Of a stretch of DNA of 35,002 nt, positions 1-35,002 are shown piece by piece. Position 1 is the stretch's first letter, and every line of letters begins with the position of its first letter. The position numbers were made by a program, and so were the translations under genes. This DNA is from Cyclobacteriaceae bacterium (GTDB taxonomy: Bacteria > Bacteroidota > Bacteroidia > Cytophagales > Cyclobacteriaceae): positions 1-35,002 of the forward strand of contig JAEUUI010000016.1 in the NCBI GenBank assembly GCA_016786585.1. Reading direction: 5' to 3'. The notes beneath the pieces were generated by a model, which was not told the origin of the DNA, searched no databases, and saw nothing but the letters and a program-made list of their open reading frames with translations.

Positions 1-115
1 GGATGTACATCTTATTCATTGCATAAGAAGTACCATACTTTTCAATGTAGTAGGAAAGGGGTTTGCGCAGTCGAATCAGCGCAATACCGCATTCGTGAAG
101 AATTTCATCGCTCAT
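1..115 (-). CDS. purF: Amidophosphoribosyltransferase, N-terminal part only (runs off the window)
   Basis: The first 38 codons of a minus-strand gene are visible, beginning MSDEILHECGIALIRL. This matches my knowledge of the N-terminus of Bacteroidota PurF-type glutamine amidotransferases, in which the Cys of the HECGI motif (Cys9 here) becomes the N-terminal nucleophile after a short propeptide is removed. PurF makes 5-phosphoribosylamine from PRPP and glutamine, the first step of purine synthesis, in the cytoplasm. The ATG lies 9 bases after the nuoN stop, so it may be read from the nuo transcript. The remainder, including the PRPP-binding domain, is outside the window, so the assignment rests on the N-terminus alone. 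Confidence 0.8.
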   Translation of the reverse strand, partial: MSDEILHECGIALIRLRKPLSYYIEKYGTSYAMNKMYI

Positions 116-124
116 GAAGCCGTA

Positions 125-1612
125 TTAAAGCACAAAGTTAACGGTATTCAGCCAACCCATCAAAAAATCGGGCCGGATGAACAAAAACAGTATTCCTGTA
201 ACCAAAATGACGGCTAAAAAATTCTCGAACGCGGTATTTTCTGAAGGCAGCGTGGAACCAGGCGTTTTCAGGAATGTGTAGTATGGGATTTTGAGGTAAT
301 AGAATAATGAAACAACGGTGTTCAGAAGGCCAAAAACCAATAACCAAAGCAGTATGGTCTTGCCCGTCTGCGCGTAGCTGGCCCACAACGAGGCGAACAT
401 GAAAAGCTTGGATGTGAAGCCGCCCGTGGGTGGAATTCCGGTTAATGATACGAGCGCCAGCAACAGTACGATACTGATCAGTATAAATGATCGCCCCACG
501 CCACCGAACAACGGAATTGAATCGATCGAATTTTTTTCAAACGCCTGAAGAGCAATAAACACTGCATAGTTTGATGCCATGTAAACGGCACTGTAAAACA
601 ATAGTGCCTGCATACTTTGTGGCGTAAGGCACACAACTCCGATTAATAAAAACCCCGACTGTGCAATGGAGCTGTACGCCATCATTCGCCTGGCACTGTT
701 TTGCCACAAGGCAGAGAAGTTTCCGATGCCGATTGTAATCATCGCAATAATGGCGAGTACCAGTTGCCAGTCAAATTGTACCGTTGTCAGCGCAAACGCC
801 ATCACCAGCTTGATCAATACAACAATGCCGGCCAGTTTCGGAACCACCGATAGGAAAGCAATCACTGGCATCGGTGACCCTTCGTAAACATCCGGTGCCC
901 AGATGTGCATGGGCGCTGCGGCAATTTTGTACAGAAATCCCGCAAAGGCCATCATTGACGAAACGATTACAAGTGCTGATTGATTAGTGGAGAGATTATT
1001 TGTAAAGGTTGCGGATGTAAACTCCAGTGTGCCCGTTATGCCAAACAAAATTGAGAAACCATACAGCATGATGGCGGATGCTGCCGAACCAAAAAGAAAA
1101 TACTTCAAACTTCCTTCGGCTCCTTTTCGGGAGAACTTGTAACCCGCCAGAATGTACGAGCTGATTGATAATACTTCCAGCGAGATAAAGACCATGATCA
1201 GGTTCGTGCTCATCATGAGCAAGTGACTTCCCAGGACTGCTGAAATCAGAAACACGTAAAACTCGCTGCTTAATTTTTCTGAGAGATCTTTGCTTCTCAA
1301 GGCCATCAATACCGTAAGCCCTGCAGCAACATCTGCCAGTATCCGGAAATAAGCGGAGAACTGATCCGCGCGCACCATATTGCCGAACAGGGAAACAGGC
1401 GTGCGATAAAATGTCCAGCTTAAAGTTGCGTACGCGATGCTCGCGATAAAAACTCCGAGCGTTAGTAGTGCTGGAACATTTGTTTTCCTGTTTCTTAGAA
1501 AAAAGCTAAAGACAACAACCGCTACAATGCCTAACGATAATATCACTTCAGGCATGGTGTAATACAACCCAACGCTGATCGATTTAAGCTTTGCGGATAG
1601 GGTTTGTTCCAA
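125..1612 (-). CDS. nuoN: NADH-quinone oxidoreductase subunit N
   Basis: This is a roughly 495-residue, strongly hydrophobic protein with about 14 predicted membrane segments. It is one of three antiporter-like proton-pumping subunits of complex I in the inner membrane. It carries the family signature YKIAAAPMHIWAPDVYEGSP, in which the first Lys and the later PKLAG Lys are the conserved buried charges of the proton channel. It follows nuoM with 3 bases between stop and start. The longest reading frame starts at a TTG. An in-frame ATG 19 codons later (base 1555, MPEVILSL) begins just before the first membrane helix and is an equally good start. It is the last nuo gene and is followed closely by purF. 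Confidence 0.95.
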   Translation of the reverse strand: MEQTLSAKLKSISVGLYYTMPEVILSLGIVAVVVFSFFLRNRKTNVPALLTLGVFIASIAYATLSWTFYRTPVSLFGNMVRADQFSAYFRILADVAAGLTVLMALRSKDLSEKLSSEFYVFLISAVLGSHLLMMSTNLIMVFISLEVLSISSYILAGYKFSRKGAEGSLKYFLFGSAASAIMLYGFSILFGITGTLEFTSATFTNNLSTNQSALVIVSSMMAFAGFLYKIAAAPMHIWAPDVYEGSPMPVIAFLSVVPKLAGIVVLIKLVMAFALTTVQFDWQLVLAIIAMITIGIGNFSALWQNSARRMMAYSSIAQSGFLLIGVVCLTPQSMQALLFYSAVYMASNYAVFIALQAFEKNSIDSIPLFGGVGRSFILISIVLLLALVSLTGIPPTGGFTSKLFMFASLWASYAQTGKTILLWLLVFGLLNTVVSLFYYLKIPYYTFLKTPGSTLPSENTAFENFLAVILVTGILFLFIRPDFLMGWLNTVNFVL

Positions 1613-1615
1613 AGC

Positions 1616-3226
1616 CTATGGGTTTTGAATGAATCGTATTGACTCGAAAATTGTATCTGAAAAATTTTGTGCGAACGGATTAACGTAATCCAGTAGTACC
1701 TGAGGGAAAATTCCGAAGATCAGCACCATCAGCGCAAGCGAAATCAGCATACCAAACTCGCGCTTGTCAACATCGGTTAACAACTCCGTCCGGATTTCGT
1801 TTTTAACATGAAACGGTCCGAAGAACATTCGCTGAAGTGTCCATAAATAATAGGCCGCACCCAGTATCAATCCGAACGCTGCAGCAAATGTGAAGCCTTC
1901 GCTGATTAATTGATTTGTTGATCCTGATGCCAGTGCGCCAAGTAATATCATCAATTCGGCAATAAATCCGGAGAATCCGGGCAGACCAAGCGATGCGAAA
2001 AAGGCAACCAATACAAAAACAAAGAACACCGGCATTTTGGAAGCAAGCCCGGAGTAATTGTTTATCAGACGGTCGTGTGTGCGATCGTATAAAACTCCGG
2101 CAATCAGGAACAGCATGGCGGAGATTAATCCGTGACTGAACATCTGATACACAGCACCTGATATGCCCTCTACGGTTAACGAGGCGAGGCCCAGCAAAAC
2201 AAATCCCATGTGCGATACCGATGAATAAGCAATCAATCGCTTGAGGTCTTTTGCGGCAAGGGCATTCAATGCTGCATAAATAATGGAGAGTATGCCAACG
2301 AACGCAACCACACTGCTCAACTCAAGGGCGGCTTCAGGAAAGATTGGATAGGCAATCCGTAACAATCCATAAGCGCCAACCTTTAACAGCAATGCTGCAA
2401 GAATAACCGATATCGGTGTTGGGGCTTCAACGTGTGCATCGGGCAACCACGTATGCAACGGAACGGCCGGAAGCTTGATGGCAAAGCCAATGAATAGGAA
2501 CAGGAATGCCCACCAACGCGCAGTCTGTGATCCGATCGTCCATGCGCCATCAGGGTTCAGTATTGATCCGAAAATAAAATTAGCCGGATCACTCATGTGC
2601 AACAGGTTGAAAGTGTGCACAACGGTATCACCTGATTCGGGAGTTTGAACCGAAATAACCAACGCGATTAATACAACAAGAATCAGTATTGAACCCAGTA
2701 GCGTATAGAGCAGGAATTTAATTGAAGCGTATTCGCGTTTCGGACCGCCCCAGATCCCGATGAGGAAGTACATGGGCAGCAGCATGAATTCAAAGAACAA
2801 ATAGAAGAGCAGGAAATCGAGCGCTGAGAATGTTCCGATGATGGCTCCATTGAGAATCCATAACAGGATGAAATAGCCTTTTACATTTTTATCGATCGTC
2901 CAGGATGAAATACCTGCGATCAGCATAATCAGCACCGTTAATAATACCATGCTGAAGCCCAGTCCGTCAAGGCCAAGAAAGTATTCCGCTTTTAAAATTC
3001 CCCAGCTTCCAAGATCGATCGAGAACCAGGAGTATTTTTCCAGTAGTTGGAACGACCCGAGTTGCGGAGTAGTTTGCCCGACAATGGCAACGATAAGCAG
3101 AAGCTGAACAAAGGAAACAACCAGGGTGAGAATCCGGAACGTTTTCTTCGCTTCCGCGGAAATGAAAAGCCCAATGAGTGCAGCAGCTACCGGTGTGAAG
3201 ATTAAATACGTGAGCAGGTTCTGCAT
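1616..3226 (-). CDS. nuoM: NADH-quinone oxidoreductase subunit M
   Basis: This 536-residue multi-spanning protein starts at ATG and is the second antiporter-like proton-pumping subunit of complex I. Visible landmarks are the conserved membrane glutamate in FFEFMLLPMYFLIGIWGG, the channel lysine and proline motif in AIKLPAVPLHTWLPDAHVEA, and the later LLLKVGAYG lysine. Length and order match NuoM; E. coli NuoM is slightly shorter. It lies between nuoL (6-base gap) and nuoN (3-base gap) in one operon and is certainly co-transcribed with them. I see nothing unusual in it. Confidence 0.96.
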   Translation of the reverse strand: MQNLLTYLIFTPVAAALIGLFISAEAKKTFRILTLVVSFVQLLLIVAIVGQTTPQLGSFQLLEKYSWFSIDLGSWGILKAEYFLGLDGLGFSMVLLTVLIMLIAGISSWTIDKNVKGYFILLWILNGAIIGTFSALDFLLFYLFFEFMLLPMYFLIGIWGGPKREYASIKFLLYTLLGSILILVVLIALVISVQTPESGDTVVHTFNLLHMSDPANFIFGSILNPDGAWTIGSQTARWWAFLFLFIGFAIKLPAVPLHTWLPDAHVEAPTPISVILAALLLKVGAYGLLRIAYPIFPEAALELSSVVAFVGILSIIYAALNALAAKDLKRLIAYSSVSHMGFVLLGLASLTVEGISGAVYQMFSHGLISAMLFLIAGVLYDRTHDRLINNYSGLASKMPVFFVFVLVAFFASLGLPGFSGFIAELMILLGALASGSTNQLISEGFTFAAAFGLILGAAYYLWTLQRMFFGPFHVKNEIRTELLTDVDKREFGMLISLALMVLIFGIFPQVLLDYVNPFAQNFSDTIFESIRFIQNP

Positions 3227-3232
3227 CGTGCC

Positions 3233-5110
3233 TTAAATCAGTGCGAAAAATAGAAAAATAATCAATCCGGTCACCGCCCAGAAAATGTAAAGCTGAATCT
3301 TTCCAGCCTGGAAGGAGCGGGTGATTGAACCAATCCACTTGACAACCCGGCCGCTGGTATCAACAACACCGTCAATAATATATTGATCGAACCAGGCGAT
3401 TCCGTGTGCGAACGACACATGTGCATACGCAACGAAGTGAAGTATGCCGTCAAGCACTTTTTTATCAGTCTTGGTTGCTCCAGACGCCAATGCAAGAACC
3501 GCAGGGCCAATGGTTTTTTGATAGAACGAATCGACACCAAACCCATTTTGAAAAAATGTTATACTCTTTGCCGATGCTTGTTTTGAATAAAGCAGTGTTG
3601 CCACGATCAATGCAATGAACACGGTAACCGTGGAAAGCCCTGCGGCAACAAAATTTGTTTCTGCTTCTGCAAACATTGTGTAGAACCAACCGGAAACATG
3701 AATAGGATTGAAGGAAACAATGAACCAGCAGGAAGCGATGGCACAGATTATCATCGGCACTCGCATTACCGAAGGAGCTTCGTGTATGGTCAGGGTTGAT
3801 TCTTTTCCGAAGAACACAAAGCGGATCATCCGGTAGCTATACAGCACGGTAATAAACGATACCAATGCAATTAATAGTGAAAAGATCCATTGAGCGGATG
3901 GATTCGGTAAAGTCCATGCGGCTGTCAGGATCGAATCTTTCGACAGAAAACCCGAGAATAACGGTATTCCTGAAAGTGAAGCTGCTGTTATGCAAAAAAC
4001 GATAAACGTAATGGGCAGTTTTTTTCGCAAGCCTCCCAGATTGCGGATATCCTGAATGTCAACTTTATTCTGATCAGTTGTTTGATGACTTAACGCATGG
4101 ATCACCGATCCGGAAGCCAGGAACAAACCGGCTTTAAAAAATGCGTGTGTGAACAAATGAAGCAAGGCAGCATCTTTTGCTCCCAGACCAATCGCAGTAA
4201 TCATAAGTCCCAACTGGGAGATGGTTGAGTATGCAAGAATTTTTTTTATATCAAATTGATTCAATGCGCACAACGCTCCGAACACAGCGGTGGAGATTCC
4301 GGTGATAGCGATAACAATCAGGGCAGTTTCAGTCAGTAAAGAACTAATGCGAATAAGCAGAAAAACCCCTGCGGCAACCATTGTGGCGGCATGCAACAAG
4401 GCAGATACGGGTGTTGGGCCCTCCATGGCATCCGGCAGCCAGAAGGATAAAGGCAGCTGTGCTGACTTTCCAATAATGCCGCAGAAAATGCAAAGCACTC
4501 CGGTCGTTAACCAGAATGAATCAATGGGTATTGATTGATGAACGAAGATTATTAAAATCCCTACGAGCATAAACGCATCGCCAATGCGGTTGAAGAGAAA
4601 AGCTTTGTGTGCAGCTTTCGCTGCGGCAGGTTTCTCCATCCAGTGCCCGATTAATAAATAAGACGAGAATCCCATCAATTCCCAGAACATGAACGTCAGG
4701 ATCAGTTGGTTCGACAATACAATCCCAAGCATGGAGAATGTAAAGAAACCCAGCATGCCGAAGTATCGCGTAAGTTTCGGATCATATGCCATGTATCCGG
4801 TTGAATACACGTGAACGAGAAGTGACACGACAGACACAACAATAATCATCAGTCGTGAAGATGAATCCAGCACGAGGCTAAAATTCAGTTCAGTGGTGCT
4901 GATGGAGAACCAGTGGGCATTAATGAAGACGTTCCCATCAGAAAAGAACAGCACAAAGCTGACGATTGCACATGCCACCAGAAAAATGGAAGAAGTTATG
5001 CTCGCGACCCAGCTGTACCGCTGCGGGATGACGAAACTTACAACAGCTGAAAGCAGCGGGAGTATCAGTACAAGCGCAAGCAGATTTTCTAATGTGGATG
5101 GATTCGGCAA
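3233..5110 (-). CDS. nuoL: NADH-quinone oxidoreductase subunit L
   Basis: This 625-residue protein is the most distal antiporter-like subunit of the complex I membrane arm. It is recognised by the WELMGFSSYLLIGHW segment (conserved Glu), by GKSAQLPLSFWLPDAMEGPT (conserved Lys and the WLPDAM motif), by the SALLHAATMVAAGV helix, and by a long C-terminal region ending in a last membrane helix, as expected for the lateral helix of NuoL. The only start ahead of the first membrane helix is a TTG 3 bases after the nuoK stop; no in-frame ATG lies between them. It is in the operon order K-L-M-N. Confidence 0.96.
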   Translation of the reverse strand: MPNPSTLENLLALVLILPLLSAVVSFVIPQRYSWVASITSSIFLVACAIVSFVLFFSDGNVFINAHWFSISTTELNFSLVLDSSSRLMIIVVSVVSLLVHVYSTGYMAYDPKLTRYFGMLGFFTFSMLGIVLSNQLILTFMFWELMGFSSYLLIGHWMEKPAAAKAAHKAFLFNRIGDAFMLVGILIIFVHQSIPIDSFWLTTGVLCIFCGIIGKSAQLPLSFWLPDAMEGPTPVSALLHAATMVAAGVFLLIRISSLLTETALIVIAITGISTAVFGALCALNQFDIKKILAYSTISQLGLMITAIGLGAKDAALLHLFTHAFFKAGLFLASGSVIHALSHQTTDQNKVDIQDIRNLGGLRKKLPITFIVFCITAASLSGIPLFSGFLSKDSILTAAWTLPNPSAQWIFSLLIALVSFITVLYSYRMIRFVFFGKESTLTIHEAPSVMRVPMIICAIASCWFIVSFNPIHVSGWFYTMFAEAETNFVAAGLSTVTVFIALIVATLLYSKQASAKSITFFQNGFGVDSFYQKTIGPAVLALASGATKTDKKVLDGILHFVAYAHVSFAHGIAWFDQYIIDGVVDTSGRVVKWIGSITRSFQAGKIQLYIFWAVTGLIIFLFFALI

Positions 5111-5113
5111 GCT

Positions 5114-5407
5114 TTAATCTTTTAATTCGTTGATCTGATCGGGTTCAGAGGTCTGATAATATTTGTATACGCGCAGTACAATCGCTAATCCAACTGCTGC
5201 TTCACACACTGCAACAACAATAACAAATAAGGCAAAGAATCGGCCCGACAGCCCGGGGCTATTCTGGTTAAAAACGATGAGATTAAGATTGGCGGCATTC
5301 AGCATCAATTCAATTCCAATCAAAACCATGATAGCGTTGCGCTTTGTGATTACCGTCATTAATCCCGCGGTAAACAAAATCACACCTAGTATTAATGCAT
5401 GCTCCAT
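5114..5407 (-). CDS. nuoK: NADH-quinone oxidoreductase subunit K
   Basis: This 97-residue protein has three membrane helices, the usual size for NuoK (about 100 residues). It has both hallmark membrane glutamates: one in the second helix (GIELMLNAANL) and one in the third (VAVCEAAVGLAIVL), which form part of the central proton path of complex I. It starts at ATG 3 bases after the nuoJ stop and is followed 3 bases later by the TTG start of nuoL. It is a plain member of the nuo operon. Confidence 0.96.
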   Translation of the reverse strand: MEHALILGVILFTAGLMTVITKRNAIMVLIGIELMLNAANLNLIVFNQNSPGLSGRFFALFVIVVAVCEAAVGLAIVLRVYKYYQTSEPDQINELKD

Positions 5408-5410
5408 CGG

Positions 5411-5911
5411 CTACTGCTTTTTCGTGTAAAATGATGAAGCAGTTACGGCTGCGCCCAATAACGCGATTAGTAGCAATAGCCCCACAACTTCAAACGGCAA
5501 TACAAAGTCGCTCATCAGTGCAATACCGGTCTGGGTAATGGGATTGCCCGCTTTGGCTACCGGCTGTTGAAAGAATTGCTGTTTGTAGAAAAGTTGAATA
5601 AGACTGGTTGCTGAAAAAATTCCAATTAAAGAAGCGGGCAACACGTATTGACTTTTTACCTGTAGCGGTTTACCCGCCAGGCGCGAGCTTAGCATGATTC
5701 CGAAAATGATTAACACCAATACTCCTCCGGCATAAACAAGAATTTGCGTTACCGCGATGAATTCTGCATTGTAAATCACAAAAACTCCTGCTAGGCTAAT
5801 TAAACAAACGATGAGCAGTAATGCTGCATGAAATACGTTTCGAACGAAAAGAATACTGAGTGCGGCCACACCCGCAAGACATTCAAACACATATAGCGTA
5901 AGCAAACTCAT
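5411..5911 (-). CDS. nuoJ: NADH-quinone oxidoreductase subunit J
   Basis: This 166-residue protein has about five membrane helices and is the NuoJ subunit of complex I. It is recognised from position (between I and K), size, and the conserved third-helix region with YNAEFIAVTQILVYAGGVLVL, whose Tyr and small-residue stretch are typical of ND6/NuoJ and the pi-bulge helix. Its ATG overlaps the nuoI stop by four bases (ATGA), implying translational coupling. The C-terminus ends in a short basic tail after the last helix. Confidence 0.95.
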   Translation of the reverse strand: MSLLTLYVFECLAGVAALSILFVRNVFHAALLLIVCLISLAGVFVIYNAEFIAVTQILVYAGGVLVLIIFGIMLSSRLAGKPLQVKSQYVLPASLIGIFSATSLIQLFYKQQFFQQPVAKAGNPITQTGIALMSDFVLPFEVVGLLLLIALLGAAVTASSFYTKKQ

Positions 5912-6552
5912 GCGCCCGGAGGTTTTATTTTCGGTTTGAAAACCGGGCGCGCAGCTTTTTGCGGTTCACCGGAAGGCGGTGGTGTTTGCGTAGCCTTTGC
6001 TTTTTGATGTTCCTCCAGTTCTTTTTTCTTACCGGCAATTTGATCTGCGCTCATTTCCGCGAAAGCGTAATTATGTTCGCGGATGTCGAACACACTGAAG
6101 TCGTACGTCTTCGTCATGGTAAGACATTCAGTCGGGCACACGGTTGTGCACAGCCCGCAAAAGCAGCATTTGCCCATGTCGATATCAAACTTTGCGGCAT
6201 AAATGCGCTTGGGTGTACCGTCTGATGTACGTCCGATCTCTTCGATTGCTTTAATAGGTTCGATTGTGATGCAATTTACCGGGCAGATTTTCGCGCACTT
6301 GTCGCAGACAATGCAGTCGTCAATCTCATTGTGCAGCTTGTAGCGGCCATTGTCGGGAAGCGGAAGCGAAACATGCGGATATTGAATCGTTGCTATACCT
6401 TCCTGCTGATCGAAGTATGCATTAGAGCGGATGGAATGATTAGCAGCACTCTTACGGGCTTTCAGCATGTGGCGGAACGTCAGGCGCAGGCCGCCCAGTA
6501 CCGAGCGGGTTGCCTTATGTACGTTTTGCCAATAGCCTGATTTCTGTTCCAT
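5908..6552 (-). CDS. nuoI: NADH-quinone oxidoreductase subunit I (two [4Fe-4S] clusters)
   Basis: This ferredoxin-like subunit carries electrons through clusters N6a and N6b toward the quinone site of complex I. Two cysteine motifs are visible: CDKCAKICPVNC and CCFCGLCTTVCPTEC, each CxxCxxCxxxCP-like. I take the ATG at base 6552 (MEQKSGYW) rather than the TTG four codons earlier, giving 214 residues. The protein is longer than E. coli NuoI (about 180) because of a lysine- and proline-rich C-terminal tail of roughly 40 residues with no obvious fold. It is separated from the upstream kinase gene by 45 bases and overlaps nuoJ by four. Confidence 0.95.
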   Translation of the reverse strand: MEQKSGYWQNVHKATRSVLGGLRLTFRHMLKARKSAANHSIRSNAYFDQQEGIATIQYPHVSLPLPDNGRYKLHNEIDDCIVCDKCAKICPVNCITIEPIKAIEEIGRTSDGTPKRIYAAKFDIDMGKCCFCGLCTTVCPTECLTMTKTYDFSVFDIREHNYAFAEMSADQIAGKKKELEEHQKAKATQTPPPSGEPQKAARPVFKPKIKPPGA

Positions 6553-6597
6553 CAACAGGAACAAAAATACACCAAAACAAATGAAAAGAGGATATTA

Positions 6598-8667
6598 TTA
6601 AGAAGCCTTGGGCACGGTAAACCAGAAGGTGCTTCCTTTGCCCTCGGTACTTTCCACCCAGATGCGGCCGCCATTCTTTTCAACAAACTCTTTGCAGAGA
6701 ATAAGCCCGAGACCGGTACCTTTTTCGTTGGCGGTGCCGCGGGTGCTGTATGGGTTTACTTTATCGAATAGCTTCTTCTGGATATCGGCTGGCATTCCTA
6801 CGCCATTATCTTTCACCGACACTACCAGCTCGCGGCCTTTATCTTCCGAAGCCACTACAATTTCGCCCCCGTCATTGGTGAACTTGATCGCGTTGGTAAT
6901 CAGGTTCCGGATTACCAGGTTGATTGTGTTTCTGTCGGCATAACCAATAGCCGTTTCCGGCACACGGTTAACCATGTTAACATGTTTGGTTTGAAGTGAT
7001 CCAAGAAGCTCGATGTTTTCATCTACGATTTTCTTGAGCTGAACATTGCTGGCCTGCAGGTGCATTTTATCCATCTGCAATACAGTCCAGTCAAGCAGGT
7101 TGTTCATCAGAGCGCGGGTGTGATTGAAGCGCGTTTTCAATTCCTTCACGGCAACCGGAAGTTCATCAGCGGTAATGGCGCCTTTATCAAGCAAATCCAT
7201 CAAACCGGCAAGCGCATTAATGGGCGAACGAAGGTCGTGCGAAATAATCGAGAAGAACTTGTCTTTTACTTCATTTAGCTGTTCAAGCTCTTCACTTCGC
7301 TTTTGCATTTCTTCCTGATGCTGTAATAACAACAGGTTGATTTGTTTTCTGCGTTGACCGCTGCGATAGACGGTCACGAGCAATATTGCGCTCAACGCAA
7401 CCACCACCACCAGAATATTGCTGATGAATTCGCTTTTCTTCAGGCGCGACTGGCGATCTTCTTCCTGCATGGTAAGCGCAGCGATCTTGTCGTCAAGTGT
7501 TTCAGTTTCGAAACCGATCTGGTCACGAAGAATTTTCTGTTGAATTTCATTGCTGTACAAACTGTCTTCCAGCGCATGGAATTGCTTGAAATAGCCCAGT
7601 GCTTTTTTATGATCGCCTTTTGTTTCCCACAAGGCAGCAAGGAGTTTATAGCAGGAGATTTCCAGCACACGGGCTTTAATCTCGTTGGCCAGGCCGAGTG
7701 CTTTTGTGGTGTAAATCAAAGCTTCGTCTGTCTTGCCCTGTTCCTTATATACGGTAGCCCGCCCGAGTTCAACTTCGGCAATTCCGAATTTGTTGGCCGC
7801 CTGGTTATGGAGATTGATGGTTGAATCATAGTAAGCCAGTGCTTTGCTATAATCTTTTTTGCCGAGGTAAGCTTTGGCAATTTTTGAAAACGTTTTTGAC
7901 TGGTCTTCGCGCAACATTACGTTTCCGCTTTCTTTCAGGAGCTTATTCGCTGAGGCCACTGAGAGATTCAAATAGTGGAGTGCAGAATCATATTCGCCCA
8001 TTCGCAGTTTTACATCGCCTATCTCGTCAAGCGAGTACGGTTCGCCCTCACGGTCGTTGATTGCTTTGCTTATCTCACGACTCGCTTTTAAATGTTTTAA
8101 GGCAATTTCATATTGACCAAGCTCTTTAAACACCCGGCCCAGGTTATGTAAAGCAATTGTGGTGGTTAGCGAATCGGTCTTATCCTTAGCTGCTTTTTTC
8201 AGGATTTTGAATGCATACGTAAGAAAGTAGTAAGCCTCATCGTATTCACCCAATTCATAATAGAAGTTACCCATGTTGTTATGACTGCGGGCAATGGCAA
8301 TACTGTCTTTGCTTGAGATAGCGCCCTGAAGGCCGATCGATTCATACTTTACCGCGTTTGTGTAGTCGCCTTTATAATAATAGTTCAGGGCCAGGCGTTG
8401 GGCGGCACGTTGCTTCAGCGGGTAATTCTTGATTTTTTCAGAAAGCTCAATCGCTTTTGTCGTATACGTCAGACTCTTTGAGAAGTCCTTAAACGCATAC
8501 AGGTCGCTGAGCTGGGTAAAAGCCTTGATACGGGTAGTATCGGGGATGCCCTGCGAAATCACAACTTCGAGGCTATCGATCTGATGGCCATTTTGGGCCA
8601 CCGAATGAGTCATGCTGCCACAGATCAGGAGCAGCGCAAAAACGGGTATAAGGAATATTTTTCTCAC
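6598..8667 (-). CDS. TPR-containing sensor histidine kinase inserted in the nuo operon
   Basis: I choose the GTG at 8667 as start: it overlaps the nuoH stop (GTGA) and opens directly into a signal peptide (VRKIFLIPVFALLLICG). The product has 689 residues. Residues about 35-390 are a chain of tetratricopeptide repeats, presumably periplasmic. A single membrane helix lies near 412-435, followed by a short coiled coil and a kinase core. The H-box is SHDLRSP with the phospho-acceptor at about His477, the N-box NLVIRNLITNAIKFT, the G1 box DNGVGM and the G2 box GTGLGL. No receiver domain or neighbouring response regulator is present, so the partner is unknown. An older, longer reading frame from 8739 exists but lies inside nuoH. 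Confidence 0.9.
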   Translation of the reverse strand: MRKIFLIPVFALLLICGSMTHSVAQNGHQIDSLEVVISQGIPDTTRIKAFTQLSDLYAFKDFSKSLTYTTKAIELSEKIKNYPLKQRAAQRLALNYYYKGDYTNAVKYESIGLQGAISSKDSIAIARSHNNMGNFYYELGEYDEAYYFLTYAFKILKKAAKDKTDSLTTTIALHNLGRVFKELGQYEIALKHLKASREISKAINDREGEPYSLDEIGDVKLRMGEYDSALHYLNLSVASANKLLKESGNVMLREDQSKTFSKIAKAYLGKKDYSKALAYYDSTINLHNQAANKFGIAEVELGRATVYKEQGKTDEALIYTTKALGLANEIKARVLEISCYKLLAALWETKGDHKKALGYFKQFHALEDSLYSNEIQQKILRDQIGFETETLDDKIAALTMQEEDRQSRLKKSEFISNILVVVVALSAILLVTVYRSGQRRKQINLLLLQHQEEMQKRSEELEQLNEVKDKFFSIISHDLRSPINALAGLMDLLDKGAITADELPVAVKELKTRFNHTRALMNNLLDWTVLQMDKMHLQASNVQLKKIVDENIELLGSLQTKHVNMVNRVPETAIGYADRNTINLVIRNLITNAIKFTNDGGEIVVASEDKGRELVVSVKDNGVGMPADIQKKLFDKVNPYSTRGTANEKGTGLGLILCKEFVEKNGGRIWVESTEGKGSTFWFTVPKAS

Positions 8668-9749
8668 AATACGATGTACAATCTCCAAAATCCGCACAAA
8701 ATAACCAAAGCGAGGCCTACCGGAGTCAAATATTTCCAACTTAATTTCATCAATTGATCAATCCGAAGGCGCGGAAACGTCCATCGCACCCAGATTTGGA
8801 GGGCTACAAAGAAAAGAGACTTCAGGATCAGCCAGAAAATTGCCCATGCCGTTACGCTCCAGGTGCCGGCCACGCCAGACGTCCATGTACCTAGTCTTAC
8901 CGGCCCCAGATCCGGAAGGGCTGTCGCCCAGCTTCCAAAAAAGAGAACCGTACCCAGAACACTTACCAAAAGCATCATGGCATACTCTGATAACATGATT
9001 GATGCCCAGCGAAACCCGGAGTACTCCGTGTGATACCCACTTACCAGTTCCGATTCAGCAATCGGCAGATCGAAAGGCGCGCGATTGGCTTCCGCTAATG
9101 AAGAAATAAAGAAGACAATCCAGGCGATAAACAATAACGGCATGCGAAATACATTCCAGCTTAAAAATCCCCCGACAGCTGAAAGTGACTGACCCCAACT
9201 GCTTACACCCAGGAAAAATTGTTCACCCGAATAACCATGACTTTGCTGGTAGGATATTTCCTGCAAGTCGAGTGTCTGACAAACCATGCATACACATAAC
9301 ACGGAAAGTCCGAGCGGAACTTCATATGAAATTATCTGCGCTGCTGCGCGAAACGTTCCGAGCGTACTGTATTTGTTGTTCGAACTCCAGCCGGCAATCA
9401 TGATCCCGATCACGTCAAGTGAAACGATGGCAAGCAGGAAAAATACTCCGGATGAAATTCCTGCACCGGACCATGCGGGACCTAACGGAATAACAGCGAA
9501 GCCAACAAACACGGCCAGGAAAATTATGAAAGGCGCAATCTTAAAAAGCCATTGATCCGCTTTCGCGGGAACGATATCTTCTTTCTGAATCAGCTTGATA
9601 AAATCTGCGACTGATTGCATAAGTCCATATGGGCCGGTTTCCATGGGCCCAAGTCTGTCCTGAATGAATGCAGAAATTTTCCGTTCGGCATAAATGACGA
9701 ACAGCGTATAGAGCAAAAGAAACGGAAGGATGAAGAAGAGTGTGCTCAA
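8664..9749 (-). CDS. nuoH: NADH-quinone oxidoreductase subunit H
   Basis: This 361-residue, eight-helix subunit forms much of the quinone chamber of complex I at the joint of the two arms. Landmarks are AERKISAFIQDRLGP in the first loop and EANRAPFDLPIAESELVSGY, the charged loop lining the quinone site. The only start before the first helix is TTG at 9749, because a TAA is in frame four codons upstream. The gene follows murI by 41 bases, where nuoG would be expected. It overlaps the downstream kinase gene by four bases. Confidence 0.95.
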   Translation of the reverse strand: MSTLFFILPFLLLYTLFVIYAERKISAFIQDRLGPMETGPYGLMQSVADFIKLIQKEDIVPAKADQWLFKIAPFIIFLAVFVGFAVIPLGPAWSGAGISSGVFFLLAIVSLDVIGIMIAGWSSNNKYSTLGTFRAAAQIISYEVPLGLSVLCVCMVCQTLDLQEISYQQSHGYSGEQFFLGVSSWGQSLSAVGGFLSWNVFRMPLLFIAWIVFFISSLAEANRAPFDLPIAESELVSGYHTEYSGFRWASIMLSEYAMMLLVSVLGTVLFFGSWATALPDLGPVRLGTWTSGVAGTWSVTAWAIFWLILKSLFFVALQIWVRWTFPRLRIDQLMKLSWKYLTPVGLALVILCGFWRLYIVL

Positions 9750-9790
9750 CGCGCTGGATTATTCGTCCAAATTCGCAAAAAAAGGCAAGG

Positions 9791-10627
9791 TTAAGAACCC
9801 CAGAGCGGATGTTTTTCCAGATTCACCTGCTCCTGAAAGAAAAGCCGGGTTGATGCTTCAAAGGATGATGTGTAATCAGACACCAGGAACTGATGCGTAA
9901 CCGGACCAATACCGGGATTGATCAGCTTGCTTTCTTCGAGATGTTTTTTCAGCGCCTGTGCAACAACTTCTGATGAGTCCAGAATGGTCATCTTACCCTT
10001 GTAAAAGTCGTTGATCTCTTTTTTGATTAACGGGTAGTGGGTACACGCCAAGATTAATGCCTCGATGTTCTGAAGCTCCGGATCGTTGAGGTATTGCGCA
10101 ATGATCTCGTGGCTGATCTTATTGTCGAAAAAACCTTCCTCAATCATTGGGGCAAGCAAAGGAGTGGCAAGCGAGTGAACGGTAATCCGTTCATGTGCTT
10201 CCTGAATCTTACGCTCGTAAACACCGGATTGTACGGTGCGTTTTGTTCCGATCAACCCAACGTGACGTCCCGCATAGTTATCAAGCACCAGGTTAACCAT
10301 CGGATCAATCACGTTAATGATCTTAACCGAGCGAACGTATTCTTTCAGCAATTCGTATGCAGCCGAGCTTGCCGAGTTACAGGCGATCACAATAACCTTG
10401 CAGCCCTTCATCAGCAGTACATCGGCAATCTTGATTGAGTATGCCTGGATAGCCGCTTCCGATTTATCGCCATAGGGCAGGTGTGCAGTGTCGCCAAAGT
10501 ACACCATGCTTTCGTTCGGCAAAAGTTGCTTAATGGCATGCGCTACCGTAAGGCCGCCAATGCCGCTGTCAAAAATCCCGATCGGTGCGCTTGCTGAAGT
10601 GTTCAATTTGTGCGTGAATGAGCGCAA
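9791..10627 (-). CDS. murI: Glutamate racemase
   Basis: This cytoplasmic enzyme converts L- to D-glutamate for peptidoglycan. The two catalytic cysteines are visible in VIACNSASSAAYELL and ALILACTHYPLI, and the N-terminal substrate loop is PIGIFDSGIGGLTV. The frame has no ATG ahead of that loop. The longest form (278 residues) begins at TTG 10627, only two bases after the T-run of the upstream terminator. A second TTG at 10603 (giving MNTSASAPIGIF) would place the start at the distance from the catalytic loop that is usual in the family, and I think it is the likelier one. It lies 41 bases ahead of nuoH on the same strand. Confidence 0.93.
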   Translation of the reverse strand: MRSFTHKLNTSASAPIGIFDSGIGGLTVAHAIKQLLPNESMVYFGDTAHLPYGDKSEAAIQAYSIKIADVLLMKGCKVIVIACNSASSAAYELLKEYVRSVKIINVIDPMVNLVLDNYAGRHVGLIGTKRTVQSGVYERKIQEAHERITVHSLATPLLAPMIEEGFFDNKISHEIIAQYLNDPELQNIEALILACTHYPLIKKEINDFYKGKMTILDSSEVVAQALKKHLEESKLINPGIGPVTHQFLVSDYTSSFEASTRLFFQEQVNLEKHPLWGS

Positions 10628-10629
10628 AT

Positions 10630-10662
10630 AAAAAAAAGAACCCCATAGAAACTATGGGGTTC
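10630..10662 (-). terminator. Intrinsic terminator of the zinc-ribbon membrane protein gene
   Basis: On the minus strand a perfect 11-bp stem (GAACCCCATAG pairing with CTATGGGGTTC, 10638-10648 with 10652-10662) with a 3-base loop is followed by eight T residues. It begins 21 bases after the stop of the 10684-11412 gene and ends two bases before the first possible murI start. Confidence 0.9.
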
Positions 10663-10683
10663 CGGATTAAATGTTGAAAGTTT

Positions 10684-11412
10684 CTATGCTTTCGGTGCGA
10701 GTTTCAATTCGCTTGCCTCGCGATGGCCGCAATAACCGCACTTGTAGTGCTTCAGCAGCAAGCCTGGCTCAAATGCAGTCGGCTCCTGCTTCATTTCTTC
10801 GCGTTCCATGCGTAATGTGTAATATCCGCAGTTCGGGCAACGGTCAGCGTGCTCGTACGAGTTGTATTTTTCAATTTTCTTGTAGCCTGTTTTTTCATCC
10901 AGCCACACGTCATAGTCGACTGAGTGAATATTCGCTTCTTCCGCGATCATATCGGCATCCATGTATGCATCTTCTTCCTCTTCGCTCAGTTTGCGCATTT
11001 TGTTTCCGGCAGGAGAAGTGCGGGGTGTATTCCGGAGCTTGTCAAGGCGTTTTTCAACGTACTTCGGATAGTAGATCTTCAACAAGCTGAAGAAAATGAA
11101 ATACGTAATGAAGCCCATGCTCACCACAATGAACAACCTAACCCAGAAGAAAATCATGCCGCTGTAGGCGATCTTTTCAGAGCGGATGGTCAGTCCGTAG
11201 CAGCATGCTGCGATGATGAAACAGAATACTGTATACCAGAAATACTTGATTTCGTGGAGGTTAATGTAATCGTACTTGTCCTTGAGGTCTTTTACCCGGG
11301 CAGCACTGAATTCATAATAGAGAAAGATCAGGATGCCCACGCCAATCATGGCGTAGCAAAGGTAAAGCATGTAAGAATCCCACGTGGTAAGAAAGGATTG
11401 TAATGAGTCCAT
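10684..11412 (-). CDS. Membrane protein with C-terminal zinc ribbon, function unknown
   Basis: I do not recognise the family. The 242-residue product has three to four hydrophobic segments in its first 115 residues (about 15-35, 55-75 and 85-110). An acidic linker follows (LSEEEEDAYMDADMIAEE), then a cytoplasmic-looking C-terminal domain with two CxxC knuckles, CPNCGYY and CGYCGH, about 32 residues apart, which should bind one zinc ion. It starts at ATG, diverges from fabI across 122 bases and is ended by a strong terminator. A role in membrane-linked protein or nucleic acid contact is possible, but that is only a guess from the zinc ribbon. Confidence 0.8.
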   Translation of the reverse strand: MDSLQSFLTTWDSYMLYLCYAMIGVGILIFLYYEFSAARVKDLKDKYDYINLHEIKYFWYTVFCFIIAACCYGLTIRSEKIAYSGMIFFWVRLFIVVSMGFITYFIFFSLLKIYYPKYVEKRLDKLRNTPRTSPAGNKMRKLSEEEEDAYMDADMIAEEANIHSVDYDVWLDEKTGYKKIEKYNSYEHADRCPNCGYYTLRMEREEMKQEPTAFEPGLLLKHYKCGYCGHREASELKLAPKA

Positions 11413-11479
11413 AGCGGTCTAAGGGTTTTGGTCACCAAAAATATTAAAATCCTGACAACTTCACTATTCCAGAAATATC

Positions 11480-11515
11480 TTGTTTTTCCCCTACCCGGAC
11501 TTATTTGTATAATTG
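11480..11515 (+). promoter_or_regulatory. Weak candidate promoter for fabI
   Basis: A TTG at 11480-11482 precedes TATTTG (11502-11507) and an overlapping TATAATTG (11508-11515). Neither matches the Bacteroidota TTG-19/20-TAnnTTTG pattern exactly, but the region is AT-rich and lies 20-30 bases before the fabI ATG. Confidence 0.3.
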
Positions 11516-11534
11516 TGCCTTAAACCAGAAAAAC

Positions 11535-12347
11535 ATGAGCTATAACGTTCTAAAAGGCAAGCGAGGAATCATTTTCGGGGCTCTCGATGAGAACTCAATT
11601 GCCTGGAAAACAGCGCTTAAAGTTAAGGAAGAGGGTGGTAGTTTTACCCTCACCAACGCTCCAATCGCTATGCGGATGGGCAAAATCAACGAGCTGGCAA
11701 AGGCTTGCAATGCCGAAATTATCCCGGCTGACGCGACCTCTGAGCAGGATCTGACCAATTTGTTCACAAAGTCCGTAGAGGTTTTGGGCGGCAAGCTCGA
11801 CTTCGTACTGCACTCAATCGGCATGAGCCCGAACGTGCGGAAAGACAAGTCGTATGGCGATCTTAATTATGAGTGGTTTCTGAAAACCCTGGATATCTCC
11901 GGGTTGTCATTCCATAAAGTGATGCAGGTGGCTGAAAAGAACGACTCGATGAACGAGTGGGGTTCAATCGTAGCCCTTACGTATATCGCAGCTCAGCGCA
12001 CGTACCCGGACTATTCGGACATGGCTCAGGCTAAGGCAGTTCTGGAATCCATTGCGCGTAGCTATGGCTATCGCTTTGGTAAGCTGAAGAAAGTTCGTGT
12101 GAACACGATCTCACAATCACCTACTAAAACAACTGCAGGTGCGGGTATCTCAGGGTTCGATGTGTTTTATGACTATGCTAACCTGATGTCACCGCTTGGT
12201 AACGCTTCCGCGGATGATTGCGCAAACTACATTGTGTCGTTGTTCTCCGACTTCACCCGCATGGTGACCATGCAAAATCTGATGCACGATGGTGGATTCT
12301 CTACTACCGGCATCACGGATGATTTGATTGCACGATTGAGTAAATAA
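11535..12347 (+). CDS. fabI: Enoyl-[acyl-carrier-protein] reductase (NADH)
   Basis: This short-chain dehydrogenase catalyses the last reduction of each fatty acid elongation cycle. I start it at ATG 11535 (MSYNVLKGKRGIIFGA), which places the nucleotide-binding region at the very N-terminus as in other FabI proteins, and not at the ATG ten codons earlier. The product is 270 residues. The catalytic Tyr-x6-Lys is seen in YSDMAQAK, preceded by ALTYIAAQRTYPD, and the C-terminus has the NLMHDGGFSTTGI motif. It is divergent from the zinc-ribbon gene and is followed 46 bases later by ispE on the same strand. Confidence 0.96.
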   Translation: MSYNVLKGKRGIIFGALDENSIAWKTALKVKEEGGSFTLTNAPIAMRMGKINELAKACNAEIIPADATSEQDLTNLFTKSVEVLGGKLDFVLHSIGMSPNVRKDKSYGDLNYEWFLKTLDISGLSFHKVMQVAEKNDSMNEWGSIVALTYIAAQRTYPDYSDMAQAKAVLESIARSYGYRFGKLKKVRVNTISQSPTKTTAGAGISGFDVFYDYANLMSPLGNASADDCANYIVSLFSDFTRMVTMQNLMHDGGFSTTGITDDLIARLSK

Positions 12348-12360
12348 TATAAAAATAGTC

Positions 12361-12382
12361 ACCGGTTGCCGGATCAACCGGT
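12361..12382 (+). repeat. Inverted repeat between fabI and ispE
   Basis: ACCGGTT (12361-12367) and AACCGGT (12376-12382) form a 7-bp stem with an 8-base loop, and further CCGG steps on either side could give alternative pairings. There is no T-run, so it is not a standard terminator. It sits 11 bases ahead of the ispE ATG and could affect its translation. Confidence 0.45.
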
Positions 12383-12393
12383 AGCCGGTAACT

Positions 12394-13200
12394 ATGGTTT
12401 CATTTCCTCCCTGCAAAATCAATCTTGGCCTGAACGTGATCTCCAAACGTTCGGATGGCTATCACAATCTCGAAACCTGCTTTTACCCGATACCGCTCAC
12501 GGATGTGCTGGAAGTACTTCCGGCTACCGCTGTTTCGTTCGACATTTCCGGCAATGCAATCCCGGGCGATGCATCCGACAATCTTTGCTTAAAAGCATAC
12601 CGGTCATTACAACAGGATTATGATCTGCCACCGGTGAAAATCTTCTTACATAAAGTTATTCCTTCAGGTGCCGGGCTGGGTGGGGGCTCTTCTGATGGTG
12701 CGCACACGTTAAGATTACTGAATGAAGTTTTTAGCCTGGGATTAAGCATAGAAAAATTGAAAGCATACGCGCTTCAGTTAGGAAGCGATTGCCCGTTTTT
12801 TATTGAAGACAAGCCCATGCTGGGATCGGGAAGAGGAGAGGAGCTTACACAGGTTTCAATTGATCTCTCCGGTAAATACATCGTACTTGTTAAGCCGGAT
12901 GTGCATGTATCAACGGCAGAGGCATACGGAGGAGTAACACCTGTTGTTCCGCATGTGCGCATAAAAGAGATTCTTCAAAAGCCGGTTGCCGAATGGAAAG
13001 ATGTTTTAAAAAATGATTTTGAGATATCGGTGTTTGCCAGGCATCCGCAAATTGGTGCAATCAAGGAAAAATTTTATCAGCACGGAGCGCTCTACGCAAG
13101 CATGAGCGGCTCGGGTTCTGCCGTGTTCGGAATTTTTGATAACCTGATCGATCTGAGAACTTCTTTCCCGAACGACTTTTACTGGAGCAAGATGCTCTAG
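12394..13200 (+). CDS. ispE: 4-diphosphocytidyl-2-C-methyl-D-erythritol kinase
   Basis: This GHMP-family kinase of the non-mevalonate isoprenoid pathway phosphorylates CDP-methylerythritol. The N-terminal motif CKINLGLNVISKRSDGYHNL carries the substrate Lys and His. The phosphate loop is PSGAGLGGGSSDGA, the catalytic Asp lies in LGSDCPFF, and the C-terminal GHMP motif is SMSGSGSAVFG. At 268 residues it is of usual length. It starts at ATG. Its TAG stop overlaps the stop of the convergent EamA gene within a single CTAG. Confidence 0.96.
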   Translation: MVSFPPCKINLGLNVISKRSDGYHNLETCFYPIPLTDVLEVLPATAVSFDISGNAIPGDASDNLCLKAYRSLQQDYDLPPVKIFLHKVIPSGAGLGGGSSDGAHTLRLLNEVFSLGLSIEKLKAYALQLGSDCPFFIEDKPMLGSGRGEELTQVSIDLSGKYIVLVKPDVHVSTAEAYGGVTPVVPHVRIKEILQKPVAEWKDVLKNDFEISVFARHPQIGAIKEKFYQHGALYASMSGSGSAVFGIFDNLIDLRTSFPNDFYWSKML

Positions 13201-14108
13201 GGCCCTGTATGGGGAAAAGGTTTTGGTCGTGTAAACCGGTCTTTTACAAACGGGTAGGCGATCACGGCCCCGAGGATGACTACGGTTCCCAAATAGAAAT
13301 TCCAACGCATCACTTCGCTTTGTCCGAATACAATTAGTGCAAGAATAATTCCGTACACCGGTTCCAGGTTCAGCGTAAGCTGAATAAAGAACACCGAGAG
13401 TTTTTTTGTCAGGTTGATGGCAACCGCATAGGCGTACACGGTGCAAACCAGTGAAAGAATACCGATCCAGATCCAGTCGCTCCAGGTTGGCGCTAAATTT
13501 AATTGACCATCGGTTGAGAAGTAAGTAGTATATATCGGGAAGAACACGACCACTGTCGTGCACGCCCCGATCATTTCATAAAACGTAATCGTGAGCGAGT
13601 TCACGCGGGTAACAAGTTGTGAATTGATAACGGCAAACATCGCACAGGTCAAGCCGGATAAGATTCCCAAGAACAATCCCATCGGATATTGAAAGTCGAA
13701 CGAGAAGATCAGGTAAAGCCCGATGATGACAACAAAACCAAGCCCCACTTCCACGCCCTGAATTTTATTTTTCTTTACCATCGGCTCGATAAAGGCCGCC
13801 CACAACGAACACGTTGCGAATCCTACCAGGCTGGTGGATGGATTTGAAATCCTTCCCGAAATAAAAAATGTCAGCCAATGCGAGGCCACGATCACCCCCG
13901 TCAACAGCATTTTAACCAGATCGGAGTTTGAAACTTTAAATGATCCGCGGAGCACGAGGATGACCACGCCCATTCCGATCGCTGCAAGCAGCGTACGGTA
14001 AAAAACCATTTCAACAGCGGGAATAGAAACGAGCTTTCCTAAAATGGCAGTGAAGCCCCAAAGAAAAACGAGAAAATGTAGTTTGAAGTAATCGGATGTA
14101 GTAGCCAT
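13197..14108 (-). CDS. EamA/DMT-family membrane transporter
   Basis: This 303-residue protein has about ten membrane helices arranged as two EamA repeats, each opening with a typical small-residue helix (HFLVFLWGFTAILGKL near the start). Family members export metabolites such as amino acids, but the substrate cannot be read from the sequence. Its ATG directly follows the TAA of the LptF/LptG-like gene, so the two are translationally linked. It is the last gene of the tgt operon and converges with ispE. Confidence 0.88.
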   Translation of the reverse strand: MATTSDYFKLHFLVFLWGFTAILGKLVSIPAVEMVFYRTLLAAIGMGVVILVLRGSFKVSNSDLVKMLLTGVIVASHWLTFFISGRISNPSTSLVGFATCSLWAAFIEPMVKKNKIQGVEVGLGFVVIIGLYLIFSFDFQYPMGLFLGILSGLTCAMFAVINSQLVTRVNSLTITFYEMIGACTTVVVFFPIYTTYFSTDGQLNLAPTWSDWIWIGILSLVCTVYAYAVAINLTKKLSVFFIQLTLNLEPVYGIILALIVFGQSEVMRWNFYLGTVVILGAVIAYPFVKDRFTRPKPFPHTGP

Positions 14109-15265
14109 TTATCGCGGAACATACCGGTACATAACACCGGATATGGCGCCAAATATAATAGCCGGAATCCATACGGAGATAGCGGGAGGCAATGAACCTG
14201 CTTCTGCAAAGGTTCGGAACATCATAAAGAACAGGATGAACACGAACGATAACGCAAAACCCAGGGCAATCTGTGCGCCGGTTCCACCGCGACTTTTCCG
14301 CGAAGAAACAATCACACCCATGAACGTAAGGATGAAAATTGAGAACGGTGATGCAAAGCGTGTGTATTTCTCTACTTCATATACATCAATGCCGGCAGAG
14401 CCGCGCGACCTTAATGTTTTGATGTATTTGTTCAGCTCGGTGAGCGTGAGGCCATCGTACTTGCGATAATCGTTGTCAAACTCGTTCGGATGAATGGCCA
14501 GCGTGGTGTCGAGCGGAGTTTTACCTGACCGCAATTCTTCCTTAACAACTTTTGTATTGAGCGGAGCATTCGTCAGTGAATCAGTGCTTTGTGTGGTATC
14601 AGTTGTAGGTGCGGACGGTTCGAACAGATCGTTGATCTGCGCAACTTCCCATTCGTAAAGCGTCCATTTATTTTTTGTTGTATCCCATTCAATCCGCTTG
14701 GCTGTAAGTTTTTCAATCAGCTTGCGGTTCTTAAAGCGTTCCAGCGTAAACTGATAACCTTTGTCGGAATTGCTGTTATAGCTTTGCAGGTAGAGGAAAA
14801 CATTTTTCGAAACCTGCATGTGAATGTTGCGGAAACTCGAATTGGTTTTTGGTTTGAGATATTCAAGCTCAAACGCCAACCGTGACTTGTTGGAATTCGG
14901 AATGATCCAACCGTTCAGCCAAAAGCTTACCCCGGCAATCAAGGCTGCTCCAATAAAATAAGGCAACAGCAATCTGCGAAAGCTTACACCGCTGCTTAAG
15001 ATCGCTACGATTTCGGTGTGCCCGGCCATCTTTGCTGTAACATACACGGTGGCGATAAAAACAGTAATTGGCGTGATGAGGCCTGCAATCCACGGGAGGA
15101 AGTTTCCATAATACCCGAGGATCTCGATGAAGCCCAGTTGTGCCTTTGCGTATTTGTCAGTCTTTTCCGTGAGATCGATAACAGTAATAACAGCCAGCAA
15201 CAGCGCTACTACGAACACGTAAGTGCTCAAAAACTGTCTGAGAATATACCGATCGAGTAGTTTCA

Positions 15266-15266
<1 letters not shown>
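14109..15266 (-). CDS. LptF/LptG family permease (YjgP/YjgQ)
   Basis: The 385-residue protein has the layout of the LPS-export permeases. Three helices occupy the first 120 residues (MKLLDRYILRQFLSTYVFVV at the start), then a soluble periplasmic beta-jellyroll-like domain of about 180 residues, then three helices at the C-terminus (FSIFILTFMGVIVSS and following). In the Lpt system such permeases pair with the LptB ATPase to pull lipopolysaccharide from the inner membrane. Whether this is LptF or LptG cannot be decided here. Its ATG shares one base with the tgt stop (TAATG). Confidence 0.9.
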
Positions 15267-16405
<1,139 letters not shown>

Positions 16406-16414
16406 TTAAGGCGA

Positions 16415-16422
16415 CAAAAATA
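16415..16422 (-). promoter_or_regulatory. Candidate -7 element for the tgt operon
   Basis: TATTTTTG on the minus strand matches TAnnTTTG exactly and would place the transcript start roughly 10-15 bases before the tgt ATG. I see no TTG at the expected upstream spacing. Confidence 0.4.
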
Positions 16423-16459
16423 AGGTAATATTTTGTTATCGCGTCTGAAGAAGGTAGCG

Positions 16460-19400
16460 TTAAACCGTATGTTGGGTTTCGCGGTACGCGTCAGGGGGAA
16501 ATGTCTTTTTGTACAACATCGGCACTTTATCCATCCACGTAACTTCAATTGAGTACACCCCAAAGTCTTCCGTTACTTTTCCTTTGATCTCGTAGAATCC
16601 CCGGCCACGCAAAGGGTACTTTTTTTCGATTTCCGGAAAATGAACCGTGTCAAATACTTTTCCTTCCCGATCGTTGAATGTCGCAAATGCCATCGGTACT
16701 CCGCTCCGCGTAAACGTTGGCTTGGTAGTAACGCAATATCCGAGGATGTAAATTTCTTTTCCGAGGTGTTGCTTCAATTCGCCTGCTAAAATTCCACGGT
16801 CAGGATTTTCAATCAGCCTGAATGGATTGCAGAGTGGAAAACCCAGCAACTCGATCTCATCAAATGCATCTTCAATTTCGTTTCGATGCAATGCCGGTAA
16901 CGGATAATCTTTTGGTTCGGTGTCAAACAAATCGGTTGTGGTCTTGTCTTTCCTTTTCGCATCACTGAACCAAAGCATGGCCTCCCACAACAACTGTTGC
17001 TTCGTTTTGTTGATGAAGCGGAAGGCGCCAATGCGGATCAGGATTCGAATCTGCTCCAATCCTAAGTCAACCCTGCGGAGGAAATTGTCCAGACTTTTGT
17101 ACGGTCCGTTTCGTTCGCGTTCTGCCGCCAGTTGTCGCGCGACATTGGTTTCCAGGCTTTTCAAATGAACAAACCCCATGTAAATGCGATCCCCGTGGAT
17201 CGTTGTGAGGTATTCACTGTGATTTAAGCAGGGCGGTTCAATTCTGGCACCATTCATTCGTGCTTCGTGAAAGTAAAATTCGGTGCGATAGAATCCGCCA
17301 AAGTTGTTGATCACGCCCACCATAAATTCCAGCGGGTAGTGTGCTTTCAGAAAAAGACTTTGATAGCTTTCCACAGCATAGCTTGCGGAGTGTCCTTTTG
17401 CAAATGAATATCCTGCGAAACTCTCAATCTCATACCAAACGCGATCGGTGATAGGCTGTGGATATAACGTCTTACAGTTTTCAAAAAATTTGTCTTTCAC
17501 GCGCTGAAACTCTTCGCGCGACCGATACTTTCCCGACATGCCCCTGCGCAACACATCCGATTCGGTAAGCGATAATTTTCCAAAATGATGCGCAACTTTA
17601 ATAACATCTTCCTGGTACACCATCACACCAAACGTATCCGCCATCAGTTCGTCCATCACTGAATGGATGGATTCATACCGAATCCCGTTTCGCGTCATGT
17701 GAAAGCGTTTGATGTACTCCTGCATCATACCCGAACTGGCAACCCCGGGCCGGATGATGGAACTTGCGGCAACCAGGGTTAAGTAATCGTCACACTTTAG
17801 TTTTTCGAGCAACATGCGCATCGCGGGCGACTCTACATAAAAGCAGCCTGTTGCTTTGCTGTGGCGGAGGAGGTCTTTAATCTTTTCATCCTGTGTAAAC
17901 TTCCGGAATTGGTACACATCAACTTCAACACCCTTATTGCGCTTCACATGCTTCACGGTTTCTTTGATGTGCCCGAGTCCGCGCTGACTGAGAATATCAA
18001 ACTTATAAATACCGAAGTCTTCCGCTGCATGCATTTCAAACTGCGATACCGGCAAACTCTTCGGTGGAAACTCCGTTGCCGTATAGGCATAGATGGGCTT
18101 CTCGGTAATCAGCACACCGCCTGCGTGAATGGAGATGTTGGCCGGCAGCTCAAGCGAAACGATGTATCGGGCATAACTAAAAATCAATTCAGCAATGTGA
18201 TCCCGTTTTAACGGCATCTTACGCGTCTCTACAAGGGTGTTGATTTCTTCTTTCGGTAATCCGAATACCTTCCCCAACTCACGAAGGATTGATTTCTCCT
18301 GATACGTAGTGTGTGTTCCCAGCAGACACACATGATCGTAACCATACCGGTTAAAGATGTATTCGTAAATCGCATCGCGGTTATCCCACGAAAAATCGAT
18401 GTCGAAATCGGGCGGTGTAACCCGCTCTTCATTCAGGAATCGTTCGAAATATAAATTCAGTTCGATGGGGTCAACATTCGTAATGCCCAAACAAAACGCC
18501 ACGGTGCTGTTGGCCCCGCTTCCGCGACCTACGAAATCGTACCCAAGTTTTTTTGCATGAAGAATCAAGTCATACGCGATCAGGTAGTATGCCGTAAATC
18601 CCTTGTTCTGGATGATGGTCAATTCTTTTTCAATGTGTGAATTCCACACTTCGGGCTGATCTTTATACCGTACCGCGAATCCTTTTTTTGTTTCCTCCCG
18701 GAGATAGGCAACGTCCGCTTCGATTGACCCGGAAAAAAACTTTTTGTTCTTGTCTTCACCCTGCTCGCACTGAATGCTGCATTGGTCCAGCAATGTTTTT
18801 GCGTTGGCTGCGAGCTCGGGGAACGAATCGAATTGCTCATGCAGGTCATTCTCCGGCAGCATAAATTCTTCCTTCAATGCCTGGTGATTTTCAGGCAGCT
18901 TACTGAGGAGCGTGTTGTTTGCAATGCTGCGCAACAGGCGATGCGTATTGAAATCACGCCAGATAAGTTTTTTCTTATTGCGCTGATCGGCAAAGGGCGG
19001 TAAAAACGTAACCGGATGCCAAAGCACAAACTTATAAATGTATTCTTGGCGCACCGGATTAGCTGCGTACTGTATCAGCTGATGTTTTCGGATACCGATA
19101 AATTCATTTGAACGTAATTCTTCGGGTTCCACAGCTCCGCTTCCGTAAATCACAAACACATTGTCGAAACGGGGAGCGCGTACGGGAAATGGTTTTGCTT
19201 CGCGGTTATGGTGGGAGAGAAAGCGATTAATCTCCTCAAACCCGGCATTGTTTTTAGCTAATGCAACGTAGAGAAAGTCGTTGTCGTTGCGAAACTCAAC
19301 ACCAACAATAATGTCAAGATCAAATGGCTCTTTCCCGAATTTTGTCTTGCCGTTTTCCTGCGCCCGGTTCTCGTTACAGGTGCGCAGCATGTCAAGCCAT

Positions 19401-19528
19401 GAAGCCGTGTTGTTGATTTCGGTTAATGCGAGCTTATGAATGTTGCAACGTTTAGCTTCTGCAAACAAGGCTTTAACCGGCAGCGTGCCGTATTTAAAAC
19501 TGTGTCCCGTGTGACAATTCAGATACAT
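16460..19528 (-). CDS. dnaE2: DnaE-type DNA polymerase III alpha subunit, short DnaE2-like form
   Basis: This C-family polymerase has 1022 residues from ATG 19528 (MYLNCHTGHSFKYG), shorter than E. coli DnaE (1160) and close to error-prone DnaE2. In order it has an N-terminal PHP domain and a palm with GRGSGANSTVAFCLG. Catalytic aspartates lie in PDFDIDF (about 373-379), with the third in KFDIL (about residue 511). The FGVMVYQEDVIKVAHHFG and AGYSFAKGHSASYAVESY regions follow, then a helix-hairpin-helix stretch (LRRVDLGLEQIRILIRIGAF) and a C-terminal OB fold. It starts 17 bases after the 2H phosphoesterase gene, last in the putative dinB operon. A second alpha subunit for chromosome replication is expected elsewhere, which is an inference. 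Confidence 0.9.
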   Translation of the reverse strand: MYLNCHTGHSFKYGTLPVKALFAEAKRCNIHKLALTEINNTASWLDMLRTCNENRAQENGKTKFGKEPFDLDIIVGVEFRNDNDFLYVALAKNNAGFEEINRFLSHHNREAKPFPVRAPRFDNVFVIYGSGAVEPEELRSNEFIGIRKHQLIQYAANPVRQEYIYKFVLWHPVTFLPPFADQRNKKKLIWRDFNTHRLLRSIANNTLLSKLPENHQALKEEFMLPENDLHEQFDSFPELAANAKTLLDQCSIQCEQGEDKNKKFFSGSIEADVAYLREETKKGFAVRYKDQPEVWNSHIEKELTIIQNKGFTAYYLIAYDLILHAKKLGYDFVGRGSGANSTVAFCLGITNVDPIELNLYFERFLNEERVTPPDFDIDFSWDNRDAIYEYIFNRYGYDHVCLLGTHTTYQEKSILRELGKVFGLPKEEINTLVETRKMPLKRDHIAELIFSYARYIVSLELPANISIHAGGVLITEKPIYAYTATEFPPKSLPVSQFEMHAAEDFGIYKFDILSQRGLGHIKETVKHVKRNKGVEVDVYQFRKFTQDEKIKDLLRHSKATGCFYVESPAMRMLLEKLKCDDYLTLVAASSIIRPGVASSGMMQEYIKRFHMTRNGIRYESIHSVMDELMADTFGVMVYQEDVIKVAHHFGKLSLTESDVLRRGMSGKYRSREEFQRVKDKFFENCKTLYPQPITDRVWYEIESFAGYSFAKGHSASYAVESYQSLFLKAHYPLEFMVGVINNFGGFYRTEFYFHEARMNGARIEPPCLNHSEYLTTIHGDRIYMGFVHLKSLETNVARQLAAERERNGPYKSLDNFLRRVDLGLEQIRILIRIGAFRFINKTKQQLLWEAMLWFSDAKRKDKTTTDLFDTEPKDYPLPALHRNEIEDAFDEIELLGFPLCNPFRLIENPDRGILAGELKQHLGKEIYILGYCVTTKPTFTRSGVPMAFATFNDREGKVFDTVHFPEIEKKYPLRGRGFYEIKGKVTEDFGVYSIEVTWMDKVPMLYKKTFPPDAYRETQHTV

Positions 19529-19545
19529 CTGCTGTATCTGGGTGA

Positions 19546-20052
19546 TTACGAAAGTGGCAATTCGGTGTAGTAGCTCCACTGGCCATCGTTACTGCGGAGT
19601 ACCGTAATCGATTCGCATTTAAACGAGTTGGCGTATTTGGTATGGCGAATGGCCGGCCAGAGTTTATTGAAATCTTCTTTCGTGAGATTCTTGGCAAGCG
19701 TAATGTGCGGCAGAATTTCCTCGCCCGTGAGTTTCCGCATTAACTCACACACGGAGTTTTTGTTGATAATGTTCAGGCAAATTGTGCGGTTTTCGCCATG
19801 GTGCAGCACATAAAAGCCATTGATGTAAATCGTGAATGGGCGGAAACCCGAAAGCACGTTATCGGCAATGTGGTACAGGATGTTGTCGCTGTGTATATCC
19901 TGATATTTAATAAGCGAGATATGTGCTTTAGAAAATTCGCTTTCATACGAATGCCCCAAAATCCTTCTGAACCGTTGCTTGAAAAGCGAAACGTCTTTCG
20001 CAATAGGGGTGGGGGGTGAAATCAAAAGAAAATTGTCGGTCGCCTCTTTCAT
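19546..20052 (-). CDS. 2H phosphoesterase, 2'-5' RNA ligase family
   Basis: The 168-residue product has the two tetrapeptide signatures of the 2H superfamily: His-Ile-Ser in KAHISL (His44) and His-Ile-Thr in LPHITL (His116), about 72 residues apart as expected for the two-lobed fold. Known members hydrolyse 2',3'-cyclic phosphates or cyclic oligonucleotides, or ligate RNA ends in vitro; substrate cannot be inferred here. It starts at ATG 18 bases after the transposase stop and ends 17 bases before the dnaE2 ATG, so it is embedded in the polymerase operon. Confidence 0.88.
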   Translation of the reverse strand: MKEATDNFLLISPPTPIAKDVSLFKQRFRRILGHSYESEFSKAHISLIKYQDIHSDNILYHIADNVLSGFRPFTIYINGFYVLHHGENRTICLNIINKNSVCELMRKLTGEEILPHITLAKNLTKEDFNKLWPAIRHTKYANSFKCESITVLRSNDGQWSYYTELPLS

Positions 20053-20070
20053 AATTGTTTTCTTATTGAA

Positions 20071-20712
20071 CTAATGTGCATTCAGCCATTTAGCTGGATT
20101 ATTGGCTATGTATTGCCGGATAATATTCAATTCAGATTCAGCGTGAATCACACGATCGTAATATCGCGGCTGCCACTCGAACTCGAGTTTATTCATCACC
20201 GCATATTTCTTTACTGCAGCTTTAAACCCACGAATAGTGGATGCAAGGTTTTCCGACTGGGGTTTGAACGAATTTGTTCGCCAGCTTTCGTATTTCGGCC
20301 GATTCAAAAATAAAATGCCGTGTATGTGGTCGGGCATGATAACGAATGCGTCCAATTCAACAAACGGGAAATGTTTGGGAATATCCTTCCAATATTGATT
20401 GGCGATATCACCAATTTGCGTCAACATTTGTACCGGCCGTAGAGACGCAAAATTTTGCGTCTCTACATTTTGGGCCACTGCATTTTGCGTCTCTACATTT
20501 TGGGTCGCTACATTTTGGGCCCCTGCATTTTGGGTCCCTGCATTTTGCGTTCCTACGTTTTGTGTAAAACCGTTATTTTTTACAATCCGTCCGAAATACG
20601 GTTGCTTACTTTTCGTGCAAATGGTAACGAAATAAAACCCGCGCGAACCATAATCCCAATTTTTTAACCGGGTGGTCTCGCTGCGATACGTGTTTTTATA
20701 TTTCGTTGACAT
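20071..20712 (-). CDS. REP-associated tyrosine transposase (RayT, Y1/HUH family)
   Basis: This 213-residue protein opens with KNTYRSETTRLKNWDYGSRG, as in Bacteroidota RayT proteins. It has the HUH metal motif in MPDHIHGILF (His129 and His131), the WQPRYYDR segment holding the probable nucleophilic Tyr, and the family end YIANNPAKW. RayT proteins nick short palindromic repeats and are usually single-copy domesticated relatives of IS200. Residues about 50-88 are an extra low-complexity insert of seven to eight pentapeptides (Thr/Ala-Gln-Asn-Val/Ala-x) encoded by tandem DNA repeats. The frame is intact. It sits between dinB (20-base gap) and the 2H gene (18-base gap). Confidence 0.88.
   Translation of the reverse strand: MSTKYKNTYRSETTRLKNWDYGSRGFYFVTICTKSKQPYFGRIVKNNGFTQNVGTQNAGTQNAGAQNVATQNVETQNAVAQNVETQNFASLRPVQMLTQIGDIANQYWKDIPKHFPFVELDAFVIMPDHIHGILFLNRPKYESWRTNSFKPQSENLASTIRGFKAAVKKYAVMNKLEFEWQPRYYDRVIHAESELNIIRQYIANNPAKWLNAH
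20439..20466. repeat. Perfect 28-bp palindrome inside the RayT gene
   Basis: The half-site GTAGAGACGCAAAA (20439-20452) is followed immediately by its exact reverse complement (20453-20466). It resembles the dispersed REP-like palindromes on which RayT proteins act; that link is an inference. In the RayT frame it encodes part of TQNFASLRP. Confidence 0.9.
20452..20571. repeat. Tandem array of seven 15-bp repeats plus one degenerate copy
   Basis: On the plus strand, units of the form ATTTTGnGnnnCTnC begin at 20452, 20467, 20482, 20497, 20512, 20527 and 20542. A degenerate eighth unit begins at 20557. The first unit is one arm of the 28-bp palindrome. Unit length is a multiple of three, so the array adds whole pentapeptides to RayT. 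Confidence 0.92.
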
Positions 20713-20732
20713 TTGATTTTTGTTTCATTTCA

Positions 20733-21938
20733 TTACGCCACGGCACGCGAAACCTTGCCCTTAAACATGTTCATTTCCATGCGCACCCTGCGGCTGACGC
20801 CAATTGTTGTGGCACGTACAAGTTTTTCAACACCATGCTTATGCTTGATGGTGTCAATCGCTTCGTACAGGTTAATCGTCTCGGCCGTATCGTTGAAGAG
20901 ATCAATTTGATGATTTCCATGTACCAGGTTGCTCAATCGTACGCCCACCAGGCGAATGAGCATTCTTCTGTTATAAAGTTTATCGAATAATTCCTGAACA
21001 ACCCGCAGAATCACGTGATCGGAAGATGTATAAGCGATGTGAACCTGCTTGGTTTCTGTGTCAAAGTTCGAGTAGCGGATCTTCACCGTAATGCACGAAG
21101 CGAGCTTCTTCTGTTCGCGCAGTTGAAATGAAACTTTTTCGACCATCGCAATCAGGATCGACTTCAATCGCTTTACATCGATCGTATCTTCTTCAAAAGT
21201 CGATTCCGTGGAAATTGATTTTTGTTCCGAATACGAAACCACCGGCGATTCGTCAATGCCGTGTGCTTTATTCCATAATGAAATGCCATTCTTGCCAAAA
21301 GCGCTTGTCAGAAACTTTAACGGCATCTCGCGCAACGTTCCCACCGTACGCACACCCATGTCATATAAGAAGGAGGAAGTCTGCTTTCCGATCATCGGGA
21401 TTTTATCTACCGCCAGGGGCGACAGGAATCCCTGTTCGTCTCCGGCTGCAATTCGTTTGGTGGCTACCGGCTTAAATTCACCGGTGGCAACTTTCGATAC
21501 CAATTTGTTTACCGACATAGCCATCGATATCGGCAGACCGCTTTCTTTCGTGATTTTCTTTTGGAGTTCAACAGCCCATTTAAAGGCACCGAAATATTTG
21601 TCCATTCCGCTGGCATCCACATAAAATTCATCAATAGATGATTTCTCGAACTGGGGCGCAGCATCGGCAATAATATTAGTGACCTGGTGAGAGGCTTCAC
21701 TGTATGATTCCATGTCGCCCGAAATAACTTTTGCATCCGGACACAGCTGTAGCGCCAGGTACATTGGCATAGCCGAGTGAACCCCAAACCTGCGTGCTTC
21801 GTAACTGCAGGCTGCCACAACGCCCCTGCGACTGCTTCCGCCCACAATCAGCGGAATACCTTCGAGTTTTTTATTTTTTCTGCGCTCAACGGCCACGAAA
21901 AACGCATCGAGGTCGAAATGAATTATGTTTCTGTCCAT
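20733..21938 (-). CDS. dinB: Y-family DNA polymerase, DinB/Pol IV type
   Basis: This translesion polymerase has 401 residues from ATG. Catalytic acidic residues are all present: Asp9 in HFDLDAFF, and Asp103 and Glu104 in SSIDEFYVD. This separates it from ImuB-type proteins, which have lost them. Palm, thumb (IPMIGKQTSSFLYDMGVRTVG helix-hairpin-helix) and little-finger regions follow, and a beta-clamp binding motif of QxxLF form, QIDLF, lies at about 344-348. It is first in a closely spaced run with RayT, the 2H gene and dnaE2. It diverges from the LexA-like gene across a 72-base operator region. Confidence 0.94.
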   Translation of the reverse strand: MDRNIIHFDLDAFFVAVERRKNKKLEGIPLIVGGSSRRGVVAACSYEARRFGVHSAMPMYLALQLCPDAKVISGDMESYSEASHQVTNIIADAAPQFEKSSIDEFYVDASGMDKYFGAFKWAVELQKKITKESGLPISMAMSVNKLVSKVATGEFKPVATKRIAAGDEQGFLSPLAVDKIPMIGKQTSSFLYDMGVRTVGTLREMPLKFLTSAFGKNGISLWNKAHGIDESPVVSYSEQKSISTESTFEEDTIDVKRLKSILIAMVEKVSFQLREQKKLASCITVKIRYSNFDTETKQVHIAYTSSDHVILRVVQELFDKLYNRRMLIRLVGVRLSNLVHGNHQIDLFNDTAETINLYEAIDTIKHKHGVEKLVRATTIGVSRRVRMEMNMFKGKVSRAVA

Positions 21939-21949
21939 GCGGCTAATTA

Positions 21950-21996
21950 ACTAAAAATTTTAGTATCAAAATAAATTGATAACTAAAAAATTTAGT
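21950..21996. promoter_or_regulatory. Symmetric double operator between dinB and the LexA-like gene
   Basis: Two 15-bp palindromes, ACTAAAAATTTTAGT (21950-21964) and ACTAAAAAATTTAGT (21982-21996), share the form ACTAAA-N3-TTTAGT. Their centres are 32 bp apart, about three helical turns. Between them TATCAA-N6-TTGATA (21964-21981) is centred almost exactly at the midpoint. The likely ligand is the LexA-like protein encoded alongside, controlling both directions; this is inferred from position and symmetry. Confidence 0.82.
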
Positions 21997-22006
21997 ATTA
22001 CTTTTG
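21976..22006 (+). promoter_or_regulatory. Promoter of the LexA-like gene
   Basis: TTG (21976-21978) and TACTTTTG (21999-22006) are separated by 20 bp and match the Bacteroidota TTG/TAnnTTTG pattern exactly. The downstream operator box lies between the two elements, the expected place for repression. The ATG begins five bases after the -7 element, so the message is probably leaderless or nearly so. Confidence 0.75.
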
Positions 22007-22010
22007 AACT

Positions 22011-22790
22011 ATGTCGATGGTGAATAAAAACCTGCGATTCCTCCGTCTTCAAAAAGGATGGACGCAAAAAGAATTGGCTGAAAAGCTTTCGCTGAAGCAG
22101 CCGGTGATCGGTGCGTATGAAGAAGAACGCGCAACGCCTCCGCTGGGATGCCTGATGGAAATCTCCGATCTGTTTAAGATCAGCATCGACACGCTTTCGC
22201 GGAAAGATTTAAGCAAGCTGCCGGAAATTAAATGGCGTGATACATCGGCCCCGGTGAAAAAGGAAGTGCTGGCGATTACCGTGAACAGCGAAGACAAAGA
22301 GAATATTGAGTTGGTATCGCAGAAGGCTGCAGCCGGATATTTGAACGGCTACCAGGATCCGGAATATATTAAAGACTTACCCAAGCTTAGCCTGCCGGTA
22401 TTGCCGCGCAACGCAACCTATCGGGCATTTGAAATCAAAGGTGATTCGATGCTGCCGATACAATCGGGCGCGATTGTGTTTGGAGAATATGTGGAGAAAC
22501 TACCGGAGGTTAAGAATGGGAAACTGTACGTGCTCGTAACCGAGAATGACGGCATCGTGTTCAAGCGCGTATTCATGAATGACGACAAACTTTTGCTTGT
22601 GTCGGATAACCGCGAGTACGAACCGTACTCCCTAAATGCGGCAGATATTAAAGAAATTTGGGCTGTGAAAGCATTCTTCTCAACGAGATTTCCCGACATG
22701 GACGCCACAAGTTTCTCGGCCGATCAGCTCGCAGCCTCGGTACTCGAGCTTCAGGAAGAAATCAAACAGCTGAAAAAAGGAAAAAAATAA
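22011..22790 (+). CDS. LexA-like repressor: XRE helix-turn-helix plus S24 autoprotease
   Basis: This 259-residue protein has an N-terminal XRE-type HTH (about 6-62, RLQKGWTQKELAEKL), a linker, an S24/LexA peptidase domain and a C-terminal coiled coil (about 238-257). Self-cleavage parts are all visible: a scissile Ala108-Gly109 in KAAAGY, nucleophile Ser146 in KGDSML and general base Lys185 in VFKRVF. Such proteins cleave themselves when RecA filaments form after DNA damage. It diverges from the polymerase operon and shares its operator, so it most likely represses itself and dinB. Start codon may be the ATG at 22011 or the third codon, also ATG. Confidence 0.92.
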   Translation: MSMVNKNLRFLRLQKGWTQKELAEKLSLKQPVIGAYEEERATPPLGCLMEISDLFKISIDTLSRKDLSKLPEIKWRDTSAPVKKEVLAITVNSEDKENIELVSQKAAAGYLNGYQDPEYIKDLPKLSLPVLPRNATYRAFEIKGDSMLPIQSGAIVFGEYVEKLPEVKNGKLYVLVTENDGIVFKRVFMNDDKLLLVSDNREYEPYSLNAADIKEIWAVKAFFSTRFPDMDATSFSADQLAASVLELQEEIKQLKKGKK

Positions 22791-22797
22791 ACATAGT

Positions 22798-22849
22798 GTC
22801 GGGCACTGGCTTCGTAGTGGTTGCCCCGGTGCCTGACGCTTTTTATTTC
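22798..22849 (+). terminator. Probable terminator of the LexA-like gene
   Basis: GTCGGGCAC (22798-22806) pairs with GTGCCTGAC (22829-22837) with one G-T wobble and a 22-base loop, followed by a T-rich run (TTTTTATTT). It begins eight bases after the stop and overlaps the end of the convergent gene. Confidence 0.7.
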
Positions 22850-23331
22850 AGCAGGAAATAAAGTGCCGCAAGCAAAGCCGGAACTGCTCTGTACAAAACA
22901 GGCACAGCTGCCTTAGCAACTTTAATTCCGCTGACCAGAAAGAATGTAAGGATTACCGTTCCTGATGCAATTGTCAGCGTTCCAATGAGCAGCAGTTCTT
23001 TATAGCCCTGATTTTTTGGTGTTATAAATGACAGCGCTATCCCCACCATACAAATGGCTGAGCTAATCCACAAAACCTTCGGAACGATGGTAGACGCCAG
23101 CAATGCAGGGAACGTAAGTGGTTTGTTGTCAATGTCCTGGATTGGAGTGTAGAGGAGAAAGGCAGAGCCAAAGAAAATTACGCCAAGGCCGATTAGTCCT
23201 GCTTCTAAAACACTAAATGACATGCCCGCGATAGCAAGAATAATTCCGATAGCTAATACTGCAATGAAGGCTTTTTCGATTACTGGCAATTTTCCTGCGA
23301 GGGCGGAAGGTTTTGATTCGTCTGAAGGCAT
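22843..23331 (-). CDS. Small multi-spanning membrane protein, function unknown
   Basis: The 162-residue product has about five hydrophobic helices (near 18-40, 42-60, 78-105, 112-135 and 140-160) and short polar loops, with a hydrophilic N-terminus rich in Ser, Lys and Pro. I recognise no motif or family. It starts at ATG on the minus strand, converges with the LexA-like gene, and is followed by nothing on its own strand before dinB. The upstream gene on the same strand, a WG-repeat protein, ends 26 bases away and may share its transcript. Confidence 0.75.
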   Translation of the reverse strand: MPSDESKPSALAGKLPVIEKAFIAVLAIGIILAIAGMSFSVLEAGLIGLGVIFFGSAFLLYTPIQDIDNKPLTFPALLASTIVPKVLWISSAICMVGIALSFITPKNQGYKELLLIGTLTIASGTVILTFFLVSGIKVAKAAVPVLYRAVPALLAALYFLLK

Positions 23332-23356
23332 GAGGTTTAGGGGTTATTTTGTGAAC

Positions 23357-25453
23357 CTACAAATTTATCCACTCTGATCGTTTCAACGCCAGATACCGGT
23401 CGTTCTCGGCATCGTACACAAGATAGTCGTACATCTGCGGAATCGTATTCAAACCCTTTAATGTAGCCAGGCCATATTTTCCATCCTGCTTCACCACGAT
23501 GTACCCGTTGCCGATATCTTCAATCGACTCGTACTTCGGATGAAGCAACACGTTTCCATTTTCATCAGCCAGGCCTTTCGATCCATTCAGGGTTAACAAA
23601 AGGCGCTTTGTTTTCAATACTTCTACAGAATTATACCTCACTGGCAATACAATCTTACCTTCGTTGTCCATGTATCCAAACAACCCTTTTTGCTTGACAA
23701 TCGAATGGCCATTCGCGTAGGGAGTTACCTCATCGTAAGCCGGATGCACGATAATTTTTTCATCGCGGTTAATGAAGCCCCATTTGTTTCGGATTTTAAA
23801 TGCTGCCAGTCCTTCGCTGAACGGCATGATATCTTCATACCGGTTTGCAATGCGCAGCCGGCCGAGATCGTCAATGAAACCATATTTTCCCTGACGCTTG
23901 ATCCCACGTAACCCTTCCGATGCCGGAAAAACTTTTTCGGTTGTCTCAACCGGAGGTAATTGCCTGCTTACAATCTTTCCGTCAAAGTCGATCGTCCAGT
24001 TTCCGCCGGTTGAAATGTATTCGGTAAAATTCTCCGCATTAACGCTGATCGGGTTGTCGGTGAAGTACAGCACGGTTCCGTCAAACGAAACCAGGAACAA
24101 CGTCTTGTTAACTTTTTTGAAGTAACGATCTTTATTCAGCAACCTGACTTTGCTGGTTTGCGGATATACGAGCCATTGTTCACGCGAATTGATAATTCCA
24201 TACAAGCCCTTGAATTTAACGGCAAGCTGATCATCACCCGTTTCCAGGATGCTGTCGTATACACACGCTACCACCTCTCTTCCGGTTTCGTCAATCGCAC
24301 CCCAGTAATTTTTGCGTGTAACCGTGAAGAGGTTTCCATGTTTTTGCCCGATCCGGTCGTAAGGCTTTGAAGTTCTGAGTAACCCGGTCGTGTCGCGCAT
24401 CGACCAGTTATTGTTTCCGTCCTGCGTAAGCAAGTACGATTCCTCAAACAAGATTCTTTTAAAAGCAGGTTTCAATAAGATCCCGCCTGACTTTTTCATG
24501 ACGCCATAACCGGAATTTGTTTTGAATATGGCTAGACCATTCTGAAACGAATCTATATCAGTAACGCTTTGACTGGTGATGTGTTTAAAATTCAGATCGG
24601 TCAGCCAACTTTGTGCGCCACTGAGGATTTTATAACGATTCTCACCCAGATACGCGATGGAATCACCCTCTACAATTTCCGCGGTTTTGTTTTCCGCAGT
24701 CATCACCAGCCATTCGTCTGGCATGCGTGCACGAATGCCTTCCGGTGTAATATTAATCTCGCGAAATTTCGCTTCCGATTTTAATTGACCTTCGCGGTTA
24801 ATCAATCCTTGTTTGCCGTTCTCATAGATGATCGCTACATCCTGTTTGAAGCTTGACAGGCTGTCGATCGTAAATCCTGAAATCTGTTTACCGCCTTCGG
24901 AATACAAGGCAATCTTGCCTGTAAAATCTTCAACCGCATACCGCAAGCTTCCGATCGGATAAATGTTTTTATACTCGAATGGGATCAGCACTTTATTCTC
25001 CAAACTGATCAACCCGTGTTTGAATTTATTTCCGTCACGGACGAAGGCAACGATTCTCAGCGAATGTACCTTGACACCGGCATAGGTAAACGGAATGATC
25101 ACTTTGCCTTCTGTATTGATCAATCCTGCACTCACCACAACAGGGGATGATTTTTTTGTGGCGATAAGCAGTGATCCCTCAGCAGGCATCAACGACAGGT
25201 AATCTGCTTGTGTGATCTGTTGGTTGGTAACGGATACAATGCCCCAGGTTCCACCGAGTTTATAACCTGTCACGTTTCCGGAAATGGAAAATGTGCCGTT
25301 GCTCCACCCCAGTGCATCATATTTAGCGGGTATAACTATCTGACCAGCTTCATTTTTCAACCCAAATTTTCCATTTTCCTCAAACGGAATGAAAGGTCCC
25401 GCAACCGTTGTCAGACTGCAAACAAGAACCGTTAAAACAAGAATCAATCGCAT
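23357..25453 (-). CDS. Secreted WG-repeat protein
   Basis: A signal peptide (MRLILVLTVLVCSLTTVAG) is followed by about 680 residues made almost wholly of degenerate WG repeats. The pattern is aromatic-Gly followed by a short loop, then an isoleucine/valine strand and P-x-x-Y-D/E. The clearest copies are near the C-terminus, such as KWGFINRDEKIIVHPAYDEV and KYGFIDDLGRLRIANRYEDI. WG proteins are common in Bacteroidota and are thought to be extracytoplasmic beta-rich scaffolds, but their function is mostly unknown. No catalytic motif is visible. It is divergent from the MBL-rhodanese gene and preceded by TATATTTG. Confidence 0.88.
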   Translation of the reverse strand: MRLILVLTVLVCSLTTVAGPFIPFEENGKFGLKNEAGQIVIPAKYDALGWSNGTFSISGNVTGYKLGGTWGIVSVTNQQITQADYLSLMPAEGSLLIATKKSSPVVVSAGLINTEGKVIIPFTYAGVKVHSLRIVAFVRDGNKFKHGLISLENKVLIPFEYKNIYPIGSLRYAVEDFTGKIALYSEGGKQISGFTIDSLSSFKQDVAIIYENGKQGLINREGQLKSEAKFREINITPEGIRARMPDEWLVMTAENKTAEIVEGDSIAYLGENRYKILSGAQSWLTDLNFKHITSQSVTDIDSFQNGLAIFKTNSGYGVMKKSGGILLKPAFKRILFEESYLLTQDGNNNWSMRDTTGLLRTSKPYDRIGQKHGNLFTVTRKNYWGAIDETGREVVACVYDSILETGDDQLAVKFKGLYGIINSREQWLVYPQTSKVRLLNKDRYFKKVNKTLFLVSFDGTVLYFTDNPISVNAENFTEYISTGGNWTIDFDGKIVSRQLPPVETTEKVFPASEGLRGIKRQGKYGFIDDLGRLRIANRYEDIMPFSEGLAAFKIRNKWGFINRDEKIIVHPAYDEVTPYANGHSIVKQKGLFGYMDNEGKIVLPVRYNSVEVLKTKRLLLTLNGSKGLADENGNVLLHPKYESIEDIGNGYIVVKQDGKYGLATLKGLNTIPQMYDYLVYDAENDRYLALKRSEWINL

Positions 25454-25460
25454 AAGCCTG

Positions 25461-25468
25461 CAAATATA
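25461..25468 (-). promoter_or_regulatory. Candidate -7 element of the WG-repeat gene
   Basis: TATATTTG on the minus strand fits TAnnTTTG exactly and ends eight bases before the ATG at 25453, which would again give a very short leader. No clear TTG is seen about 20 bp upstream. Confidence 0.45.
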
Positions 25469-25530
25469 GGCCTGTTTTCAAGGAATTTTTCTGACCTTTG
25501 CGGGGTTATAAGACCTTTAACAGATTCGCC

Positions 25531-26910
25531 ATGTATATCGAACAACTGTACACGAATTGCCTCGCAGAAGCAGCCTATTATATAGAGTCGGAAGGGGAAG
25601 CGGCCATCATCGACCCGCTTCGTGAAACCGAGCCCTATATAGCCATGGCGGAAAAACGCGGAGCAAAAATTAAGTACGTGTTTGAAACGCATTTTCATGC
25701 GGATTTTGTATCCGGCCACATTGATCTTTCCCGCAAGGTTGGCGCCCCGATTATTTACGGGCCGCAGGCAAATCCAAGCTATGATGTTGTCAATGCGACA
25801 GATGGCCAGGAGTTTAAGCTTGGAAAAATTAAGATTAAGGTTCTTCATACTCCCGGGCACACGCCTGAGTCAAGCTGCTTCTTATTGTTTGATGAATCGG
25901 GTAAAGAAAATGCAGTATTCACCGGTGACACATTGTTTGTAGGTGATGTTGGTCGCCCGGATTTGCTGGATGGCGTGATGAGCCAGGATGAACTCGCAGG
26001 AATGCTGTACGATTCGCTGAATAAAAAAATTAAAACATTACCGGATAACGTGATTGTTTACCCCGCACACGGTGCCGGCTCAGCATGTGGAAAGAACATC
26101 GGCAAGGAAACGTTTTCAACCATTGGCGAGCAGAAGAAATTTAACTACGCGCTTCAGAATATGACGCGCGAACAATTCATTGAAAAAGTTACGGATGGCA
26201 TTCAGCCTCCGCCTCAATACTTCTTTGAAGATGCCCGCATCAACAAGCAAGGTTATCAATCCATTGATTCGGTAATCTCGAAAAATAATAAGTCACTCTC
26301 GCTCGCAGACTTTAAAAAGGCTGTCGCGGATGGAGCTGTGATTCTTGATACGCGCAAGCCGGATGATTTCGAAAAAGGATTTATTCCCGGTTCGATTAAC
26401 ATCGGATTGAACGGTCAGTATGCTGTTTGGGTTGGTACGCTCCTCGACATCAATCAACCGCTCGTTTTGGTTACCGAAGAAGGTAAGGAAGAAGAAGCTG
26501 TACTTCGGCTCGCACGTGTGGGGTATGAAAACGTAGTCGGATGTTTGAAAGGAAGCGTTAACGCGTGGGACGGAAAACTTGACACCGTTGAAACCATCTC
26601 TCCGGAGCAGATGAAGGCCGAACTCGCCAAGGGCGTTCAGGTATTTGATGTACGCAAGCCGGGCGAGTGGGAGGTAAGTCACCTGAAAGGCGCAACATTT
26701 CTCCCGTTGTCAAACATTTTGAAGAATACCGATGAACTCGCTAAAAGCAACCCATACCTCGTGCATTGTGCTGGCGGTTATCGTTCGATGATTGCTATCT
26801 CTATGCTGAAGAAACTTGGCTTCACTGGCCGTCTGGTGAACATCCAGGGAGGATTCGGAGCAATGGTTACAGCCGGACTGCCGGTTGTTACCGAAGAGGT
26901 GGTGGCATAA
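25531..26910 (+). CDS. Metallo-beta-lactamase fold hydrolase with two rhodanese domains
   Basis: I start it at ATG 25531 (MYIEQLYTNC), giving 459 residues. The N-terminal MBL domain (1-250) resembles glyoxalase II and ETHE1-type persulfide dioxygenases. Metal ligands are in THFHADFVSGH, where the usual HxHxDH ends in Phe59, then His110 in HTPGH and Asp133 in TGDTLF. The first rhodanese-like domain (about 265-350) lacks the active Cys. The second (about 365-455) has it in HCAGGYRS (Cys413). A role in persulfide or sulfane sulfur handling is likely from the architecture, but the exact reaction is unproven. Confidence 0.9.
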   Translation: MYIEQLYTNCLAEAAYYIESEGEAAIIDPLRETEPYIAMAEKRGAKIKYVFETHFHADFVSGHIDLSRKVGAPIIYGPQANPSYDVVNATDGQEFKLGKIKIKVLHTPGHTPESSCFLLFDESGKENAVFTGDTLFVGDVGRPDLLDGVMSQDELAGMLYDSLNKKIKTLPDNVIVYPAHGAGSACGKNIGKETFSTIGEQKKFNYALQNMTREQFIEKVTDGIQPPPQYFFEDARINKQGYQSIDSVISKNNKSLSLADFKKAVADGAVILDTRKPDDFEKGFIPGSINIGLNGQYAVWVGTLLDINQPLVLVTEEGKEEEAVLRLARVGYENVVGCLKGSVNAWDGKLDTVETISPEQMKAELAKGVQVFDVRKPGEWEVSHLKGATFLPLSNILKNTDELAKSNPYLVHCAGGYRSMIAISMLKKLGFTGRLVNIQGGFGAMVTAGLPVVTEEVVA

Positions 26911-26911
26911 A

Positions 26912-27421
26912 TCACTCCATCGGCTTGGCCGATAAGAACATAACCTCTGTAATCGAGCGATTGTTATCGGAGTCAGAATCTACGAGGATCTTCCAGACTC
27001 CGGCTTCCTTGCGGAGCGCGACATGAAACTGGCCGAAACTTAACTGCTTCTCACCTTTTGCGTTTACCGTTTCGTTTTTGAAATAGCCGACTTCGAACGC
27101 CTGTTCACCGTTTGCTATGCGTTCAGTAAATCGAAGTTCGAAGGTGTACGTTCCTCCATCGCGCGCGATTGATCGTTTCCAACCCGGCCAGCTTTTTTCC
27201 ATCGCGGCTTTATATTGATCGTAGTTCATAACTTGTTTGCTGTCGCGTTCTACCCGGATCACATCTTTTGAATGCAACTGGATAAACGTTTCCACATCCT
27301 GCGTCATAATTGCTTGAACGAAAGGCTTCCATACCTGGGCATTAATGGCCTGCTGATCGGTTTGGCTGTGCGCGCCAATACAAATTACGAGGGCGAATGC
27401 AGAGATCAGTAATTTTCGCAT
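26912..27421 (-). CDS. Secreted SnoaL/NTF2-like (DUF4440-type) protein
   Basis: The 169-residue product has a clear signal peptide (MRKLLISAFALVICIGAHSQ). A domain of NTF2-like cone shape follows, with a helical start (NAQVWKPFVQAIMTQDVETF), an H-S-K-D-V strand and C-terminal beta strands ending WKILVDSDS. Such domains bind small ligands or act as enzymes; no catalytic residues stand out. The assignment is from overall pattern, so family is moderately sure and function unknown. It converges with the MBL-rhodanese gene (one base between stops) and diverges from the DUF2141 gene over 48 bases. Confidence 0.72.
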   Translation of the reverse strand: MRKLLISAFALVICIGAHSQTDQQAINAQVWKPFVQAIMTQDVETFIQLHSKDVIRVERDSKQVMNYDQYKAAMEKSWPGWKRSIARDGGTYTFELRFTERIANGEQAFEVGYFKNETVNAKGEKQLSFGQFHVALRKEAGVWKILVDSDSDNNRSITEVMFLSAKPME

Positions 27422-27469
27422 AGTGGCATGATTTTTTGACGGTAACTTCGAAAATACGAATTTAAGCCG

Positions 27470-27877
27470 ATGAAACTTCTGACGATCTTTTTACTGTGCG
27501 CGATGACATTCCCACTGTCGGCTCAAAATAAATTGGAAGTCACCATTCAGGGAGTCAAATCAGAAAAAGGAAGTGTGTTAATTGCCCTTTACGACTCGGA
27601 AGGATCGTTTATGAAAAAACACATAGCCAGCCGTAAGGTAAAAGTGGCAGACAAGAATCTAACCGTGGTGTTCGATAACCTGAAGCCTGGTAATTACGCG
27701 GTTAGCACATTTCATGATGAAAATGAAAACGAAAAGCTGGATTCAAATTTTTTCGGTGTACCGAAAGAGTTGTACGGATTTTCAAATAATGCGAAGGGCT
27801 CGTTCGGTCCGCCATCGTTCGACAAGGCTCGCGTAACAGTCGACCGCGATAAAAAAATAACTATTGATCTGCGGTAG
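27470..27877 (+). CDS. Secreted DUF2141 protein
   Basis: The 135-residue protein has a signal peptide (MKLLTIFLLCAMTFPLSAQ). The DUF2141 beta-sandwich follows: LEVTIQGVKSEKGSVLIALY near the start, then FDNLKPGNYAVSTFHDENEN and the FGVPKELYGFSNNAKG segment that marks the family. The acidic DENEN stretch could bind a cation. The family is common in Bacteroidota and of unknown function. Its last 17 bases overlap the 3' end of the convergent cytochrome c gene. Confidence 0.87.
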   Translation: MKLLTIFLLCAMTFPLSAQNKLEVTIQGVKSEKGSVLIALYDSEGSFMKKHIASRKVKVADKNLTVVFDNLKPGNYAVSTFHDENENEKLDSNFFGVPKELYGFSNNAKGSFGPPSFDKARVTVDRDKKITIDLR

Positions 27878-28322
27878 CGCAGTTTTTAATAACGCGACTG
27901 GCTTCCGTCACGTCAACAATTCCCCGGTTGTGATCCCACGAATTATAAATGTATGTCGCGATCTCCGCAACTTCCAGGTCTGTTAACGTTACGACACCCG
28001 GCATCGGCTGAACAAAGTTTTTGCCGTTTACAGTGATCTCTTCTTTTAAGCCATACTTCATCAGGCAAAGAACTTTTTCAAAGTTTTTATCCATGTAGTC
28101 TGAGGTATTTAGCGGTGGATATACCAACCCCAAACCACTTCCGTTTTTCTGGTGGCAATTGCTGCAGTGTTTTTGATAAAGCTCTTCACCGCGTACAACA
28201 TATTGGGTGAACTTCACAGAAGAGGTGTCTGGCTTGCCGGTATTTGACGAGCAACCAAAAACTGTAATCAAAAAAATCAGGATTGATCCGGAGATCCAAA
28301 TAGTCCCGTTTCGGTTACTCAC
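27861..28322 (-). CDS. Lipoprotein c-type cytochrome
   Basis: This 153-residue protein has a lipobox ending at Cys24 (LITVFGC) and one haem-binding site, CSNCH (Cys53, Cys56, His57). The likely axial Met is in VQPMPGV and the closing helix is AEIATYIYNSW, the class I cytochrome c pattern. It would sit on the periplasmic side as an electron carrier. The start is GTG at 28322, overlapping the Sco gene end by eight bases, so the two are co-translated. No oxidase subunits lie nearby. Confidence 0.9.
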   Translation of the reverse strand: MSNRNGTIWISGSILIFLITVFGCSSNTGKPDTSSVKFTQYVVRGEELYQKHCSNCHQKNGSGLGLVYPPLNTSDYMDKNFEKVLCLMKYGLKEEITVNGKNFVQPMPGVVTLTDLEVAEIATYIYNSWDHNRGIVDVTEASRVIKNCATADQ

Positions 28323-28953
28323 GCTCCAGCTGTTTAATATCTTTCATCAACCGGTCGACATCATCTTCTTTCGTGCCATCATACTTTCCGCGGATGCGTC
28401 CCAGGCGATCAATCAGCAAAAAAGCACCGCTGTGAATAAATCCATCGGGCTCAGTTTTATCTTCCATCGCGGTAGCGAAGTAACTTTTTTGGGCAAGGTC
28501 AAACACATACTCTTTTGGCTGGCCGGTTGCAAAATGCCACTTCTCACTTTTCACATCCAATCGCGCGGCAAAGTCGTGCAACAACTCTACCGTATCATAT
28601 TCTGGATCAATGCTGTGGGAAAGTAACAATACCTCGGGATCGTTTTGAATTTCCTGATAAACCCGGAGCATCTGGGTTTTCATGATCGGGCAAATCGTAC
28701 GGCAAGACGTAAAGAAGAAATCTGCAACGTATACTTTTCCCTTAAATGTCTCATTTGTAATAGTTTTTCCGTCCTGATCGGTAAACGTGAACGGGGCGAT
28801 AGTATGGTAGACCGTATCATTTACCTGTTTGCCATTCTCTTCGCGCGTAACGACCTGGCGTTGCCCGAAAATCGGCAGGGGTTGTTTCTCGCAACTCAAA
28901 AAGCACACTGAAATAAACAGGCAAACAACAGGAACTACAATTTTTTTTATCAT
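28315..28953 (-). CDS. Sco1/SenC family copper chaperone lipoprotein
   Basis: I start at ATG 28953 (MIKKIVVPVVCLFISVCFLSC), which puts a lipobox Cys at residue 21, giving 212 residues. The thioredoxin-like fold carries the copper-binding CxxxC in SCRTICP (Cys84 and Cys88) and the third ligand His174 in GFIHSGAF. Sco proteins help build the CuA centre of cytochrome oxidase. It is followed with overlap by the cytochrome c gene and divergent from a Crp/Fnr regulator 62 bases away. Confidence 0.93.
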   Translation of the reverse strand: MIKKIVVPVVCLFISVCFLSCEKQPLPIFGQRQVVTREENGKQVNDTVYHTIAPFTFTDQDGKTITNETFKGKVYVADFFFTSCRTICPIMKTQMLRVYQEIQNDPEVLLLSHSIDPEYDTVELLHDFAARLDVKSEKWHFATGQPKEYVFDLAQKSYFATAMEDKTEPDGFIHSGAFLLIDRLGRIRGKYDGTKEDDVDRLMKDIKQLERE

Positions 28954-29015
28954 GTTGATCTGATTACAATTTTTCACGTTACACTTCGTATCTTCAATAA
29001 GTTTTTCTCCCAATC

Positions 29016-29696
29016 ATGCAGAACACTGCTGCCCTCTGGTATTTCGAAAGCGTAAATCTCTTCAATATTCTTTGTCCGCACAAGGTAAAAGCAATGGCGG
29101 GCAAGCACGAATTCCTGCACTTTAAAAAGGACGCCTTCATTTATTTTCCCCACGACAATGCCGATCACATCTACATGATTGCGCACGGCCGCGTGAAGAT
29201 TGGTCATTACCTGGATGACGGTAAAGAAGTGATAAGTTCTATCCTTACCGGTGGCGAAATTTTTGGAGAGCTTGCGCTGGCGGGTGAAACATCACGCAGG
29301 GATTTTGCCCAGGTGATGGACGATAATACTTCGATTTGTCCGCTGAGCATTGAGGAGTTAAAACAACTCATGTATGGCGACAAAGAGCTAAGTTTCAAGA
29401 TTCTGAAACTGGTAGGCTTACGCCTGATGAAGCTCGAACGTAAACTCGAACTGCTTGTTTTTAAGGATGCCCGCACTCGAATTATCGAATTTTTAAAAGA
29501 TGCAGCGTCCTGGAAGGGACAGAAGGTTGGCTTTGAAACAATGATTCCAACAAAGCTTACCCATAAGGACATTGCTTCGCTTACCGGAACTTCCCGGCAA
29601 ACCGTGACAAGCGTGTTGAACGAGCTGAAAGAAAAAAATCTGATCTACTTCGACCGCAAGAAAATTCTCGTGCGCGACCTCGAGAATCTTAACTAA
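29016..29696 (+). CDS. Crp/Fnr family transcription regulator
   Basis: This 226-residue protein has an N-terminal cyclic-nucleotide-binding-type barrel (about 30-125, with GRVKIGHYLDDGKEV and LTGGEIFGELAL), a long dimer helix (about 128-155), and a Crp-type winged HTH at the C-terminus (KLTHKDIASLTGTSRQTVTS). The regulatory barrel lacks the RxS ligand motif of E. coli Crp and the Fnr cysteine cluster, so the signal is unknown. It faces the Sco/cytochrome pair across 62 bases and may control them, which is an inference from position only. Confidence 0.9.
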   Translation: MQNTAALWYFESVNLFNILCPHKVKAMAGKHEFLHFKKDAFIYFPHDNADHIYMIAHGRVKIGHYLDDGKEVISSILTGGEIFGELALAGETSRRDFAQVMDDNTSICPLSIEELKQLMYGDKELSFKILKLVGLRLMKLERKLELLVFKDARTRIIEFLKDAASWKGQKVGFETMIPTKLTHKDIASLTGTSRQTVTSVLNELKEKNLIYFDRKKILVRDLENLN

Positions 29697-29702
29697 CCGC
29701 AA

Positions 29703-31352
29703 TTACTTATAAAGCCGCGTAAAGTATTCATCGGCCATCCGCCCTGAATCGAATTGTGGTAACACATCTTTCATGCTGGCCTTAACAATTTTGTTCCACT
29801 GAGCAGGTTTATCGTAGTACAATGGAATGATTTCTTTCTCAAGAATCGTTAATAAGTTACCAGCTTCAGTTTTATCTTTTATCTCCGGCGGCAACAAATC
29901 TTCCGCAGTTTTTATAATGAACGAGTTCTTTCCATGTTTCGCGAATTCAGGCACCCATCCGTCCGGGATAGAAAGATTAACCGATGCATTCATCGCAGCG
30001 GTCATGCCCGATGTTCCGGAAGCTTCGTGATACAGTCTCGGGTTGTTTAACCAGATGTCGGAACCTTTCTTTAGTAGCGCTGACAATCCAAGCTCATATC
30101 CCGTAACAACAGTACAGTTGGCCAGTTCTTTGGTCTTCCAGAAAATTTCATTGAAGATGTTGATAGCCTCAAAATCTTCCGGGTATGGTTTACCGGCCCA
30201 GATAATCTGAATAGGATGTTTGCTATTTTCGGCAAGCGCAACAAAGCGATTGAAATCATGGAGCAGCAGGTTCGCGCGCTTGTAGCCGGCAAAACGTCTG
30301 GCCCATACCACGGTAAGTACGTTTTCATCAAATAACTTCCCGGTTTGATCTGCCACAACTCTGAAAAGTTGTCGCTTCAATTCTTTTTTACGGGCAACAA
30401 GCGCGGTATCATCATTCTTTTTGAGCGCCTTCTCAAGCACCTCATCCATCCAGTAAGTCTTGTTCTGTGCGTTCGTGATTGCTTCAATCTTGCAAATGCC
30501 CTCGTAGTCACCCCACATTCTCCGCGACACCTCTCCGTGAAGTTGCGAAACTGCGTTTGCACGCTTAGCCAGACGCAACGCAGTGAGCGTATAATTGAGT
30601 GAACCGTTTTCCGGATAAACATATTCCTGTACCTGCTCGAGCGTTAAGCCATTGAAAAAGCTCATGCTGTTGAGCAATGGAATGCTGTGCTCTTCATTTC
30701 CGGCTTTCTCCGGAGTATGTGTAGTGAATACAACGCGCTTTCTAACTTCTTCCAGGCTCTTGTGCTTGTCAAGCAGGTAGAAACACATTGGCAACGCATG
30801 CCCTTCATTCATGTGATAGATGTCGGTTTTGCGTTCAAGAATATCGAGTAGTTTGGCACCACCAATTCCCAGCAGGATAGATTGCGCAATACGGGTTGTT
30901 TCGTTTGGATCGTACAACCGGTGACTGATCGTCTGGGCCAGGTAGTCGTTTTCCGGTATATCCGTGCTCAACAAAAACAGTGGCGCTGAGTTGAAAACCT
31001 CAGGCTTCACAAGATACGCCTTCACAAAAACTTTAGCCCCGTGAATGGTAATCGGAAAAACAATATTGGTGTCAGTTAAAAACGAGTAGTCTTTGTCACG
31101 GAACGTGATTTTAAGAGTTTGATCCTGGTTGCGATCCTGATCGTAATATCCCTTTTTCCATAAAATGCCAATGCCGATCAGATTTTGCTTGAGCTCATAT
31201 GCGCTTCGCAAGTGCGATCCTGCCAGAAAGCCAAGTCCGCCACTGTAAATTTTCAGCGGCTGATCAATGGCAAACTCCATCGAGAAGTAAGCAACAGGTT
31301 TTGAGTAGTTTTTAGCGAATTTGTAAGGGAAAAGAGTCTTTAAGTCAACCAT
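29703..31352 (-). CDS. Alpha-glucan phosphorylase family protein (GT35), PLP lysine replaced
   Basis: From ATG 31352 (MVDLKTLFPYKF) the product is 549 residues, the size of the short glucan phosphorylase group. Landmarks are KPVAYFSMEFAI and YSGGLGFLAG near the N-terminus, HMNEGHA in the middle, WARRFAGYKRANLL, and EASGTSGMTAAMN near 443-455. In known phosphorylases the equivalent of residue 451 is the Lys that binds pyridoxal phosphate (rabbit muscle Lys680); here it is Thr (codon ACC, 30000-30002). The protein may bind glucan but its phosphorolysis is doubtful. It converges with the Crp gene (6 bases apart). Confidence 0.87.
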   Translation of the reverse strand: MVDLKTLFPYKFAKNYSKPVAYFSMEFAIDQPLKIYSGGLGFLAGSHLRSAYELKQNLIGIGILWKKGYYDQDRNQDQTLKITFRDKDYSFLTDTNIVFPITIHGAKVFVKAYLVKPEVFNSAPLFLLSTDIPENDYLAQTISHRLYDPNETTRIAQSILLGIGGAKLLDILERKTDIYHMNEGHALPMCFYLLDKHKSLEEVRKRVVFTTHTPEKAGNEEHSIPLLNSMSFFNGLTLEQVQEYVYPENGSLNYTLTALRLAKRANAVSQLHGEVSRRMWGDYEGICKIEAITNAQNKTYWMDEVLEKALKKNDDTALVARKKELKRQLFRVVADQTGKLFDENVLTVVWARRFAGYKRANLLLHDFNRFVALAENSKHPIQIIWAGKPYPEDFEAINIFNEIFWKTKELANCTVVTGYELGLSALLKKGSDIWLNNPRLYHEASGTSGMTAAMNASVNLSIPDGWVPEFAKHGKNSFIIKTAEDLLPPEIKDKTEAGNLLTILEKEIIPLYYDKPAQWNKIVKASMKDVLPQFDSGRMADEYFTRLYK

Positions 31353-31495
31353 TAGAATAATGTCAAGCCGGTAAACTACTAAAAGGATTGGAGTCTGCTC
31401 TAGCTGCTCAAAGAATTTTATCGCTCGGACTTCATGCAATCGTTTGAAGTAATTGTTTTGAAATTATGAATTCGTGTTTCAACGGAGTCGGAAAC

Positions 31496-31527
31496 TTGGC
31501 CATGCTTAGCGAAAACAGCTATCTTGG
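31496..31527 (+). promoter_or_regulatory. Weak candidate promoter of the phosphodiesterase gene
   Basis: TTG (31496-31498) and TATCTTGG (31520-31527) are 21 bp apart; the second differs by one base from TAnnTTTG. It ends five bases before the ATG. The rest of the 180-base divergent gap holds nothing I can recognise. Confidence 0.3.
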
Positions 31528-31532
31528 GCCAA

Positions 31533-32744
31533 ATGAAAACCCGGATTCTGCTCGCTTTTTTTCTTTTTACTATTACATGGTCATACGGTCAAACTCCGTA
31601 TGTCGTGATGGTTTCCTTTGATGGATTCCGGTATGATTATGCCGAGCGCTATAATCTCCCAAACTTTAAAAAATTTATTAACGAAGGTGCTTCCGCTGAA
31701 GCATTGATCCCGTCTTTCCCGAGCAAAACTTTTCCGAATCATTATACGCTGGTGACAGGTCAATACCCCGGCAACCATGGGCTGGTAGATAATGAGTTTT
31801 ACGACCCTGCACAGAAGAAACTTTATAAAACAAAAGATCGCTCCATGGTGGAGGATCCTTCATTCTACGGAGGCATTCCGTTGTGGCAGCTCGCGCAACA
31901 ACACGGCATGAAGTCAGCTTCGTTTTATTGGGTAGGATCGGAAGCGAAAGTCCTGGGAGTATTCCCGGATTATTATCGGCTTTATGATGTAAATGTCAAA
32001 AACGAAGAACGCGTTGATCAAACCATCAATTGGCTTAAACTACCTGAAGCAGACCGGCCGCACTTTATATCGCTTTACTTTTCGTTTGTGGACAATGAAG
32101 CCCATACAACCGGCCCGACTTCGGTTCAAACCCAAAAAATTCTTCATACGGCCGATTCACTCTTGGGGATGCTAACAACAAAAGTTCAGGCGCTAAAGCT
32201 GCCGGTAAACATCATTGTGGTGTCCGATCACGGCTTGTATGAAATGAAACGCCAGAAAAAAGTTTTCCGGTATGTAGATCATCTGATCAATACAAAAGAC
32301 ACTTCAGTAGTATTTGCTAACGCAGGATCGCAAGTTCATTTTTATACCAAACGTGTTGACTCACTGTATGCTGTATTAAAAAAGGAAGCAAAAGGATTTA
32401 GTGTTTATAAGCAACGTGAGTTTCCGGAACGGTGGCATTATAAAAATGAGCGTTCAGGCGACATTATGATTGTCGCTGACCCTGGAACGTATTTTCTCGC
32501 GGCTCCAAAAAATCTATCGGATTGGGAAGGAAAAGGAAATTTCGGTGAACACGGGTACGATCCTGCCCTGACAAAAGAAATGTACGGAATTTTTTACGCG
32601 ATGGGTCCCAATATTAAAAAAGGAGTGAAGCTCAAACCGTTTGAGAACATTCATGTTTATCCTTTTGTGGCCAACATATTAGGACTGAAGATTCCTCAGA
32701 TTGACGGAGATGTGAGTGTCTTGAGTTCGATCTATAAAAAATAG
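31533..32744 (+). CDS. Secreted nucleotide pyrophosphatase/phosphodiesterase (NPP, alkaline phosphatase superfamily)
   Basis: From ATG 31533 (MKTRILLAFF) the product is 403 residues with a signal peptide ending near YGQ. Metal-binding Asp is in VSFDGFR and the nucleophilic Thr in SKTFPNHYTLVTG. Further ligands are in DNEAHTTGP (where Asp is usual the Glu is notable), VSDHGL and GEHGYDP. NPPs hydrolyse nucleotide pyrophosphates, dinucleotides or phospholipids on the outer side of the membrane. It shares a divergent gap with the glucan phosphorylase gene and converges on the ABC transporter. Confidence 0.92.
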   Translation: MKTRILLAFFLFTITWSYGQTPYVVMVSFDGFRYDYAERYNLPNFKKFINEGASAEALIPSFPSKTFPNHYTLVTGQYPGNHGLVDNEFYDPAQKKLYKTKDRSMVEDPSFYGGIPLWQLAQQHGMKSASFYWVGSEAKVLGVFPDYYRLYDVNVKNEERVDQTINWLKLPEADRPHFISLYFSFVDNEAHTTGPTSVQTQKILHTADSLLGMLTTKVQALKLPVNIIVVSDHGLYEMKRQKKVFRYVDHLINTKDTSVVFANAGSQVHFYTKRVDSLYAVLKKEAKGFSVYKQREFPERWHYKNERSGDIMIVADPGTYFLAAPKNLSDWEGKGNFGEHGYDPALTKEMYGIFYAMGPNIKKGVKLKPFENIHVYPFVANILGLKIPQIDGDVSVLSSIYKK

Positions 32745-32750
32745 ATACTA

Positions 32751-33749
32751 TTACCATTCAACATTACTCAGCGCGTTTATCAATTCACTAAGAGAGTTGA
32801 GCTTTTGTTCACCGATGATCCAGGTGATAGAGTTTGCATCGGACGTAATTTGAATTTTTGATGACGCTTTGTTGTCTACAATAAAACCATTCCGCTCCAG
32901 CGCATTCTTCGTCCACAAATATTCGTAACCGTCACCAATAAGGTTTACCGATTTGTTGCGCCACGCTTCGTGAAAAACTTTTCCGGTCTTAAGATCAAAT
33001 CCTTTTAACTGGAAAATTTCATCGAACGAACCATTCAACACCAGGTCTTCCGGAATTCCAATAATTAATTTTTTATCCTGTCCGGCAAGCCAGATTAAGT
33101 CTGCGGTTTGCAACGCCAGATCAAGCTCATGCGTAGCAACAAGAATTGCCTTGTTCGCAGTTCGGGCCAATCTTCGAAGCAGGTTCATGATCTCCACACG
33201 GTTGTTCAGGTCAAGGTGCGCGGTCGGTTCGTCCAACAGAATCACAGGAGTATCTTGTGCCAATGCCCGGGCAATCATCGCCATCTGTAACTGGCCATCA
33301 CTCAACTCATAGAGTTTTTTATTGTTGAGGGATTGGATATGCGTGTCTTGAATCGCCTGATGGATAACATCTCGGTCTTCATTCGTTAGCGTAACATTCC
33401 AGTCGAGATACGGGTACCGGCCGAGTGTTACCAGTTCAATCACTGTCATGTTAACAGCATGCAGCGGGTCGGTAAGCACAACCGAAACAGCTCGTTCAAG
33501 TCCATCGCGGTTAACGTTTCTTTCAACCCTGGGATTGTTTGCAGTGATCGTTGCATTCGACAATGGAGTCTGAAGTCCTGCCAGTGTTCTTATCAAAGAT
33601 GACTTACCAATACCGTTAGCTCCCATGAAGCACACCAGCTCGCCTGCACGCAATTCCAGGTCGATGTTCTCGAACAGCAAATTTTTCTGCGACCCGTTGA
33701 CATAGCCGACCGAGAGATTTTTAGCATGCAGGTAAATCGCGTTGCTCAT
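32751..33749 (-). CDS. FecE-type ABC transporter ATPase with C-terminal extension
   Basis: This 332-residue ATPase has Walker A GANGIGKS (43-50), signature LSDGQ (149-153), Walker B ILLDEP (170-175) and an H-loop in ATHELD. The Q-loop glutamine position reads VVLTDP, without Gln. About 85 residues beyond the usual ATPase end (residues 245-332) form an extra domain of unknown role. It overlaps the permease gene by four bases (ATGA), so they are coupled. No substrate-binding protein or TonB receptor lies in the window, so the cargo (siderophore, haem or cobalamin) is open. Confidence 0.9.
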   Translation of the reverse strand: MSNAIYLHAKNLSVGYVNGSQKNLLFENIDLELRAGELVCFMGANGIGKSSLIRTLAGLQTPLSNATITANNPRVERNVNRDGLERAVSVVLTDPLHAVNMTVIELVTLGRYPYLDWNVTLTNEDRDVIHQAIQDTHIQSLNNKKLYELSDGQLQMAMIARALAQDTPVILLDEPTAHLDLNNRVEIMNLLRRLARTANKAILVATHELDLALQTADLIWLAGQDKKLIIGIPEDLVLNGSFDEIFQLKGFDLKTGKVFHEAWRNKSVNLIGDGYEYLWTKNALERNGFIVDNKASSKIQITSDANSITWIIGEQKLNSLSELINALSNVEW

Positions 33750-34759
33750 AGCCTCATTTTTTTACTGCGAACAATCACCCAAATCACAACAGGAGCACCA
33801 ACCAGCGCAGTTATTGCGTTAATCGGCAGCACAAAATCACTTCCCGGAAGTCTGCTGATGGTATCGCAGAACAGCATCATACTTCCACCCGTCATCATAA
33901 CCGCAGGAATGAGAATTTTATGATTGGTTGTATCGATTACCAGTCGCGTGAGATGCGGAACAGCCAGCCCGACAAACGCCACCGGCCCGCAAAAGGCCGT
34001 TACCACTCCCGTTAAAATGCTGGTGCCGGCAATGATTAGGAGTCGTGCACGATTCAATGGAATACCCATGCTGCGGGCGTAATTCTCACCTAACAGCCAC
34101 ACATTCAACGGTTTGATGCATGCTACGGAAATCAGAAAACCGATTGATACCCCAGTTCCGAGGATAAAAATCTCGCCCCAGCTCAGGCTGGTTACACTGC
34201 CAAAGCTCCACACTAAATAATACTGTAAATCTTCCGCACGACTGACGTACTGCAGCATGCTAACCACCGAAGATGTCACTGCCCCAATCATCAACCCGAT
34301 TATTAATAGAGAGATGTTGTCGCGGATTCTGTGCGAAATCACCATCACCAGTACAAACATTGCCCCGCAGCCGATGCTGGCACCGAGCGCAATAGATATT
34401 GAGCTTGAGAAAAGCGATCCAAAACCTCCGGCCATGATAAGAATGGCAACTGCCAGGCTTGCACCCGAGCTTAACCCTAAAACATCAGGGCCGGCCAGCG
34501 GATTTCTGAACAGTGTTTGCATTTGCAAGCCTCCGAGCGCAAGTGCACCTCCGGCAAGCATGCAGGTTACGGCCTTGGTCAGGCGGAAGTCCAGAAAAAT
34601 ATCCTTCCAAACCGGATTCGAAGGCTCACTTCCAACCAGAATTTTCAGGGTTTCCGACAGGGGAATTTTTACACTTCCGAGCGAGACATTCACAAAAAAC
34701 AGCACAACCAGCAGGGCAGGCAATAAAATCCACCAATACTTTTGTGCTGCACTTTTCAT
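33746..34759 (-). CDS. FecCD-family ABC transporter permease
   Basis: The 337-residue, roughly ten-helix protein matches the BtuC/FecCD permease group. It has the typical RLTKAVTCMLAGGALALGG near the start, LFRNPLAGPDVLGLSSGASL, and the GPVAFVGLAVPHLTR loop that docks on the ATPase. The terminal PGSDFVLPINAITALVGAPV is also characteristic. Family members import iron-siderophores, haem or vitamin B12. Starts at ATG; the 199 bases upstream hold the divergent rplC promoter. Confidence 0.93.
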   Translation of the reverse strand: MKSAAQKYWWILLPALLVVLFFVNVSLGSVKIPLSETLKILVGSEPSNPVWKDIFLDFRLTKAVTCMLAGGALALGGLQMQTLFRNPLAGPDVLGLSSGASLAVAILIMAGGFGSLFSSSISIALGASIGCGAMFVLVMVISHRIRDNISLLIIGLMIGAVTSSVVSMLQYVSRAEDLQYYLVWSFGSVTSLSWGEIFILGTGVSIGFLISVACIKPLNVWLLGENYARSMGIPLNRARLLIIAGTSILTGVVTAFCGPVAFVGLAVPHLTRLVIDTTNHKILIPAVMMTGGSMMLFCDTISRLPGSDFVLPINAITALVGAPVVIWVIVRSKKMRL

Positions 34760-34865
34760 TCAGGTTTCTGTGAAAATCTGCGTAATGATAGTCATTTTGG
34801 CAGTTTTTACCGGAAAACCATTTTTTTGGTATGACGGCCCCTTCGGGAAAATTTTGTACTGACCC

Positions 34866-34895
34866 TTGTTAGCTACCCTTTGTTTCCTATCTTTG
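34866..34895 (+). promoter_or_regulatory. Promoter of the rplC operon
   Basis: TTG (34866-34868) and TATCTTTG (34888-34895) are 19 bp apart, an exact match to the Bacteroidota pattern. The leader before rplC would be about 60 bases. Confidence 0.75.
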
Positions 34896-34958
34896 CAGTC
34901 CTTTTTGGAGCCACATAGGCCCAAAATCCTGAAAAACAGACATTAAAAGGTTAATACC

Positions 34959-35002
34959 ATGCCTGGAATTATAGGACGCAAAGTGGGGATGACGAACGTC
35001 TA
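34959..35002 (+). CDS. rplC: 50S ribosomal protein L3, first 14 codons (runs off the window)
   Basis: The visible start MPGIIGRKVGMTNV matches the N-terminus of bacterial L3 (the G-x-K-x-G-M-T pattern). L3 binds near the peptidyl transferase centre of the large subunit and is usually second in the S10 operon, after rpsJ. Here the base pairs upstream encode no S10; instead a promoter lies 60-90 bases ahead. The rest of the gene is beyond the window. Confidence 0.88.
   Translation, partial: MPGIIGRKVGMTNV

Follow-up and report, generated by a model that had tools for sequence, protein, structure and literature searches.

The window, which is the whole 35,002-nucleotide stretch of DNA analysed here and one entire contig of its assembly, probably carries a damage-switched translesion-synthesis cassette of a type already published for Bacteroidota, in which a 2H-fold protein acts as a binding accessory of the polymerase DinB and a RayT-like gene is a passenger. 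The core layout is already known; the new content is the 2H-fold gene, whose product is folded like an RNA-processing enzyme. Gene calls on the window recovered the full layout described by the first-pass annotation, namely a lexA-like gene opposite four same-strand genes (dinB, RayT, 2H and dnaE2) separated by gaps of 20, 18 and 17 bases, given an ATG start for dnaE2 at 19528. The longest dnaE frame uses a GTG start (19579) and shares bases with the 2H gene. A gap of 63 bases separates dnaE2 from the next same-strand frame, so the putative operon may run on beyond dnaE2, a point against the preferred reading.

A divergent promoter with paired candidate operators

The lexA-like gene (22011–22790, forward strand) encodes a non-canonical repressor of 259 aa with an HTH_3 domain (PF01381, 40.3 bits) and a Peptidase_S24 domain (46.9 bits), both above their Pfam cut-offs. 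A putative cleavage bond, Ala108–Gly109, as well as Ser146 and Lys185, were assigned by motif and position (AAAG at 106, GDSM at 144 and FKRV at 184). An S24 repressor does head the dinB–dnaE2 unit, in keeping with the earlier proposal that an SOS-type repressor stands over these mutagenesis genes.

The 72-bp gap between lexA and dinB holds two exact CTAA-N5-TTAG palindromes with starts 32 bp apart: candidate operator 1 (CTAAAAATTTTAG, 21951–21963), close upstream of dinB, and candidate operator 2 (CTAAAAAATTTAG, 21983–21995). The 4.19-Mb assembly contains this pattern 19 times, compared with 179 occurrences of a reversed control pattern, and at this density the chance of two sites within one 60-bp stretch is about 3 × 10−8. 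Directly downstream of operator 2 and facing lexA lies TACTTTTG, which we take to be a match to the Bacteroidota −7 element; a TAnnTTTG element beside the outer operator, again facing lexA, is present in the window and in all four relatives checked. A protein search found LexA in 16 of the 17 genomes of the genus, and each of these 16 has it opposite a nearby dinB with an operator pair spaced by 31–33 bp. The order is thus not unique to one genome. The pair of palindromes had gone unmentioned in the first-pass annotation.

The available text of PMC8565304 describes a non-canonical LexA of Bacteroidetes with the operator CTAA-N5-TTAG, and reports mitomycin induction, binding to the motif and repression of SOS genes in two other Bacteroidetes species. 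The window protein resembles it in its combination of HTH_3 and S24 domains, its Ala–Gly bond, its serine and lysine, and the CTAA-N5-TTAG motif at its own promoter. A dimer of the LexA-like protein on the two candidate operators would repress transcription in both directions; DNA damage would give rise to RecA filaments, which would promote self-cleavage at Ala108–Gly109, and cleavage would release transcription of a predicted single unit, dinB–(RayT)–2H–dnaE2. In five genomes of the genus (G003, G005, G006, G013 and G014) in which dnaE2 stands alone, the 400 bases upstream of it (187 in G005) contain no separate operator, exact or with one mismatch; joint control is therefore not essential, which counts against the preferred reading.

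The polymerase pair and its published counterparts

The dinB gene (20733–21938, reverse strand) encodes a Y-family polymerase of 401 aa with IMS and IMS_C domains. Inspection of the sequence confirmed Asp9, Asp103 and Glu104 at the positions given by the first-pass annotation, and the suggestion that an active DinB takes the place of ImuB is supported by these residues and by the gene order. The protein also carries QIDLF at residues 344–348, presumably a clamp-binding-like motif, and its tail (residues 360–375) resembles, by eye only, the start of the RecA of the same genome (TIDKLEKTYGKGTVM). The dnaE2 gene (16460–19528, reverse strand) encodes a short DnaE2-like C-family polymerase (1,022 aa from the ATG; DNA_pol3_alpha, finger, HHH_6 and PHP domains) with the motifs PDFDIDF and KFDIL. 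Its score against NCBIfam NF004225 is 411 bits, below the cut-off of 939, whereas the other DnaE2 of the genome scores 1371.6.

A classical-type imuA–imuB–dnaE2 set is encoded elsewhere in the same genome (G000:C14). The earlier claim that ImuA is missing therefore holds for the dinB unit, which has neither ImuA nor an inactive ImuB, but not for the genome. Compared with the classical cassette, the window shares LexA-type control and the pairing of a Y-family protein with a DnaE2; it differs in that ImuA is absent, the catalytic residues of the Y-family protein are kept and the short DnaE2 falls far under the NF004225 cut-off.

A closer counterpart is the putative PolY2–DnaE2 mutasome of Bacteroidetes, exemplified by Cellulophaga algicola in the available text of PMC6511836, which consists of two apparently active polymerases with no ImuA or ImuB-C. 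As described there, operons of the wider group often include lexA, the polymerase tail has a motif like the RecA N terminus, and genomes with such operons have no imuA anywhere. By residues and gene order, the window unit is alike in encoding an active Y-family polymerase together with DnaE2 and in having no ImuA or ImuB-C; it is unlike in its added 2H-fold and RayT genes and in the classical-type set found in the same genome. We therefore do not retain the view of the LexA-like/DinB/DnaE2 core as novel: the active PolY2 with DnaE2 and the non-canonical LexA with its operator are both published, as the available parts of PMC6511836 and PMC8565304 indicate. In the cassette as we envisage it, QIDLF would hold DinB at the sliding clamp and the tail would hold it at RecA; DinB would insert opposite the lesion, and DnaE2 would extend from there or share the gap.

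Genes in the dinB–dnaE2 slot

The RayT-like gene (20071–20712, reverse strand, 213 aa) is a probable passenger. Its product scores 22.5 against Y1_Tnp (PF01797), just under the cut-off of 23.0, and 60.3 bits against NF047646, below the cut-off of 80. The gene contains a perfect 28-bp palindrome at 20439–20466, together with in-frame degenerate repeats of its half. REP-associated tyrosine transposases typically occur as one copy per genome and are accompanied by a short palindromic repeat; the window RayT has a single match in its genome, and its palindrome form occurs at six places, one of them inside the gene.

RayT had been counted as a member of the cassette, a role that we reject on its distribution. 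The window type occurs in the cassette regions of only 2 of the 17 genomes of the genus (G000 and G011), and a third (G002) has a 35-codon remnant cut short by another RayT type. Genes of this other type occupy different places in the slot (L010, G002, G004, G007 and G010; L008 by eye), and the window type is also found in L003 and in L009, where it adjoins dnaE2 at the end of a contig. RayT-like genes lie on either side of the 2H gene, and in most genomes of the genus none is seen in the cassette. Other genes accumulate in the slot as well: L005 has additional frames there, and SRAP occupies it in L040 and, judged by likeness, in L044. RayT looks like one more that entered it. It is accordingly highly improbable that the locus is a novel five-gene mutagenesis design with a dedicated repressor and RayT as a working member, as first read: the recurrence of two RayT types in the slot speaks for such a design, but the shifting position of RayT, its absence from most cassettes and its truncation in G002 speak against it, and the other parts of the set have already been published (PMC6511836 and PMC8565304, available text).

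The 2H gene (19546–20052, reverse strand, 168 aa; 2_5_RNA_ligase2) has a different distribution. The first-pass annotation had treated it as an extra member; it does lie outside the classical cassette, but as the new content of this one it is more than an addition. It is present in all 17 genomes of the genus, and in 10 of them the order DinB–2H–DnaE2 is found on one contig; the order also fits in G002, where it is split across two contigs, and G009 has the DinB–2H pair without this DnaE2. The same order occurs in G031, from another genus, and in 6 of the 56 DinB-holding loci of a named collection. Chryseotalea sanaruensis (L010), a relative available in culture, has the set too. Matches to a 2H profile in 80 named loci lie near the cassette in 12 of 13 cases, although 7 of the 13 were among the proteins used to build the profile (L002 through its twin L145), so that the excess is partly built in; the fairer figure, from proteins outside the profile, is 5 of 6 (P = 0.0014), with ‘near’ defined by a 1-kb margin set after the matches were known.

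The 2H gene might itself, like RayT, be a passenger at a site with a convenient promoter and have an unrelated duty of its own. The gathering of genes in the slot fits this, as does the position of the 2H gene away from dinB in 5 of the 17 genomes of the genus, which also counts against the preferred reading; dnaE2 is likewise apart from dinB in four of these (G003, G005, G013 and G014), and neither gene was seen beside dinB in the fifth (G006). Many close relatives, such as L003, L005–L008 and L011–L013, also have no 2H gene between dinB and dnaE2, with the same bearing on both readings. Against a passenger role, seven genomes have a candidate start for 2H in a four-base overlap (ATGA) with the dinB stop, the profile matches cluster at the cassette, and G009 retains the pair. 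Moreover, in G003, and judging by likeness in G014, the 2H copy away from dinB adjoins another repair gene, an AraC/O6-methylguanine-methyltransferase gene. On this evidence we regard a passenger role for 2H as unlikely.

The window 2H protein scores 40.7 bits against PF13563 (cut-off, 27), and its predicted fold (pLDDT 93.4) is nearest to the solved structures of YjcG (2d4g, TM 0.81), LigT and plant cyclic phosphodiesterase. Like the 2H phosphoesterases (YjcG, LigT/ThpR and plant CPDase), it has both HxS/T motifs intact (His44 and His116), which counts against a purely binding role; unlike them, its lineage is tied to dinB and has lost catalytic residues several times while purifying selection stayed strong. 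The pair of motifs is intact in 13 of the 24 proteins of the lineage and broken in 11, whereas all 19 ordinary 2H relatives (18 from the family to which the window genome belongs and 1 from its order) retain it (Fisher P = 0.0008, with related sequences treated as independent). Within the genus alone, loss is seen in 8 of 17 proteins compared with 0 of 6 ordinary paralogues (P = 0.058). Six further matches in the named loci comprise four with both motifs and two with broken ones. The tree requires at least 7 changes of state, 4 of them imposed by well-supported branches. Proteins with the lost state show no clustering there: shuffling gave 8.2 changes on average, and about 135 of 500 shuffles went as low as 7, which again counts against the preferred reading. 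Selection is evident after loss, with dN/dS of 0.05 between G004 and G008, which share a His-to-Ser change at the same histidine, and of 0.08 for G010 compared with G012, which both lack the first histidine; the value of 0.18 between G005 and G013 indicates weaker selection than in the other pairs. The G005 protein, which has neither histidine, is still predicted to fold (pLDDT 89.4). Of the 166 columns, 36 are better conserved than one catalytic histidine column and 59 better than the other.

Because the catalytic histidines can disappear while the remainder of the protein stays under selection, 2H is most likely a binding accessory. The comparisons point to a helper not described before, which may act through binding, with catalysis dispensable; as the product of a gene that abuts or overlaps dinB in relatives, it could assist DinB by binding protein or nucleic acid in the old active-site cleft. 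A rather unlikely alternative, though less so than a passenger role, is a working phosphodiesterase, acting during damage on 2′,3′-cyclic phosphates, ADP-ribose cyclic phosphate or a signal nucleotide, of which the lineages without histidines keep a remnant. The intact motifs of the window protein and 12 others of the 24, and the solved folds closest to it, argue for an enzyme; selection about as strong after loss as before (weaker for G005–G013), the many columns more conserved than the histidines and the complete retention of the pair in ordinary relatives argue against one. The cinA–ligT–recA operon of Deinococcus, in which a 2H-type ligT accompanies recA (available text of PMC2669436), makes the enzyme slightly likelier and the preferred reading slightly less so. 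The likeness, drawn from description only, is that of a 2H-type gene in a DNA-damage operon; the partner there is recA rather than dinB, and the 2H protein is a different one from another phylum.

The same precedent slightly lowers the standing of a more specific proposal, which we put forward tentatively: that 2H forms a mutasome subunit of a new kind, descended from a phosphodiesterase and now serving as a DinB-binding module in the part of UmuD′ or ImuA/ImuB-C, in a genome with a LexA regulon shrunk to little beyond one divergent promoter. Known or proposed partners that tether and time Y-family polymerases include UmuD′, ImuA/ImuB-C and YolD (PMC6511836, available text); a 2H-fold partner, if real, would be a new solution to the same need. 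Among the matches listed, literature searches gave no paper in which a 2H gene is linked with dinB or dnaE2, and the terms ‘RNA ligase’ and ‘phosphoesterase’ are absent from the available main text of PMC8565304 and PMC3765255. Natural members with and without the catalytic histidines make the question of enzyme or scaffold directly testable.

Extent of the LexA regulon

A scan of the genome for CTAA-N5-TTAG found no operator in front of recA, imuA or the second dinB, and the regulon looks small, judging from these sites; in this the window genome departs from the published non-canonical LexA, although the available text of PMC8565304 also reports small regulons in some clades. Besides the pair at the cassette, 17 sites were found: 11 fall within frames at least 80 residues long, and 6 precede such a frame by 14–69 bases. 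The proteins behind these six have no repair link on inspection by eye. A small regulon is made less likely by the six sites, which remain unexplained, and the preferred reading and the mutasome-subunit proposal each lose a little with it. The notion of a dedicated repressor is supported in part, by the lack of an operator at recA, imuA and the second dinB, but qualified by the six gene-front sites and by a second LexA-like protein. The S24 profile had given one LexA-like protein in the genome, but a protein search gave a paralogue, 38% identical and cut by a contig end (G000:C20), so the window protein is not the sole one. A LexA regulon cut to about one promoter, if true, would offer a clean system for studying shrinkage of the SOS network. 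One site of GGA-N5-TCC, the other operator motif in the available text of PMC8565304, lies just within the listed ImuA frame.

The cassette and its published core

All five cassette genes lie where the first-pass annotation had placed them, and the gaps of 20, 18 and 17 bases between them hold given a DnaE start at the ATG at 19528. Their identities are backed by Pfam and NCBIfam, with RayT under the cut-off in both. The LexA-like repressor (plus strand), divergent from dinB–RayT–2H–dnaE (minus strand; cassette 16460–22790), combines an HTH_3 with an S24 domain and has an Ala-Gly bond at 108–109 together with Ser146 and Lys185. DinB has the catalytic residues Asp9, Asp103 and Glu104, as well as QIDLF, which we take to be a clamp-like motif, and a tail that by eye is like the N terminus of the RecA encoded in the same genome. 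The DnaE protein retains the motifs PDFDIDF and KFDIL and scores 411 bits against the error-prone DnaE2 model (cut-off of 939); we infer that it is the short DnaE2 form described for Bacteroidetes in the available text of PMC3919608.

The core of this cassette is not new, because two papers already report its elements: a non-canonical LexA family with its operator and mitomycin C induction in other species (PMC8565304), and Bacteroidetes operons that pair PolY2 with DnaE2, both apparently active polymerases, and lack ImuA and ImuB-C (PMC6511836). The observations of the first-pass annotation were confirmed and its interpretation holds in part, but its claim of a novel core does not. What is new is a variant outside this core, the 2H-fold companion.

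Compared with the operons in the available text of PMC6511836, the window's genome (G000) additionally has a classical-type imuA–imuB–dnaE2 set, recognized by profile scores on its contig 14 (locus L107, 3478–8954). There, a DnaE2 (NF004225, 1371.6 bits) occurs together with an ImuA-like protein (NF033429, 59.8 bits, below the cut-off of 150) and a Y-family protein that is called ImuB-like from its family match (PF00817, 42.2 bits). The operator CTAA-N5-TTAG is absent from the scanned region upstream of this set. A gene for an SOS response associated peptidase (SRAP) lies around 1.1 kb downstream. A third DnaE with 27–28% identity, as in this set, occurs in 3 of the 17 genomes of the genus (G000, G002 and G011).

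The 72 bp that separate lexA from dinB contain ACTAAAAATTTTAGT and ACTAAAAAATTTAGT, each of the form CTAA-N5-TTAG, with starts 32 bp apart; two random sites would fall together in a stretch of this kind with a probability of about 3 × 10−8. Beside the outer operator, TAnnTTTG, presumably the Bacteroidota −7 consensus, is oriented towards lexA in the window and in all four relatives examined. Window-type LexA is encoded in 16 of the 17 genus genomes (no match in G006), and in all 16 dinB is on the opposite strand, at most approximately 1.4 kb away, with a pair of operators spaced by 31–33 bp. Among the 56 DinB-bearing loci in the best 80 of 583 from a named collection, 44 were examined and 21 have the operator within 400 bases upstream of dinB.

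Across the whole G000 genome the operator occurs in 19 places compared with 179 for its reversed control, and is thus around 9 times rarer. In G014, a genome assembled as one contig, there are exactly two copies of the 15-base form ACTAA-N5-TTAGT, both at the lexA–dinB locus; counts per genome across the genus range from 0 to 9 (reversed control, 2 to 32), and this form is rarer than its control in 17 of 17 genomes. Such scarcity may reflect either selection against stray operators or a general bias in word usage. The putative LexA regulon looks small, because the scanned regions upstream of recA, imuA and the second dinB of the window's genome have no exact or one-mismatch operator and 11 of the other 17 sites lie within reading frames; the remaining 6, at 14–69 bases before a frame, may extend it. 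A small regulon would resemble some clades of the non-canonical LexA family in the available text of PMC8565304.

Distribution of the gene order and insertions in the slot

Window-type DnaE2 (at least 61% identity) was found in 16 of the 17 genus genomes, and is missing in G009. Comparison of neighbourhoods established that the order DinB–2H–DnaE2 is not unique to the window's genome: 10 of 17 genomes have it within a single contig (G000, G001, G004, G007, G008, G010, G011, G012, G015 and G016), and it also occurs in G031 from a different genus and, among the best 80 of 583 loci in the named collection, in 6 of the 56 with DinB (L004, L010, L014, L020, L038 and L051). Many close named loci do not have it (L003, L005–L008 and L011–L013). 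DinB and 2H are spaced by around 2.2 kb in G007 and G012, and G002 is consistent with the order, divided between two contigs. In G003, G005, G013 and G014, 2H is apart from dinB and dnaE2 is apart from both; in G006, 2H is encoded on a 3.1-kb contig that has no dinB. The two sets, named and unnamed, share members (L002 and G002:C33 are one record) and were kept separate in the counts; the 2H alignment alone mixes them (6 named and 18 unnamed proteins).

We read the RayT genes as passengers in a slot that tolerates insertions. Window-type RayT is found in the cassette regions of only two genus genomes (G000 and G011), and G002 has its first 35 codons followed by another RayT type. RayT-like genes of that second type lie 3′ of 2H in G004, G007 and G010 and precede it in G002 and L010; judged by eye, the L008 slot has one as well. 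A lone RayT stands between dinB and dnaE2 in L003, and one adjoins dnaE2 at a contig end in L009. The window's RayT contains an in-frame perfect palindrome, GTAGAGACGCAAAATTTTGCGTCTCTAC, with degenerate half-repeats (AQNVETQN repeats; 20439–20565), and presumably carries its own repeat. The palindrome form occurs in 6 places in the window's genome, and RayT in G011 (L154) contains a longer series of 24-bp units that share this half-site and finish with the same palindrome. In two other Bacteroidota the dinB–dnaE2 slot is filled by an SRAP gene (L040, 7164–7991, from Pfam; L044, 7151–7978, from likeness).

The 2H-fold companion of dinB

The most informative member of the cassette is the 2H protein (19546–20052, minus strand). 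Every genus genome has a match (17 of 17; E value of 1.7 × 10−24 or better), and in 7 of 17 the stop codon of dinB and a candidate start codon of 2H overlap as ATGA, a sign of putative translational coupling. An AlphaFold2 model of the window's protein has a confident 2H fold (pLDDT of 93.4), nearest to YjcG (2d4g, TM score of 0.81) and then to other 2H enzymes, including LigT.

Of the 24 aligned proteins, 13 have the two HxS/T motifs intact and 11 have them broken; His44 is retained in 19 and His116 in 17, and 36 and 59 of the 166 columns, respectively, are more conserved. On a tree built without the two His-motif columns, the motif state changed at least 7 times, 4 of these forced by well-supported branches, and the lost state is unclustered (around 135 of 500 shuffles were equally low), with several long-branch joins unsure. 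As a control, 19 ordinary 2H relatives were compared, 18 from the same family and 1 from the same order, six being second 2H genes from the same genus; both motifs are kept in every one. Loss is therefore 11 of 24 versus 0 of 19 (P = 0.0008, Fisher test, kinship ignored), and 8 of 17 versus 0 of 6 within the genus alone (P = 0.058). Six further matches in the best 80 of 583 named loci comprise four with motifs kept and two without (the second copy of L038, and L064).

Selection on 2H persists after loss of the histidines. Between G004 and G008, which share a His-to-Ser change, 41.5 synonymous and 11.5 other changes were counted (dN/dS of 0.05); the ratio is 0.08 for G010 and G012, which both lack the first His, and 0.18 for G005 and G013, which have neither. 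Those pairs with intact histidines for which the ratio was computed gave 0.04–0.11, some with saturated synonymous sites. The fold of the G005 protein is still confidently predicted (pLDDT of 89.4), and we infer a binding duty that outlasts catalysis.

DinB is the likelier partner of 2H, over DnaE2, judging from gene content, because G009 has only the DinB–2H pair, without window-type DnaE2. A profile built from the 24 proteins matched 13 frames in 12 of the best 80 of 583 named loci, 12 of them within 1 kb of the DinB–DnaE span. Seven of these matches had gone into the profile, so the other six are the fairer count; of these, five are near the cassette (P = 0.0014, with the 1-kb margin chosen post hoc). 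Two of these, the 2H genes of L031 and L049, are divergent from a dinB that bears two operators upstream. Orphan 2H genes come after a gene resembling iron-sulphur assembly (Pfam, L152), and in G003 and G014 stand before an AraC/O6-methylguanine-methyltransferase type gene (Pfam, L146 and L152). This setting between the two gene types, away from dinB (L146, 6159–8056; L157, 5971–7866), is another repair context. According to PMC2669436, a 2H-type gene of Deinococcus, ligT, shares an operon with cinA and recA; 2H genes thus have a precedent in damage operons, although not for the tie to dinB. In L038, a Roseivirga metagenome-assembled genome, two 2H-fold genes (4781–5389 and 7362–7964) lie on either side of dinB; the motifs are intact in one and missing from the other, possibly a pair of enzyme and pseudo-enzyme.

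Near the cassette, a protein of 698 residues (23357–25453) that contains WG repeats (PF14903, Pfam) has no visible link to it. Elsewhere in the genome (contig 20, locus L105), a second LexA-like paralogue, 38% identical and cut by the contig end (1–566), lies around 540 bases from a DUF3375 gene on the opposite strand (1110–2384). We take DUF3375 to be the JetA family of Wadjet defence, and the paralogue may place a defence system under damage-sensing control.
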